Below, piece after piece: positions 1 to 64,000 of a stretch of 64,000 nt of DNA (within the stretch, counting starts at the first letter, position 1; each line of letters begins with the position of its first letter). A program made the translations under genes and the position numbers. Origin of the DNA: Mycobacterium paraseoulense (GTDB lineage Bacteria; Actinomycetota; Actinomycetes; Mycobacteriales; Mycobacteriaceae); assembly GCF_010731655.1 (NCBI RefSeq), contig NZ_AP022619.1:1240001-1304000 (forward strand), read 5' to 3'. The notes under the pieces are model-generated. The model saw nothing but the letters and a program-made list of their open reading frames with translations. It ran no database searches and was not told the DNA's origin.

Positions 1-1
1 G

Positions 2-121
2 GAACAGCGCGGCGACGCCGAGGTCGACATGAACGAAGCCCTGGGCAAGATCGACGGCGACGCGCTGGCCGCCGAGTTCGAGCGGTATCTGCGCCGCCGC
101 CGGCCCGGGTTTGGACGTTAA
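2..121 (+). CDS. C-terminal end of a conserved protein, possibly PAC2 family (partial)
   Basis: Only the last 39 codons lie in the window. The tail is charged and helical (EFERYLRRRR followed by PGFGR) and ends in TAA. In M. tuberculosis the gene at this position on this strand is the PAC2-family protein Rv2125, or the Rv2127/Rv2128 region. The acidic AAEFERYL-type tail would suit a PAC2 protein (proteasome-assembly-chaperone-like fold), but that is inference from position and a short tail. The stop overlaps the stop of the convergent dehydrogenase in the tetranucleotide TTAA, which reads TAA on both strands. That the frame is coding is likely; the family is not certain. Confidence 0.5.
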   Translation, partial: EQRGDAEVDMNEALGKIDGDALAAEFERYLRRRRPGFGR

Positions 122-1002
122 GGCTGCTTTTTGCCCAGACCCTGGTTATAGGCGCTGGTGGAGCGTCCGAGCGCGGCGACCTGGGCATCCAGTTGGGGCA
201 ACAGTTCCGCGGTCGATTTGTGCAGGGGCAGCTCCCCGAGCGGGGTGGACAGCACCGGCTTGATCCAGCGGAACAGTGCGACCCAGCCCGGGCAGTAGAT
301 GCGGCTGCGGCGGCCCGCGATGCCCTTGACGAAGGCGTCCGCGCACTTGTCGACGGTGGTGGTCTTGTTCAGCGGCCACGGGAAGCTGGCGAGCAGCTTG
401 CCGAAGGCCGGCAGGTCGGCCTCGCTGTCGCGGACCAGCGCGGTGTCGATCCACGACATGTGTGACGAGCCGACGGCGACTCCGTGGTGGGCCACCTCCA
501 GCCGCAGCGCGTTGGCCAGGATCTCGACGCCGGCCTTCGACGCGTTGTAGGGGGCCAGGCCCGGGCACGCGGCGTAGGCCGCCAGCGACGAGACGATGAG
601 CACGTAGCCGCGGCGCTCGATCACCGTGGGCAGCGTGGCGCGCACGGTGTTGAAGACGCCGAGCACGTTGATGTCCATGACCCGCTTGAACGCCTCTGGG
701 TCGACCTGCAGCACCGACCCGTAGCTGGCGATGCCGGCGTTGGCCACCACGACGTCGATGCCGCCGAAGCGTTCGACGGCCCGGGTGGCGGCGGCCTGCA
801 TGGCCGGCAGGTCCCGCACGTCGGCGACCGCGGTCAGCACGTGGTCCTCGCCGAGTTCGGCGGCCAGCGCGGTCAGCTCGGCGTCGTTGAGATCGGTGAG
901 CACGAGCTTGGCGCCCTTCTTGCGCAGCCGGCGGGCGACCTCGGCGCCAATTCCCCGGGCACCACCGGTGATGAACACGACTTGGTCCTGCAGCGACGTC
1001 AT
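118..1002 (-). CDS. Short-chain dehydrogenase/reductase (Rv2129c type)
   Basis: A classical SDR of about 294 residues using NAD(P)H; the substrate is unknown. The N-terminus has the Rossmann motif TGGARGIG (TGxxxGxG), then an acidic D in VLTDL that binds the adenine ribose, DVRD, the NAG motif (VANAGIA), catalytic Ser in VSSLAAY and the YxxxK pair (YNASK). The C-terminus has a basic, hydrophobic patch (CPGWVALFRWIKP) that could touch the membrane. I chose the ATG at 1002 over a TTG at 1011. It lies 7 nt after a TACGTT hexamer, which looks like a leaderless promoter, and the protein then begins MTSL as in the M. tuberculosis form. The stop overlaps the convergent gene by 4 bp. mshC lies 32 bp upstream and is probably a separate transcript. 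Confidence 0.9.
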   Translation of the reverse strand: MTSLQDQVVFITGGARGIGAEVARRLRKKGAKLVLTDLNDAELTALAAELGEDHVLTAVADVRDLPAMQAAATRAVERFGGIDVVVANAGIASYGSVLQVDPEAFKRVMDINVLGVFNTVRATLPTVIERRGYVLIVSSLAAYAACPGLAPYNASKAGVEILANALRLEVAHHGVAVGSSHMSWIDTALVRDSEADLPAFGKLLASFPWPLNKTTTVDKCADAFVKGIAGRRSRIYCPGWVALFRWIKPVLSTPLGELPLHKSTAELLPQLDAQVAALGRSTSAYNQGLGKKQP

Positions 1003-1034
1003 GGCCGACAACGTACGCCTTTACAGCTCCGTGT

Positions 1035-2282
1035 TCACAGCTCCACCCCGAGCAGCGCATCGATCGCGGTGGCCACCAGCCGCGGCGCATCGGTGTCGTG
1101 ACCCCCGTATTCGAGGGCGTCGGTGGCCCAACCATCAAGTGCGGCAATGGCTTTGGGTGTGTTCAGGTCGTCGGCCAAATACTGGCGTACCCGCGCGATC
1201 ACGTCGGCGGCGTCCGGGCCGGCGGGCAGCCCGGTGGCGGTGCGCCAGCGCCGCAGCCGGGCGTTGGCCTCGTCGAGCACCTGCTGGCTCCAGAACCGGT
1301 CGGCGCGGTAGTGCCCGGCCAACAGCCCCAGCCGGATGGCCGCCGGCTCGACGCCCTGCGCCCGCAACGTCGACACCAGCACCAGGTTGCCGCGGCTCTT
1401 GGACATCTTGTGCCCGTCCCAGCCGATCATCCCCGCGTGCACGTAGTGCCGGGCGAATCGTCGCTCGCCCCGGACACATTCGGCGTGGGCGGCCGTGAAC
1501 TCGTGATGCGGGAAGATCAGGTCGCTCCCCCCGCCCTGGATGTCCAGTCCGCTGCCGAGGCGGCTGAGCGCGATCGCCGCGCACTCGACGTGCCAGCCGG
1601 GCCGCCCGGGGCCGAACGGCGACGGCCAACTCGGCTCCCCCGGCCGCGCGGCGCGCCACAGCAGCGCGTCGAGCTCGTCGGTCTTGCCGGGCCGCTGCGG
1701 GTCGCCGCCGCGCTGCTCGAAGAGTCGCAGCATGGTTTCGCGGTCGTAGCCGGACTCGTAGCCGAACTGCGGCGTGGCGTCCGCGCGGTAGTACACGTCC
1801 GGGTAGTCGCCGTCGACGACGTACGCCGCACCCGAGGCCAACATCTTCTCGACGAGTTCGACCACCTCGGGGATCGCCTGGGTGGCCGCGACGTAATCGC
1901 GCGGCGGGAGGACCCGCAGCGCCGCCATGTCCTCGCGAAATCGGGCGACCTCCCGATCGCCGAGCTCGCGCCAGTCGACGCCGTCGCGCTCGGCGCGCTC
2001 GAACAGCGGATCGTCGACGTCGGTCACGTTCTGCACGTAGTGCACCGGCTGGCCCAAATCCAGCCACAGCCGGTAGACCAGGTCGAAGGTCAGATACGTC
2101 GCCGCATGACCGAGATGGGTGGAGTCATACGGGGTGATGCCGCAGACGTACATGGTCGCGGCCGCACCCGGGCGGGTACCGGCCGCCACCGGGCGCACCT
2201 GCCGGTCGGAGGTGTCATACAGGCGAAGCTCCGGGCCACGCCCCGGCACCACCGGCACCGGTGGAAACACCCACGACTGCAT
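1035..2282 (-). CDS. mshC: Mycothiol biosynthesis ligase MshC (L-cysteine:GlcN-Ins ligase)
   Basis: Joins cysteine to glucosaminyl-inositol using ATP (through cysteinyl-AMP), the penultimate committed step to mycothiol, the main low-molecular-weight thiol of actinobacteria. It is a 415-residue relative of class I cysteinyl-tRNA synthetase; MshC proteins are about 412-415 residues. Visible are the Cxx[17 protein letters not shown] nucleotide-binding region (HIGH-like THLGHA), the zinc and substrate site CAAIALSR with HHEFT/AHAEC, and the KMSKS loop (HKMSKSRGN). The anticodon-binding part is truncated as expected for MshC. The ATG at 2282 sits 7 nt after TAGAGT, so the mRNA is probably leaderless. 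cysQ lies 24 bp upstream on the same strand, a neighbourhood concerned with sulfur metabolism. Confidence 0.97.
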
Positions 2283-2306
2283 GGCATCGACTCTAAACGC
2301 GCGTCG

Positions 2307-3095
2307 TTAGCGCCACGCGTCGCGGATGGCCGCGAGCAGGATGGGCGCGACCTCGGCGCGGCACATCACGAAGTCGGGCAGGTAGGGATCGAATTGGTTG
2401 TAGCGCATGGGCGAGCCGTCCAGCCGTGAGGCGTGCATGCCCGCGGCCATCACCACCCCGGCGGGCGCGGCGGAGTCCCACTCCCACTGGCCGCCCGCGT
2501 GCAGATAGGCGTCGACCTCGCCGTCGATGATGGCCATCGCCTTGGCGCCGGCCGAACCGATCGCCACCGGCTGGATGGCCAGCGACTGGCGCATGCGGTG
2601 CAACACGAAAGGTGGCCGCGTGGCGCTGACGGCGATCCGGAACGTGTGGGGGATGCCGACGCGGGCGGCGTCCGCGGTGACGGTGTCGGTGCGGTACACC
2701 GTGTTCCCACGGGCCGGCAACGACACCGCCGCGTCGGTGATTTCCCGCCGGCCGTTGGCGGGGCGCTGCCACAGCGCGATGTGCACCGCCCAGTCGTCGC
2801 GGCCCGGCGTGGAGAACTCCCGGGTGCCGTCCAGGGGGTCGATGATCCACACCCGGTCGCGCCGGAGGCGGTCCCGGTCGTCGTATGCCTCCTCGCTGAG
2901 CACCGCATCGTGGGGGCGCTCGGCGCGCAGCCGCCGCAGGATCAGCTCGTTGGCCAGCGTGTCGCCGGCGTCACCCAATGCCCACGGGTGACCGAAGCCG
3001 ATCTCGTCGCGCACTTTGAGTAGCAGCTCCCCCGCGTCCGCGGCGAGTTCGGCGGCCAGTGCGGCGTCGGTCAGCTCTTCCGGGCCCTGGCTCAC
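2307..3095 (-). CDS. cysQ: CysQ, 3'-phosphoadenosine-5'-phosphate (PAP) phosphatase
   Basis: Inositol-monophosphatase-fold enzyme of 262 residues. M. tuberculosis CysQ (Rv2131c) hydrolyses PAP and also fructose-1,6-bisphosphate and inositol phosphate, so it clears the by-product of sulfation and influences sulfate assimilation. Metal-binding motifs are visible: acidic residues in LSEEAYDD, the [12 protein letters not shown] signature (DPxDGT), and the C-terminal WEWDSAAP motif (WDxAA). The start is a GTG at 3095. The next ATG lies well inside the conserved fold. The gene precedes mshC by 24 bp. A hairpin separates it from the unrelated trio upstream, so transcription probably begins in the 45-bp gap. 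Confidence 0.93.
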
Positions 3096-3118
3096 CGGCT
3101 CAGTATTCCCGACGCCCG

Positions 3119-3140
3119 CCCACGGCTCAGAAGCCGTGGG
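3119..3140 (-). terminator. Perfect hairpin after the PI-kinase-like gene (I-shaped terminator candidate)
   Basis: CCCACGGCT and AGCCGTGGG form a 9-bp perfect stem with a 4-nt loop. It starts directly after the stop codon of the gene ending at 3141. No U-tract follows on the minus strand, so it would be an I-shaped terminator of the sort often proposed for mycobacteria. It would separate the trio from cysQ. Confidence 0.6.
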
Positions 3141-3956
3141 TTAGAAGGCCGGCCAGGGAATGGGACGGTGCCGGTTGGGGCCCGGCATCACCGGATCGTT
3201 CAGCAGCGCATGCGCGCGCCTGCGCAGCGCCGCGACCTCGGCCGGCGTGATGTGCTCGGCCAGTTCATCGCCCAGCGAGCCGCCCAGGGCCTCGGTGAGC
3301 CCGGCCACCGCCTCCAGCATCTTCCGGTCGACGGGCTTGTTGGCCCAGCCCCATAACACCGTGCGCAGCTTGTTCTCGACATGCAGGCACACCCCGTGGT
3401 CGACGCCGTAGACGTGGCCCTCGATGTCACGCAGAACGTGGCCGCCCTTGCGGTCGGCGTTGTTGATCAGGACGTCGAAGACGGCCATCCGCCGCAGCCG
3501 GATGTCGTCGGCGTGCATCAAGACGACCTCGTCGCCCGCGTAGTCGTAGGCCCGCAGCACCGGCAGATAGCCCGGCTCGGGCTTGTTGGCGGGAAACAGG
3601 TCGACCAGGTCGGGGCCGGGCCTCGGGTCGGAGTCGGCCGCGTCGCCGGGCTGTTCCACCCACAGTTGCAGCATGCCCGGGCCGGCCGGCCCGTGACGAA
3701 TCACCGTGTACGGCACGATGTTCCACCCCAACTGCGTCGACACCAGGTACGCGGCAAGTTCGCGACCCGCCAGCGTCCCGTCGGGAAAATCCCACAGCGG
3801 GGCTTCACCGGAGATCGGTTTGTAGACGCAGTGCACGATCGACTCGCCGAGCGTGGACTCGCACAAGAAGGTGGCGTTGCTGGCTGAGCGGATGCGTCCG
3901 AGGACTGTCAGCTCACCGTTGCGCAACACCTCGCGGTCGTCAGGCCTCGAGTTCAT
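3141..3956 (-). CDS. PI3/PI4-kinase-like conserved actinobacterial protein (Rv2133c / SCO1664 / TIGR03843 type)
   Basis: 271 residues with a kinase-like layout. An N-terminal lobe has a candidate nucleotide-binding Lys in VYKP, followed by WDFPDGTLAGRE. The C-terminal lobe has VLINNADRKGGH, which resembles the catalytic loop of phosphatidylinositol and HipA-type kinases, then GVDHG, which resembles the metal-binding DxG-type motif. The family description known to me reports distant similarity to PI3/PI4 kinases; substrate and activity are unproven. The ATG at 3956 (MNSRPDD) overlaps the upstream DUF3090 gene by 17 bp, so the two are translationally coupled. An in-frame upstream extension to 4037 lies inside the neighbour and is rejected. 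The third partner is the histidine phosphatase at 4601-5389. Confidence 0.88.
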   Translation of the reverse strand: MNSRPDDREVLRNGELTVLGRIRSASNATFLCESTLGESIVHCVYKPISGEAPLWDFPDGTLAGRELAAYLVSTQLGWNIVPYTVIRHGPAGPGMLQLWVEQPGDAADSDPRPGPDLVDLFPANKPEPGYLPVLRAYDYAGDEVVLMHADDIRLRRMAVFDVLINNADRKGGHVLRDIEGHVYGVDHGVCLHVENKLRTVLWGWANKPVDRKMLEAVAGLTEALGGSLGDELAEHITPAEVAALRRRAHALLNDPVMPGPNRHRPIPWPAF

Positions 3957-4527
3957 CGTCAGGCCCGAGAAGCGCGCTGCGCCTATAGCCGTTGGCGCGC
4001 GCACAGATATGGCCCTCCGGATCCAACGGCTCATCACACAGCGGGCACGGCGGCCGTCCCGCCGAGATGACGCGATTGGAGCGGGTGGCGAACTGCCGCG
4101 CCGACTCCGGCGTCAAGAACACGCGAACCGCGTCGGGGCCCTCCTCGGTGTCGTCGAGCACCACCGACGCGTCGAACTCGGCGTCGGTGACCGCGAGCAA
4201 CTCGACTACCACGGTCTGGGCCTCCGAATCCCAGCCCAGCCCCATGGTTCCGACCCGAAACTCGGCATCCACGGGCGTGATCAGCGGGTTGAGATCCTCG
4301 ACCTCGGCGGGCTCCGGCGGGACCGGCGTGCCGAACCGCCGATTCACCTCGAGCAGCAGCGCACCGATGCGTTCGGCCAGCACCGCCACCTGCTGCTTCT
4401 CCAACACCACCGACACCACCCGGGAATCGTGCACCGCTTGGATGTAGAAGGTGCGGTTTCCGGGTTGGCCGACGGTCCCGGCCACGAAGCGGTCGGGTGT
4501 GCGGAAGACGTGGATTGCGCGGGCCAT
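3940..4527 (-). CDS. DUF3090 family protein (Rv2134c type, TIGR03847)
   Basis: 195-residue soluble protein that travels with the kinase-like and phosphatase genes in actinobacteria. The first residues MARAIHVF are followed by a mixed alpha/beta domain. The C-terminus carries CPLC...DPEGHIC, a CxxC-x(n)-HxC arrangement that would suit a small zinc site. Function is unknown; association with the two catalytic partners suggests an adaptor or substrate-recognition role (inference). The ATG has a clear ribosome site, GGAGG about 5 nt upstream. It overlaps the downstream gene by 17 bp and follows the phosphatase gene by 73 bp. Confidence 0.9.
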   Translation of the reverse strand: MARAIHVFRTPDRFVAGTVGQPGNRTFYIQAVHDSRVVSVVLEKQQVAVLAERIGALLLEVNRRFGTPVPPEPAEVEDLNPLITPVDAEFRVGTMGLGWDSEAQTVVVELLAVTDAEFDASVVLDDTEEGPDAVRVFLTPESARQFATRSNRVISAGRPPCPLCDEPLDPEGHICARANGYRRSALLGPDDELEA

Positions 4528-4600
4528 GGCACCTCCAAAATACCGGCTGTTGCCTTCGCCGTGCGATTCGATTGCCCCGCCCCACGTGTTTTAAGCGGAA

Positions 4601-5389
4601 TTAATCGGTCGAGCCGCCGACCACCGCGTCGCTGGACGGCACGACCGCGGCCGGCTGTTCCGTCGGCTGTTCCGTCGGCTGTTCCGTTGGTGCCGCCGGG
4701 GACTCGCCGTCGGTCTTCGCCTTCGCCTCGTCCTGGGGCGGTGGCCCGGCCCGCAGCGCCGCGGCCAACTTTGCACCGGTGTGGTTGACGTGCAACACAA
4801 ACGGACGCAATTCGGTGTATCGGACCACACTCACCGACGCCGGGTCGGCGGTGACCCGTTGGAACGCGTCCAGGTGCATGCCGTACGCGTCGGCGATGAC
4901 CGCCTTGATGACATCACCGTGAGTGCAGGCCACCCATAGGACGTCGCCGCCGCGTTCCCCGCCGTGCTCTAGGGCCAGCCGTCGATCGTGTTCCCGGATG
5001 GCGGCCACGGCGCGGGCCTGCACGTGCGCCAGCCCCTCGCCGCCGGGGAAGACCGCGGCGCTCGGGTGGGCCTGCACGACTTTCCACAGCGATTCGCCGG
5101 CCAGCTCGGCGATCTTGCGGCCGGTCCAGTCCCCGTAGTCCACTTCGGCGAGCCGCTCGTCGATGATCGGCTCCAGGCACAGCGCGGCGGCAAGCGGCTC
5201 GACCGTGCGGCGGCAGCGCAGCAACGGCGAACTCACCAGCGCGCGGATCGGCAGATCACCGATCCGGTCGATCAGGCCCGCGGCCTGATCGCGGCCCTTG
5301 TCGTCGAGGTCGACGCCCTCCGAGCGACCGGCCAGGACGCCGGCGGTGTTGGAGGTGGAGCGACCGTGCCGCAACAGGATGACCGTCAT
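4601..5389 (-). CDS. Histidine phosphatase superfamily protein (Rv2135c / MSMEG_4193 type)
   Basis: 262 residues of the phosphoglycerate-mutase/acid-phosphatase superfamily. The phospho-His is in LLRHGRS at the N-terminus, an Arg in SSPLLRCRRT binds phosphate, Glu lies in LAEVDYGDW and the second catalytic His in CTHGDV. The family model calls it a probable phosphomutase of a three-gene actinobacterial system with the PI-kinase-like protein and DUF3090. The last 60 residues are low-complexity, rich in Pro, Glu and Ala, with a PTEQ repeat encoded by three near-identical 12-bp units. No clear ribosome site is seen before the ATG at 5389. The gene is first of the trio. In M. tuberculosis uppP (Rv2136c) lies just upstream; here only 92 bp separate it from the next small gene. 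Confidence 0.9.
   Translation of the reverse strand: MTVILLRHGRSTSNTAGVLAGRSEGVDLDDKGRDQAAGLIDRIGDLPIRALVSSPLLRCRRTVEPLAAALCLEPIIDERLAEVDYGDWTGRKIAELAGESLWKVVQAHPSAAVFPGGEGLAHVQARAVAAIREHDRRLALEHGGERGGDVLWVACTHGDVIKAVIADAYGMHLDAFQRVTADPASVSVVRYTELRPFVLHVNHTGAKLAAALRAGPPPQDEAKAKTDGESPAAPTEQPTEQPTEQPAAVVPSSDAVVGGSTD
4653..4688. repeat. Three tandem 12-bp units in the histidine phosphatase gene
   Basis: Three copies of GGCTGTTCCGTC (the last ending in T instead of C) encode the PTEQ repeat in the disordered C-terminal tail. The unit is a multiple of three, so copy-number change would keep the frame. This is a likely length-polymorphic site between strains. Confidence 0.85.
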
Positions 5390-5481
5390 GCCGCGGTGTC
5401 CGACCGGGACGTCCGAGACGCTGGGGCAACCACGAACACGACCGTACCCGCTGCGAGCGCGGGCGATGGATCAGCGCGTGC

Positions 5482-5784
5482 CTAGTGCGCCACCGGCACC
5501 GCGTGCGCCACCGAGTCGCGCACGGCGGCGGTCAGGCTCCGCTCGTCCGTGAGGTCGATGTCGACCAGGCTGCGGACCGCGGTGGCGACCACCTCGTCGG
5601 CCTGCGGCACCGGCCCGGCGAGGCGCGGCCGGTAAATCTCGACGACGAGCGAGCCGTGCTCGATGTGGAACGCAAAACTGCGCCCATCACCGACTTGTCC
5701 ATACCCGCTCGCGAAAATTCCTGTCGACATGTCCTCGACAGCAAACTCTTTTTCCGCGAGTTGCCGGTCAACGATGACGGCCAT
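5482..5784 (-). CDS. Conserved mycobacterial hypothetical protein (Rv2137c type)
   Basis: 100-residue acidic protein without a signal peptide or membrane segment. It has a beta-rich middle (SFAFHIEHGSLVVEIYRPRL) and a C-terminal helix. No catalytic motif is recognised and the function is unknown. The ATG at 5784 lies 6 nt after TATGGT, so the transcript is probably leaderless. The protein is shorter than the M. tuberculosis counterpart as I remember it (about 137 residues), which may reflect start annotation. It faces away from lppL across a 110-bp divergent promoter region. Confidence 0.75.
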   Translation of the reverse strand: MAVIVDRQLAEKEFAVEDMSTGIFASGYGQVGDGRSFAFHIEHGSLVVEIYRPRLAGPVPQADEVVATAVRSLVDIDLTDERSLTAAVRDSVAHAVPVAH

Positions 5785-5894
5785 AAGCCGACCATACCTC
5801 GCGCGTGGGCCTTGATGCGCGCGACATGGCCATATTGGATGCGAAGGCGTTCCTTAGAGTAGGAAGTCCACAGTCGTTACGCGAGGGAAAATAA

Positions 5895-6971
5895 TTGCTG
5901 TCAAGGAAAGTCCGTAATCAAATGGCAGCTCACCGCGGTGCGGTCGGCGTCGCCCTTTTGCTGGCCGCGGTCACGGGATGTTCGTCGAATACATTCAAAT
6001 CCGCGCCGCCCACCATCGAACCGGCGTCAGCCGCCGTTTCTCCGCCGGAGTCGCAGAACCCGGCCGGCGCGGTGCGACCGCTACCCGCCCGCGCGTCCGC
6101 GGCGGCCTTCGACGGCGGCACGCACCGATTGGCCGTGCTGGCGCCGGGCGCCGGCCCGGCGGAGCCGGCCACCGTCACCGTCTTCGACGACCCCCAGGCC
6201 CCGCCGCGCGTCATCGACCTGCCGGGACCGGCGAACGCATTGACCGACGACGGCCACGGCACGCTCTTCCTGGCAGCCCGGGGCGGCTATGTCGTGGTCG
6301 ACCTGGTGACCGGCCACACCGGACAGGTGAACGTGACCGACGCCCAGCAGACCGAATTCACCGCGGTCGCCCAACGGGCCGATGGAAAGCTGGTGTTGGG
6401 CAGCGCCGACGGGGCCGTCTACACGCTCGCTTCCCCCGCGCCCGCCGCGCCGACACCCGCCGCCACCGCGACCGTCGCCGGCCGGAGCAAGATCTTCGCA
6501 CGCGTCGATTGTCTTGCAACGCAAGGGAACACCACCGCGGTCCTGGACCGTGGACAGACCTCCGTGACCACGATCGGCGCCGACGGTCAGGTCCAACAGG
6601 CGCTGCGGGCCGGTGAAGGCGCCACCACCATGGCCGCGGACCCGTGGGGCCGCATCCTGGTCGCCGACACCCGGGGTGGCCAGCTACTCGCCTACGGCGT
6701 CGACCCGCTGATCCTGCGTCAGGCCTATCCGGTGCCGCAGGCGCCGTACGGCCTGGCCGGCTCGCGCGCATTGGCCTGGGTTTCGCAGACCGCTTCTAAT
6801 ATGGTCATTGGTTACGATCTGTCCACCGGAATTCCCGTCGAAAAGGTGCGTTACCCAACCGTGCAGCAACCGAACTCACTGGCCTTCGACGAAGCGTCGG
6901 ACACGTTGTACGTGGTGTCGGGGTCCGGTGCGGGGGTGCAGGTGATCGAACACGCGGCGGGTACGCGTTGA
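5895..6971 (+). CDS. lppL: Probable conserved lipoprotein LppL
   Basis: 358 residues. The N-terminal signal has basic residues, a hydrophobic stretch ([10 protein letters not shown]) and the lipobox TGC, predicting export and acylation at Cys near residue 29. The mature part repeats short beta units ending in D-G or A-D-x-x-G patterns ([41 protein letters not shown]), which suggests a beta-propeller of the YncE/NHL sort. No ligand is known. The start is taken as TTG at 5895, with GAGGG 8-10 nt upstream. ATG at 5922 is a shorter alternative that leaves the signal peptide intact. The stop overlaps the next gene by 4 bp (TTGA). Confidence 0.85.
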
Positions 6972-7222
6972 GCGCGCCGCGCCGAAGTCAGTTGCCCCCG
7001 GGCTGGGACACCGAACTGTCCGACGAATACGAGTGGGTGCCGCTGCGCCTGCCGCCCGAGGTGACCCGGCTCAGCGCGTCCATCCGCCTGTCCATCGAGG
7101 CCGAATACCGGGGCTGGGAGTTGACCCGAGTGCGGCTTTACACCGACGGCAGCCGCCGGGTGTTGTTGCGCCGCAAGAAGTCTCGGCTGGACAACCGGCG
7201 ACCCGACCAGCCGCAACTGTGA
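6968..7222 (+). CDS. Small DUF5703-type conserved protein
   Basis: 84 residues, cytosolic, rich in Arg, Glu and Trp ([17 protein letters not shown], then [15 protein letters not shown] and RRVLLRRK). This pattern matches the short actinobacterial family I know as DUF5703; function unknown. It starts at a TTG sharing TTGA with the lppL stop and ends in TGA inside the GTGA that opens pyrD. The three genes are therefore coupled and probably one operon. The frame is conserved between two firmly identified genes with tight overlaps, which supports its being real. Confidence 0.8.
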
Positions 7223-8331
7223 CGGTGACCCAACCGCGCGAAGGCGTGCTGTACGGCCTTGTGCGACGGCTGTTCTTCCTGGTTCCGCCCGAACGCATCC
7301 ACACGCTGGTCTTCGCGGTGCTGCGGGGGGCCACCGCCGTCGCCCTGACGCGGCGGCTGTTGCACCGCCTGCTCGCCCCCACCGATCCGGTGCTGGGGAG
7401 CACGGTGTTCGGGGCGCGGTTTCCGGGGCCGCTCGGGCTGGCCGCCGGCTTCGACAAGGACGGCAAGGGTTTGCTGACCTGGGGTGCTTTGGGGTTCGGG
7501 TACGCGGAGGTCGGAACCGTCACCGCCAACGCGCAGCCCGGCAACCCGCCGCCGCGGATGTTCCGGCTGCCCGCCGACCGCGCCCTGCTGAACCGGATGG
7601 GCTTCAACAATCTCGGCGCCGGCGCGCTGGCGATCCAGCTCGCCCGTCACCGTCCCGACATCCCGATCGGGGTCAACATCGGCAAGACGAAGGCCACGCC
7701 GGCCGCCGACGCCGTCGAGGACTACCGGGCCAGCGCCCGCCTGGTCGCCCCGCTGGCGTCCTACCTGGTGGTCAATGTGAGCTCGCCGAACACGCCGGGC
7801 CTGCGCGACCTACAGGCCGTCGAGTCGCTGCGGCCCATCCTGTCGGCCGTCCTGGCCGAGACGTCGAAACCCGTGCTGGTGAAGATCGCGCCCGACCTTT
7901 CCGATGCCGATCTCGACGACATCGCCGACCTGGCCGTCGAGTTGGGGCTGGCCGGAATCGTCGCCACCAACACCACCGTGTCGCGCGACGGCCTGAAGAC
8001 GCCGGGCGTCGACGCGCTGGGCCCCGGCGGCATCTCCGGACGACCCGTGGCGCGCCGCGCCGCCGAGGTGCTGCGCCGGCTCTACGCCCGGGTCGGCGAC
8101 CGCCTGGTGCTGGTCAGTGTCGGCGGCATCGAAACCGCCGACGACGCGTGGGAGCGGATCACCGCGGGCGCGTCGCTGCTGCAGGCCTATACCGGCTTCA
8201 TCTACGGGGGCGGCTTGTGGCCCAAGCGCATTCACGACGGCATCGCCCGCCGGCTCCGCGACGGCGGATTCGCCTCGCTCAGCGACGCGGTCGGGTCGGC
8301 GGCGCCGAGGGCCGGCGGCCCGGCGAGTTAG
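7219..8331 (+). CDS. pyrD: Dihydroorotate dehydrogenase (quinone), class 2
   Basis: Oxidises dihydroorotate to orotate in pyrimidine synthesis, passing electrons to the membrane quinone pool through FMN. About 370 residues, the class 2 size. The N-terminal amphipathic helix ([19 protein letters not shown]) is the membrane- and quinone-binding part. Motifs: [39 protein letters not shown] with the catalytic Ser of class 2 enzymes, [19 protein letters not shown] and TGFIYGG for FMN phosphate binding. I chose GTG at 7219, which overlaps the upstream stop as GTGA; GTG at 7225 is also possible. The 3' end overlaps the convergent DUF222/HNH gene by 4 bp. Confidence 0.97.
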
Positions 8332-9707
8332 GCCGCCCCCGCTTCGTCGGCATCTTCGTCATCGTCTTCGGCCAGGACCTTCTCGGGGTGGTGGAAGGTG
8401 TTGGTCCGCGGCTGTCCACGATCCAGGTGCGGCGGCGGAATCCATTCGGTGTCGCCGTTGGCGCGTCTTCGGGTGGTCCAGCCCTTCTCGAGAAGCCGGT
8501 GGTGGGGTCCGCAGGCCAGGGTGAGTTGATCGATATCGGTGCGGCAGGTGCTGGCCCAATCGTCGACGTGGTGGACTTCGCAGTAGTAGCCCGGCACATC
8601 ACAACCCGGATGGGAGCAGCCACGATCCATGGCGTACAACACAATTCGCTGGCCGGGTGAGGCCAAACGCTTGCCGTGATACAAGGCGAGCGGTTCGCCC
8701 CTGTCGAAGACGGCCAGGTAGTGGTGGGCGTGGCGGGCCAGGCGGATCACGTCGGACATCGGCAAGATGGTGCCCCCGCCGGTCAAGCCCTTGCCTGCGG
8801 CGGCTTCCAGCTCGGTCAGCGTGGTCGTCACGACGATGGATGCCGGCAATCCGTTGTGTCGGCCCAGTTCGCCGCTGGCCAGCATCGCGCGCAGGGCGGC
8901 GTTGAGGCCGTCGTGATTGCGCTGGGCGGAACTGCGGGTATCGCGCTCGATGGCTTCTTCGGACGCGGCGCCGTCGACCACCGGCGCCTCGTCGCCGGGG
9001 TTGCACATCCCGGGGGCGGCCAGCTTGGCCAGCACCGCCTCCCAGCTGGCGCGCGCCTCGGGGGTTAGCCACCCGCTCAGGCGCGACATACCGTCGGCCT
9101 GATGGTTGCCCAGCACCAGCCCCCGTGCCCGCGCCCGGTCCGCGTCGGTGTAATTGCCGTCGGGGTTGAGGCAGTCCATCAGGCGGCGGGCCAGCTTGGC
9201 CAGTTGATCCGGGCGATACCGAGTGGCCTCGGAGGCCAGGTGTTTCTCGGCGTGCTCGCGCGTTTCAATGTCGACCAATTCCGGCAGCTGGCGAAAAAGC
9301 CGCCGGATCATCGCCACATGGTCCGACCCGATGGCCCCGTCGCGCTGGGCCGCCGCGGTGGCGGGCAAAACCGGTGCCAACGGCTCACCGGAAAGCGCCC
9401 GCCGCGGGCCCAGCTCGGCGGCCTCGGCGACGCGGCGGCTGGCCTCCCCCCGAGTGATGTGCAGCCGGTCGGCCAGCGCCCAGCTCAGCTTGCCGCCCAG
9501 CTCGGCGGAATCAGCCTGCTCGGCAACCTGATTGATGAGTTGATGACTTGGCACTTGCAGCCGGCGCGTCTCGCACTCGAACATCTCCAACAACCGCAAC
9601 CGCTCCGGATTGGTCAGCGGGTCATACGAATGCCCCTGGAAGCGGGAGACCACCGCGCGCAACGCGTCGACGTCGTGCTGAATCGCCTCACGGTCGGTCA
9701 CAGCCAT
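8328..9707 (-). CDS. DUF222 domain protein with C-terminal HNH nuclease domain (13E12-repeat family)
   Basis: 459 residues. The N-terminal two-thirds is the helical DUF222 domain typical of the mycobacterial REP13E12 family. Near residues 355-410 is an HNH endonuclease domain (CSHPGC...[11 protein letters not shown]...[13 protein letters not shown]) with two Cys pairs and the HH/H residues for metal binding and catalysis. The C-terminal tail is acidic. These genes are often scattered, multi-copy and SOS-induced in mycobacteria; the biological role is unsettled. An in-frame TAG just upstream fixes the start near the ATG at 9707. A perfect LexA box lies 118 bp upstream. M. tuberculosis has no gene between pyrD and Rv2140c as I recall, so this is an insertion. 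The stop overlaps pyrD by 4 bp. Confidence 0.9.
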
Positions 9708-9825
9708 GTCCGCCGCCTAACTGGCCACACGAACGGGCTGCTCAGCTCATAGATCAATGCATCCAGCCGATCCAACGCCGCCTCGAACTGATAAAGCAGG
9801 GCGGCTATGCGGCCGTAAGCATCAC

Positions 9826-9841
9826 TCGAACGCATGTTCGA
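9826..9841. promoter_or_regulatory. SOS box (LexA operator) of the DUF222/HNH gene
   Basis: TCGAACGCATGTTCGA is a perfect match to the mycobacterial LexA consensus TCGAAC-N4-GTTCGA with exact dyad symmetry. It lies in the 181-bp gap between the PEBP gene (ending at 9889) and the DUF222/HNH gene (starting at 9707). The neighbour at 9889 reads away from it, so the target is the HNH gene. Confidence 0.92.
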
Positions 9842-9888
9842 ATAGTACGCCCGGCCACCGACAGAAAATCCGGGCCGCGGCCCCGCGC

Positions 9889-10419
9889 CTACTTCTGCTC
9901 GTAGACGCCGTGAATGACGGCGCGCGCGATCGCGTGCTGGAACAGGTTGAAGCCCAGGTACGCGGGGCTGGCATCCTCGCTGAGGTCCAGCTTGTCCACG
10001 TCCACGGCGTGCACGGCGATGTAGTACCGGTGCGGCCCGTGACCCGGCGGCGGCGCGGCGCCGATGTAGCGGCGCATGCCCGCGTCGTTGACCAGCGTCA
10101 GCGCGTCGCCGGGCAGGTCACTCCCATCCCCCGCGCCCGCGGGAAGTTCGGTGACGTCGGCCGGCAGGTTGGCCACCGCCCAGTGCCAGAACCCCGAGGC
10201 CGTCGGCGCATCGGGGTCGTAGACGGTGACGGCGAAGCTGCGCGTCTCCCCCGGAAACCCCGACCAGCTCAACTGCGGGCTGACGTCTTCTCCGCCCGCG
10301 CCCATGATTCCGCTGACCTGCGGCATGGCCAGCGCCTGGCCGTTGGCGATCGATTCCGACGTCAGGGTGAACGACGGCAGCTTCGGCAGCGCGGCGTACG
10401 GGTCGGGCGCGGTGCTCAT
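9889..10419 (-). CDS. PEBP / RKIP family protein (YbhB-YbcL, Rv2140c TB18.6 type)
   Basis: 176-residue phosphatidylethanolamine-binding-protein-fold protein. Motifs of the anion-binding pocket are present: [11 protein letters not shown] (DxSPxLxW), VYDPDAP (DPDAP), [10 protein letters not shown] (HW) and [13 protein letters not shown] (HRY). Bacterial members bind phosphorylated ligands or act as inhibitors or modulators, and the M. tuberculosis protein is cytosolic with this fold. The ATG is preceded by GAGAGGA about 7 nt upstream. The upstream peptidase gene ends 29 bp away on the same strand, so the two may be cotranscribed. The physiological ligand cannot be read from the sequence. Confidence 0.95.
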
Positions 10420-10448
10420 GGGCGATCCTCTCGTTGCGTGTCGTGTCT

Positions 10449-11795
10449 TCAGCAGTGTGTCAGGAAGTGTGCCAGCACATCGGTGCCGAACCTCAGCGCA
10501 TCCACGGGTACCCGCTCGTCGACCCCATGGAACAACGCGGTGAAATCGAGGTCCGGCGGTAACCGCAGCGGGCTGAAACCAAAACAGCGAATCCCCAAGC
10601 GCGCGAAGGCTTTCGCGTCGGTACCACCGGAAAGCATGTAGGGCACCGTGCGGCCATCCGGGTCCAGCGCCAGCACGGCGGCGTTCATCGCGTCGACCAG
10701 GTCGCCGTCGAAGCTGGTTTCATACGACGAGAAGTCCTTGATCCACTCGCGGCTCACGTCCGGGCCCAGCAGCTCGTCGACCTCGGCCTCGAACGCCGCC
10801 TTGCGCCCCGGCAGGATCCGGCAGTCGATCACCGCTTCGGCAGTCGCCGGGACGACGTTGGCCTTGTACCCGGCCTTGAGCATCGTCGGGTTCGCGGTGT
10901 CGTGCAGCACGGCCTTGAGCATGCGGGCCATGGGGCCGAGCTTCTCGATCGCTCCCGCCAGGTCGCCCGAGTCGACGTCGAACGTCAGCCCGGTCTCGTC
11001 CCCGACGGCGGCCAGGAACTGGGCGACGGTGTCGGTCAGCACGAGCGGAAACTGGTGCCGGCCCAGCCGGGCGACCGCCTCGGCGACGGCGGTGACGGCG
11101 TTCTGGTCATGCACCATCGACCCATGCCCGGCCGGACCTCGGGCGGTCAGCCGCATCCACGACAAACCCTTCTCCGCCGTCTCGATCAGATAGAGCCGGC
11201 GTTCACCCCCGTCTCGGCGCGGCACGGTCAGCGAGAACCCGCCGACTTCGCCGATCGCCTCGGTGATGCCCTCGAACAGGTCGGGGCGGTTGGCGACCAG
11301 CCATTGCGCCCCGAAGCTGCCGCCGTGTTCCTCGTCGGCGAGGAAGGCGAAGACCAGATCGCGCGGCGGCACGATCCCGGCCCGCTTCAACTGCCGGGCC
11401 ACCACGATCATCATGCCGACCATGTCCTTCATGTCGACCGCGCCGCGGCCCCAGACGAAGCCGTCCTTGATTGCGCCCGAAAACGGGTGCACGCTCCACT
11501 CGGCCGGCTCGGCCGGCACCACGTCGAGATGCCCGTGGATCAGCAGCGCCCCGCGCGAGCTGTCGGCGCCCGCGAGGCGGGCGATCACGTTGCCCCGGCC
11601 CGGCGCGCCTGACTCGACATATTGCGGCAGGTAGCCGACCTCGGCGAGCTGCTCGGCCACCCACTGCGCGCACTCGGCCTCGCCCCGCGTCGTCTCCGGC
11701 TCCCCGGTGTTCGTGGTGTCGAACCGGATCAACCTGCTGACGACCTCGACCACATCGTCACTCGGGTCGGTCGGGAACTCGGTCTGGGCGGTCAC
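10449..11795 (-). CDS. M20 family metallopeptidase (Rv2141c, DapE/ArgE-like)
   Basis: 448 residues. Zinc-dependent peptidase/deacylase of the M20/ArgE/DapE/CPG2 family. Metal ligands are seen in [11 protein letters not shown] (HxD), [10 protein letters not shown] (second Asp), the catalytic ADEEHGG (EE), and the late [13 protein letters not shown] and [10 protein letters not shown] (His) motifs. The lid/dimerisation domain lies in the middle ([11 protein letters not shown]). Often labelled dapE2, but its true substrate is not known. I chose GTG at 11795, because AGGAAAGG lies 5 nt upstream and it gives 448 residues, the length I recall for Rv2141c. A longer frame to 11894 has no ribosome site. 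It probably shares a transcript with the PEBP gene downstream. Confidence 0.93.
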
Positions 11796-11911
11796 AACCA
11801 CCTTTCCTACCATTGCGGAGGCCGCTCGGCTCGGTGCTGAGCGGCCCGACTGGATTGGGTCCGCGTGCGACAATCCGATAGCCTTAGCTGCCAACCCATG
11901 CGGTTGGTCTT

Positions 11912-11997
11912 GTCCGAGTGGCGGAATGGCAGACGCGCTAGCTTGAGGTGCTAGTGCCCTACTAATGGGCGTGGGGGTTCAAGTCCCCCCTCGGACA
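11912..11997 (+). tRNA. tRNA-Leu (anticodon GAG)
   Basis: A class II tRNA of 86 nt with acceptor stem GTCCGAG/CTCGGAC, discriminator A, D-arm GGCGGAATGGCAGACGC, anticodon stem CTAGC/GCTAG at 11938-11942 and 11950-11954, and loop TTGAGGT giving anticodon GAG at 11945-11947. There is a long variable arm (TGCCCTACTAATGGGCG) and T-arm GGGGGTTCAAGTCCCCC. The 3' CCA is not encoded. It reads CUC and CUU Leu codons. Beside it M. tuberculosis carries the parDE2 toxin-antitoxin genes; here the SpoIIE/B12/STAS operon occupies that place. Confidence 0.97.
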
Positions 11998-12196
11998 CGC
12001 GTGGTGCAGGCCCGCTTCCCGCCTCGAGAGGCGGCTCTGCCGAAGTCCATGCGACGGGGTCGAGAAGTGGCTCCTCCGCTGCTCTTTCGACGCGCGGCCA
12101 CCCCGGCCGCGGCGCGAACGAACCTCTCCCCCAACCCACTCCGCGTACAGTCGGGGTATCAGCCGAAACCGGATTCTCCGTTGACAGGTCAACCGC

Positions 12197-13858
12197 ATGC
12201 ATGATGGTGCCCACGTAGGCGTCGAGAGTGACCTTGACGCCTTGTGGGCGGCGGTGCCGTGCCCCACGCTGCTCCTCGATCGCGAGGGGATCGTGCGGGC
12301 ACTGAGCGGGTCGGCCGAATCGCTGTTGCCCGGCGCGCTGCAGGGCGCCCGGATCGACGAGTCGGTCGATTGGCTGTGGCGGGCCCACGATCGTCTCGTC
12401 CACATCGCGCCCGATTCGGTCAACCGGGACGCGTCCGTCGCCTCGGGAAGCGTGGGCGGCCGCAAATTCGACGCCCACGCCGCGGTGCTGCCCAGCGGCG
12501 AGGTGGCGTGGTCGCTGGTCGAGGACACCGGCCAGCTGTTGCGCGACGCGCAGGAAGCGCTCGCGCGGGAGCAGCAGCGCGCGGCGATCCTGCTGGAAAC
12601 GTCGTCGGTGTTGACGGCGTCGCTGAACGTGGACCGCTGCCGGGAGGCGACCGTTCAGATGGCCGCCCGGCACCTGGCCGACGCGGCGGCGCTGGTGGCG
12701 CCCACGGGCCGCGGGCGGCGGCTGCCGGTGTTCTACAGCGGCGCAGCCGGCGTGGTGGAGCAGTCCAGTGTCGACGCCGACCCCGCGGACATCGCGGGGC
12801 TGAGCGAGGCGCTACACGGATTCCCGCCCGTCTCCTCCGGCTGGATCGACCCGGTGACGGTACCGGACTGGCTTGTCCCACACCATTTCTCGGGCGCCGT
12901 CGGGTCCGTGATGATCCTGGCGCTGCCGGGCCACGGCGTCTCAGCGGGGGCGCTGGTGTTGCTGCGACGCGCCGATCGCCCGGTCTACAGCGCTGACGAT
13001 GAGCTTTTCGCCGGGTTGTTCGCCGCCCGGGCCGGGGCAGCGCTGTCCGCCGCACGGCTCTACGCCGAGCAGGCCGCCATCACCCGCACGCTGATGCGTG
13101 ACCTGCTACCTCCGCCGCTGCACGGGTTGCACGGCATCGAATTCGCCGGCGGATACCGGGCATCGAAGGACTACGAGGTCGTCGGAGGCGACTTCTACGA
13201 CTTTCATCCCGCCGCGCGCCCCGAAGACGAGACGCTGGTGGTGCTGGGCGACGTGTGCGGGAAGGGGTTAGAGGCCGCCGTGATGACCGGCAAGATCCGC
13301 AACACGCTGCAGGCCCTGACCCCGCTGGCGCAGGACCACGAGGGTGTGCTCACGCTGCTCAACCGCGCCATGTTGTCGTCGGACCACACGCGGTTCGCCA
13401 CGTTGGTCCTGGCCTCGGTCGCGCACCGGGACGGGCAGGTGGCGCTGCGGCTGACCTGCGCCGGGCATCCGCCCCCGCTGATCGTGCGCGACAACGGGCA
13501 GGTGGAAGAGGCCGACACCAAGGGCACCCTGGTCGGCGCCCTGGAGCGCATCACCGTGCAGTCTTTCGAGACCTCCCTCGCGCCGGGCGAAACCTGCCTG
13601 CTGTACACCGATGGGATCACCGAGGCGCGCGGCGGTCCCTACGGCGACGACTTCTTCGGTGAGCAGCGGCTGGCGGCCTCGCTCACCGGATGTGCCGGGC
13701 TCCCGGCCGAAGCGGTCGTCGAACGCGTCCTGATGCTGGCCGCGCAATGGGTGGGGCAGCGCGTGCACGACGACATCGCGGTGGTGGCCATCACCGCCCC
13801 GCAGCGGACCCACCTCAGCGCCGTCGACGGCCACACCCGGGGCAGGTACGTGGCATGA
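12197..13858 (+). CDS. PAS-GAF-PP2C (SpoIIE-type) serine phosphatase
   Basis: 553 residues, no membrane segments. The N-terminal 110 residues look like a PAS domain (PTLLLDREGIVRALSGSAESL), followed by a helical linker (AQEALAREQQRAAILLETSS), a GAF-like domain at about 130-300, and a PP2C/SpoIIE domain at about 330-540. All Asp metal-site motifs of PP2C are present: VVGGDFYDF, LGDVCGKG, LYTDGITEA and HDDIAVVAI. Such RsbU/RsbP-like enzymes dephosphorylate STAS anti-anti-sigma factors, thereby releasing a sigma factor. The 3' end overlaps the B12-binding gene as ATGA, and that gene overlaps the STAS gene, so sensor, phosphatase and target are coupled. A 12-bp inverted repeat, TTGAC-AG-GTCAA, lies 5-16 nt before the ATG. 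The gene is absent from M. tuberculosis at this site. Confidence 0.92.
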   Translation: MHDGAHVGVESDLDALWAAVPCPTLLLDREGIVRALSGSAESLLPGALQGARIDESVDWLWRAHDRLVHIAPDSVNRDASVASGSVGGRKFDAHAAVLPSGEVAWSLVEDTGQLLRDAQEALAREQQRAAILLETSSVLTASLNVDRCREATVQMAARHLADAAALVAPTGRGRRLPVFYSGAAGVVEQSSVDADPADIAGLSEALHGFPPVSSGWIDPVTVPDWLVPHHFSGAVGSVMILALPGHGVSAGALVLLRRADRPVYSADDELFAGLFAARAGAALSAARLYAEQAAITRTLMRDLLPPPLHGLHGIEFAGGYRASKDYEVVGGDFYDFHPAARPEDETLVVLGDVCGKGLEAAVMTGKIRNTLQALTPLAQDHEGVLTLLNRAMLSSDHTRFATLVLASVAHRDGQVALRLTCAGHPPPLIVRDNGQVEEADTKGTLVGALERITVQSFETSLAPGETCLLYTDGITEARGGPYGDDFFGEQRLAASLTGCAGLPAEAVVERVLMLAAQWVGQRVHDDIAVVAITAPQRTHLSAVDGHTRGRYVA

Positions 13859-14955
13859 GGCCCCACGACACCGACATGGCTGCGTCCCAGGCCACCGGCG
13901 CCGACGAACTCGTTGTCCGCGAACGGCTTTGGGGCGCCCTGGCCGACCGCGACGAGTACGCGGCGGCGGCCACGGTGTTCGCCGCGATGGATGCGGGCAT
14001 GACGCCGGAGGACGTGCTGCTGCAGGTGATCGCCCCCGTCCAGCACAAGGTCGGCACCGAGTGGGCCGCCAACCGCATCAGCGTCGCGCAGGAACACGCG
14101 GCGACCGCCATCAACGATCGCGTCATCGCCGCGCTGGCCCATCACCCCGCCGGCAAAGTCCAGGGCGGCGGCGGTCGAGTCACTTTGGCCTGCGTGGACG
14201 GCGAGTGGCACGCTTTGCCCGCCCGGCTGCTGGCCGAGGTTCTGCGGTTGCGCGGCTGGCAGGTCGACTTCCTGGGGGCGCAGGTCCCGACCCCGCACCT
14301 GATCGCCCACGTGCACCAGCACGGCCCCGACGTCGTGGCGCTCTCCTGCTCGATTCCCACCCGGCTGCCCAACGCGCACGCCGCGATCGTCGCGTGCCAG
14401 TCCGCCGGGTTCCCGGTCCTGGCCGGCGGCGCGGCCTTCGGCCGCGACGGCCGCTTCGCCCGCAGGCTCGGCGCCGACGCCTGGGCCCCCGACGCCCGCA
14501 CCGCCCACGAACGACTGACTCGCGGATTCCCCGCCGTCCGGCGCATTCCCAACCGCCAGCCGGTCGATGACTTGCCGCACCTGGTCGACCAGGAATTCAC
14601 CATGGTGAGCCGGAGCGCGGCGCAACTGGTCAAGACCACCGTCGCCGATTTGGAGGACCGCTTTCCCGCCATGCGCGCCTACTCCACGCAGCAGCACCAG
14701 CGCACCGTCGAAGACATCGCCCACATCGTGGACTTCCTCACCGTGAGCCTGTATACCGACGACGACGCGTTGTTCACCGACTTCATCACCTGGACCGCCG
14801 ACATCCTCACCGCGCGCGGCGTTCCGGCGGCGTCGCTTCACCCGGCGCTGGATTTGCTGGCGGTGCAACTCAAGGAGTTTCCCCGCAGCCTGCGTCTACT
14901 GCGAGCAGCAAACGATGCCCTCACCACCGTCGCAGAGCCTGGAGCGTCGGCATGA
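13855..14955 (+). CDS. Cobalamin-binding protein with CarH-like photoreceptor signature
   Basis: 366 residues, soluble. Residues about 20-100 form the four-helix cap (B12-binding_2). They contain W70, nine residues, then E80-H81, the Wx9EH pattern that in CarH/LitR photoreceptors contacts the adenosyl group. Residues about 105-215 are the B12-binding Rossmann domain, with E117-W-H119-A-L-P122 in place of the (E/D)xHxxG lower-ligand motif (Gly changed to Pro), then SCSIPTRLPN and VLAGGAAF. Residues about 240-360 are all-helical and may be an output or partner-binding domain of unknown family. There is no MerR DNA-binding domain. The start ATG overlaps the phosphatase stop (ATGA), and the stop overlaps the STAS start (ATGA). 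Inference: an AdoCbl- or light-responsive regulator of the phosphatase/STAS switch. Confidence 0.88.
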   Translation: MRPHDTDMAASQATGADELVVRERLWGALADRDEYAAAATVFAAMDAGMTPEDVLLQVIAPVQHKVGTEWAANRISVAQEHAATAINDRVIAALAHHPAGKVQGGGGRVTLACVDGEWHALPARLLAEVLRLRGWQVDFLGAQVPTPHLIAHVHQHGPDVVALSCSIPTRLPNAHAAIVACQSAGFPVLAGGAAFGRDGRFARRLGADAWAPDARTAHERLTRGFPAVRRIPNRQPVDDLPHLVDQEFTMVSRSAAQLVKTTVADLEDRFPAMRAYSTQQHQRTVEDIAHIVDFLTVSLYTDDDALFTDFITWTADILTARGVPAASLHPALDLLAVQLKEFPRSLRLLRAANDALTTVAEPGASA

Positions 14956-15338
14956 ACCTCTCCCTGAACGTCGCCACGACGGGGCCGTCGGCCCGCCTGC
15001 AGATCTCCGGCGACCTGGTGTACGAAACCGTGGACGCCATGGTCGCCGCCGTCGGTCGGCTGCTCAGCCAACGACCGGCCCCGGCGCACCTTCATCTCGA
15101 CCTCTCCGGGCTGGCGTTCTGCGACTCCGCCGGCCTGTCCGGCCTGCTCCTCGTCCATCGCCAGAGCTCTCAGGCGGGCGTGCGCCTGCACCTGGACCAT
15201 CGGCCGCTATTCCTTGACCGCATCCTGGACGTCACCGGCACGTTCGACCACCTCGTCGCCGCGTCCGACCCCGAGTCGGGCACGTCGAGCGCGGACCGGC
15301 GCGGCGAGAACGCTCCGGGACAGACGCGGGTTCGCTGA
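14952..15338 (+). CDS. STAS domain anti-anti-sigma factor
   Basis: 128 residues, of which about 100 are a STAS domain: LQISGDLVYETVDAM, then HLHLDLSGLAFCDSAGLSGLL. Ser59 in DSAG is the position phosphorylated in SpoIIAA/RsbV proteins. It is followed by QSSQAGVRLHLDHRP and FDHL. The C-terminal 25 residues are polar and probably disordered. In the classic partner switch the unphosphorylated STAS protein captures an anti-sigma kinase. The PP2C protein two genes upstream would reactivate it. No RsbW-type kinase gene is in this window, so the kinase must be elsewhere. ATGA overlap with the cobalamin-binding gene. Confidence 0.93.
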   Translation: MNLSLNVATTGPSARLQISGDLVYETVDAMVAAVGRLLSQRPAPAHLHLDLSGLAFCDSAGLSGLLLVHRQSSQAGVRLHLDHRPLFLDRILDVTGTFDHLVAASDPESGTSSADRRGENAPGQTRVR

Positions 15339-15381
15339 CCGGCGCGGGGCCGCTACGAAGCCGTAGGCTGGATTGCGACCG

Positions 15382-16056
15382 ATGACACCCGACGGATTTC
15401 TCCGGCACTCTGCGACGCGCACGTTCGGCGACCGTCGCGAGGCGGGTCGCGCGCTGGCCGAACAGCTGATGTCCTACCGCGACCGGGACGACGTGCTGGT
15501 CTTCGGCCTGGCCCGCGGCGGCGTGCCGGTGGCCGGGGAGGTCGCCGCGGCCCTGCACGCCCCGCTGGATGTGTTCCTGGTCCGCAAGCTCGGGGTGCCG
15601 CGCTGGTCGGAGCTCGCGATGGGCGCGCTAGCCAGCGGCGGCGGGGTCGTGATGAACGACGACGTGGTGTCCAGCCTGCGGATCACCGACGAGCAGGTGC
15701 GCGAGGTGATCGAGAGCGAGACGGCCGAACTCGCCCGCCGCGAGGACGCGTACCGAGGCGGTCGCCCGCCGGCCGACCCGCGCGGCAAGGTGGTGATCGT
15801 GGTGGACGACGGCATTGCCACCGGCGCCAGCATGCTGGCCGCCGTCCGGGCGGTGCGGGCGTCGGCTCCGAAGTCCGTCGTCGTCGCGGTCCCGGTGGGA
15901 CCCGCGTCGACCTGCCGCGAGCTCGCGCTCGAGGCCGACGAAGTGGTTTGCGTGACGATGCCGCCGGGGTTCGAGGCCGTCGGCCAGGTGTACGCCGATT
16001 TTCACCAGGTCAGCGACGACGAGGTGCGTCAGGCGCTCGCCACTGCGACCGGCTGA
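15382..16056 (+). CDS. Phosphoribosyltransferase-like protein (Rv2143 type)
   Basis: About 224 residues of the type I phosphoribosyltransferase fold. The PRPP-binding signature [14 protein letters not shown] is near residues 134-147, with an upstream [15 protein letters not shown] loop and the flexible VRKLGVP segment. Similar actinobacterial proteins are annotated as PRTases without a proven base substrate. M. tuberculosis Rv2143 is longer in my memory (about 352 residues), so this may be a shorter domain form. The ATG at 15382 is preferred; a TTG at 15373 is in frame. TAGGCT lies just upstream and could be a -10 giving a very short leader. The gene converges on Rv2144c with 3 bp between stops. 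Confidence 0.85.
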
Positions 16057-16059
16057 GTG

Positions 16060-16419
16060 CTACTTGGCGGCCTCGTCGCCGCGGCCCTCCGCCGACACCG
16101 CAGACTGTTCCGTCGCCCCGGATTGTGAGTCCGTGCCGGGCTCCCCGGACGATTCGTAGCCGCCCTCCTGCGAGGCGTCCTCGGGATAGTCGACGGCCTC
16201 TTCACCGGCGCCGTCCTGGTCCTGGACCTCGGCCTCGTGCTGGGCTGCGCCGCCCGCGTCCCGCCGCTGCCGCTCCTGCAACGCGTCGATGATCAACAGC
16301 ACGACGCCGAGCACGCTGGCGCCGATGCACACCCAGGCCACCAACTCGTTGCTCGTGACGACGGCGAACACCAACGCGACGAGCCCGACCAGGGCCAATA
16401 CCAGCGCAATGATCAGCAT
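16060..16419 (-). CDS. Small two-helix membrane protein (Rv2144c type)
   Basis: 119 residues. Two predicted transmembrane helices fill the first 47 residues (MLIIALVLALVGLVALVFAV, then LVAWVCIGASVLGVVLLII). A QERQRRD basic stretch follows, and a long acidic Ser/Gly/Glu tail that is probably disordered and cytosolic. No known function. GGAGG lies 7 nt before the ATG. Its place directly after wag31 on the same strand suggests a link with cell growth, but only by position. Confidence 0.85.
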   Translation of the reverse strand: MLIIALVLALVGLVALVFAVVTSNELVAWVCIGASVLGVVLLIIDALQERQRRDAGGAAQHEAEVQDQDGAGEEAVDYPEDASQEGGYESSGEPGTDSQSGATEQSAVSAEGRGDEAAK

Positions 16420-16516
16420 CGGTCATCCTCCAAGCGACGAGCGGGACAGCCAGTTCGTGTGCAGATCCAGTGTGCCAACCGCGCAGCTTGGCGAGTCTCC
16501 CGGCACGCCTGTGAGG

Positions 16517-17326
16517 CTAGTTGTTACCCCGGTTGAATTGCTCGAACCCGCCGGCGTCGGCGCTGGAGTCGACGGGAGCCGCCGATCCGCGCTGGCCGAG
16601 CTCCTCCAGCTGCGATTCCAGGTAGGTCTTGAGCCGAGTCCGGTACTCGCGTTCGAAGGTGCGCAGCTGCTCGAGGCGGCCTTCCAGGACCGTGCGCTGC
16701 TGGTTGATCGTTCCCATGATCTCGGAATGCTTGCGCTCGGCGTCGGCCTGCAGGGCGTCGGCCTTTTCCTGGGCCTGGCGCAGCTGGGTCTCGGAGCGGG
16801 TTTGCGCATCGGCGAGCATGGCGTCGGCGCGCTGCCGGGCCTCGGTGACCGTGGTCTCGGCGGTCTGGCGGGCCTCGGTGAGGATCTGGTCGGCGTTGGC
16901 GCGGGCATCGGCCAGCATCTTGTCGGACTCGGCCTTGGCGGTGCTGGTCAGCCGGTCGGCGGTGTCCTGGGCCAGGCTCAGCACCCGGGCGGCCTTCATG
17001 GCCTGTTCCTCGTTGCTGGCCCCCGGTGCCGCGGGAGCGGCCGGGGCGGCCACCGGCGCCGCCTTGGGCGCCGGCTCCGGCTCGGGGACGGGAATCGCCT
17101 GGGTGGGCGCGGCGGCGGGGGCGGCGCTGGCGCCACCGCCGGCGGCAAGTTCGTGGTCCAGCTCCTCGATGCGCTGGCGCAGATCGCTGTTCTCTTCGAT
17201 GAGCCGGGTCAGCTCCGCCTCCACCAGATCGAGAAAGGCGTCGACCTCGTCTTCGTTGTAGCCCCGCTTGCCGATCGGTGGCTTACTGAACGCCACATTG
17301 TGGACGTCGGCTGGTGTAAGCGGCAT
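16517..17326 (-). CDS. wag31: DivIVA-family polar growth protein Wag31
   Basis: 269 residues. Wag31 recruits the peptidoglycan and mycolate machinery to the poles of mycobacteria. The N-terminal DivIVA membrane-binding region is [20 protein letters not shown] followed by [14 protein letters not shown] and a coiled coil. A variable Ala/Pro linker includes T75 in TQAIP, the equivalent of the PknA-phosphorylated Thr of M. tuberculosis. A second long coiled coil runs from about 105 to 245 with Ala/Gln/Glu heptads. The linker is a little longer than in M. tuberculosis (260 residues). GAGGGGA lies 7 nt upstream of the ATG. The gene has its own promoter at 17358-17395. Confidence 0.97.
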
Positions 17327-17357
17327 TGTTTCGTCCCCTCAAGTTCCTGTCTAACGT

Positions 17358-17395
17358 TCTGGAAAGTGTAGAACGCAGTGGTAGCCGTCGTGCAA
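17358..17395 (-). promoter_or_regulatory. wag31 promoter
   Basis: On the minus strand, TTGCAC (17390-17395) and TACACT (17365-17370) are separated by 19 nt. The -10 fits the mycobacterial TANNNT pattern. Transcription would start at an A near 17358, giving a 32-nt leader that includes the GAGGGGA ribosome site. The 17430-17530 stretch further upstream is unusually AT-rich for this genome and holds nothing I can name. Confidence 0.6.
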
Positions 17396-17579
17396 CTGCC
17401 GTCCATCCTGTCACACCAGGCGCGACCGTTGCTGTTGAGGCCAATAAATAAGAACCAATTTCAAACACTGAGGGCAATAAAATCGGAAACCTTAGAATTT
17501 TTAAATCGCAGGCGCCAAACCGAAGCTAAAACGTGGCCGAACCGTCGCCGGCCCGGAAGGTGGCGCCGCGCCGGGCGGC

Positions 17580-17870
17580 TCAGGCCGCGGCCCCGAATGC
17601 CAGTTGCATGCCGATGAACGCGACCAGCAACAGCACCATGATGGACAGGTCGAAGCGGACGGCCCCGATGGTGAGTTGCGGGATCAGCCGGCGCAGCAGC
17701 TTCACCGGAGGGTCGGTGATCGACATGATGATCTCGAGGATCACCACCGTGATGCCGGTGGGATGCCAGTCACGGCTGAACGAGCGGATGAACTCGACGA
17801 CGACCCGGGCGATGAGCAGCAGCCAGAAGATGAACAGCGCAAACCCAAGGATCTGAAAGAACAGCACCAA
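17580..17870 (-). CDS. YggT family membrane protein (Rv2146c type)
   Basis: 96 residues with two hydrophobic segments, VLFFQILGFALFIFWLLLIARVV at the N-terminus and FDLSIMVLLLVAFIGMQLAFG at the C-terminus. Between them is the conserved amphipathic stretch with DWHPTG and SITDPPVKLLRRLIPQ. This is the standard YggT layout. The family sits between sepF and divIVA in many Gram-positive bacteria and is linked to division or osmotic balance without a known mechanism. The start is TTG at 17870. 169 bp separate it from sepF and 253 bp from wag31, so it may be transcribed with sepF. Confidence 0.93.
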   Translation of the reverse strand: MVLFFQILGFALFIFWLLLIARVVVEFIRSFSRDWHPTGITVVILEIIMSITDPPVKLLRRLIPQLTIGAVRFDLSIMVLLLVAFIGMQLAFGAAA

Positions 17871-18039
17871 CTGAACAGCCCCGACCTTACCGATGAGATG
17901 TCAAGCGCCGCGGGCTTGCGCGGCGCCTGCCAGCGTACCGACTCCGGGGCCCGGCCCACATCTCAGCCGGCCCAGCCACCGGGGACCACCGGAACGGCGC
18001 CGCCGACCCAGGGCTACCGGTAGGGGTTATTGCTCAGCG

Positions 18040-18696
18040 TTATTGGTAAGCGTAGAAGCCGGTTTCGGCGATCCGCCGACGCTCCTCCGGGGACACATCG
18101 ACGTCGGCGGGCGAGAGCAGGAACACCTTGGTCGCCACCTTGTCGAAGGAGCCGCGCAGCGCGAAGGCGAGGCCGGCCGCGAAGTCGACGAGGCGCTTCG
18201 CGTCGGCGTTGTCCATCGACACCAGGTCCATGATGACCGGGGTGCCGTCGCGGAACCGCTCGCCGATGGTGCGGGCCTCGCTGTAGTCCTTCGGCCGCAA
18301 CGTGGTGATCTTCGAGAGCGGGTGACCCTCCTCGAACATCATCGCCATCCGGCGCGGGTCCATCGCCAGCGCGCCGCGGGTGGAGTTGCGCAGCCAGGAC
18401 CCGAACCGGGGCCTGCCCATCTCGGGCCGCTCGAACTCGCGCGGGTGGACGGCGCCGTAGCGCGGCTCGTCCCCGTAACCGCCGCGGTAGCCGCCGGGCA
18501 GCGGGTAGTCGGCGGGCTCGCGGGGGTCGTCGTAGTCGCGCCCCTCGTAACGCCCCTCGAGGCGTCCATAGCCGTCGTCGAAACGCGCCCGCGGGAAACC
18601 GCGGGAGGGAGCGGCGTGGTCGTCGTAATACTCGTCGTCGTAGTCGTCCATCGGGGCCATACCGAAATAGGCCTTGACTTTGTGCAGTGTGCTCAT
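18040..18696 (-). CDS. sepF: Cell division protein SepF
   Basis: 218 residues. SepF polymerises and tethers FtsZ to the membrane; it is essential in mycobacteria, which lack FtsA. The N-terminal amphipathic helix ([13 protein letters not shown]) binds membrane. A long disordered acidic/Arg/Gly/Tyr linker follows, with the conserved SepF (DUF552) domain in the last 90 residues: [41 protein letters not shown] and [19 protein letters not shown] lies about 10 nt before the ATG. The gene lies between yggS and yggT in the usual order. Confidence 0.97.
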
Positions 18697-18757
18697 TGCG
18701 TTGACCCCTTCTAGCCCCTGATGCTGGTGTCAGTGATGAAGATGTGACTACAGTGAC

Positions 18758-19537
18758 TTAATACGGTGACGGTAGCGGCCGTGGGCCCAATAGCGCGGTA
18801 CCGACACGCACACATGTGGAACCGTGTTTGACGGCGACTTCGAAATCGTCGGACATGCCCGCGGACAGGCCGACGGCGTTCGGATGCGACTCGAGAACGC
18901 GCAGGTGCTCGGTGCGCAGGCGCGCGAAGGCCGCTTCCGGGTCCGATCCCAGCGGCGGGATCGCCATCAGCCCGGCCAGTTCCAGGTGCTTGGACTCCTC
19001 GGCCCGGTCGCACAACTCGTCGACCGCACCCGGCGTCGAGATGTCGACGCCGCCGCGCGAATCGTCGCCATCGAGGCTGATCTGGATGTAGATCCGCATC
19101 GAGTCGGCGCGGCGACCCTCGGCCAGGGCCGCCGACACCCCCCGATCGAGGGCGCCGATGAGCTGCGCGCTGTCGACCGAGTGGGCGGTGTGCGCCCACC
19201 GCGCGACCGAGCGGGCCTTGTTTCGCTGAATGTGGCCCACCATGTGCCAGCGCAGGCCCGGCGCGTCCGCCCGCGCAGAGGCCGCCAAGAGTTTGGTGAC
19301 TTCGCTCACTTTCGCCGACGCTTCCTGATCACGCGATTCGCCGACGGCGCGGCAACCCAATCGGGACAAAGTCACGACATCGGTTGCTGGAAAGAATTTG
19401 GTAATGGGCAGAAGTTCGATTTCCCCGACATTGCGACCCGCCGCTTCCGCGGCCGCCGCAAGGCGCGAGCGCACGGCCGCTAATGCGTGCATCAATTCCG
19501 TTTCACGGTCGCCCCCGGCTGGCATGTCTACCGCCAT
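18758..19537 (-). CDS. YggS/PROSC pyridoxal-phosphate homeostasis protein (Rv2148c type)
   Basis: 259 residues of the fold III PLP-binding family. PLP-binding Lys is in LLPITKFFP, with WHMVGHIQRNK, AHSVDS, IQISLDGD, LMAIPP and the C-terminal SAGMSDDFEVAVKHGSTCVRVGTALLG. These proteins buffer free PLP and affect amino acid pools. I chose ATG at 19537, which matches the M. tuberculosis N-terminus (M-A-x-D then DRE-EL). GTG at 19546, overlapping the yfiH stop as GTGA, is a credible alternative. The gene follows yfiH by 5 bp, as in many actinobacterial ftsZ-yfiH-yggS-sepF clusters. Confidence 0.95.
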   Translation of the reverse strand: MAVDMPAGGDRETELMHALAAVRSRLAAAAEAAGRNVGEIELLPITKFFPATDVVTLSRLGCRAVGESRDQEASAKVSEVTKLLAASARADAPGLRWHMVGHIQRNKARSVARWAHTAHSVDSAQLIGALDRGVSAALAEGRRADSMRIYIQISLDGDDSRGGVDISTPGAVDELCDRAEESKHLELAGLMAIPPLGSDPEAAFARLRTEHLRVLESHPNAVGLSAGMSDDFEVAVKHGSTCVRVGTALLGPRPLPSPY

Positions 19538-19542
19538 CGCGG

Positions 19543-20304
19543 TCACTCCATCCACACCAACGAGGCCAGCCGCCCGGTCGGCGCGTCCCGGCGGTGGCTG
19601 AACAGGCTCGGCTCGGCCACCGTGCACCGCGGGTCGACGTCGATGGCCGTGACGCCCAAACACTTTAACTGACAAGCGATTCCGGCCCGAAGGTCGAGTC
19701 CGGGGGTGCCGGCCGTGGTCGTGGTGCGGCTGCCGGGCAGCGCGGCCTCCACCTCGTCGGCCATGGCCGCGGGCACCTCGTAGTTGCGCCCGCTGACCGC
19801 CGGACCCAGCAGGGCCGAGATGTCCCCGGCGTGCGCGCCCAGGGCGAGCATCACCTCCACGGTGCGGGACACCACCCCCAGCTGCGCCCCGACGCGACCG
19901 GCATGAACCGCCGCGGCCACGCCCGCGCGCGCGTCGGCCAGCAGCACCGGCACGCAGTCGGCGGTCACCACCGCCAGCGCCAGCCGCGGGGTGGTGGTCA
20001 CCAGCGCATCGGTGCCCACCTTTCCACCGACCGCGGTGCGCTGTGGCCCGTCGACCACCTCGACCCGGTCGCCGTGGACCTGGTTCATCCACACCACGCG
20101 GTCGGGCCCGAGGCCGATGGCGGTGGCGAGCCGGTGTCGGTTGGCGGACACCGCCGCCGGGTCGTCACCGACGTGGTCGCCCAGGTTGAAGGACTCGAAC
20201 GGTGGGCCCGAGACACCGCCCGCGCGGGTGGTGGTCACCCGCCGGATGCGCACGCTCACATGTTCAGTATCCGGACCGCACTCACTGCCTGAGGGCAACG
20301 CCAT
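19543..20304 (-). CDS. YfiH/YlmD family protein (laccase-domain, purine nucleoside phosphorylase/deaminase type)
   Basis: About 253 residues. Family motifs are FNLGDHVGDDP, WMNQVHGDRV (metal-binding His), VTADCVPVLLAD (Cys), AAVHAGRVG (His), LGPAVSGRNYEV and the C-terminal RCTVAEPSLFSHRRDAPTGR. YfiH homologues have purine nucleoside phosphorylase and adenosine deaminase activity and have also been described as polyphenol oxidases. In E. coli one form affects peptidoglycan precursor fidelity. The start is uncertain: ATG 20304 follows GGGGG by 5 nt; TTG 20346 or GTG 20259 are possible. The gene lies directly after ftsZ and before yggS. Confidence 0.92.
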   Translation of the reverse strand: MALPSGSECGPDTEHVSVRIRRVTTTRAGGVSGPPFESFNLGDHVGDDPAAVSANRHRLATAIGLGPDRVVWMNQVHGDRVEVVDGPQRTAVGGKVGTDALVTTTPRLALAVVTADCVPVLLADARAGVAAAVHAGRVGAQLGVVSRTVEVMLALGAHAGDISALLGPAVSGRNYEVPAAMADEVEAALPGSRTTTTAGTPGLDLRAGIACQLKCLGVTAIDVDPRCTVAEPSLFSHRRDAPTGRLASLVWME

Positions 20305-20360
20305 CCGGCCCCCATTTTTCGTGGCCGGTTTGTCGCGCACTGGCAAGCGAATCGAGACCC

Positions 20361-21515
20361 TCAGCGGCGCATGAACGGCGGCACGTCGACGTCGTCGTCG
20401 TCGCCGCCGATGTTCAGCGTGGCGCCGTTGGTTGGGACCGGCACGCTGACGGCGTCGACGGGTTCGAACAAGGTAGAGGTGAGCTTGCCGGCCTTCGCCG
20501 ACTCGATCCGGTGCGCCCCGGGCTTCTCGCCGGCCGTGCCGCCGACGACGGGCCTGCGGCCGGAACCGACCGCGTCGAAGCCGGCGGCGATCACGGTGAC
20601 GCGCACCTCGTCGCCCAGCGAGTCGTCGATGACGGTGCCGAAGATGATGTTGGCGTCCTGGTGGGCGGCGTCCTGCACCAGCGACGCCGCCTCGTTGATC
20701 TCGAACAGGCCCAGGTCGCTGCCGCCGGCGATCGACATCAGCACGCCCTGTGCGCCCTCCATCGACGCCTCCAGCAGCGGCGAGTTGATCGCGATCTCGG
20801 CGGCCTTGAGCGAACGTCCCTCGCCGCGGGCCGACCCGATGCCCATCAGCGCGGTGCCGGCCCCGGACATGATGCCCTTGACGTCGGCGAAGTCGACGTT
20901 GATCAGACCGGGCGTGGTGATCAGGTCGGTGATGCCCTGCACGCCGTTGAGCAGCACCTCGTCGGCGCTGCGGAACGCGTCCATCAGGGACACCGCGGCG
21001 TCGCCCATCTGCAGCAGCCGGTCGTTGGGGATGACGATCAGGGTGTCGCAGCTCTCGCGCAGCGAGGCGATGCCGGCTTCGGCCTGATTGCCCCGCCGCT
21101 TGCCCTCGAACGAGAACGGCCGGGTGACCACGCCGACGGTCAGCGCGCCCAGCTTACGGGCGATGCTGGCGACCACGGGTGCGCCCCCGGTGCCCGTCCC
21201 GCCGCCCTCGCCGGCGGTGACGAACACCATGTCCGCACCGCGGAGCAGCTCCTCGATCTCGTCCTTGGCGTCCTCGGCGGCCTTGCGACCGACCTCCGGG
21301 TCGGCGCCGGCGCCCAGCCCGCGGGTGGAGTCGCGGCCGACGTCGAGTTTGACGTCGGCATCGCTCATCAACAGCGCCTGCGCGTCGGTGTTGATCGCGA
21401 TGAACTCCACGCCCTTGAGGCCCTGCTCGATCATCCGGTTCACGGCGTTGACACCGCCGCCACCGATACCCACGACCTTGATGACGGCCAGGTAGTTATG
21501 CGGGGGGGTCATCAT
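20361..21515 (-). CDS. ftsZ: Cell division GTPase FtsZ
   Basis: 384 residues, the bacterial tubulin that forms the Z ring. Motifs: [15 protein letters not shown], tubulin signature [10 protein letters not shown] (residues ~105-115), FEGKRR, the NVDFADVK T7 loop that completes the neighbour's GTP site, and the C-terminal tail ending [13 protein letters not shown], which in mycobacteria binds SepF and FtsW. A GT-rich linker has an insertion ([15 protein letters not shown]) compared with M. tuberculosis. Two ATG codons are adjacent (21515, 21512), and GGAGG lies 7 nt before the first. The 231-bp upstream region contains TTGACA (21621-21626) and direct TAACTC repeats. Confidence 0.98.
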
Positions 21516-21746
21516 TCGGTTTCCTCCCTGATGGGCTCAAGTTCTTCGCGACGGGGTTTCTCCCGAACGTTCGCGGTCCGCCCTGGCAAACCCTCAACCT
21601 CAACCATAGAGTTAGAGTTATGTCAAGTAGTTCCGCGCAACCAGAACGGTATGGGCACGGCGCGCGCGAACCCCGCAGGCGCGCCGACGCGCGGCTCGCA
21701 AATTTTTTCTGTTGCCGACGTCACACGCGGGTCGCCGCGGGCTTCG
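21516..21746 (-). promoter_or_regulatory. ftsZ upstream region with promoter elements
   Basis: A 231-bp gap within the otherwise tight cluster. On the minus strand it contains TTGACA (complement of 21621-21626), two TAACTC repeats and TATGGT (21603-21608, TANNNT type). This AT-rich patch sits about 90 nt before the start codon. The spacing between TTGACA and TATGGT is only 12 nt, so which hexamers pair is unclear. Extra ftsZ promoters here would raise FtsZ relative to the mur genes. Confidence 0.5.
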
Positions 21747-22712
21747 CTACTTCACCGTGGGCAGGTCGGGGCTGGAGACGTCGTAGGTCCGCCCGGGCTG
21801 GGTCAGCAGCGCCGCCAGCTTCTCGGCCTTCTCGTCGGTGCGATCGGTCGTCCCCCAGATGACCACGCGGCCATCGCCCAGCGTGAGCGTGATCGAGGCC
21901 ACCGAGGGGGCCGCGACCCGGGCCACCTGGCCCGCGACCTCGGGCCGCAGCGCCGTCAGCACCTGGAGCGCGGCCTTGGTCGCCGGGTCGTTGGGGCCGG
22001 GATTGGCGACGTCGAGGTAGGGCAGCGCCGGCGGCGGCGGCCCGGTCGCGAAGTCGACGCCGTCGTGGTCGAACAGGTGCGGACCGTCCGGAAAGTCCTT
22101 CACGGCCACCGGAACTCGCTCGACGATGGTGATACGCAGCGCCGACGGATACTGGCGCTGCACCCGCGCGCTGGCCACGCGCCGGATCGCCGCCACCCGG
22201 TCGGCGACCTGGTTGGTGTTGATCTGCAGCAGCGGCGTCCCGGGCCGCACCCGCGCCGCGTCGAGCACCTCTTCGCGGGTCACCTCCCCCGTGCCGACCA
22301 CGACGATGCTGCGGGCCGACATCGCGGGGGTGAAATACAGGGTCAACGCGAGGCCGATGCCGACGACGACCAGCAGCACCGTGACCAACAGCATCTTCAA
22401 GCCACGAACCACGCCGCGCGCGACGGGTTTGGGCTCGTCGACCGCGCGCCCGCTGACCCGGCGTTTGGCCTCCCGCCGGGCTTCCTCGATGGCCGTGGCG
22501 CGCGCCTGCGCGGCGCGGCGTTCCGCCCGTTCGCGGCGCGCCCGCCGGCGCGGCCCCTCGAATTCGTCCGCGGGCGCCTGCTTTTCGGCCTCGGGTCCTC
22601 CGACGAACAGCGGCTCGGTGACGGCCTCCCCGGCGTCGGCCGGCTGGCCCACCACGCCCAGATTGCCCGGCTCCGGGCCGTCCGTCGGCGTCGCGTCGTT
22701 GGGCCGCGTCAT
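21747..22712 (-). CDS. ftsQ: Cell division protein FtsQ
   Basis: 321 residues. The long cytosolic N-terminus is disordered and charged (Arg/Glu/Ala), a single transmembrane helix is near residues 102-125 ([23 protein letters not shown]), then a POTRA domain ([31 protein letters not shown]) and the FtsQ domain ([20 protein letters not shown]...). Part of the divisome; with FtsL and FtsB it controls septal wall synthesis. The ATG overlaps the murC stop (ATGA). Confidence 0.96.
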
Positions 22713-24181
22713 TGCCGCACTCCCGGCCGGCCGGGTGCGCTGCGGTTGTCCCGGATCCGCAGCGCGGTCACGATCTCGGGCCCCAACAGGGTGACGTCAC
22801 CCGCGCCCATCGTGACGATCACGTCGCCGGGGCCGGCGGCCGCCGCCACCTGCTCGGCGACCGCGGAGAAGTTGGGCAGGTAGCGCACCGGCGCGGTGAC
22901 GTGCTCGGCGACGCTGGCGCCGCTGACGCCGGCCAGCGGTTGCTCGCGGGCGCCGTAGACGTCGAGGACGAACACCTCGTCGGCGGCATCGAGCGCACGG
23001 CCGAATTGTGCAGCGAATTCCTTTGTGCGCGAATACAAATGGGGTTGAAAGACCACCAGGCTGCGCCCGCCGCCACTCTGCTCGAGGAGCGTGCGGACCG
23101 CGGCCAGCGTGGCGCTGATCTCGGTGGGATGGTGGGCGTAATCGTCGAAGACGCGCACCGACCCGGCGTTGCCGACCAGTTCGAACCGGCGGCGCACCCC
23201 CTCGAATCCGGCCAGCCCGTCGAGCACCGCGTCGACCGAGGCGCCGATCTCGATCGCCGCCAGCAGCGCGCCCAGCGCGTTGAGCGCCATGTGCCGCCCG
23301 GGCACCGACAGCCGCATCGCGCGGGGATACGGTTCCGGGTCCAGGTCCGGGGCGAGCTGGATGTGCGCGACCGCTTCGGTGCCCTGCTGCTCCCAGGACA
23401 GCAGGGTCGCGGCGTTGCCTTCATCCGGCGTGGACCCGTACCGCAGCACCCGGATCCCCAGCTCCGCGGTGCGTTCGGCCAGCGCGGCCGCGCCCGGATC
23501 ATCGACGCACACCACCAGCGCTCCCCCGGGCGCGAGCCGCTCCACGAAGGCGTCGAACACCCCGAGGTAGGCGTCGGCGCTGCCGTAGAAGTCCAGGTGA
23601 TCGGTCTCGATGTTGGTGACCACCGCGACGTCGGGCGTGTATTCCAGCAGCGAGCCGTCGCTTTCGTCGGCCTCGGCGACGAAGCAGTCACCGCTGCCGT
23701 GGTGCGCGTTGGTGCCGGCCTCCCCCATCTCGCCGCCGACCGCGAAGGACGGGTCGCGTCCACAGTGCTGCAACGCCACGATCAACATCGACGTCGTCGT
23801 GGTCTTGCCGTGGGTCCCGGTGACCATCAGCGTGGTGCGCTCGTCCATCAGCCTGGCCAGGACCGCGGGCCGCAGGATCACCGGGATGCCGCGCCGCCGG
23901 GCTTCGACGAGCTCGGGGTTGGTCTTCGGGATGGCGGCGTGGGTCGTGATGACCGCGGTGGGGCCGCCGGGCAACAGGTCGAGCGACGACGCATCGTGGC
24001 CGATGCGGATCGAGGCGCCCCGGGCCCGCAACGCGTGCACGCCGCGCGACTCCTTGGCGTCCGACCCGGACACCAGCGCGCCGCGGTCCAGCAGAATCCG
24101 GGCGATGCCCGACATGCCGGCTCCCCCGATGCCCACCATGTGCACCCGCTGCAGCTCGGGCGGCAGCTGTCCGGCGGTCAC
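22709..24181 (-). CDS. murC: UDP-N-acetylmuramate--L-alanine ligase MurC
   Basis: 490 residues. Adds L-Ala to UDP-MurNAc (UDP-MurNGlyc in mycobacteria). N-terminal UDP-binding motif [19 protein letters not shown]-loop [30 protein letters not shown], and C-terminal [12 protein letters not shown] and [10 protein letters not shown]. The start is GTG 24181, overlapping the murG stop as GTGA; the frame continues upstream inside murG without meaning. The length agrees with the M. tuberculosis enzyme (494). Confidence 0.97.
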
Positions 24182-25389
24182 CGCCGCCCTCCCTCCGCTG
24201 CCTTCCTGGCGATGTCCAGAGCAGCCTGTGCCACGTGGCGCGCCGCGTCGGGATGCCCCACGCGCGCGGCGGCCGTCGTCATCGCCGCCAACCGCGGCGG
24301 GTCGTTGAGCAGCCCGGCCACCTCGCGAGCGACCAACTGCGGCGTCAGCGCGGCATCGGCGACCACCATGCCGCCCCCGGCGTTGACCACCGGCAGCGCG
24401 TTGAGCCGCTGCTCGCCGTTGCCGATCGGCAGCGGCACATAGATGGCCGGCAGGCCGACCGCCGAGACCTCGGCGACGGTCATGGCGCCGGACCGGCAGA
24501 TCGCCAGGTCGGCGGCGGCGTAGGCCAGGTCCATCCGGTCCAGGTAGGGCACCGCCACGTAGGGCGGCTCGCCGGGGCGGGGTTCGCGCAGCTCGAGAGA
24601 GTTTTTCGGGCCGTGCGCGTGCAGCACCGACACGCCCGCGGCGGCCAGGTCGGCGGCCGCCGCGGACACCGCCCGGTTCAACGACACGGCGCCCTGAGAC
24701 CCGCCGAAGACCAGCAACACCCGCGCGTCGTCGGCGAAGCCGAAGTGCCTGCGCGCCTCGGCGCGCAGGGCCGCGCGGTCCAGCGAGGTGATGGCCGCCC
24801 GCACCGGCACCCCCACCACCTCGGCGCGCGGCAACCCGCAATCGGGTACCGCGGAGAGCACCCGGTCGGCGCGGCGGGCGCCGATCCGGTTGGCCAGCCC
24901 GGCGCTGGCGTTGGCCTCGTGGATCAGCACCGGGACGCGGCGCCTGCGGCCGAGACCGCGGGGGATCCCGCGGGCCGCCAGGTACGCCGGCAGCGCCACA
25001 TATCCGCCGAAACCGATGATGACGTCGGCGTCGACCGCGTCGAGCACGGCGCGGGTCTCCCGGACCGCGCGCCACACCCGTGGGGGCAGCCGCGCCAGGT
25101 CGCCGCTGGGCTTGCGCGGCAGCGGCACCGGCGTGATCAGCTCGAGGTGGTAGCCCCGCTGGGGCACCAGCCGGGTCTCGAGGCCGCGGTGGGTGCCCAG
25201 CGCCGTGATCCGCACCTGCGGGTCGAGCGCGCTGAGCGCGTCGGCCACGGCCATCGCGGGCTCGACGTGGCCGGCGGTGCCGCCGCCGGCCAGGACGACC
25301 GACAGCGGCTTAAAAGCCGACAACGCGGCACCGGCGGGCTGGGGACTTGTCCCCCGCCCGCCGGTCGGCTTGCTGACCGTGTGGTTCAC
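24178..25389 (-). CDS. murG: UDP-GlcNAc:lipid I glycosyltransferase MurG
   Basis: 403 residues, GT28 family, membrane-associated on the cytosolic face; makes lipid II from lipid I. A Pro/Gly-rich leader (about 30 residues) precedes [22 protein letters not shown] (the GGGTGGH motif with Ala), then [40 protein letters not shown] and the UDP-GlcNAc site [25 protein letters not shown] with GNGEQRLNA. Start GTG 25389 overlaps the ftsW stop (GTGA). The end overlaps murC. Confidence 0.97.
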
Positions 25390-27032
25390 CCGTAACGCTG
25401 ACCTTCCAGTGCGCGAGCGCGCCGTGGTTGACGCTGGCCGGCTCGCCGACTGGCGGAGCGCTGGCCAGATCCATGATGCACCGCCGCGCGGGCCGGCCGT
25501 GCGGCTGTGCGGGAGAACGCCGGTCGCAGCGGTTCCTCGGCCTTGCGGGCGGCCTTGCGGGTCGACGCCTGGGCGGCCTTCCGCGCGCCGCTGCGCGAAG
25601 GGGCGCCCTTGGCCGGCGGCTTGCCTGCCCGCTTGCGGTCGCGGAACGACTCCAGCCGGGTCGGCACGTACGGCTGGGGCAGCGGCAGCCGGAGGAACCG
25701 GTTCACCTTGTCGTCGCGGCCAGCGCGCAGGGCGGCCACCGCCTCGGGCTCGTGACGGGCCGCGTTGGCCATGATCCCGATCATGAAAAGCGTTGCCGCC
25801 GTCGATGTTCCGCCCGCGGAGATGAGTGGCAGCTGAATGCCGGTGACGGGCAGGATCCCGATCACGTAACCGATGTTGATGAACGCCTGACCCAGCACCC
25901 ACATCGTCGTGGTGGCGGTGAGCAGCCGCAGGAAGGGGTCGGCCGACCGGCGGGCGATGCGCATCCCGGTGTAGGCGAACAGCCCGAAGAGGACGAGCAG
26001 CCCGAAGGCGCCGACGAAGCCCAGCTCCTCGCCGATGATCGCGAAGATGAAGTCGTTGTGGGCGTTGGGCAGGTAGTTCCACTTGGCCACGCCCTGGCCC
26101 AGGCCGTCGCCGAAGATGCCACCGTGGGCCAGCGCGAACTTCGCCTGGCGCGCCTGGTAACCGGTGTCCATCGGGTCGTTCTCGGGGTTCATCCACGACT
26201 TCACCCGGTCGGAGCGGTAACCGGCCGACATGGCCAGGACGGCCCCGGCCATGAACACCGCCAGCAGCGAGGTGGCGAAGACGCGCAGTGGCAGCCCGGC
26301 GTACCACAACAACGCCAGCAGGATGATGCCCAGCGACACGGTCTGCCCGAGGTCGGGCTGGGCCACGATCAGCGCCAGCGCGATGACCGCGGCGGGTACC
26401 AGCGGGATGAGCATCTCGCGCAGCGAGGCCCGCTCCAGCCGGCGGGCCGCCAGCAGGTGCGCGCCCCAGATGGCGAAGGCGATCTTGGCCAGCTCGGAGG
26501 GCTGCATGGAAAAGCCGGCGACGACGAACCACTTCCGCGACCCGTTGGCCAGGTTTCCGATGCCGGGAACGAGCACGAGCACCAACAAGATGACGGTGAC
26601 GACGTAGCCGGTGAAGGCGACGCGGCGGATGAACCGCACCGACATGCGCAGGGAGGCATAACAGGCGATCAGGCCGATCAACGTCCACAACACCTGCTTG
26701 CCGAAGATGACCCAGGCCGATCCGTCGGCGTCATAGGACCGCACGCCGGACGCCGAGAGCACCATGATCAGGCCGAGCGTCGTCAACAGCCCGGCCACCG
26801 CGATGATCAGGTGAAAGGAGGTCATGGGCCGGCTCAGCCAGGCGCCGAACCGGTTGCGCTCGTCGGTCTTGACCGGGGTTTTCGCGGCCGGCTTGGCCTC
26901 CGATGTCCCGGCGGGGCTCACCGGGCCGGTCGCCTCGTCGGCGTCGGCCTCCCCCGGCTCGGCCGCGGCGGTGCCGGCGGTCGCCTCGGTTGCTTTGTCC
27001 CGGCGTCGCAGCCGGGCCAGCGGATTACCCAC
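25386..27032 (-). CDS. ftsW: SEDS peptidoglycan glycosyltransferase FtsW
   Basis: 548 residues. The core has the about ten membrane helices of SEDS polymerases with motifs [90 protein letters not shown]. It polymerises septal glycan with PBPB (pbpB in this window). N-terminal (about 60) and C-terminal (about 120, very basic, rich in Arg, Ala and Lys) cytosolic tails are actinobacterial extensions; the C-terminal tail in mycobacteria binds FtsZ. It follows murD by 6 bp and overlaps murG by 4 bp. Confidence 0.97.
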
Positions 27033-27038
27033 GCCCGC

Positions 27039-28496
27039 CTACCGAGTGGCCGCGCGGACGGCGGCGGCGAAGGCGTCGCCGCGGTCGGCGTACCCGGTGA
27101 ACTGGTCGAACGACGCGCCGGCCGGTGCCAGCAGCACGGTGTCGCCGGGCCGTGCCAGGTCGCGGGCCGCGGCCACCGCCGCGGTCATGACGGAAGTGCC
27201 GAGATCCCCGCCCGAATGTTTCACTTCTGTCACATCTGCACCAACAACCACAGGCGTCGCTTTCATATCAGCATCCTCGCCTGTCACAACCTGGACGACG
27301 GGGACATCCGGCGCGTGTCGCGATAACGCCTCTGCAACCTCATGGCGATCCCGGCCGATGAGCACCGCGCCGACCAGCCGGGGGGCGATCCTGGCGACCT
27401 CGGCGTCCACCGATGCGCCCTTGAGCAGACCGCCGGCCACCCACACCACGCGCGGATAGGCCAGCACGGACGCCTCGGCGGCGTGCGGATTGGTGGCCTT
27501 GGAGTCGTCGACGTAGGTGACTCCGTCGGCGATGGCGACCACCTCCGCCCGATGCCGACCCACCCGGAAGGCCGCGACCGCGTCGGCGATCGCATCGGCG
27601 GGCACGCCGACGCTGCGCGCCAGCGCCGCCGCGGCCAGGGCGTCCAGGATGCCGACGGGTCCCGGCACGGGGATCGAGTCGACGGGCAGCAGCGGGAGGT
27701 CGGCGGCGAAGGCCCGGTCGATCAGTTGGCCGTCGCGCACACCCAGTTCGCCCGGCGAGGGCTCGCCGAGCCGGAAGCCGACGCGCACCGGCGCCGGGGC
27801 GGTGCCCAGCAGTGCCGCCGCCCGGGCGTCGTCGAGCCCGACCACCGCGACCCGGCCGCGCAGCACCCGCGCCTTCGCAGCCGTGTATTCGGCCATGCTG
27901 GAGTGCCAATCCAGGTGGTCTTCGGCGATGTTGAGGACGGCGCCCGCCTCGGGCCGCACCGAGGGCGCCCAGTGCAGCTGGAAGCTGGACAGCTCGACGG
28001 CCAGCAGGTCCGCCGGCTCCGCGAGCACATCGAGGACCGGATCGCCGATGTTGCCGCACAACCGGCTGCGCCGGCCCCCGGCGATCAGCATGGCCTGCAA
28101 CATCGACGTCGTGGTGGTCTTGCCGTTGGTGCCGGTGACCACCAGCCAGCGGCGCGGCGGTCCGTACCGGCCCGCGGCGTCGAGCCGCCAGGCCAGCTCC
28201 ACGTCGCCCCAGACGGGCACGCCCGCCGCCCCCGCGGCGACCAGCAGCGGAGTGTCCGGCGCAAACCCCGGGCTGGTGACCACCAGGGCATAGTCCGCGG
28301 GACGCCGGGTGGCCGTCGACGTGGTCACGGTCGCCACGCCGGTTTCGGCGTAGCGGCGCAGCGTGGCCGGGTCGTCGTCGCACAGGGTCGGCACCGCGCC
28401 GAACCGGGTCAGGGCCGCCAGCACCGCCCTGCCGGTGACGCCGCCGCCGGCCACCAGCACGGGCGCGCCAGGCACCAGGGGGTCGAGATCGGGCAC
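27039..28496 (-). CDS. murD: UDP-N-acetylmuramoyl-L-alanine--D-glutamate ligase MurD
   Basis: 485 residues. Motifs: [21 protein letters not shown] (UDP binding), [14 protein letters not shown] (P-loop), [25 protein letters not shown] and the C-terminal [22 protein letters not shown]. The start is not certain: GTG 28496 gives nearly the M. tuberculosis length (486) and leaves 1 bp after the mraY stop. GTG 28505 or ATG 28526 would overlap mraY. Six bp before ftsW. Confidence 0.96.
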
Positions 28497-28497
28497 G

Positions 28498-29577
28498 TCA
28501 GGCACCGATCGCGGCCAGCCATTCACCGTAGAACAGGGCGACGCCCAGACCGCAGGTGATGGCCGTCAGCAGCCAGAAGCGGATGATGACCGTCGTCTCG
28601 GCCCAGCCGGCCAGCTCGAAATGGTGATGGAAGGGCGCCATCCGGAACACCCGGCGCCCGGTGGTCCGAAACGCCAGGATCTGCAGCACCACCGAGGTGA
28701 CCTCGGCGACGAACAGCGACCCCAGCACGACGGCCAGGATCTCCGTGCGGCTGGTGACCGACAGGCCCGCGATGATGCCGCCCAGCGCCAACGACCCGGT
28801 GTCCCCCATGAAAATCTTTGCGGGAGCGGCATTCCACCACAAGAAGCCGATGCAGGCGCCCGCGGTGGCGGCCGCGACGAGCGCCAGGTCCAGCGGGTCG
28901 CGCACGTTGTAGCAGCCCAGACCCGGCGCGGTGACGCACGCGTTGCGGTACTGCCAGAAGGTGATCAGCACGTAGGCGGCGGTGACCATCGCCATGCACC
29001 CGGCCGCCAGCCCGTCGAGCCCGTCGGTGAAGTTGACCGCGTTGGACCAGGCGCTGACCACCACCACGCAGAACAACACGAACAGCGCGGGAGCGAAAGC
29101 GACGGTGGCGATCTCGCGCACGTAGGACAGGTCCGAGCTGGCCGGCGTCAACCCGCTGCCATTGCGGAACTGCAACACCAGCACCCCGAACAGCACCGCG
29201 GCCGCGACCTGCCCCAAGGCCTTGGCCGTTTTGTTCAGCCCGAGGTTGCGCGACCGGCGGATCTTGATCAGGTCATCGAGGAAACCGACGCCCCCGAGCG
29301 CGGTCGCCAGGCCCAGCACCAGCAGACCAGAAGCGGAAACACCCTCCCCGTCGAACACCAGCCCGGCCAGGTGCGTCCCCAGGTAACCCGCCCAGATGCC
29401 GGCCAGGATGGCCACCCCACCCATCGACGGCGTGCCGCGCTTGGTGTGGTGGCTGGGCGGGCCGTCCTCGCGCGTGTGGTGTCCGAACCCCTGCCGGGTG
29501 AACAGCCGGATCAGGGCCGGAGTCAACAGGATCGACACCGCGAGCGCGACGGCCACCGCGATGAGGATCTGCCTCAC
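28498..29577 (-). CDS. mraY: Phospho-MurNAc-pentapeptide transferase MraY (MurX)
   Basis: 359 residues, ten membrane helices; transfers phospho-MurNAc-pentapeptide to decaprenyl phosphate to form lipid I. Conserved loops are present: [32 protein letters not shown] (Mg-binding Asp pair), [27 protein letters not shown] and [15 protein letters not shown]. The start is GTG 29577, overlapping the murF stop (GTGA); the length is identical to M. tuberculosis MurX. Confidence 0.98.
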
Positions 29578-31157
29578 GAGGCCGTCCCCCCGTTCGCGGT
29601 CGCGGAACCCTCCGTGGCGAGCGCGTCGGCCAGCGCACCCAGACCGGCGGCGTTGGAGGCCTTCACCAGGACCACGTCGCCGGGCCGGATCTCGGCCCGC
29701 AACAACGCCAGGGCGGCATCGGCGTCGGCCACGTTGACGGCCCCCCGATCGTCCCCGGCCCCCCACGAGCCCTCCGTGACCGCTCCGTGGTGCATGGCGC
29801 TCATCGACCTCCCACTTCCCACGACGACAAGTCGAGACACATCTAAGCGCACCGCCAGCCGGCCGATGCGATCGTGCTCGGCCACCGCGTCCTCGCCGAG
29901 CTCGGCCATTTCGCCCAGCACGGCCCAACTCCTGCGCTTTTCGCCGGCGCCGGCGCTGTGGCCTTGTCGAGGCGCGTGAGCGATCCAGGCCAGCGCCTGC
30001 AGCCCGGCCCGCACCGAGTCGGGGTTGGCGTTGTAGGCGTCGTCGATCACGGTGACCCCGTCCGCGCGGGTCGTCACGTGCATGCGGTGCCGCGACACCG
30101 GCCCGGCGTGCGCCAGCGCCGCGGCGACCTGCTCGACGGTGGCGCCGCACTGCAACGCGACGGCGCTCGCGCACAACGCATTGGTGACCTGATGGTCGCC
30201 GTAGACGCCCAGCTGCACGTCGACCTCCACGGGACCTCGGCTGTCCATCGCGTGCAGGGTAAAGCGGGGCCTGGCCAGTTCGTCGAGCGACACTCCGTCG
30301 GCCCAGACGTCGCTGGGCCCCGAATCGGTGTGGCTGAACCGGCTGACGCGCACCACGCGCGCATCGGTGACGCGGGCCATCGCCGCCACGGCCGGGTCGT
30401 CGAAGTTGAGGATCACCACACCGGAGGACGGAACAGATTGGGGCAGTTCGGATTTGGTGCGCGCGATGGCTTCCCGCGAGCCGAACTCACCCAGGTGGGC
30501 AGTGCCGACGTTGAGGACGACGCCGATCGCCGGCCGGGCGATGTCGGCCAGCGCGGCGATGTTGCCGGGGTGGCGGGCCGACATCTCGAGAACGAGGTAC
30601 TCGGTGTGACGCGTCGCGCGCAACACCGTCCACGGGTGCCCCAGCTCGTTGTTGAACGACCCGGGTGGGGCCACCACCTCGCCCAGCGGCTCGAGCACGG
30701 CCGCCACCAGGTCTTTCGTCGATGTCTTCCCCGACGAGCCGGTGATCCCGACGATGGTCAGTCCGCCCGCCACCAGCTCCGCGGCCACCGCTTTGGCCAG
30801 CTTGGCGAGCGCCGCCAGCACCGCCGCACCCGAGCCGTCGGAATCGTGTTCGAGAACCCCGGCCAGGCCACCGTCGAGGCGGCCGGCCCGCGGTTGCGGG
30901 GGCACCACGACGGCGGGCACCCCCACCGGCCGGGCGGCCAGCACGGCGACCGCGCCGGCCGCCGCCGCCGCGCCCGCGTAGTCGTGCCCGTCGGCGTGCG
31001 CGCCGGGCAGCGCGAGGAACAGCCCACCGGGGCCGACGGCGCGCGAGTCGAATTCGACTGTGCCCGTGACGCGGAGCTCTGCGGCGGCCTGCGGCGAGAT
31101 GTCGGCCAGCGTGCCGCCCACGATGTCGGCGATCTGGGCGACGGTCAAGTCGATCAC
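29574..31157 (-). CDS. murF: UDP-MurNAc-tripeptide--D-Ala-D-Ala ligase MurF
   Basis: 527 residues. Motifs: [17 protein letters not shown] near the N-terminus, [20 protein letters not shown] (P-loop), [48 protein letters not shown] and [15 protein letters not shown]. Somewhat longer than the M. tuberculosis form (510), through Ala/Gly insertions in the middle and near [12 protein letters not shown]. The start is GTG, overlapping the murE stop as GTGA; the end overlaps mraY. Confidence 0.97.
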
Positions 31158-32740
31158 GGCCGCGCCCCCAAAGCTTTCAGGGCCGCGCCGAGCTCCACCC
31201 GGTCGTCGAAGGGACGGGTCTCGCCCCCGGCGCGCTGGCCGGTCTCGTGACCCTTGCCCGCGACCAGAACGACGTCCCCGGGGCGCGCCCAGGCCACCGC
31301 ACGATCGATCGCGGCGCGGCGGTCGCCGATCTCGACGACCTCGGCGTTGCCGCCGCGCGCCCCGGCCAGGATTTCGCGCCGAATGGCGGCGGGGTCCTCG
31401 CTGCGCGGGTTGTCGTCGGTGACGACGACGAAATCGGCCAGCTCCGCGGCGATCTCACCCATCGGTCGCCGCTTGCCCGCATCGCGGTCACCGCCCGCGC
31501 CGAACACCACCGCAAGCCGGCGACCGGGGCGGCGCAGGTTGGCCAGCACCGAACGGAGCGCCTCGGGCTTGTGGGCGTAGTCGACCAGCGCGAGGAAATC
31601 CTGGCCGCAGTCGATCTCTTCCATGCGGCCGGGCACCCGGGTTTCCAGCAGCCCGGGCGCCGCCTGCTCCGGCGACACTCCCACCGCATCGAGAATCGCC
31701 AGTGCGACAAGGCAATTGGCGACGTTGTAATGCCCCGGCAGCCGGATGCCGACCCGGTGGCGCACGCCGGGGGGATCGATCGCGGTGAACTGCTGCCCGC
31801 CGGCGCCCATCGGGAGCACGTCCATGGCGCGCCAGTGCGCGGGCTGGCCGGCGACGCTGACGGTGATCGCGTCACCGGCCCGGGCGGCCATGGCCCGCCC
31901 CGCGTCGTCGTCGATGCAGACCACCACCCGGCGGGCCCGCAGCGGCGACGCGGGGTCGAACAGCTTCGCCTTGGCCTCGAAGTAGTCGGCCATGGTCGGG
32001 TGGAAGTCGAGGTGGTCGCGGGACAGGTTGGTGAAGCCGGCCACCGCGAACCCGGTGCCGTCCACCCGGCCGAGCGCCAGCGCGTGGCTGGACACCTCCA
32101 TCACGACGGTGTCGACCCCGCGTTCGGCCATCGCGGCGAACATCGCCTGCAGGGCGGGCGCCTCGGGGGTGGTCAGCGCGCTGGGAACGTCGGCGCCGTC
32201 GATGCGGATGCCGATCGTGCCGATCAGCGCGGCCGTCCGGCCGGCGGCCCGCAGCCCCGATTCGACCAGATACGTCGTGGTGGTCTTGCCGGCGGTACCG
32301 GTGATCCCGACGACCGTGAGCCGCTCCGACGGGTTGCCGTACACCGTGGCGGCCACCGAGCCGAGCACCGTGCGGGGTGCCGGGTGCACCAGCGTCGGCA
32401 CCGTCGCCGAGCCACCCATCTCCGCGACCCCGGCGGCGTCGGTGAGCACCGCGACGGCGCCGCGTTCGATCGCCTCGGCCGCGTAGCGGGCGCCGTGCGT
32501 CGAGGAGCCCGTCAGCGCCGCGAACAGGTCGCCGGGCCGCACCTCCTGGGCGCGCAGCGTCACGCCGGTGACGGCCACGTCGGGAACCGCGGTGCCCCGG
32601 TCCGCGAGCACCGCCCCGACCTGGGCCGCCAGCGCGGGCAGGCGCGTCCCCGCGCCCGCGCCGGGGCGCAAATCAGTGGGCATCGGCACCACCCGTTCAC
32701 ACCTCCCTGCAGACGCCGCGTGATCCTCATGATCGGCCAT
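31154..32740 (-). CDS. murE: UDP-MurNAc-dipeptide--meso-DAP ligase MurE
   Basis: 528 residues. Motifs: [45 protein letters not shown] (P-loop), [48 protein letters not shown] and the DAP-recognition [15 protein letters not shown] (DNPR). It adds meso-diaminopimelate. Start taken as the ATG at 32740; ATG 32683 (MPTDLRPG) is a shorter option. The four or five genes lying between murE and pbpB in M. tuberculosis (including a PE_PGRS) are absent. The 163-bp gap upstream has no gene I can support. Confidence 0.97.
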
Positions 32741-32903
32741 GACACCCTACCGAGAGGCACCCGCCACCCCGGTGGCCTCGTCAATTGAGCGTGCGTTGAG
32801 GGCCTTCAGTGTGCGCTGCGGGCGTGATTTGGGCCCGAATCCCGCCCTGGGCGCACACCCGACGCCGTCACCGCAGGAGCGATGGCCCGGGGGTCTCCGG
32901 CCG

Positions 32904-34970
32904 CTAGGTGGCCTGCAGCGTCAGCGGCGGGCCGGGATCCGGCGAGAGCGGCACGTTCTCGCGCTGCATGAGCCAGCCGGCGATGTTGTGGAACAGCGGG
33001 GCCGCCGAGTGGCCCGGCGTACCGTCCGCGTTGCGCTCCGGGTTGTCCATCATGATGCCGATGACGTAACGCGGGTTGTCCACGGTGGCCATCCCGGCGA
33101 AGGTGATCCAGTAGACGTTGTCGAAGTAGCAGCCGCAGGCCGGGTTGATCTGCTGCGCGGTGCCCGTCTTGCCGGCCATCTGGTAACCCGTCACCGCGGC
33201 GGCGGGCCCGGTGCCCTGCTGGTAACCCATGGGGTCGCGTTGCACGACGGCGCGCAGCATGTTTCGCACGGTCTGGGCCGTCTGCGGGGAAACCACTCGC
33301 ACCCCGTCGGGACGCGGCTCCTCGGTCCGGGTGCCGTCCGGCGCGATGGTGGCCTTGACGATCCGCGGCGGTATGCGCACCCCGTCGTTGGCGATGGTCT
33401 GGTACATGCCGGTCATCTGCAACAGCGTCATTGAAAGGCCCTGCCCGATCGGCAGGTTCGAGAAGGTGCTGCCCGACCATTGGTCGATGGGCGGCACCAG
33501 CCCCGCGCTCTCGCCGGGCAGGCCCACGTTCGTGCGCTGCCCGAGCCCGAACTTGCGCACCATGTCGTAGAAGCGTTCCGGACCGACGCGTTGGGCGAGC
33601 ATCAACGTGCCGACGTTGGAGGACTTTCCGAACACGCCGGTGGTGGTGTAGGGCATCACGCCGTGGTCCCACGCGTCGTGGATGGACACCCCGCCCATCT
33701 GGATCGACCCGGGCACCTGCAGCACCTCGTCGGGGTTGGACAGGCCGTACTCGATGACCGAGGACGCGGTGATGACCTTGTTCACCGAGCCGGGCTCGAA
33801 CGGTGAGGACACCGCCAGGTTGCCCAGCTGTTTGTCGCCCTGGCGCCCGATGTCCTGGGACGGGTCGAAGGTGTTGTCATTGGCCATGGCCAGCACTTCG
33901 CCGGTCTTAGAGTCCAGCACGACGGCCGAGACATTGTGTGCGCCAGAGAGATTCTTGGCCTGCTGGACCTGCTGCTGCACGTAGAACTGGATGTCATCGT
34001 CGAGGGTGAGCTGGACCATCGAACCGTTGACCGCCCGATGCCGGTTGCGGTAGCTGCCCGGGATGACGACACCGTCGGACCCACGGTCGTAGGTGACCGA
34101 GCCGTCGGTTCCGGACAGCACGGAGTCCAGCGACTCCTCCAATCCCAGCAGCCCGTGACCATCCCAGTCGATGCCGCCGACGATGTTGGCCGCCAACGAC
34201 CCGCCGGGGTACTGCCGGAGGTCTTGCCGCTCCCAACCGACCTCGGGGAACTTGTCGGAGATGGCGCTGGCGACGGCGGGGTCGACGGCGCGTGCCAGAT
34301 ACACGAAGTTCTCGTCGCTTTGCAGCTTCTTCAACACGGTCGCCGAATCCGGTTTGTTGCCCAGCCGGGTGGCGACCTCCTGGGCGATGTCTCGCAGCCG
34401 CTGCTGGGGATCGGGGGCCACCGAGTTCTTGTTCTTGGCCTCTTCCAGTTGCTTGCGAATCCTCTTGGGCTGGAACGTCAGCGCCCGCGACTCGGTGGTG
34501 AACGCCAGCTGATCCTTGTTGCGGTCGACGATGCTGCCGCGGACGGCCTTCTCGACGTCGGTGACCTTGAGCTGGCTCGCGGCCTGGGCGCGCAGCGAGG
34601 GGGCTTCGGTGACCTGCAGGACGAACAACTGGGCCGCCGCCACCACGATCAAGACCCCGATGGCCGCGTTGCCGGCTCGATGCCGGAAGACGAACGACGC
34701 GCCGCGGCCGCCGGCCTGCACGAGTTGCCGGGTGCGCCGCTCCCGCGCCGAGTGCCCGGTCGCCACCGCGTCCGGCTGGTCGGCCGGCCTGGCTTTCCCG
34801 GCATCCTTGGGCTGCTTGGATTTGCGGAACCTCTTCGGCTCCCGGACATCTTGGGCTTGCTGTTGCTTCGCGCGCCGCTTGGGCTGGCGAAGCCCCTTGG
34901 CGTCCTGCGCCTTACCGGGGCCGCGCGTCGGCTGCGACCGGCGGGTGCGCTTCGAGTCGCCGCGGCTCAC
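32904..34970 (-). CDS. pbpB: Septal class B penicillin-binding protein PbpB (FtsI/PBP3)
   Basis: 688 residues. A cytosolic basic, Gln-rich tail of about 100 residues, one membrane anchor (AAIGVLIVVAAAQLFVLQV), PBP dimerisation domain with RGSIVDRNKDQLAFT, then the transpeptidase domain with active-site SSNVGTLM region: SXXK in EPGSVNKV (Ser-Val-Asn-Lys), SSN in GKSSNVGT and KTG in AGKTGTAQ. It crosslinks septal peptidoglycan with FtsW. GTG 34970 overlaps the stop of the FtsL-like gene (GTGA). A longer open frame upstream lies inside that gene and is not used. Confidence 0.96.
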   Translation of the reverse strand: MSRGDSKRTRRSQPTRGPGKAQDAKGLRQPKRRAKQQQAQDVREPKRFRKSKQPKDAGKARPADQPDAVATGHSARERRTRQLVQAGGRGASFVFRHRAGNAAIGVLIVVAAAQLFVLQVTEAPSLRAQAASQLKVTDVEKAVRGSIVDRNKDQLAFTTESRALTFQPKRIRKQLEEAKNKNSVAPDPQQRLRDIAQEVATRLGNKPDSATVLKKLQSDENFVYLARAVDPAVASAISDKFPEVGWERQDLRQYPGGSLAANIVGGIDWDGHGLLGLEESLDSVLSGTDGSVTYDRGSDGVVIPGSYRNRHRAVNGSMVQLTLDDDIQFYVQQQVQQAKNLSGAHNVSAVVLDSKTGEVLAMANDNTFDPSQDIGRQGDKQLGNLAVSSPFEPGSVNKVITASSVIEYGLSNPDEVLQVPGSIQMGGVSIHDAWDHGVMPYTTTGVFGKSSNVGTLMLAQRVGPERFYDMVRKFGLGQRTNVGLPGESAGLVPPIDQWSGSTFSNLPIGQGLSMTLLQMTGMYQTIANDGVRIPPRIVKATIAPDGTRTEEPRPDGVRVVSPQTAQTVRNMLRAVVQRDPMGYQQGTGPAAAVTGYQMAGKTGTAQQINPACGCYFDNVYWITFAGMATVDNPRYVIGIMMDNPERNADGTPGHSAAPLFHNIAGWLMQRENVPLSPDPGPPLTLQAT

Positions 34971-36154
34971 CGGGACGCACCCGGTGTCACGACGGGGGCC
35001 GGGGCCGCGGGCGGCACGAGCGCCGGGGCGGCGGGCTGCGGCACGAGCACGGGGGCGGCGGGGACGATCCCTTGGGGAACCGCGGGCGCGCGCTGCACCG
35101 GAACCGGCACCTCCGCGGGTAACGGCGCGGGCACCTGGCCGGGCGGCGGAATGGGCAAGCCGCCCAGCGGGATCGGCACCTCGGCGGGCACCGGGGCGAG
35201 CGCGGGTCCCGGCGCCGGAGCGGGCAGCCCCGGTACCGGCGCACCCGGCGCGGGCAGCGCACCCGGTGCCTGCCCGATGGCCGGCGAGCCCGGCATGCCC
35301 GGCAGCTGGGGCCCGGCCTGTGCCAGGTGCTGGCCGCCCAGCGTCGACGATCCGTCCGGTGCGCGCAACAGCGCCTCGGGTCCTGAGCGGGCCGGTGGCG
35401 GCCCCGCGGGGTTGGGTTGCACCCGCACCGGGACCTCCGCGGGAGGCGCCGGCGGCGCCACGGGCTGCGGCGGACCCTGTTCGGGGAGCTTGCTGTTCAG
35501 CGGTGGGGGCGGCACCCCGTCGGCCGGCTTGGGTGTGCCGACCACCACCCAGTTGCCCGACGGGTCCTGGACCAGGTGCGCGGTGTCGCGCGTCGGGATC
35601 ATGCCCTGCTTGCGGGCCGCCTCGGCCAGCGCCGGTGCGGATTCCGCCTCGCGCACATCGCGTTCCAGCGCCTCCTTCTGCTGTTGCAGCAGCCGGGTCT
35701 TCTCCCGCGCGTGGCTCAACTTGTACGAGCGCTCGGCGGAGTCGGTGGACAACCACAGCGTCAGGCCCAGCCCGACGCCGAGCGCGCCGATGACCAGCAC
35801 GACGAAGGGGACCTTGCTCGCCAATGTGCGGGGCCGCAAATCGATCGCAGCCAGCCGGGCCGCCAAACGCTCAGTCAGGCGAGGGCGAATGACCTTGGGC
35901 GCCTTAGCTTTCCGCGCCTTGGCTCGGGCCTTGGCCTGACTGGTGCTCTTGGGCCGCGCCGGCCGCTCGACCGGCCGGGCGACGGGACTGGTCTGCGGTC
36001 CGGACTTGGGCGCGCGGCTCTCGCGGGTGGGCGCCGAGGCCCGCCCGGGCCGGGTCCGTCGCACGGGGCCGGGATCGGTGGCCGAGCGCACGCCCCGCCG
36101 GGCGGAACCGTCACGCCCGCCACGGCGATTCGGCGTCTCCCGCTTTGCTTTCAT
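34967..36154 (-). CDS. FtsL-like proline-rich divisome membrane protein (Rv2164c type)
   Basis: 395 residues. The N-terminal 120 residues are basic and cytosolic. A single membrane helix ([21 protein letters not shown]) is followed by a short coiled coil (AEKSY-like [27 protein letters not shown]), the FtsL topology and gene position (between rsmH and pbpB). After [19 protein letters not shown] the remaining 200 residues are exported and extremely rich in Pro, Ala and Val (P-x-P, VPVP, APAP repeats), unlike short FtsL proteins elsewhere. It probably forms the FtsQLB complex. ATGA overlap with rsmH and GTGA overlap with pbpB. Confidence 0.88.
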
Positions 36155-37341
36155 GCGTCGCCCTTTCCGGTTGCCTGCTGGACCCGTTGCACGGCTCGTA
36201 GTCGCACCGCTGCGCTGCGGGGATTGCGTTCCACCTCGGCGGCGTCCGCACGTTCGGCGCCGTGGGTCAGCGACCGGAATCGCGGCTCGTGGCCGGGGAG
36301 TTCGACGGGCAGGTCAACCGGCGTGCGCGAGGCGACCGCATCGGCGAACAACCGTTTGACGATCCGGTCTTCCAGCGATTGATAGGCCAACACCACCATC
36401 CGTCCACCGACGGCGAGCGCGTCCAGCCCGGCCGGGATCGCGCCGCGCAACGAGTCCAGTTCGTCGTTGACGGCGATCCGCAGGGCCTGGAAGGTCCGCT
36501 TGGCCGGATGCCCGCCGGTGCGCCGGGCGGGGGCCGGAATCGCCCGGTACAGCAGGGCCACCAATTCCCCGGTCGACGTGAAGGGGGTGCGGGCGCGCTG
36601 GCGCACGATCTGTGCCGCGATGCGGCGCGCGAACCGTTCTTCGCCGTAGCGGTGCAGGATGTCGGCCAGCGCCGCCTCGTCGTAGGTGTTGACGATGTCG
36701 GCCGCCGTCAAGGGCGACTCGGGATCCATCCGCATGTCCAGCGGCGCGTCCTGGGCGTAGGCGAAGCCCCGCTCGGCGCGGTCGAGCTGCATCGATGACA
36801 CTCCGAGGTCGAACAGCATCCCGTCGACCGATCCGGCTGCGCCGTAACCGGATTCGGCCAGCGCCGCGGCGATGCCGTCGTAGCGGGTGCGCACCAGGGT
36901 GACCCGATCGGCGAATGGCGCCAGCCGGGCCCGGGCGATTTCCAGTCCGCTGGGATCGCGGTCGAGTCCGATCAGCCGCAACCCCGGCAGGTCGGTCAGG
37001 AACCGTTCGGCATGCCCGCCGGCGCCCAGGGTGGCGTCGAGGAGCACCGCGCCCGCACCGTCGGCGTGGTCGCGGGTCAGCGCCGGGGTGAGCAGCTCGA
37101 CACAGCGGTCCAGCAGGACGGGCACATGCCCGAAGTCCGGTGAATCGTCAACCACCCCAACACCTCCCCGGGTCGGGCTGAATGCCCCTGACCCCTCGGC
37201 GGCCCGGCGGGCCGGCGCCCTTGCATCGAGGTCCCTGTCCGAAGGCACGAACCTGGCGTTGGGGAAGTACGCCAGGGTCGGTTCGGGCAGAGGCCACGTT
37301 GCACGGGCATGCGCCTCAGATGATGTCGCCGAGTGCTTCAT
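36151..37341 (-). CDS. rsmH: 16S rRNA (cytosine-1402-N4)-methyltransferase RsmH (MraW)
   Basis: 396 residues with ATG 37341, the length I recall for Rv2165c. SAM motif [67 protein letters not shown] and [30 protein letters not shown]. Methylates C1402 in the decoding centre. The N-terminal 60 residues are an actinobacterial extension without recognised motifs. The start lies 26 bp inside mraZ; an ATG at 37401 would overlap it further. Confidence 0.94.
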
Positions 37342-37747
37342 CGCTTGCCGCGGAGAAGTTCTCTTCGTGGGTCTGCTGGTAGTCCTGCCATGCCTGTGCA
37401 TCCCAGATCTCCAGGTAGTCGACCGCCCCGATCACCACGCAATCCTTGGAGAGGTTGGCGTAGCGGCGGTGGTCGGCCGACAACGTGATGCGTCCCTGCG
37501 CGTCGGGATGCTGCTCGTCGGTGCCGGCCGCGAGGTTGCGCAGGAACGCGCGGGCGTCGGGGTTGCTGCGGGAGGCCTTGCTCGCCCGGCGCGCGAGCTG
37601 CTCGAATTCCCCCCGCGGGTAGACGGCGAGGCTGTGGTCTTGACTCTTGGTGACCATCAACCCCCCTGCCAGTGCGTCGCGGAACTTGGCGGGCAATGTC
37701 AGCCGCCCCTTGTCGTCGAGTTTGGGCGTGTAGGTGCCGAGAAACAC
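37316..37747 (-). CDS. mraZ: Transcriptional regulator MraZ
   Basis: 143 residues, two SpoVT-AbrB-like repeats each with the DxxxR motif ([15 protein letters not shown] and [16 protein letters not shown]). MraZ forms a ring and represses the dcw operon in other bacteria by binding TGGG-type direct repeats. Start GTG 37747 with GGGAGGTGA 5 nt upstream. Its own promoter carries such repeats at 37784-37818. First gene of the dcw cluster. Confidence 0.97.
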
Positions 37748-37783
37748 CAGCTCACCTCCCGCTCGGGGTCACCCAAACACTGC

Positions 37784-37818
37784 AGCCACCATACCCCACA
37801 ATCCCCCACTTCGCCCCA
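37784..37818 (-). promoter_or_regulatory. mraZ promoter with phased TGGGG repeats (MraZ operator)
   Basis: On the minus strand TGGGG occurs at 37814-37818, 37804-37808 and 37794-37798, followed by a degenerate TGGCT at 37784-37788. All four are exactly 10 bp apart (5-nt units with 5-nt spacers). TATGGT (37788-37793, TANNNT) lies between the last two, with a predicted start at A 37781, so bound MraZ would cover the -10. The E. coli MraZ operator has three TGGGN repeats with 5-nt spacers, the same geometry. Confidence 0.85.
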
Positions 37819-37909
37819 TTCGTGGAGTGTCGTGGCGTCGTTTTCCGGGTTATCTGCCACCTACGGGCGCCCACACTCCGGGACAGGGCGTTCGGTGCTC
37901 ACGCGGGAC

Positions 37910-37926
37910 CCCCCGATGATCGGGGG
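37910..37926. repeat. 17-bp palindrome between mraZ and the DUF3040 gene
   Basis: CCCCCGAT-G-ATCGGGGG is a perfect inverted repeat. It has no U-tract on either strand, so it is not a typical terminator. It sits between the two TGGGG clusters. Function unknown. Confidence 0.6.
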
Positions 37927-37960
37927 AAAACCGCACTTCACAGGGCTGCGGACGGGCGTG

Positions 37961-37998
37961 TGGGGTGAAGTGGGGGGCCACAGTGGGGCCCGGTGGGG
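37961..37998 (+). promoter_or_regulatory. Second TGGGG repeat cluster, opposite orientation
   Basis: TGGGG at 37961, 37971, 37984 and 37994 on the plus strand: two pairs with 10-bp phasing separated by 13 bp. The sequence between mraZ (start 37747) and the DUF3040 gene (end 38184) is 436 bp and has no gene I can support. This cluster faces away from mraZ and may be a further MraZ site. Confidence 0.5.
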
Positions 37999-38139
37999 CT
38001 CAAGTCCTGCCTCGAAGCTCGGTTCGGGCTCGATCCGGCGTCAAAACGGCATCGACGGCCCGGCGATCGCCTCGCAGCCGGGGTGTGTCTGTGATGATCG
38101 CGCCGGCCGCCGGGCGTGGCCGGTAGACGACCGGGCATG

Positions 38140-38166
38140 AAAACGGGGTAGCCGATGGCTACCCCG
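38140..38166 (-). terminator. Intrinsic terminator of the DUF3040 gene
   Basis: CGGGGTAGCC and GGCTACCCCG form a perfect 10-bp stem with a 3-nt loop (38144-38166). On the minus strand it is followed by TTTT (38143-38140). It lies 18 bp after the stop of the gene ending at 38184 and protects the mraZ promoter from read-through. Confidence 0.88.
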
Positions 38167-38183
38167 ATGGGTTGGAGATGCCG

Positions 38184-38582
38184 CTAGTCGTCGAAGCGGC
38201 GGCGAAACCGGTCTTCCATACGACTGGTGAACGATCCGCCCTTGGCGCGGCGCTGGCGCACCGACCCGGGCGCCGATCCTGCTTGGTCGGGCCGGCCGGA
38301 CAACCGGGGGCCCGTGATGGCGAACACCACGCCGCCGAACATCACGATGAATCCGAAGACGCTGAGAATCGGGAAGTTTCCGATCATGGTCGCTTTGAAG
38401 GCCACACCGGAAACCAACATTGCCAGTCCGATGACGAACAGCGCCGCGCCCTGCAGGCGGCGGCGCGCGGTGGGTGCACGGAACCCTCCGCCGCGGACGC
38501 TCGACGCGAATTTGGGATCTTCGGCGTAGAGAGCGCTCTCGATCTGATCGAGCATCCGCTGCTCATGATCGGAGAGTGGCAT
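38184..38582 (-). CDS. DUF3040 small membrane protein (Rv2169c type)
   Basis: 132 residues. MPLSDHEQRMLDQIE is the DUF3040 signature at the N-terminus. Two hydrophobic helices follow (GAALFVIGLAMLVSGVAF and FPILSVFGFIVMFGGVVFAI), then a basic Gly/Arg tail. Function unknown; actinobacterial. Start ATG 38582 with AAGGAGGG 5 nt upstream, which excludes a longer frame to 38687. Divergent from the GNAT gene. Confidence 0.9.
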   Translation of the reverse strand: MPLSDHEQRMLDQIESALYAEDPKFASSVRGGGFRAPTARRRLQGAALFVIGLAMLVSGVAFKATMIGNFPILSVFGFIVMFGGVVFAITGPRLSGRPDQAGSAPGSVRQRRAKGGSFTSRMEDRFRRRFDD

Positions 38583-38907
38583 TCGTCCCTCCTTGCCGAC
38601 AGTCTGGCGCGTAACTATCGATAGCACGCGGATGCCCGTTGCCGGGCAACTAATTGAATGATACGAGGTCATTCTGCGCCATACCACTGGTTCCGTGGCG
38701 ATTCTATCCCGGCCGCGGCCGCGCCCTCAGCCGAGCCGCAACGGCCGTGCGCTACAACCGGCTTGCGCCAGGGGTGGCCCGTGGGTTCGTTGCCGCGACC
38801 GCTCGTCAACGCACCTCCCCCGGGTCCGATAATGGCGGTGAGGGCTGGGGCCGCGCGAAACCCCGGAGCACAGCGAACCCGGGCACGGACGAGGAGGACA
38901 CCGCGAG
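38583..38907. other. 325-bp divergent intergenic region
   Basis: Lies between the DUF3040 gene (minus) and the GNAT gene (plus). It contains the ribosome site AAGGAGGG for the former and GAGGAGG for the latter. A -10-like GATAAT lies near 38828 for the plus strand. The middle is GC-rich with GGCCGCGGCCGCG. No RNA or gene can be supported. Confidence 0.5.
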
Positions 38908-39516
38908 TTGGCGATCTTCCTCATCGATCTGCCGCCCACCGACATGGAGCGTCGTCTCGGTGACGCCCTCAAGGTGTACGTCGACGCGATGCGCTACCCC
39001 CGGGGCACCGAAAATCAGCGTGCCGGGATGTGGCTCGAGCACATCCGCCGGCGCGGCTGGCGAGGGGTGGGCGTCGTGGATGCCGAGCTGGGCGAGGGCG
39101 CGGACGCGGCGAACCCGCCGCCCGCCGAACTGAGCAACGCGCCCTTGCTCGGCGTGGCCTACGGCTACCCGGGGGCGCCCGGGCAGTGGTGGCAACAGCA
39201 GGTCATCCTCGGCTTGCAACGCGGCGGTCTACCGCCCCAGGAGATCGCGGGCCTGATGAACAGTTATTTCGAGCTGACCGAGCTGCACATTCATCCGCGG
39301 GCGCAGGGTCGTGGTCTCGGCGAGGCGCTGGCCCGGCGGCTTCTCGAAGGCCGGGCCGAAGAGAATGTCCTGCTGTCCACGCCGGAGACCACCGGCGAGC
39401 CCAACCGGGCCTGGCGGTTGTACCGGCGCCTGGGGTTCACCGACGTCATCCGCCGCTACCACTTCGCAGGCGACCCACGGGCATTCGCGATCCTGGGGCG
39501 CAAGCTGCCGCTGTGA
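38908..39516 (+). CDS. GNAT family N-acetyltransferase (Rv2170 type)
   Basis: 202 residues. The acetyl-CoA-binding GNAT motif is in LTELHIHPRAQGRGLGEALARRLLEG (Q/RxxGxG/A), followed by NRAWRLYRRLGFTDV, the usual beta6-alpha4 signature. The N-terminal half (WLEHIRRRGWRGVGVVDAEL) is specific to this family. Rv2170 has been reported, as I recall, to acetylate isocitrate dehydrogenase; that is not shown by the sequence. Start TTG 38908 has GAGGAGG about 10 nt upstream. The end overlaps lppM (GTGA). Confidence 0.9.
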   Translation: MAIFLIDLPPTDMERRLGDALKVYVDAMRYPRGTENQRAGMWLEHIRRRGWRGVGVVDAELGEGADAANPPPAELSNAPLLGVAYGYPGAPGQWWQQQVILGLQRGGLPPQEIAGLMNSYFELTELHIHPRAQGRGLGEALARRLLEGRAEENVLLSTPETTGEPNRAWRLYRRLGFTDVIRRYHFAGDPRAFAILGRKLPL

Positions 39517-40262
39517 GCGTCGGCATCTGGCACGATGACCTGGTGCGCGCCAGCCATGCCCCGTCCCGAAGCCGAGGATTCACCGCGCGGCGGCGCCGGT
39601 TGGTGGCCATCGCGATGCTGCTCATGCTGGTGCCGCTGGCCACCGGGTGCCTGCGGGTCAGGGCATCGTTGACCATTTCGCCCGACGACCTGGTGTCCGG
39701 CGAGATCGTCGCCGCCGCTAAACCCAAGACTCCCAAGGACACCGGCCCCCAGCTCGACAGCAACAACTTGCCGTTCAGCCAGAAGGTGGCGGTGTCGAAT
39801 TACGACAGCGACGGCTACGTGGGATCCCAAGCGGTGTTCTCCGATCTGACCTTCGCCGAGCTGCCGCAGCTGGCCAACATGAATTCCGACGCGCAGGGCG
39901 TGAGCCTGTCGCTGCGCCGTAACGGCAACCTGGTGATCCTGGAGGGTCGCGCGGACCTGACCTCGCTGACCGACTCCGAAGCCGACGTCGAGCTGACCGT
40001 CGCCTTCCCGGGCGTGGTGACCTCCACCAACGGCGACCGGGTCGAGTCCACGGTGGTCTCCTGGAAGCTCAAGCCGGGCGTGGTCAGCACCATGACCGCC
40101 CAGGCCCGCTACACCGACCCGAACACCCGCTCGTTCACCGGGGCGGGCGTATGGCTGGGCATCGCGTCGTTTGCGGCCGCCGGCGTGGTCGCGCTGCTGG
40201 CCTGGATGAACCGCGACCGCTCGCCGCGGGTCACCACACCCCGCGACCAGCCTCCGGGCTAA
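39513..40262 (+). CDS. lppM: Lipoprotein LppM
   Basis: About 249 residues from GTG 39513 (GTGA overlap with the GNAT gene); a start about 22 codons later would give the length of the M. tuberculosis protein. Signal peptide RRRRLVAIAMLLMLVPLATGC with lipobox LATGC. The mature beta-rich domain (DUF3153-like) contains LTISPDDLVSGEI, VAVSNYDSDGYVGSQAVFSDLTF and DVELTVAFPGVVTSTNGDRVE. A C-terminal membrane helix (GVWLGIASFAAAGVVALLAWM) and short cytosolic tail follow, which is unusual for a lipoprotein. M. tuberculosis LppM affects early macrophage interaction. The 3' end overlaps the convergent gene by 4 bp. Confidence 0.92.
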   Translation: MSVGIWHDDLVRASHAPSRSRGFTARRRRLVAIAMLLMLVPLATGCLRVRASLTISPDDLVSGEIVAAAKPKTPKDTGPQLDSNNLPFSQKVAVSNYDSDGYVGSQAVFSDLTFAELPQLANMNSDAQGVSLSLRRNGNLVILEGRADLTSLTDSEADVELTVAFPGVVTSTNGDRVESTVVSWKLKPGVVSTMTAQARYTDPNTRSFTGAGVWLGIASFAAAGVVALLAWMNRDRSPRVTTPRDQPPG

Positions 40263-41155
40263 CCCTGCCCGGCGGGTGACCAGTACGCCAGCATCTCGCC
40301 GAACGTCTGGAAGGCGGGCGCCGACACCCCGTAGGTCGCCTCGAGGTGGATGCTCAGCGGAAAGCCCAGCCCGGCCACCCCGTCGATCACGCGTTTGTAG
40401 AGGTCGACCATGAGCCGGCGCTTCCGGGGCGGTTCGCTGCCGGCCAGTTGCCTGACGAACTCCTGCTCGTCGGCCACCGCCGCGTTACCCGGGTCCTGAA
40501 TCAGCCAGTTGATCAGGCCGACCCGGCTCTCCATCTTCGGGACGAAACCGAACGACAGCAGTATCTCCGGCCGGTGATCGGTGTTTTCGGCGAACTCGCG
40601 CAGGAATCCCACGATCGCGTCGGAATACAACAGCTGGGTCATGCCGTAGGTCGCGCCCTGGTCGCACTTGAACTCGAACCGGCCCTGCTCCCCGTCGCGG
40701 GTCGGGATCAGGATCACGCCGCGGTTGGGCACCAAGTCGCGATAGATCGACAGGGCGTCCGTCGGAGCGACGCCGGATCCCTCGCCGTCGTTCATGGTGC
40801 GCGGGACGCCGACGAAGACCACGCCCTCCATCCCGGCGCCGAGCAGATCGGTGAGCCGCTTGCGCAGCGTCGGCTCGTCGGAGAAGGCGGTGACCTGGGT
40901 GCACAGGCCATGCAGCCCCGCCAGCTCGGGCTTGACGATCGACCAGAAGTCGAGCACGTCCAGCTTGGGTTTCATCGCGATGGGACGGTCGTCGTCCTCG
41001 GCGATGATCCCGGGGATCATCACGTGCCGAAGCCGGCCGGCCAGACCGAATTCCGCCGAGTACTGCACCACCTTTCGCGCGTCCTCGAGCGCCCGCTCCC
41101 GGCCTTCGTCGGCGTTGGGCGGCACCAGCTCGAGCGCAATGGTGTTCAGTGTCAC
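40259..41155 (-). CDS. MTHFR-like protein (Rv2172c type)
   Basis: 298 residues with a TIM-barrel pattern: TIALELVPPNADEG at the first strand (where MTHFRs have a catalytic Glu), RHVMIPGIIAEDDDRP, VTAFSDEP, VVFVGVPRTMNDGEGSG, ILIPTRDGEQGRFEFKCDQGATYGMTQLLYSDAIVGFLREF, and LSFGFVPKMESRVGLINWL. The GATYGMTQ stretch corresponds to the FxxTQ region of methylenetetrahydrofolate reductases. Mycobacterial homologues have been reported as flavin-independent NADH-dependent MTHFRs, as I recall. Start GTG 41155 with GGAGAGAGG 4 nt upstream; a longer frame to 41500 has no support. It would supply methyl-THF for methionine. Confidence 0.8.
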   Translation of the reverse strand: MTLNTIALELVPPNADEGRERALEDARKVVQYSAEFGLAGRLRHVMIPGIIAEDDDRPIAMKPKLDVLDFWSIVKPELAGLHGLCTQVTAFSDEPTLRKRLTDLLGAGMEGVVFVGVPRTMNDGEGSGVAPTDALSIYRDLVPNRGVILIPTRDGEQGRFEFKCDQGATYGMTQLLYSDAIVGFLREFAENTDHRPEILLSFGFVPKMESRVGLINWLIQDPGNAAVADEQEFVRQLAGSEPPRKRRLMVDLYKRVIDGVAGLGFPLSIHLEATYGVSAPAFQTFGEMLAYWSPAGQG

Positions 41156-41279
41156 GCGGCCTCTCTCCATCCGACGACTAGTGGCTTTGGGGCGTCTCCC
41201 GGCCGCACAGCGGCGGACGGCCCCGACACCCCCGCCAGCATAGGCGTGGGGGTACCGCCCACTTACGGGGGAATAGTGA

Positions 41280-42491
<1,212 letters not shown>

Positions 42492-42495
42492 GCCG

Positions 42496-44040
42496 ATGAC
42501 GAGTCCCACGCACATCCCACCGTCGCACACCCCCGCGACGGAACCGCCTGTCGGCGAGGGGTTTTCGCGGCTGCGCGCGTTCGCCACCGCCGAGCAGTCC
42601 CGGCCGGCGAAGCTCGGCATGCTCGGTTCGCTATTGATCGCTGTGGGCGGCCTGGGCGCGGGCAGCATCCGGCAGCACGACCCGCTGCTGGAGTCGATCC
42701 ACATGTCGTGGCTGCGTTTTGGCCACGGCCTGGTGTTGTCGTCCATCGTGTTGTGGGCGGGCGTGGGCCTCATGCTGATCGCCTGGGTGGGGCTGGGCCG
42801 GCGCGTGCTGGCCGGCGAGATGACCGAGTTCATGATGAAGGCCACCACCGGCTTCTGGCTGGCGCCGTTGCTGCTGTCGGTTCCCGTGTTCAGCCGGGAC
42901 ACCTATTCGTATCTGGCCCAGGGCGCGCTGCTGCGCGACGGCCTTGACCCCTACGCGGTCGGGCCGGTCGCCAACCCGAACATCCTGCTGGACAATGTGA
43001 GTCCCATCTGGACGATCACCACCGCCCCCTACGGCCCGGCGTTCATCTTGGTGGCCAAGTTCGTCACCATGGCCGTCGGCAACAACGTGGTGGCCGGGAC
43101 GGCGCTGCTGCGGCTGTGCATGCTGCCGGGGCTCGCGCTGCTGATCTGGGCCACCCCACGCTTGACCCGCCACCTGGGCACCGACGGCCCGACGGCGCTA
43201 TGGATCTGTGTTCTCAATCCGCTGGTGCTCATCCATCTGATGGGTGGGGTGCACAACGAGATGCTCATGGTGGGACTGATGGCCGCCGGTATCGCGCTGA
43301 GTTTCGCCGGCCGCCACGCTTCGGGTACTTCGCTGATCACCGTGGCGATCGCGGTCAAGGCCACCGCCGGAATCGCCCTGCCGTTCATGGTGTGGGTGTG
43401 GACGCGCCATTTGCGCGACCGCCGCGGCTACCGGCAGGCCTGGGCGTTCGTGGCGGCCACGGCGATGTCGCTGCTGATCTTCGCCGTGGTGTTCGGCATC
43501 CTGTCGGCCGCGGCCCACGTGGGCCTGGGTTGGCTGACGGCCCTGGCCGGGTCGGTGAAGATCATCAACTGGCTGACGGTGCCGACCGCGGCCGCCAACC
43601 TCATCCACGCGGTCTTCAGCGGGGTCTTCGCGGTGCACTTCTACCCCCTGCTGCGGATCACCCGGTTCGTCGGGATCGCGATCATCGCGGTGTCGCTGCC
43701 GCTGCTGTGGTGGCGGTTCCGGCGCGATGACCGGGCCGCGCTGACCGGCATCGCGTTCTCGATGCTGGTCGTGGTGCTGTTCGTGCCCGCGGCCCTGCCG
43801 TGGTACTACTCCTGGCCGCTGGCGGTGGCGGCCCCGCTGGCGCAGTCACGACGGGCGATCGCCGTCATCGCGGGCCTGTCGACGTGGGTGATGGTCATCT
43901 TCAAACCCGATGGCTCGCACGGGATGTACTCATGGCTGCACGTCTCGCTGGCCACCGCCTGCGCGCTGATGGCGTGGTACAGCCTCTGCCGTGCCCCCGA
44001 CCGGCGGGCCGGCACAACCGGGGAAGTCTGCGCTCAGTAG
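42496..44040 (+). CDS. mptA: Alpha-(1->6)-mannopyranosyltransferase MptA
   Basis: 514 residues, a GT-C polytopic enzyme using decaprenyl-phosphomannose to elongate the alpha-1,6-mannan core of lipomannan and LAM on the periplasmic face. About 12-13 membrane helices. The GT-C catalytic acidic motif follows the first helix: VPVFSRDTYSYLAQGALL (RD-Y region). Also NPLVLIHLMGGVHNEMLM and LPWYYSWPLAVAAPL. The N-terminal 45 residues are cytosolic and Pro-rich. The 3' end overlaps the convergent DNA-binding gene by 7 bp. Confidence 0.95.
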   Translation: MTSPTHIPPSHTPATEPPVGEGFSRLRAFATAEQSRPAKLGMLGSLLIAVGGLGAGSIRQHDPLLESIHMSWLRFGHGLVLSSIVLWAGVGLMLIAWVGLGRRVLAGEMTEFMMKATTGFWLAPLLLSVPVFSRDTYSYLAQGALLRDGLDPYAVGPVANPNILLDNVSPIWTITTAPYGPAFILVAKFVTMAVGNNVVAGTALLRLCMLPGLALLIWATPRLTRHLGTDGPTALWICVLNPLVLIHLMGGVHNEMLMVGLMAAGIALSFAGRHASGTSLITVAIAVKATAGIALPFMVWVWTRHLRDRRGYRQAWAFVAATAMSLLIFAVVFGILSAAAHVGLGWLTALAGSVKIINWLTVPTAAANLIHAVFSGVFAVHFYPLLRITRFVGIAIIAVSLPLLWWRFRRDDRAALTGIAFSMLVVVLFVPAALPWYYSWPLAVAAPLAQSRRAIAVIAGLSTWVMVIFKPDGSHGMYSWLHVSLATACALMAWYSLCRAPDRRAGTTGEVCAQ

Positions 44041-44438
44041 GCCATGGCCTGCGCCCGGCGCACGACCTCGCGGGCCTGGTGCGCGTGCAGGGCGTCGACG
44101 GGACGGGCGTTGCTGACCACATCCCGGCTGCCGTCATGGGTGATCGTCAGCGACGGGTCGGGGGTGAACAACCACCGCACGATCTCGGTGTCGTGATAGC
44201 CGCCGTCGTGCAGGATCGTCAACAGTCCCGGCAGGCTCTTGACCACCTCGCCGGACTTGGTGAAGAACACCTGCGGCACCACCACGCCGCCGTTGCGTTT
44301 CACCGCGACCAGGTGACCCTCGCGGAGTTGCTGCTGTACCTTGCTGACCGAGATCCTGAGCAGTTCGGCGACCCGCGGCAGGTCGTAGGTTGGCTCGTCA
44401 GGATCCAAAACATCGTCGCCGGCAGGAATACTGCTCAC
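44034..44438 (-). CDS. Helix-turn-helix DNA-binding protein, PknL substrate (Rv2175c type)
   Basis: 134 residues. Winged helix-turn-helix fold: YDLPRVAELLRISVSKVQQQLREGHLVAVKRNGGVVVPQVFF, then SGEVVKSLPGLLTILHDGGYHDTEIVRWLFT and the C-terminal ARPVDALHAHQAREVVRRAQAMAY. The M. tuberculosis homologue binds DNA and is phosphorylated by PknL on an N-terminal Thr, which abolishes binding. I chose GTG 44438: TACACT ends 6 nt upstream, which is the leaderless arrangement. An in-frame start at 44489 would give 151 residues but has no promoter or ribosome site between it and pknL. Confidence 0.92.
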   Translation of the reverse strand: MSSIPAGDDVLDPDEPTYDLPRVAELLRISVSKVQQQLREGHLVAVKRNGGVVVPQVFFTKSGEVVKSLPGLLTILHDGGYHDTEIVRWLFTPDPSLTITHDGSRDVVSNARPVDALHAHQAREVVRRAQAMAY

Positions 44439-44516
44439 GGCGCAAGTGTAGGCCTTGGCACGCGGATTGAACCCGGGTTTTCCGCCCAATCACGGGGTCG
44501 CACCTACGATGGCCCG
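44439..44516. promoter_or_regulatory. Divergent leaderless promoters of the Rv2175c-type gene and pknL
   Basis: In 78 bp, the minus strand has TACACT (44445-44450) 6 nt before GTG 44438. The plus strand has TACGAT (44505-44510) 6 nt before GTG 44517. Both fit TANNNT-N6-start, predicting transcription from the G of each start codon. The kinase and its substrate thus share a back-to-back control region, where the DNA-binding product could autoregulate. Confidence 0.75.
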
Positions 44517-45815
44517 GTGGCCGAAGCTGAATTGCCCGGGTCCCTCCCGGGCCGTCCCGGCCCGCATCGCCGCCCGGGTGAAGCCGCGACGGCAGACGCC
44601 TTGGACGGCGCGTTGCTGGATGGCCGCTACCTGGTGCAGTCCAAGATCGCCAGCGGGGGCACGTCGACGGTGTATCGCGGCCTCGACACCCGGCTCGACC
44701 GCCCCGTCGCGGTGAAGGTGATGGATACCCGCTACGCCGGCGACGACCAGTTCCTGACCCGGTTCCAGCGGGAGGCCCGGACGGTCGCCCGGCTCAAGGA
44801 CCCGGGCCTGGTCGCCGTCTACGACCAGGGCTTGGACGCCCGGCACCCGTTTCTGGTCATGGAGCTCATCGAGGGCGGCACGCTGCGCGAGCTGCTGGCC
44901 GAGCGTGGGCCGATGCCGCCGTATGCCGTGGCCGCGGTGCTGCGCCCGGTGCTGGGCGGGCTGGCCGCGGCGCACCGGGCCGGTCTGGTCCATCGCGACG
45001 TCAAGCCCGAGAACGTGCTGATCTCCGACGACGGCGACGTCAAGATCGCCGACTTCGGGTTGGTCCGCGCCGTCGCCGCCGCCGGAATCACCTCCACCAG
45101 CGTCATTTTGGGCACGGCGGCCTACCTGTCGCCCGAGCAGGTGCGCCACGGCGACGCCAGTCCCCGCGGCGACGTGTATTCCGCCGGGATCCTCACCTAC
45201 GAGTTGCTCACCGGGCGCACCCCCTTCACCGGTGACTCGCCGTTGTCGATCGCCTACCAACGGCTGGACACCGACGTGCCGGCGCCCGGCGCCGCGATCG
45301 ACGGTGTCCCCCCGCAGTTCGACGAGTTCGTGCAGCGCGCGACCGCACGCGACCCCGCGAACCGCTACGCCGACGCGATCGAGATGGGCGCCGAACTCGA
45401 CGCGATCGCCGAAGAACTTGCGCTGCCGGGCTTTCGGGTCCCGGCGCCGCGCAACTCCGCGCTACACCGCTCGGCGGCCGTGCAGCACAGCCGCGCGAGC
45501 CAACGGCCCCTCGGCGCGCAACCGCCCGCACCGCCCGCGGCCGCACCGGTTCGTCAGCCCACCCGGCAGTTGACCCGCGGCCCCGAGGACTGGTCGGGGC
45601 CACCGCGCCTACCGCCGTCCGACGACGAACCCGAGGAATACGAATATCGGCCTGTCACAGGGGAATTCGCGGGCATCCCGATCAGCGAATTCGCGTTCGC
45701 CCGGCAGCATGGCCGGCGCATGGTGCTGGTCTGGGTGGCGCTGGTGCTGGCGCTCACCGGCCTGGTGGCCACCGCGGCGTGGACGATCGGGAGCAACCTG
45801 AACGGACTGCTCTAG
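44517..45815 (+). CDS. pknL: Ser/Thr protein kinase PknL
   Basis: 432 residues. Hanks-type kinase domain at about 35-305: glycine loop KIASGGTSTVYRG, VAVKVMD (K67), LVHRDVKPENVLI, KIADFGLVRA, GTAAYLSPEQ, GDVYSAGILTYELLTG. Juxtamembrane linker of about 90 residues rich in Pro/Arg/Gln, then one membrane helix (MVLVWVALVLALTGLVATAAWTI) and only a few exported residues, so there is no PASTA sensor. Longer than M. tuberculosis PknL (399) through the N-terminal tail and linker. Predicted leaderless from GTG 44517. Confidence 0.95.
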   Translation: MAEAELPGSLPGRPGPHRRPGEAATADALDGALLDGRYLVQSKIASGGTSTVYRGLDTRLDRPVAVKVMDTRYAGDDQFLTRFQREARTVARLKDPGLVAVYDQGLDARHPFLVMELIEGGTLRELLAERGPMPPYAVAAVLRPVLGGLAAAHRAGLVHRDVKPENVLISDDGDVKIADFGLVRAVAAAGITSTSVILGTAAYLSPEQVRHGDASPRGDVYSAGILTYELLTGRTPFTGDSPLSIAYQRLDTDVPAPGAAIDGVPPQFDEFVQRATARDPANRYADAIEMGAELDAIAEELALPGFRVPAPRNSALHRSAAVQHSRASQRPLGAQPPAPPAAAPVRQPTRQLTRGPEDWSGPPRLPPSDDEPEEYEYRPVTGEFAGIPISEFAFARQHGRRMVLVWVALVLALTGLVATAAWTIGSNLNGLL

Positions 45816-45842
45816 GCCTTCGCCCGCGAGCACGCCATCGAC

Positions 45843-47291
<1,449 letters not shown>

Positions 47292-47816
47292 TCAGGCCGA
47301 CGCTCCCCCGCTCGGATCGCGGCCCGGCCCGTTCCCGTCGTCCGCAGTGATCAGCCGGAACCGCCGCAGCTGGTCGCGGGCGTCGACCAGCGCGTCGTGG
47401 GCGTCGCGCGAGCGCGGCGGCATCGGCGGGCACCCCCGGTCCTCCCACAGCTGCCGCAGGTCCCGGGTGAAGCGGGGTAGCGCCCGCGGCAACTCGGGCA
47501 TGGTGCCCCACAGTTGGCACAAGGCCACGTGGTCGTAGGCGCCGATCCACGCCCACAGTTCGATGGGGTCGGTGCCCCGGACGCCGAAAAAATCCTCGAG
47601 TTCCTCCCGGATCTGCCGGCGCGAGCGCCACAGCTGCGACGCCGGGGGCGGCAGCTTGGGCAGCACGTTGGCACGCACCCAGCCGCCGGCGCGCTCGGGA
47701 TCGAATTCCGTGGACACCGCGTAATACTCGCGGCCGTCCTCGGCCACCACACCGATGGAGATCAACTCGATGGTGCGGCCGTCCTCGATGAATTCGGTGT
47801 CGTAGAAGTACCGCAC
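47292..47816 (-). CDS. 3'-5' exoribonuclease (RNase AS, Rv2179c type)
   Basis: 174 residues, compact DEDDh nuclease. YDTEFIEDG gives D and E of motif I, SIGVVAEDGREYYAVSTEF the second strand, WAWIGAYDHVALCQL motif II (D), and SRDAHDALVDARDQL the final H and D. The M. tuberculosis protein is reported as an adenosine-preferring exoribonuclease (RNase AS) needed for virulence in animals. The GTG start follows TAGGCT by 7 nt (leaderless type). The TAG of that hexamer is also the stop codon of the upstream gene. Confidence 0.93.
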   Translation of the reverse strand: MRYFYDTEFIEDGRTIELISIGVVAEDGREYYAVSTEFDPERAGGWVRANVLPKLPPPASQLWRSRRQIREELEDFFGVRGTDPIELWAWIGAYDHVALCQLWGTMPELPRALPRFTRDLRQLWEDRGCPPMPPRSRDAHDALVDARDQLRRFRLITADDGNGPGRDPSGGASA

Positions 47817-47826
47817 CGGCAGAAGC

Positions 47827-48711
47827 CTATCGACTGATCAGGATGGGCTCTGTGGGCGGCGGGGCGGCGTGGACGTCGTGGTCGAGCTGGGCGTCGACCG
47901 CGCGTTCGTCGGGCAGGCCCGGGGTGCCCGCGATCGCGCACTGGACCCACAGCTTGGCCCGCACGATCGGGCGACGCAGCCGGCGTTCGCGCTGCAGCGC
48001 GCGCCGCATCTTCTCCGGTTGGGTGGTGTATCGCCAGCGCGCCCAGGGCGCGTGGGGGCGCGACAACCGGACGGCGCCGATCACCAGCAAGACGACGATG
48101 AACATGCCGAGCAGACCGGTCCACACCTTGCCCTTGAGCACCACCACCACGGCCAGCGGCAGCGTCAGCACCAGGCCGCCGGCCACCGCGGCCCGCAGCG
48201 GCCACGAACCGGCTCCCTCCCAGACCGGGAGGAAGAACATCAGCGGGTGCAGGCCCATGATCAACAGGCCGGCGACTCCCACCGCAGCGAACACCGCGTC
48301 CACCGACGTGCGCCCGTCCTCTTCCCAGTAGACGTCGGACAGGTGCAGGATCAACGCGTACTCGTCGAGCACCAGGGCCGCGCCGATCCCGAAAAAGACT
48401 GCGGACAACGTGAATTCGGGCTCGTGTCCGTCGATGGACAGGGTCACCAGGGTCAGGCCGGAGAGCAACACCAGGACCACTCCGAACGTCACGTGATGGA
48501 TGTGCACGCCGCCGAGGTGGACGTTGCGCGGGTGCCACCATCTGGCCGGGCGGCCGGCGTCCGCGCGGTGCCGGATGAAGCGCACGAAGGTCCGCGTGAC
48601 GAAGAAGGTCATGATGAACGCCACCAGGCAGCACAGCAGGGGCAACCTGCCGCCGGCGAGGATGTCCTGCGCGAACCAGTGCGTCACCCGCTGCACGAAC
48701 CAGTGGAGCAC
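47827..48711 (-). CDS. Polytopic membrane protein, conserved (Rv2180c type)
   Basis: 294 residues with GTG 48711, matching the 295 I recall for Rv2180c. Six or seven hydrophobic helices ([82 protein letters not shown] and two near 180-220). Conserved His in GVHIHH and acidic residues in [17 protein letters not shown] recall membrane metal sites, but no family is proven. The C-terminal 90 residues are basic and cytosolic. TACGTT lies 6 nt before the start, supporting a leaderless mRNA and excluding a longer frame to 48780. Confidence 0.88.
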
Positions 48712-48800
48712 TCTTGAAACGTACGCCTGCGGCCGTCGACCCCGCGGGAGCCGCGCGGGCCACCTGCCACACCCGCACACCGATTACGCTGTTGTGCGAC

Positions 48801-50096
48801 ATGAGTAGATGGCGGGTGCACGGCGTGGGCTTCCCAGGCAGACGCGGCCCCGGGCAGGTCCTGTTGTGGTGCGGTCTTTGGCTGCTGGCGGCGGCGGGAC
48901 TGGGCTATGTGGCCTGGCAACTGTTCGGGCACATCCCCTATCGCATCGATATCGACGTCTATCAGATGGGCGCGCAGGCCTGGATGCACGGCCATTCGCT
49001 GTACCACGGCGATGTGTTGTTCCACACACCGATCGGGATCGACCTACCGTTCACCTATCCCCCGCTGGCGGCGATCGTGTTCTGCCCGTTCGCCTGGCTG
49101 CAGATGCCGGCCGCCAGCGTCGCGATCACGGCGTTGACGCTGGTGCTGCTCGTCGTCTCGACGGTGATCGTGCTGACCCGCCTGGACGTCTGGGCCGCCT
49201 CGACCGCCCTGCCCGGCCCGGCGTGGTTGCGGCGCTGGTGGCTGGCGGTCGTCATCACCCTGGCGGCGTCGACCTGGCTGGAACCCATCACCTCGAACTT
49301 CGCTTTCGGCCAGATCAACGTCGTGCTGATGACCCTGGTGATCGCCGACTGCCTGCCCCGCCGCACCCCGTGGCCGCGGGGCCTGCTGCTGGGCGTGGGG
49401 ATAGCGCTCAAACTCACGCCGGCGGTGTTCCTGCTCTATTTCCTGCTACGTCGCGACAACCGCGCGGCGCTGACGGCCCTGGCGTCCTTCGTGGGTGCGA
49501 CGGCGGTGGGTTTCGTTCTCGCGTGGAGCGACTCGTGGGAGTACTGGACGCACACCCTGGCTCACACCGACCGAATCGGTGAAGCGGCACTGAACACCGA
49601 TCAGAACATCGCCGGGGCGCTGGCCCGGCTGGGGCTGGGAGAGCAACAACGCTTCCTGCTGTGGGTGGCGGCCTCGCTGCTGGTGCTCGCGCTCACGGTG
49701 TGGGCGATGCGCAGGGTGCTGCGGGCGGACGAGCCCGTGCTGGCGGTCGTGTGCGTCGCGCTGTTCGGGCTGGTGGTCTCGCCGGTCTCCTGGTCACACC
49801 ACTGGGTGTGGGGACTGCCCACGGTCGTGGTGCTGGCCGTGTTGGCCTGGCGGCGCCGGAACGCGGCGCTGGCGGTGGTCGCCGTCGCGGGGGTGGCGCT
49901 GATGAGGTGGTCGCCGATCGACCTGCTGCCCAAGCATCACGAGACGACGGCGGTCTGGTGGCGCCAACTCGTCGGGATGTCGTACGTGTGGTGGGCCCTG
50001 GCGGTCATCGTGGCGGCCGGGCTGACGGTCACCGCCCGCAAAGCCGCCCGCGATTCGCCGCCGCAGCAATTGACGCCGGCAACAGCGGTCGGCTAG
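48801..50096 (+). CDS. Alpha-(1->2)-mannosyltransferase (Rv2181 type, GT87)
   Basis: 431 residues, GT-C enzyme adding alpha-1,2-mannose branches to the LM/LAM mannan core and the mannose caps. About 10-11 membrane helices. After the first helix the periplasmic loop has [20 protein letters not shown] (the D-x-D/Y catalytic region), then [47 protein letters not shown] and [18 protein letters not shown] 48801 has TACGCT 10 nt upstream and would have a leader of a few bases. Together with mptA, idsA2 and pimB it makes this a mannolipid region. Confidence 0.93.
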
Positions 50097-50109
50097 TCGA
50101 CGTCGCGGA

Positions 50110-50847
50110 TCAACCCGCGGCGGTTTCGGGGATCCGCGCTGCCTCGCCGGTCGATCCGTGACCGTTCGAGCCGTTGCGATTTTCCTTGAGGCTGGCCGCG
50201 TAGATGTCCACGTACTCCTGGCCGGAAAGCCCCATCAGCTCGTAGATCACCTCGTCGGTGACGGCCCGCTCGATGAAACGGTTGCCGGCCAGCCCTTCGA
50301 AACGGGAGAAGTCCATCGGCTTGCCGAAGCGAACGGTGACCCGCCCGAAGCGCAGCATGTTGGTGCCGGGCGGGTTGACGACGTTGGTACCGATCATCGC
50401 CACCGGGATCACCGGCACCCCGGTGTGCAGGGCCAGCCGCGCCAGGCCGGTCTTGCCCTTGTACAGCCGGCCGTCCGGCGAACGGGTGCCTTCGGGGTAC
50501 ATCCCCAGCAGCTTGCCCGCCGACAGCAGCCTTTCGGCGGTGGTCAGCGCGGCCTGCGCGCTGTCGGCGTCGGTGCGGTCGATCGGAACCTGGCCCACCG
50601 CGGTGAAGAACCAGCGCTGGAACCAACCCTTCAGGCCGGTTCCGGTGAAGTACTCCGCTTTGGCCAGGAAGGTGATCCGGCGACGCACCACCAACGGCAG
50701 ATAGAAGCTGTCCATCACCGCGAGGTGGTTACTGGCCAAGATCGCCGGGCCGGAACTCGGAATGTGTTCCAGCCCTTCGACTTTTGGCCGACCGAGCAGG
50801 TACAGCAGCGGGCCGAGCAGTACGTACTTGAATAGCCAGTACCACAT
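50110..50847 (-). CDS. 1-acylglycerol-3-phosphate acyltransferase-like protein (PlsC family, Rv2182c type)
   Basis: 245 residues. Acyltransferase motif I SNHLAVMD (HX4D), motif II region GWFQRWFFTAVGQVPIDR, motif III GMYPEGTRSPDGRL and motif IV VPVIPVAMIGT. N-terminal hydrophobic region WYWLFKYVLLGPLLYLLG anchors it to the membrane. It would acylate lysophosphatidic acid for phospholipid synthesis. ATG 50847 follows GAGAGGG. TACAGT about 45 nt upstream is a candidate -10 (TSS near AGAAC). It converges on the mannosyltransferase gene. Confidence 0.92.
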   Translation of the reverse strand: MWYWLFKYVLLGPLLYLLGRPKVEGLEHIPSSGPAILASNHLAVMDSFYLPLVVRRRITFLAKAEYFTGTGLKGWFQRWFFTAVGQVPIDRTDADSAQAALTTAERLLSAGKLLGMYPEGTRSPDGRLYKGKTGLARLALHTGVPVIPVAMIGTNVVNPPGTNMLRFGRVTVRFGKPMDFSRFEGLAGNRFIERAVTDEVIYELMGLSGQEYVDIYAASLKENRNGSNGHGSTGEAARIPETAAG

Positions 50848-50931
50848 GGCCCGCCCTCTCGCCCGCCCGCCGGTGTTCTGCGCCAACTGTACCCATCGCA
50901 TGCGCAAGGGACCACCTTCGACGCAGCCGGC

Positions 50932-51312
50932 TCACTCCTCGACGGTGACGGGGATGGGCTGGTAGCGGGTTCTGGTCGCGGCGTCGGGAGCCTCCGCCTC
51001 GGTCGCGCCATCGCCGGGCGGACCGTCGGGCGGGGGTTTCGCCGCGCCGTTCATGTCGTCGAGCATCGCGCGGACCACCTCGAGCAGCGCGATGCTGTGG
51101 TCGGCGATCACGGTGATCAGGGGGTGCTGATCGCCGGTCGCCAAGGCGGCCAACGCGCACACCGGACACCACACCTGCTGACACTTGCCGGTCCCCACGC
51201 CCCGGCCCGCCGTCAGCGCGGCGGCCGTCCGCATCGCCGGGTCGATCCCATCCAGGATCGCCTGGGCGAGCCTGCGCAGCTCCGGACCAATTTCGGGATG
51301 AGCCCCGCTCAC
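50932..51312 (-). CDS. Conserved hypothetical protein (Rv2183c type)
   Basis: 126 residues. N-terminal helix PELRRLAQAILDGIDPAMR, then VWCPVCALAALATGDQHPLITVIADHSIALLEVVRAMLDDM with a CxxC pair and an HP(L/I) stretch that could hold a metal, ending in a Pro/Gly/Ala-rich tail. Function unknown. GTG 51312 overlaps the stop of the ArsA-like gene (GTGA), so it is translated with it; a regulatory or accessory role to that ATPase is possible. Confidence 0.85.
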   Translation of the reverse strand: MSGAHPEIGPELRRLAQAILDGIDPAMRTAAALTAGRGVGTGKCQQVWCPVCALAALATGDQHPLITVIADHSIALLEVVRAMLDDMNGAAKPPPDGPPGDGATEAEAPDAATRTRYQPIPVTVEE

Positions 51313-52559
51313 TTAGGCCACACCTCCGGGTCTGGTCGAAAACGTACAGTCAGCTCGGTACCCCGCAGGTGCGCGTCCAGCACCGTGCACCGCCGGAGCA
51401 CGGACGCCAACCGCACCCTGCGCCGCAATCCGCCCGCGCTGATGATCAGGTCATCGTCGACGCGCCCCAGCGTCAGCCCCGACGGATCGAGTTGCGGCAA
51501 CGCTAGCCGCATTCGGTAAATGGAGCCAAGTCCCGTTCCGGATTCGAGGTCCACCGTCGGACGGAGCGGACCCGGCGGCGCCGTTCCGCCCCGGCGCCGC
51601 GCGCTGTCGAGCAAAGCGCCCAGCGCCTTGGGGCCGATCGGCTCCCCGGATAGGTGCGGGGTCATCACCAGGGCCACCTCACCAATGGTCGCGTCGAGCT
51701 CGTCGAGAACACCACGTTGTTCGGAAATGCGTTCGGCGTACCAATAGAACGCGGGGTGCTCGGGCAGGTTGCGGTATTCGTAGGACTCGTCCTCGGACAG
51801 CACCTGATTGACGATGAGTTCCTCGACGCGCACACCCATCAACGCCAGCGAGCCCAGCGTCCGGGCCGCTTCGGCGGCGACCACCCGCTCGGGCGTCAAA
51901 ACCAAATGCGCACTGACCAATTCGCCGTCGGTCAGCAGGTCGCTGAGCGCCTCCACGCTGGCGCTGACGCGCTCCAGCAGCTCCACCACCGCCGCCGACC
52001 GGGTGTCGTCGGCGCTGACCGACAGCCGGCGATGACGCGGCCAGGCGCGCTCGACGTAGAGCCCGAAGGTGGCGGGCAGGGTCAGCATGCGCAGCGCGTC
52101 GGCCGTCGACGCGCAGTCGACGACGATGCGATCCCAGCGCCCGGACACCGCCAGCTCACCGACGGCGTGCAGCCCGAGCACCTCCTGAACGCCCGGCAAC
52201 GCCGAAAGTTCTTCGGGCGCAATGGTACTCAGCTCGGAATCGATGAACCGCCGATCCAGTGTGTCCACCACATGGCGCCAGCGGGCCTCGAGCAGGGCCA
52301 ACGTGTCCAACGCCAGCGCGTCGAGAAAGCCGCCGCCGGCCTGCGCGTCATCGGCGAGGACGCGGACCAGTTCACCCTGGCTCGGCGGGACCGGGACACC
52401 GAGCACGTCGCCGAGTGAGTGCGCCTGGTCCGTGGACACCACCAGCACCCGCTGCCCCGCACCCGCGGCGCCGACCGCGGTGGCACATGCCAGCGTGGAC
52501 TTTCCTACCCCACCCTTGCCAACGAAGAGACTGATCCGTGCCGGGGAGGGCGCCCGCAA
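51309..52559 (-). CDS. ArsA/Get3-like ATPase (Rv2184c type)
   Basis: About 416 residues from TTG 52559. Deviant Walker A ISLFVGKGGVGKSTLACATA at the N-terminus, switch-like VSTDQAHSLGDVLG (D-x-A-H-S typical of ArsA), IVVDCASTADALRML (Walker B/switch II), and LIVNQVL. The C-terminal third (PTVDLESGTGLGSIYRMRLALPQLDPSGL...) is a separate beta-rich domain seen in actinobacterial members. It lacks the arsenite Cys pattern I would need to call arsenic transport, so it may chaperone membrane proteins or serve an unknown role. The start is unclear: in-frame CTG 52577 overlaps the upstream stop as CTGA; no ATG or GTG is suitably placed. Confidence 0.88.
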   Translation of the reverse strand: MRAPSPARISLFVGKGGVGKSTLACATAVGAAGAGQRVLVVSTDQAHSLGDVLGVPVPPSQGELVRVLADDAQAGGGFLDALALDTLALLEARWRHVVDTLDRRFIDSELSTIAPEELSALPGVQEVLGLHAVGELAVSGRWDRIVVDCASTADALRMLTLPATFGLYVERAWPRHRRLSVSADDTRSAAVVELLERVSASVEALSDLLTDGELVSAHLVLTPERVVAAEAARTLGSLALMGVRVEELIVNQVLSEDESYEYRNLPEHPAFYWYAERISEQRGVLDELDATIGEVALVMTPHLSGEPIGPKALGALLDSARRRGGTAPPGPLRPTVDLESGTGLGSIYRMRLALPQLDPSGLTLGRVDDDLIISAGGLRRRVRLASVLRRCTVLDAHLRGTELTVRFRPDPEVWPK

Positions 52560-52573
52560 TTCGCTGGACTCAC

Positions 52574-53008
52574 TCAGCCCTCGACTCGTTTCTTCAGATC
52601 CTTCAACGCGGTGTCGGTCAACCGGCGCTCGGCCTTGCGCTTGAGCAGTCCGATCATCGGGACGGCGAGATCGACCGACAGCTCGTAGGTGACCTCGGTG
52701 CCAGATCCCTTGGGGGACAATCGATATGTGCCCTCCAGCGAACGCAGCAGCGAGCTGGACACCAGTGACCAACTGACCGATTGCCGGTCCTTGGGCCACT
52801 CGTAGGACATCACCAACGTGTCCTTGAGGACGGCGGCGTCCAGCACCACCCGCGCGACCTTGGGGTAGCCGTCGGCGTCCTTCTCCTTGACCTCGGCTTC
52901 GCGGTACTCCGAGATCCACTGCGGGTAGGAATCGATATCCGCGATGACGCCCATCACCGTGCCCGGGTCGGCGTCGATGTAGATGGTTTGCGACGTCTTC
53001 TCCGCCAC
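52574..53008 (-). CDS. SRPBCC/START-like protein (Rv2185c TB16.3 type)
   Basis: 144 residues, identical in length to the M. tuberculosis TB16.3. Helix-grip fold: KTSQTIYIDADPGTVMGVIADIDSYPQWISEYREAEV, SYEWPKDRQSVSWSLVSSS, GTYRLSPKGSGTEVTYELSVDLAVPM and the long C-terminal helix. Such proteins bind hydrophobic ligands or act as cyclases/aromatases (Polyketide_cyc2). GTG 53008 with AGAGGG about 9 nt upstream. Followed by the ArsA-like ATPase. Confidence 0.92.
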   Translation of the reverse strand: MAEKTSQTIYIDADPGTVMGVIADIDSYPQWISEYREAEVKEKDADGYPKVARVVLDAAVLKDTLVMSYEWPKDRQSVSWSLVSSSLLRSLEGTYRLSPKGSGTEVTYELSVDLAVPMIGLLKRKAERRLTDTALKDLKKRVEG

Positions 53009-53123
53009 CTGGTGCTGCCCTCTCTCCCGCTGGCGGTCGACACCGCCGGCGGGGAAACTACCGTGCGGGTCCAGCCCCCGGGCCTCCGGTCCGAAACGGT
53101 ACTCTTCCCGCAACCTGACCCGG

Positions 53124-53513
53124 CTAAACTACCGGAGAAACTCCGACCGGACGTGTGCGTTCCAGTGTCGTCTTGACCTCGAAGGCCATTTTCTTGCCCG
53201 CCACCCGACGGCGGTGCGTCATTTTCGCGAGATTGAGCTTGGCCAGCTGCCAGGCGGCCACCCCCGTCGGTTCGGCGTGCAGGAAATAGTGCAACACCAC
53301 CCCGTCCAGCGACGGCTCCAGCCAGATCTCCATGGTGCCGGTCAACGCACCGGTGACCGCCCACCGGATGCCCTTGTCGGCGCGATCCTCGATGACCTGC
53401 AACCGCAGGTCGGGCCACCAGCGACGCCAGCACGACCGATCCGCGACCGCGGCACCGACCCGCGCGCCGTCGGCGGCGATGAACGTCTCGTCCGCGATCT
53501 GGATGCTGTTCAC
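53124..53513 (-). CDS. SRPBCC-like conserved protein (Rv2186c type)
   Basis: 129 residues. [42 protein letters not shown] resembles the first half of a START/SRPBCC domain, followed by [34 protein letters not shown] and a basic C-terminal helix ([18 protein letters not shown]). Ligand unknown. Start GTG 53513 gives the M. tuberculosis length. GTG 53516 is adjacent. A pair of START-like genes before the ArsA-like ATPase and opposite fadD15 suggests lipid handling. Confidence 0.87.
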
Positions 53514-53679
53514 CACCCCAGCTTCACACACCGATCCCGATGGCCACGCCGAGGGCGGCCGGCAATGCGGGCCCCGGACGGCAGAGTGCCACCGTTCCTG
53601 CGCGAATGCGCGGATTAGGCTGGACGACAACAAGCCGTCCCCCCCGGAACGTCACCCAAGCCAAACGAGGTCAGTAAGA

Positions 53680-55482
53680 GTGCGTGAGTACAGTGTCCCC
53701 GCCCGCTTCTCCGTCGGCGAGCACGACAACATCGCGGCCATGGTCTTCGACCACGAGCGCGAGGACCCCAGCTTCGGCATCTTCCGGCGTCTGGTCGACG
53801 GCGAGTGGACCGACGTCACCTGCGCGCAGGTCGCCAGTCAAGTGCGCTCCGCGGCGCTGGGCCTGATCGCGCTCGGGGTCCAGGCCGGCGACCGGGTGTC
53901 CATCTTCTCGGCCACCCGCTACGAGTGGGCGATCATCGACCTGGCGATCCTGTCGGTGGGCGCGGTCACCGTGCCGATCTACGAGACGTCGTCGGCCGAG
54001 CAGGTGCGTTGGGTGCTGCAGGACTCCGAGGTGGTGCTGGCCTTCGCCGAAACCGACGCGCACGCGGCGATGGTCACCGAGCTGACCGCCGAACTGCCGG
54101 CGCTGCGCCGCGTGCTGCACATCGACGGCTCGGGCCCCAAGGCGCTCGATCAGCTCGACGAGGCGGGCGCGTCGGTCGAGCCGGCCGAACTCACCGCCCG
54201 CCAGCAGGCGCTGCGCTCCGACGACCCGGCGACACTCATCTACACCTCGGGGACCACCGGACGACCCAAGGGCTGCCAGCTCACCCATGCCAACCTGCTG
54301 TACGAGACCCGCGGCGCCAAGGAGTGCCTGCCGACCCTGCTCGATGAGGGGCAGCGGCTGCTGATCTTCCTGCCGCTGGCCCACGTCCTGGCGCGCTCGC
54401 TGACGCTCTCGGCCTTCGCCAACAAGGTGACCGTCGGGTTCACCAGCGACATCAAGAACCTGCTGCCCATGTTCGCGGTGTTCAAGCCGACGGTGGTGGT
54501 GTCGGTGCCGCGGGTGTTCGAGAAGGTCTACAACACCGCCGAGCAGAACGCGGTCAACGACGGCAAGGGGCGGATCTTCGCGGCCGCCGTGCAAACCGCG
54601 GTCGACTGGAGCCAGGCGCGGGACCGCGGGCGGACGGGGCTGGTGCTGCGCGCCAAGCATGCGTTGTTCGACCGGCTGGTGTACCACAAGCTGCGTGCCG
54701 CGCTGGGCGGTGAATGCCACGCGTCCGTGTCGGGTGGCGCACCGCTGGGCGCACGGCTGGGCCATTTCTACCGGGGGGTGGGCCTGACGATCCACGAGGG
54801 CTACGGCCTGACGGAGACCAGCTCGGCGATCACCGTCAACCAGGTCGGCAACGTCAGGATCGGCACGGTCGGAACGTTGTTGCCGGGCAACAGCATGCGC
54901 ATCGCCGAGGACGGCGAGCTGCTGGTGCGCGGCGGCGTCGTGTTCAGCGGCTACTGGCACAACGAGCAGGCCACCAACGACGCGTTCACCGACGGCTGGT
55001 TCAAGACGGGCGACCTCGGCACGCTCGACGAGGACGGCTTCCTGAAGATCACCGGCCGCAAGAAGGAGATCATCGTCACCGCCGGGGGCAAGAACGTCGC
55101 CCCGGCCGTGCTCGAGGACCAGCTGCGCGCGCACGCGCTGATCAGCCAGGCCATGGTGGTGGGCGACGCCAAGCCGTTCATCGGCGCGCTGATCACCATC
55201 GATCCGGAGGCGTTCGGCGCCTGGAAGGAACGCAACCACAAGGCGGCCGGCGCCTCGGTGGCCGACCTGGCCAACGACCCGGACCTGGTCGCCGAGGTGG
55301 ACGCCGCGGTCAAGCACGCCAACCAGGCGGTGTCGCACGCCGAGTCGATCCGCAAGTTCCGCATCCTGCCGGTCGACTTCACCGAGGACACCGGTGAGCT
55401 GACGCCGACGATGAAGGTCAAGCGCAACGTCGTCGCAGAGAAGTTCGCCTCCGACATCGACTCGATCTACGAAAAGGAGTAG
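53680..55482 (+). CDS. fadD15: Long-chain fatty-acyl-CoA synthetase FadD15
   Basis: 600 residues, same length as M. tuberculosis FadD15. AMP-forming enzyme: P-loop [19 protein letters not shown]4-A5 motif [20 protein letters not shown], and the hinge/A8 [21 protein letters not shown]. It activates fatty acids to acyl-CoA and resembles the LCFA synthetases without a cleaved anchor. GTG 53680 with GAGG 9 nt upstream. Region upstream has TAGGCT near 53613 as a possible -10 with a leader of about 50 nt. Confidence 0.95.
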
Positions 55483-55506
55483 CGGGCCTGTCGTGAGTCG
55501 CCGGGC

Positions 55507-55532
55507 GTGACGCGGGGCCGTCCGAGCGTCAC
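55507..55532. terminator. Inverted repeat between convergent fadD15 and pimB
   Basis: GTGACGC and GCGTCAC (7-bp perfect stem, 12-nt loop) in the 71-bp convergent gap. No U-tract. Possible bidirectional terminator, weak. Confidence 0.35.
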
Positions 55533-55553
55533 ACCAGCGCGTCGCTCGAGCCG

Positions 55554-56696
55554 TCAGGCGCGCAGAAGCTCGGCGAGCCGCGCCGCCAGCGTGTCCCACC
55601 GCCAGTGGGCCATCACCCACTCGCGCCCGGCCGCGCCCATGGCCGCGGCGCGGTCGCGGTCGCCGAGCAGCCCGGCGACGGCGTCGGCGATTGCGGTCAG
55701 CGAACGCCCGTCGACCACCAACCCAGTCTTGTTGTGCTGCACGGCTTCCGGCGCTCCGCCGGAGTCGCCGGCGACCACCGGCTTGCCCGTCGCGGACGCC
55801 TCGAGGAAGACGATGCCCAGGCCCTCGACGTCCATGCCGGCGCCGCGGGTGCGGCAGGGCATCGCGAAGACGTCGGCCAGCGCATGGTGCGCCGGCAGTT
55901 CGGCGGCCAGCACGCCCCCGGTGAACGTCACGTGCTCTTCCACCCCGCAATCGCGGGCCAGCTTGCGCAGCGAGTCCAGGTAGGGACCGCCGCCGACGAT
56001 GACCAGGGCGGCCCCGTCGACGCGTTGCCGGATCGACGGCATGGCCCTGATCAACATGTCCTGGCCCTTGCGCGGTACCAGGCGGGACACGCACACGACC
56101 GTGGGCCGCTCACCCAGCCCATACCGGTCGCGCAGCCCGGCCCCGGCCGCCGGGTCGGGCCGGAACCTTTCGGTGTTCACCCCGGGCGGCAGGTATTCCA
56201 GCGAGGCGTGGGGTCCGAACGCCGGCGCGAACCGGCCGCGGGTGTAGCGGCTGACGAACGTGACGACGTCCGTGGTGTCGCCGATGCGGCGCAGCACCGA
56301 GCGGGCGACCGGCAGCATCGACCAGCCGACTTCGTGCCCGTGCGTGCTGGCCACCACCCGGCCCGCCCCGGCCTGCCGGGCCCGCGACGCCAGCAGCGCC
56401 AGCGGCGCGGCCGCGCCGAACCAGACGGTGTCGATGTCGTCGGCGGCGATCAGCCGGCGCATGCGGGCGTCCACCGCCGGGCCGGGCAGCATCAGGGTGC
56501 CGGGATGGCGGACCACCCGGTAACCGGCCGCCTCGGCCGAGGCGTCGAAGGCGTCGGCGCCCTTCCATTGCGGCGCGTACACCGTCACCGAATGCAGCCG
56601 GGCGTCGACCAGCCGACCGACGAAGTCGCTCAGGTAGGACTGGATGCCGCCCGGCCGGGGCGGAAAGTCGTTGGTTACCAGCAGGACCCGACTCAC
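55554..56696 (-). CDS. pimB: Phosphatidylinositol mannosyltransferase PimB (GT4)
   Basis: 380 residues, GT-B retaining enzyme that adds the second mannose (from GDP-Man) to PIM1 (Rv2188c, formerly PimB'). N-terminal NDFPPRPGGIQSYL loop, SRLVPRKGQDMLI, VGGGPYLDSLR, FTGGVLAAELPAHHALADVFAMP and the nucleotide-sugar E-x7-E motif EGLGIVFLEASATGKPVV followed by GDSGGAPE. Start GTG 56696 lies 6 nt after TAGCCT, so leaderless. That -10 is inside a 16-bp palindrome (56700-56715). Confidence 0.94.
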   Translation of the reverse strand: MSRVLLVTNDFPPRPGGIQSYLSDFVGRLVDARLHSVTVYAPQWKGADAFDASAEAAGYRVVRHPGTLMLPGPAVDARMRRLIAADDIDTVWFGAAAPLALLASRARQAGAGRVVASTHGHEVGWSMLPVARSVLRRIGDTTDVVTFVSRYTRGRFAPAFGPHASLEYLPPGVNTERFRPDPAAGAGLRDRYGLGERPTVVCVSRLVPRKGQDMLIRAMPSIRQRVDGAALVIVGGGPYLDSLRKLARDCGVEEHVTFTGGVLAAELPAHHALADVFAMPCRTRGAGMDVEGLGIVFLEASATGKPVVAGDSGGAPEAVQHNKTGLVVDGRSLTAIADAVAGLLGDRDRAAAMGAAGREWVMAHWRWDTLAARLAELLRA

Positions 56697-56699
56697 TGC

Positions 56700-56715
56700 G
56701 TCAGGCTAGCCTGAC
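56700..56715. promoter_or_regulatory. 16-bp perfect palindrome over the pimB -10
   Basis: GTCAGGCTAGCCTGAC reads the same on both strands. On the minus strand its TAGCCT (56703-56708) is the predicted -10 of leaderless pimB. A dimeric regulator bound here would block the promoter. It also lies after the stop of the metallopeptidase gene (56745), so an RNA hairpin/terminator role is possible instead. Confidence 0.55.
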
Positions 56716-56744
56716 GGTGCGCGAGGACCGTGGGAGGGCGTGGC

Positions 56745-57668
56745 TCACCCCGGGTGGGCGAGCCACGCGTGCCAGCGCACGAGCAGCCCGGGTGAGTCGG
56801 TGGCCAGGACGTCGTGCACGGCCGAGGGGACGTCGGTGCGCCCGACACCACAGACGGCCAGGTACAGGTCGTGCAGCTTGGCCGGCCCGTAGGTGTCCGC
56901 GACGAAACGCGCGAACCACCACGCGCGGTCGTATGCCAGCGAGCGCTGCGGCCCGGGTCCGTCCAGTTCGGCGTCCGAAGGCAGCGTCAGCGGTACCGGC
57001 AGCGCGTCGGCGGGCACCGGGGCCGGGGGCCGGGCGACGAAATCGGCCACCCCTTCGGTCAGCCACTGGGGCGCGTCCGGGGCGGTGTCCACGCGGGCCG
57101 CGTAGTGAAAAAGCTCGTGGGTCAACACGATTCGTAGCGCCTCCGCGGTCATGTTGGCCGCTCCCGGCGCGAACACGATCCGCTGACCGGCGGCCACCCG
57201 GTGCGCGGGGTCGACGCGGTCGACGACCGTCACGGCCGCGATGTCGGCCCATTGCGCCGCCGGTCCCCCGCCCGCGGCGGCGCGGAACTCCTCGTTCGTG
57301 CGGGTCGCGACCACCGAGATGTCGCGTGACCAATCGACGCCCCAGAAAGCCTCGACCGCGGTGATCGCGGCGCCGATCCCGGACGCCACCCGGGACAGCA
57401 GCCGGTCACCGGCCGGACCGCCGAGGGCGGTCAGCCGGACGGTGCGGTCGCCCACGTTCAGCGACTTCGTCGCGGGACTGATCTGGCCGTGTGGGGGGGT
57501 GACCAGTTGCGCGGGCCGTATCCCGATACCGCGTTCGGCTTCGAGCGGCACGGCGGCCGCCACGACGAGCTCGACGGCGAACACCCAGCCAAGCAGCACC
57601 GCGAGCCGGCGGCGACGCCGGCCGGGGCCGCTAGTAGCGGCGGGCGTCGTGGACCGGGCCTGCGGCAT
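56745..57668 (-). CDS. Membrane-anchored zinc metallopeptidase-like protein (Rv2189c type)
   Basis: 307 residues. N-terminal Arg-rich cytosolic tail and a single hydrophobic helix (LAVLLGWVFAVELVVAAAV) place the rest outside the membrane. A gluzincin motif LTHELFHYAAR (HExxH) is followed about 18 residues later by WLTEGVADFVA, whose Glu would be the third ligand, as in peptidase MA-like families. The substrate is unknown; location between pimB and ripC suggests the cell envelope. The ATG lies 38 bp inside ripC, so the two are cotranslated. It is longer than the M. tuberculosis annotation (about 257), mainly at the N-terminus. Confidence 0.87.
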   Translation of the reverse strand: MPQARSTTPAATSGPGRRRRRLAVLLGWVFAVELVVAAAVPLEAERGIGIRPAQLVTPPHGQISPATKSLNVGDRTVRLTALGGPAGDRLLSRVASGIGAAITAVEAFWGVDWSRDISVVATRTNEEFRAAAGGGPAAQWADIAAVTVVDRVDPAHRVAAGQRIVFAPGAANMTAEALRIVLTHELFHYAARVDTAPDAPQWLTEGVADFVARPPAPVPADALPVPLTLPSDAELDGPGPQRSLAYDRAWWFARFVADTYGPAKLHDLYLAVCGVGRTDVPSAVHDVLATDSPGLLVRWHAWLAHPG

Positions 57669-58782
57669 TCATCGGCACCACCCGCACCGGCTGGCCGTAG
57701 GTGGAGGAATGGATCACCATGCCGTCACCGACGTAGAGGCCGCTGTGTGACGCGTCGTTATAGAAGGTGATCACGTCCCCGGGCTGCAGGTCCGACAGCG
57801 ACACCGGTTGGCCGCCCACGGCCTGCGCCTGGCTGGAGTGCGGCAGCGAAATGCCGGCCTGCTGGAACGCCCACATGACCAGCCCGGAGCAGTCGAACCC
57901 GCCGGGCGCGGCGCCGCCCCACACGTAGGGCGAACCGACCTGGGTCAGCGCCGCCTGCACGACGGTCGCACGGTCACCGCCGCCGAACGGGCCGCCGAAC
58001 GGGCCGGGCATTCCGCCGGGCGGCGGCGCCTCACCGGGTGCCTGCCCCGCTGGCGGCGGCGCGCCGGGCGGCGCGGCCTCCGGCGCGGGCGCGCCCGGTG
58101 CCGGGAGACCGGCCGGGACGGTACCCGGATCGGCGAGCGCGGTGCGCTGCTCGGGCGACAGGGCGACGTACTGCGACTTGACGACCGCGATCTGCACCTG
58201 CAGCTGACTTTGCTTGGACTGCAGGCTGGCCCGTACCGCCGCGGCCTGCTCGGCCGCGCTCTTCGCGTCGGCCGCCGACTTGGCGGCCTCCCGCTCGGCC
58301 TTGGCGGCCTGCTCGCCGGCGGCCCGGAAGTTCGTCATCTGGTCGGCCATCTGCGTCGCCATCTGTCGCTGCATGGCCAGCTTGTCGATCAGCCCTTGCG
58401 GCGATCCCGCGGTCAACATGGCGGTCATGCCGTCGACGCGGCCGCCCATGTAGGTGGCGGCGGCGAGCTTGTTGACGGCGCTTTGGAAGGACGCCAAGCG
58501 GGCCTTGGCCGCATCGACGGCGGCCTGGGCGTCGTCGTGCTTCTTGTCCGCCGCGCGCTGGGCCGCCAGCTTGGCGTTGAGGTCCAGCTGCGCGCTGTGC
58601 ATCGCCTCGGTGGTCTGCTCGGCCTGACGGGACAACTGGTTGAGCTTCGCCAGCGCGTCCTCGGCCGGGTCGGCCGACACGTGGGCGGCAAGGACACCGG
58701 ATAACAGGGTGAAGCCCGCTAGCGCCCCGATGGCAGATCGTGTGACGACACGCGCAAACGGGTATCTAGAGTCAAGCCTCAA
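57631..58782 (-). CDS. ripC: NlpC/P60 peptidoglycan endopeptidase RipC
   Basis: 383 residues. Signal peptide at the N-terminus (AIGALAGFTLLSGVLAAHVSA), a long coiled-coil domain at about 38-220 rich in Ala, Gln and Lys, a Pro/Ala/Gly linker and a C-terminal NlpC/P60 domain with catalytic Cys in GGFDCSGLVMWAF and His in ASHSGLYVGDG plus VIHSS. It cleaves the D-Glu-DAP bond; the coiled coil is the partner for FtsEX-type activation. Start TTG 58782 with AAGGAAG 7 nt upstream. The 185-bp region above (58783-58967) has no gene I can support but a GTAAC element near 58852. Confidence 0.95.
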   Translation of the reverse strand: MRLDSRYPFARVVTRSAIGALAGFTLLSGVLAAHVSADPAEDALAKLNQLSRQAEQTTEAMHSAQLDLNAKLAAQRAADKKHDDAQAAVDAAKARLASFQSAVNKLAAATYMGGRVDGMTAMLTAGSPQGLIDKLAMQRQMATQMADQMTNFRAAGEQAAKAEREAAKSAADAKSAAEQAAAVRASLQSKQSQLQVQIAVVKSQYVALSPEQRTALADPGTVPAGLPAPGAPAPEAAPPGAPPPAGQAPGEAPPPGGMPGPFGGPFGGGDRATVVQAALTQVGSPYVWGGAAPGGFDCSGLVMWAFQQAGISLPHSSQAQAVGGQPVSLSDLQPGDVITFYNDASHSGLYVGDGMVIHSSTYGQPVRVVPMNAAGPVHDARRY

Positions 58783-58967
58783 GATTTTGCTTCCTTAAAC
58801 GGCCATCGACGACCACGCGCGTCGTCGAGCTGGGTTTAGGTCTCAAACAGGTTACGAAACGATATCGACGTTTGTCCAAAGCGAGCGGTTAAGAAATTGG
58901 CAAGATTTCTGTCATTATCATGTGAACGACGCCGACCCCCTCGTAAACCTTTGGCACGCAAAGCATC

Positions 58968-59222
58968 TTAGGCGACGCCCGAATCGCGCTCGCGGCGGAT
59001 AGGCACTAGCCGTAATCGCGGTGCCAGGCCCGCATCGGCGAGTACCGCCAATGCAGCGCATTCGTCCTCCAACAAAGTTTGCGGAACCCCGAGTAACACG
59101 CTGACGACGCAATCGCGGCAACCCGGCCCCCGGACCGCGCAGTCGTCGCAGTCGATCACCACCGGCGCCCCCGCTTCCGGCACGGTCGCGCCGTTGCTGT
59201 CGGGTCCACTGCTTCGTGCCAT
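58968..59222 (-). CDS. Small Cys-rich conserved protein
   Basis: 84 residues. VVIDCDDCAVRGPGCRDCVVSVLLG contains CxxC, C and CxxC-like spacing (CDDC, GCRDC), which suggests a small zinc or iron-sulfur site; the remainder is helical (LLEDECAALAVLADAGL...) with a basic end. Similar short proteins occur in other actinobacteria; function unknown. GAGAGGA lies 11 nt before the ATG. On the opposite strand to the nuclease gene, with a divergent gap of 167 bp. Confidence 0.75.
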   Translation of the reverse strand: MARSSGPDSNGATVPEAGAPVVIDCDDCAVRGPGCRDCVVSVLLGVPQTLLEDECAALAVLADAGLAPRLRLVPIRRERDSGVA

Positions 59223-61159
59223 CAGGATCGGTCCTCTCGGTCAAGGCTCGGCGAACGTCAGGTCGGACTGCCCAAACGGTAACCGCAGCCACCGACAACC
59301 GGCCGGCGCCGCGTTCGGGCGGTAAACGGCCGGGGTTCGTTCGGCGTGGGAGCCACCCGGGTGTCGGTGGCCGCGCTTAACGTCGCGGCATGGGTGCCGG
59401 TGGTGCGACTCAGCTCAGTTTCGCCGACCTGGGGTCGTCCTTCGAAACCGCCGACGTCTCGCTGCGCGACACCACGTTCGTCGTGGTGGACCTGGAGACC
59501 ACGGGGGGTCGCACGAAAAGTACGGGCGGAAACGCCCCCGACGCCATCACCGAGATCGGGGCGGTCAAGGTCCGCGGCGGCGTGGTGCTCGGCGAGTTCG
59601 CCACGCTCGTCGACCCCCAGCGCAGCATCCCCCCGCAGATCGTGCAGCTGACCGGGATCACCACCGCGATGGTGTCCGACGCCCCGACCATCGACGCCGT
59701 GTTGCCGATGTTCCTCGAGTTCGCCGGCGGGGCGGTGCTGGTCGCGCACAACGCCGGGTTCGACATCGGATTCCTGCGCGCGGCGGCGGCGCGCTGCGAT
59801 CTGCCCTGGCCGCGGCCGCAGGTCCTGTGCACGGTGCGGCTGGCCCGCCGCGTGCTCAGCCGCGAGGAAGCCCCCAGCGTGCGGCTGGCCGCCCTGGCGC
59901 GGCTGTTCGCCGTGGCCACCCGGCCCACACACCGGGCCCTCGACGACGCCCGCGCCACCGTCGACGTGCTGCACGCCCTCATCGAACGGGTGGGCAACCA
60001 GGGCGTGCACACGTATGCCGACCTGCGCTCCTACCTGCCGGACGTGACGCCGGCGCAGCGGCGCAAGCGGGCCCTCGCCGAGGGCCTGCCCCGCCGGCCC
60101 GGGGTCTACCTGTTCCGCGGGCCGTCGGGCGAGGTGCTCTACGTCGGGACCGCCGTCGATCTGCGCCGCCGGGTCGGCCAGTACTTCACCGGCGCCGACC
60201 CGCGCGGCCGAATGAAGGAAATGGTCAACCTGGCCACCGCCGTCGACCACGTCGAGTGCGCCCACGCGCTGGAGGCCGGCGTCCGCGAGCTGCGGCTGCT
60301 GGCCGCGCACGCCCCGCCCTACAACCGCCGGTCGAAGTTCCCGCACCGGTGGTGGTGGGTGGCGCTCACCGACGAGGCGTTCCCGCGGCTCGCGGTGGTG
60401 CGAGCACCCCGCCACGACCGGGCCGTCGGGCCCTTCCGGTCGCGCACCGACGCCGCCGACACGGCCGAACTGCTGGCCCGCTGCACCGGGCTGCGGACGT
60501 GCACCACGCGGCTGGGGCGCTCGGTCCTGCACGGGCCGGTCTGCGCCGAGGCGGAGATCTCGCCCTGTCCCGCCGGGCGCGGCATCACGGCCACGCAATA
60601 CGCCGCGGCGGTGGCGCGCGGCGCGGCACTGATCGACGGGATGGAGAACGCCGCCCTGTCGGCCGCCGTGGATCAGGTCACGACGCTGGCCGAGCGACGA
60701 CATTTCGAGAGCGCCGCGCGCCTGCGTGACCGCACCGCCACCGCCGTCGAGATCCTCTGGCGGGGCCAGCGGTTGCGCGCGCTGGCCACGCTGCCCGAGC
60801 TGATCGCCGCCGCCCCCGACGGCCAGGGCGGGTATCACCTGGCCGTCGTCCGGCACGGCCAGCTCGCGGCGGCCGGTACCGCCGCGCGCGGGGTGCCCCC
60901 GATGCCGGTGGTCGACGCGATTGTGGCTGGGGCGCAGGCGATCTTGCCGACGGCGGCCCCCCTCGGCGGGGCGTTGGTGGAGGAATCCGCTCTCATCGCG
61001 CGCTGGCTGACCGCTCCGGGGGTGCGCATCGTCCGCGTCGACGACTCCCCCGACGCCGCGGGCTGGGCCTCGCCGCTGCGTTCGGCCGGGGCCTGGGCCG
61101 CGTGGGCGGCATCGGCGCGCTCGGCGCGGCTCGCCTACGAGCAAGCGGCGCAATACGAT

Positions 61160-63004
<1,845 letters not shown>

Positions 63005-63033
63005 GCCGACGCTGGACGAACAGGAGTGCTGGG

Positions 63034-63900
63034 TTGAAGAAACTGGGGTCTACCCGATCCGGTGCGCGGCCCGGGCAGCCGCGAAAAGCCGCTGGTGATC
63101 GCTCCCGGCGGCGGCTGCGCCGCCGCCTGTCGGGCGGGCTGTTGCTGCTGATCGCGCTCACGGTCGCCGGCGGGCTGGCCGCCGTGCTGACACCGCGCCC
63201 GCAGGTCGCCGTGGCCGACGAGTCGTCTTCGGCGCTGCTGCGGACCGGCAAGCAGTTGTTCGAGACGTCGTGCGTGTCGTGCCACGGCGCCAACCTGCAG
63301 GGCGTGCCCGACCGTGGGCCCAGCCTGATCGGCGTCGGCGAGGAGGCCGTGTACTTCCAGGTCTCGACCGGCCGGATGCCCGCGATGACCGGCGAGGCCC
63401 AGGCGCCCCGCAAGGAGCCGATCTTCGACGAGGGGCAGGTCGACGCGCTGGGCGCCTACGTGCAGGCCAACGGCGGCGGCCCGACGACGGTGCGCAACCC
63501 GGACGGCAGCCTGGCCATGAAGTCGCTGCGCGGCGACGATCTGGGCCGCGGCGGGGACCTGTTCCGGCTGAACTGCTCCTCCTGCCACAACTTCACCGGC
63601 AAGGGCGGGGCGCTGTCGTCGGGTAAGTACGCGCCGCCGCTGGACCCGGCCAACGAGCAGCAGATCCTGGCGGCGATGCGGACCGGCCCGCAGAGCATGC
63701 CGAAGTTCTCCGACCGTCAGCTGTCCTTCGAGGCCAAGAAGGACATCATCGGTTACATCAAGGCGGTCACCGAAGAGCGCCAGCCCGGCGGCTACGGCCT
63801 CGGTGGATTCGGGCCCGCACCCGAGGGTATGGCCGCGTGGATCATCGGGATGGTCGCCGCCATCGCTTTGGCACTGTGGATTGGGGCACGAGCATCATGA
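63034..63900 (+). CDS. qcrC: Cytochrome bc1 complex diheme cytochrome c subunit QcrC
   Basis: About 288 residues. Basic N-terminus, membrane anchor ([19 protein letters not shown]), and two cytochrome c domains with heme-binding CVSCH and CSSCH, each followed by an axial Met (GRMPAM, QSMPKF). C-terminal helix [18 protein letters not shown]. Two hemes allow direct transfer to cytochrome aa3 without a soluble cytochrome c. I chose TTG 63034, since GGAG lies 7 nt upstream and the residues after it match the M. tuberculosis N-terminus. ATG 63001 (ATGA with ctaE) would add 11 residues. Overlaps qcrA by ATGA. Confidence 0.95.
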
Positions 63901-64000
63901 GCGAAGACGACGTTCGCGGCGCCGACGCCGGCGGAACCACCCACGGTGTCGGCGAGAAGGAACCCGACGACGCGGCGCTGGCAGCGATGTCGCGCGACGA
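63897..64000 (+). CDS. qcrA: Rieske iron-sulfur subunit QcrA, N-terminal part (runs off the window)
   Basis: The first 34 codons are in the window, starting at an ATG that overlaps the qcrC stop (ATGA). The acidic, Gly-rich start and the [14 protein letters not shown] segment match the cytosolic N-terminus of mycobacterial QcrA, which precedes its three membrane helices and the Rieske domain. Identity rests on position and this short match. Confidence 0.85.

What the first reader, a model, noticed from the sequence alone, without database searches (positions are those of the whole stretch)
12197..15338. Candidate cobalamin/light-gated partner-switching operon
Three overlapping genes (ATGA junctions) encode a PAS-GAF-PP2C phosphatase, a cobalamin-binding protein with the Wx9EH photoreceptor signature, and a STAS anti-anti-sigma factor. 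I know of B12 photoreceptors acting through DNA binding (CarH/LitR) or anti-repressor action (AerR), and of PP2C/STAS switches driven by redox or energy sensors. Here the B12 domain is placed between the phosphatase and its likely substrate. This would couple AdoCbl level or light to sigma-factor release.
Basis: partly seen in the sequence, partly recalled or inferred. Interest (0 to 1): 0.88.

Follow-up and report, generated by a model that had tools for sequence, protein, structure and literature searches.

The report
Photocobilin light switch for sigma factors
This is a three-gene operon in a Mycobacterium that looks like a light sensor built on vitamin B12 and a bile pigment, wired to a phosphatase and the protein it probably dephosphorylates; the sensor family is already known, but how this version works and where its pigment comes from are open and testable.

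Summary
In detail: three + strand genes with two ATGA overlaps encode a SpoIIE/PP2C phosphatase (12197-13858), a B12 protein (13855-14955) and a STAS protein (14952-15338). Zhang et al. 2024 already suggested STAS, SpoIIE and PP2C partners for SasPcob, so this is a new member of a known kind. New here: PP2C lies just upstream in 79 of 80 named loci and STAS just downstream in 67; eight of nine Nocardia loci have STAS-kinase-PP2C-photocobilin; two loci also hold a sigma factor in line. This supports a light- or AdoCbl-gated partner switch. A second mycobacterial lineage keeps the cobalamin residues but lost the biliverdin Asp and His; this lineage keeps them, even in genomes without canonical heme oxygenase such as this one, so a noncanonical bilin (perhaps the MhuD product) is a testable guess. 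The phosphatase has a conserved C-terminal tail. No kinase or SigB/F/G-type gene lies nearby, so the target is inferred.

The parts
11912..11998 (+). tRNA-Leu(gag); the operon sits between it and the phosphoribosyltransferase gene, a place that is empty in two relatives read
   Evidence: gap of about 120-170 bases without operon in L224 and L226
12197..13858 (+). PP2C/SpoIIE-type serine phosphatase, 553 aa, with N-terminal sensor-like part
   Evidence: metal-binding Asp residues kept in 79-80 of 80 aligned sequences, the window's own included
12230..12526 (+). PAS-like region (residues 12-110), weakly supported
   Evidence: model secondary structure, Foldseek phytochrome rows with low TM; no Pfam hit
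12629..13051 (+). GAF-like region (residues 145-285), weakly supported; its last helix (266-303) runs on as a linker into the PP2C domain
13097..13801 (+). PP2C catalytic domain (residues 301-535), nearest solved fold Rv1364c RsbU domain
13811..13855 (+). conserved C-terminal tail HLSAVDGHTRGRYVA, probably disordered, candidate docking motif
   Evidence: like tail in 65 of 79 named loci, 45 of 49 genus loci, 8 of 31 class-wide loci, 0 of 20 in the second lineage; third codon positions vary
13855..14955 (+). photocobilin, 366 aa (P0001)
   Evidence: 8j2w/8j2x E 8e-85 over residues 22-352; Foldseek 8j2w E 2.6e-25, TM 0.82/0.90
13915..14136 (+). B12-binding_2 four-helix cap (residues 21-94) with W70, E80, H81
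14173..14499 (+). B12-binding Rossmann domain (residues 107-215) with lower-ligand H119 and H148
14575..14910 (+). photoglobin (bilin-binding globin, residues 241-352) with D287 and W313
   Evidence: no Pfam family assigned
14952..15338 (+). STAS anti-anti-sigma-like protein, 128 aa, candidate phospho-acceptor S59 at 15126-15128
   Evidence: Ser in 65 of 68 aligned STAS sequences, the window's own included

Best explanation
A photocobilin-gated partner-switching module. In the dark, AdoCbl bound between the four-helix cap and the Rossmann domain holds the photocobilin in its dark (dimeric) state. Green light, or red light gathered by a bilin in the C-terminal globin, breaks the Co-C bond and changes the oligomer and surface of the photocobilin. 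The changed photocobilin acts by protein contact on the co-translated PP2C, probably on its sensor/linker part, and raises (or lowers) its activity. The PP2C dephosphorylates Ser59 of the STAS protein, which then captures an RsbW-type kinase/anti-sigma encoded elsewhere and frees a SigB/F/G-type sigma factor. Shown: gene order, domains, kept cofactor and catalytic residues, and related operons with kinase and sigma factor. Inferred: cofactor binding, the photochemistry of this protein, the contact with PP2C, the sign of the effect, the STAS substrate, and the identity of kinase and sigma factor.
For: Full-length match to SasPcob; the seven SasPcob residues mapped (W61, E71, H72, H108, H137, D270, W296) fall on the same residue types here (W70, E80, H81, H119, H148, D287, W313) and are kept in 80-81 of 81 aligned sequences, the window's own included, and in 49 of 49 genus orthologues. 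PP2C metal Asps and STAS Ser are kept. The upstream gene ends in ATGA or GTGA, a possible 4-base overlap, in 68 of 79 (PP2C) and 67 of 80 (photocobilin) named loci against 150 of 612 other ORFs in the same loci. PP2C is just upstream even in the 32-42% identical second lineage, 20 of 20 read, and in 31 of 40 loci outside the genus. Same-strand kinase in 8 of 9 Nocardia loci; kinase plus sigma in L081 and L203. Published precedent: the light state of a photocobilin raises a diguanylate cyclase more than 10-fold and photocobilins can act on it in trans (PMC10979010).
Against: No kinase or SigB/F/G-type gene lies near the operon in this genome, and a kinase is in the operon in 0 of 49 genus loci. 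No conserved SigF-type promoter in the mycobacterial relatives aligned. Nine of 40 loci read outside the genus have no PP2C next to the photocobilin. No interaction or light response has been measured. The photocobilin could act on the STAS protein or a kinase instead of PP2C; the sign cannot be read from sequence (SasPcob with AdoCbl alone gave the opposite sign to the holo form).
Confidence: 0.62

Rival explanations
1. The module senses AdoCbl supply, not light. Binding of AdoCbl versus the empty state sets the photocobilin-PP2C contact; light is incidental.
For: In AbDPcob, AdoCbl binding alone lowers output below the apo form. The second mycobacterial lineage keeps the cobalamin contacts but not the biliverdin Asp/His.
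Against: W70 and E80-H81, the residues that contact the photolabile adenosyl group, are kept in 80-81 of 81. In this operon's lineage D287, H148 and W313 of the bilin site are kept in 49 of 49, which a pure AdoCbl gauge would not need.
Confidence: 0.2
2. Light-gated partner switch whose final target is not a sigma factor: the STAS protein controls another enzyme or a kinase-like protein. (It shares all but the last step with the best explanation, so the odds overlap and do not add up to one.)
For: No SigB/F/G-type gene or kinase near the operon; 0 of 49 genus loci have an in-operon kinase; STAS proteins have other targets (recalled).
Against: Sigma factor on the same strand in L081 and L203 with STAS and kinase; Nocardia operons carry STAS plus kinase; PP2C fold is nearest the RsbU domain of Rv1364c.
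Confidence: 0.25
3. Redox or oxygen sensor: the corrinoid or bilin reports redox state, as proposed for some AerR-like proteins.
For: The title of PMC10734443 in the listing ties an AerR-like protein to redox state; the PAS/GAF-like parts of the PP2C could add a redox input (inference).
Against: Closest solved relatives are photocobilins with measured light responses; adenosyl-contact residues kept.
Confidence: 0.08
4. Metabolic corrinoid protein (methyltransferase partner), as some source names say ('methanogenic corrinoid protein MtbC1').
For: JGI source names; hits to corrinoid-protein models.
Against: The NCBIfam scores listed are all far below their cut-offs; C-terminal photoglobin; the partner gene is a PP2C in 79 of 80 named loci.
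Confidence: 0.02

Closest known systems
Photocobilins SasPcob (Saccharothrix syringae) and AbDPcob (PMC10979010; PDB 8J2W, 8J2X, 8J2Y)
   Same: Same B12 four-helix plus Rossmann plus C-terminal globin, full length; the seven SasPcob residues mapped are all kept; SasPcob is stand-alone like this one and was proposed to interact with STAS, SpoIIE and PP2C proteins.
   Different: 47% identity to SasPcob; this genome shows no PF01126 heme oxygenase; in that paper an enzyme output is measured for a diguanylate cyclase, not for a PP2C/STAS pair.
Photoglobin family (Schneider et al. 2022, not held; title and citations seen, content recalled)
   Same: C-terminal globin next to a B12 domain; signalling neighbours predicted there (recalled).
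   Different: The kept bilin-site Asp in this lineage versus its loss in the second mycobacterial lineage comes from our own alignment; whether that paper covers it was not checked.
RsbU-RsbV-RsbW-SigB type partner switch (Bacillus; Rv1364c in M. tuberculosis)
   Same: PP2C of the RsbU fold with linker helix, STAS protein with D-S motif.
   Different: The input partner is a photocobilin; kinase and sigma are not in the operon here.
CarH/LitR B12 photoreceptors
   Same: AdoCbl pocket with W-x9-EH.
   Different: No MerR-type DNA-binding domain found; 58.3 bits against an NCBIfam cut-off of 400 for CarH.
YtvA (LOV-STAS) blue-light input to the Bacillus stressosome (recalled; listing only)
   Same: Light feeding a STAS/partner-switch pathway.
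   Different: Flavin LOV chromophore fused to STAS, not a separate cobalamin/bilin protein beside a PP2C.

Membership tests
Photocobilin | B12-binding_2 plus B12-binding domains | tested here: met
   Pfam E 4.1e-15 and 6.7e-19, both over cut-off
Photocobilin | adenosyl-contact W and EH, and ExH lower ligand | tested here: met
   W70, E80, H81, H119 map on SasPcob W61, E71, H72, H108, with E117 before H119; kept in 80-81 of 81
Photocobilin | C-terminal bilin-binding globin with D270 and W296 equivalents | tested here: met
   phmmer covers residues 22-352; Foldseek 8j2w TM 0.82/0.90; D287, W313
Photocobilin | binds AdoCbl and biliverdin, changes on green and red light | not testable with these tools
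   needs purified protein
RsbU/V/W partner-switching module (compared; a full module is not claimed here) | PP2C with metal-binding Asp residues | tested here: met
RsbU/V/W partner-switching module (compared; a full module is not claimed here) | STAS protein with phospho-acceptor Ser | tested here: met
   Pfam STAS_2 over cut-off; Ser in 65 of 68; NCBIfam TIGR00377 below cut-off; phosphorylation itself not tested
RsbU/V/W partner-switching module (compared; a full module is not claimed here) | HATPase_c_2 kinase/anti-sigma encoded with it | tested here: not met
   nearest of 15 over-cut-off genes in the genome is about 259 kb away; present in 8 of 9 Nocardia loci
RsbU/V/W partner-switching module (compared; a full module is not claimed here) | cognate sigma factor identified | tested here: inconclusive
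   two SigB/F/G-type genes over cut-off, one directly behind an RsbW-like gene; none near the operon; sigma in line in L081 and L203
CarH/LitR | MerR-type DNA-binding domain | tested here: not met
   no such Pfam hit at E up to 1; CarH model 58.3 bits, cut-off 400

The most novel reading that the evidence does not exclude
Mycobacteria see light through this operon. The photocobilin's globin carries a noncanonical bilin, such as the mycobilin made by MhuD, because most genomes of the genus that keep this bilin-site lineage (39 of 57) show no canonical heme oxygenase. Light-driven release of the PP2C/STAS switch frees a SigF-type factor that turns on carotenoid and stress genes. The phosphatase's conserved C-terminal tail is the docking peptide of the complex.
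Probability: 0.1. Interest if true: 0.85.

Novelty: new member of a known kind. Interest (0 to 1): 0.52.

Why it matters
The output of stand-alone photocobilins is called less clear in the paper that described them, and the sensor behind light-induced pigment in mycobacteria is not named in the passages read here: PMC6739363 gives a MarR regulator, CrtR, whose ligand is unknown, and PMC7755587 holds no 'photoreceptor'. A compact, conserved operon with the sensor, the phosphatase and its likely substrate lets both questions be tested with three purified proteins. The two mycobacterial lineages, one with the biliverdin residues and one without, make a natural control for what the bilin adds, and the missing heme oxygenase gives a clear question about the pigment.

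Tried and rejected
Chance neighbourhood: rejected. CarH-type repressor and metabolic corrinoid protein: rejected. SigF-type promoter: the window has a GGGTA 43 bases before the start codon but no full pattern, and the element is not kept in the 13 close relatives aligned. The loose pattern matched in 17 of the 80 upstream stretches scanned, most of them Streptomyces and one Mycobacterium (L020); five Streptomyces matches look alike; no chance level was computed and L001's upstream stretch was cut. Canonical heme oxygenase as partner: not enriched, 18 of 57 genomes with the operon's lineage versus 82 of 240 others, p 0.76; fewer in genomes with only the second lineage, 3 of 33 versus 97 of 264, p 0.001; no correction for kinship. 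Only PF01126 was sought, not other heme-oxygenase kinds. Carotenoid link: lycopene cyclase domain in 42 of 57 versus 119 of 240, odds ratio 2.8, p 0.001, no correction for kinship, so weak; not so for the second lineage alone, 17 of 33. Photochromogenicity by species names: M. vaccae (L020) and M. phlei (P0119) carry it and are listed as photochromogens in PMC6739363, but M. scrofulaceum (L007), a scotochromogen in PMC7755587, carries it too; the lists are cut (best 80 of 248 and best 120 of 2550), so absence in M. kansasii, M. marinum and others could not be tested. The second fold look was filled by the PP2C domain and did not test the PAS/GAF part.

Tail versus kinase: in the 110 named and class-wide loci with PP2C the tail is in 4 of 21 loci with a nearby same-strand kinase and 69 of 89 without, and in 70 of 81 with STAS downstream versus 3 of 29 without; related species are not independent, so this is only a lead. 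The tail pattern was chosen after looking at the sequences and misses degenerate tails (such as that of L028).
Full report
What is there. Three + strand genes overlap by ATGA at both junctions. Gene 1 (553 aa) ends in a SpoIIE/PP2C domain (residues 343-533, E 9e-44). Gene 2 (366 aa) has B12-binding_2 (21-94) and B12-binding (107-215). Gene 3 (128 aa) is a STAS protein. A tRNA-Leu lies upstream and a phosphoribosyltransferase gene downstream. The genome is one contig of 6.09 Mb, completeness 100; close named relatives of gene 2 are from Mycobacterium species such as M. nebraskense and Mycobacterium sp. 4858, 90% identical.

Gene 2 is a photocobilin. Against solved structures it matches SasPcob (8j2w, 8j2x) at E 8e-85 over residues 22-352, then AbDPcob (8j2y) at 1.5e-40; other cobalamin proteins follow at 5e-13 or weaker, CarH-type entries among them. 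The AlphaFold model (pLDDT 87.1, pTM 0.82) finds 8j2w first (E 2.6e-25, TM 0.82/0.90). Counting along the alignment gives 153 identities in 323 columns, and of the twelve numbering offsets tried only one puts W61, E71, H72, H108, H137, D270 and W296 of SasPcob on the right residue types; it pairs them with W70, E80, H81, H119, H148, D287 and W313 here. In the paper (abstract, the results section and its section 9 read; supplements not seen) these are the adenosyl-stacking Trp, the EH motif, the lower axial His, a His that bridges to biliverdin across the dimer, the key biliverdin Asp and a Trp of the globin that touches both pigments. So the part of gene 2 that Pfam leaves blank is the bilin globin.

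Gene order elsewhere. The scan of named genomes kept the best 80 of 248 relatives. PP2C is just upstream on the same strand in 79 of 80 (L048 is cut by its contig end; in a few loci, such as L082, it is in more than one frame) and STAS just downstream in 67 of 80. The upstream gene ends in ATGA or GTGA, a possible 4-base overlap, in 68 of 79 (PP2C) and 67 of 80 (photocobilin), and in genus loci in 44 of 49 and 48 of 49, against 150 of 612 other ORFs in the named loci. Of 297 genomes of the genus, 90 have a photocobilin at E up to 1e-30: by identity, 57 carry this operon's lineage and 33 only a second lineage (32-42% identical), while 12 of the 57 carry both. I read 49 of the 57 with surroundings (besides the own genome, seven were not read; three of those are split or cut): PP2C-photocobilin-STAS in 49 of 49. 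Nineteen of the 49 have a photocobilin identical to one of the named loci, so the two sets overlap. In the second lineage I read 20 of 45 genomes: PP2C just upstream in 20 of 20, no STAS downstream; in L141 (checked with Pfam) and L134 a divergent STAS and kinase pair lies next door.

Kinase and sigma factor in related operons. In Nocardia (9 loci) a STAS gene lies upstream in 9 and a HATPase kinase between it and PP2C in 8 (Pfam check of L058). Streptomyces diastatochromogenes L081 has PP2C-photocobilin-STAS-kinase-STAS-sigma on one strand. Across the class, the genus included, 47 of 296 genomes hit; I read 40 of the 44 matches outside the genus: PP2C just upstream in 31 of 40, and in those 31 a same-strand kinase close by in 9. 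L203 has kinase-sigma-STAS-kinase-PP2C-photocobilin-STAS on one strand (sigma, both STAS and the second kinase checked with Pfam). L180 has a same-strand sigma-like stretch at the edge of what I read, about 3 kb before its PP2C, not adjacent. L057 and L062 have a sigma factor nearby on the other strand. So sigma factors in line are few, and most loci have no kinase beside them (12 of 79 named loci do).

This genome. No kinase or SigB/F/G-type gene is near: of 15 HATPase_c_2 genes over cut-off the nearest is about 259 kb away; SigB/F/G-type genes over cut-off lie at 739342 and 5249418, the second directly behind an RsbW-like gene. Other sigma classes were not sought. SigF deletion costs M. smegmatis its carotenoid pigment (PMC4694148, start of abstract in the listing; PMC7755587 passages). 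That this operon feeds SigF is inference.

The bilin. The own genome has no match to canonical heme oxygenase PF01126 (controls ring in 3 of 14); other kinds of heme oxygenase were not sought, apart from the following. It has an MhuD-like enzyme, 195 bits to the solved M. tuberculosis protein; such genes are in 293 of 297 genomes. MhuD makes mycobilins by chemistry unlike that of canonical heme oxygenases (PMC8801480, start of abstract in the listing). Of the 49 read orthologues 17 come from genomes with PF01126 and 32 from genomes without; D287, H148 and W313 are kept in all 49. In the 20 loci of the second lineage W70, E80, H81 and H119 are kept in 20 of 20 but H148 is Arg in 20, and D287 is Ala, Val or Thr in 19 with one gap. 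So the biliverdin residues can be lost while the cobalamin site stays, yet this lineage keeps them without canonical heme oxygenase. Either another bilin, perhaps the MhuD product, fills the pocket, or these residues serve the fold or dimer, or an unrecognised enzyme makes biliverdin. AbDPcob, with His at the Asp position, still binds some biliverdin, so loss of the Asp does not prove loss of binding. The ten genomes with the closest orthologues all have PF01126, which makes the own genome an exception among its nearest kin and speaks for plain biliverdin in them.

A conserved tail. PP2C ends in HLSAVDGHTRGRYVA. A like tail is in 65 of 79 named loci, 45 of 49 genus loci and 8 of 31 class-wide loci; it is absent in 20 of 20 of the second lineage (short ends there) and in 8 of 9 Nocardia loci. 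The model gives residues 538-553 a confidence below 50, as for a disordered end. Most conserved codons vary in their third base, so the constraint is on the protein. The tail goes with STAS downstream (70 of 81 versus 3 of 29) and against a nearby kinase (4 of 21 versus 69 of 89), without correction for kinship and with a pattern chosen after looking. A docking peptide for STAS or photocobilin is a guess.

Mobility. Relatives L224 and L226 have tRNA-Leu and the phosphoribosyltransferase gene about 120-170 bases apart with no operon between, and other mycobacteria carry the operon among different neighbours by a rough grouping of ORFs. The operon therefore looks like a cassette that moves as a unit.

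How it most likely works. Light or AdoCbl state changes the photocobilin, which acts on the co-translated PP2C; PP2C sets the phosphorylation of the STAS protein; STAS sets a distant kinase and sigma factor. The sensor chemistry has precedent; every link after it is inferred from gene order and residues.

Novelty. Photocobilins and their suspected STAS/SpoIIE/PP2C partners are in print. The 2022 photoglobin paper could not be read. My searches for photocobilin (3 papers), photoglobin (5, one on an M. tuberculosis transcription factor that I did not open), B12-dependent photoreceptor with mycobacteria (9) and three wider term sets (20 of 32 papers listed) showed, in their listings and in the passages I read, no work on a mycobacterial photocobilin; papers outside that library were not searched. 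I rate it a new member of a known kind, with the bilin question and the phosphatase tail as the fresh parts.

Noticed in passing
window:13811-13855: Conserved 15-residue C-terminal tail of the phosphatase (HLSAVDGHTxGRYTA-like), probably disordered, absent in the second lineage and in 8 of 9 Nocardia loci; candidate docking motif.
   Followed up: partly
L133-L152: Second mycobacterial photocobilin lineage paired with a PP2C that keeps the cobalamin contacts but has lost the biliverdin Asp (to A/V/T) and the bridging His (to R).
   Followed up: partly
L141:5063-8930: Photocobilin-PP2C operon with a divergent STAS-kinase-STAS operon next to it.
   Followed up: partly
window:11912-15382: The operon fills a place between tRNA-Leu and the phosphoribosyltransferase gene that is empty in L224 and L226; elsewhere in the genus it has other neighbours.
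   Followed up: partly
G000:C1:3677000-3681300 (L091): A cluster in the own genome with a protein that looks RsbR-like by eye (STAS end) beside HATPase kinases, like a stressosome; possible further input to the same sigma network (not tested with Pfam).
   Followed up: no
L188 and L189: Two photocobilin genes in tandem behind one PP2C and before one STAS gene.
   Followed up: no
upstream of PP2C in L028, L031, L036, L045, L050: A look-alike stretch GTTGCC...GGGGGAAG about 100-150 bases before the start in five Streptomyces loci; possible promoter element.
   Followed up: no
window:8328-9707: Protein of 459 aa that looks like the HNH-containing 13E12 repeat family (recalled, not tested).
   Followed up: no
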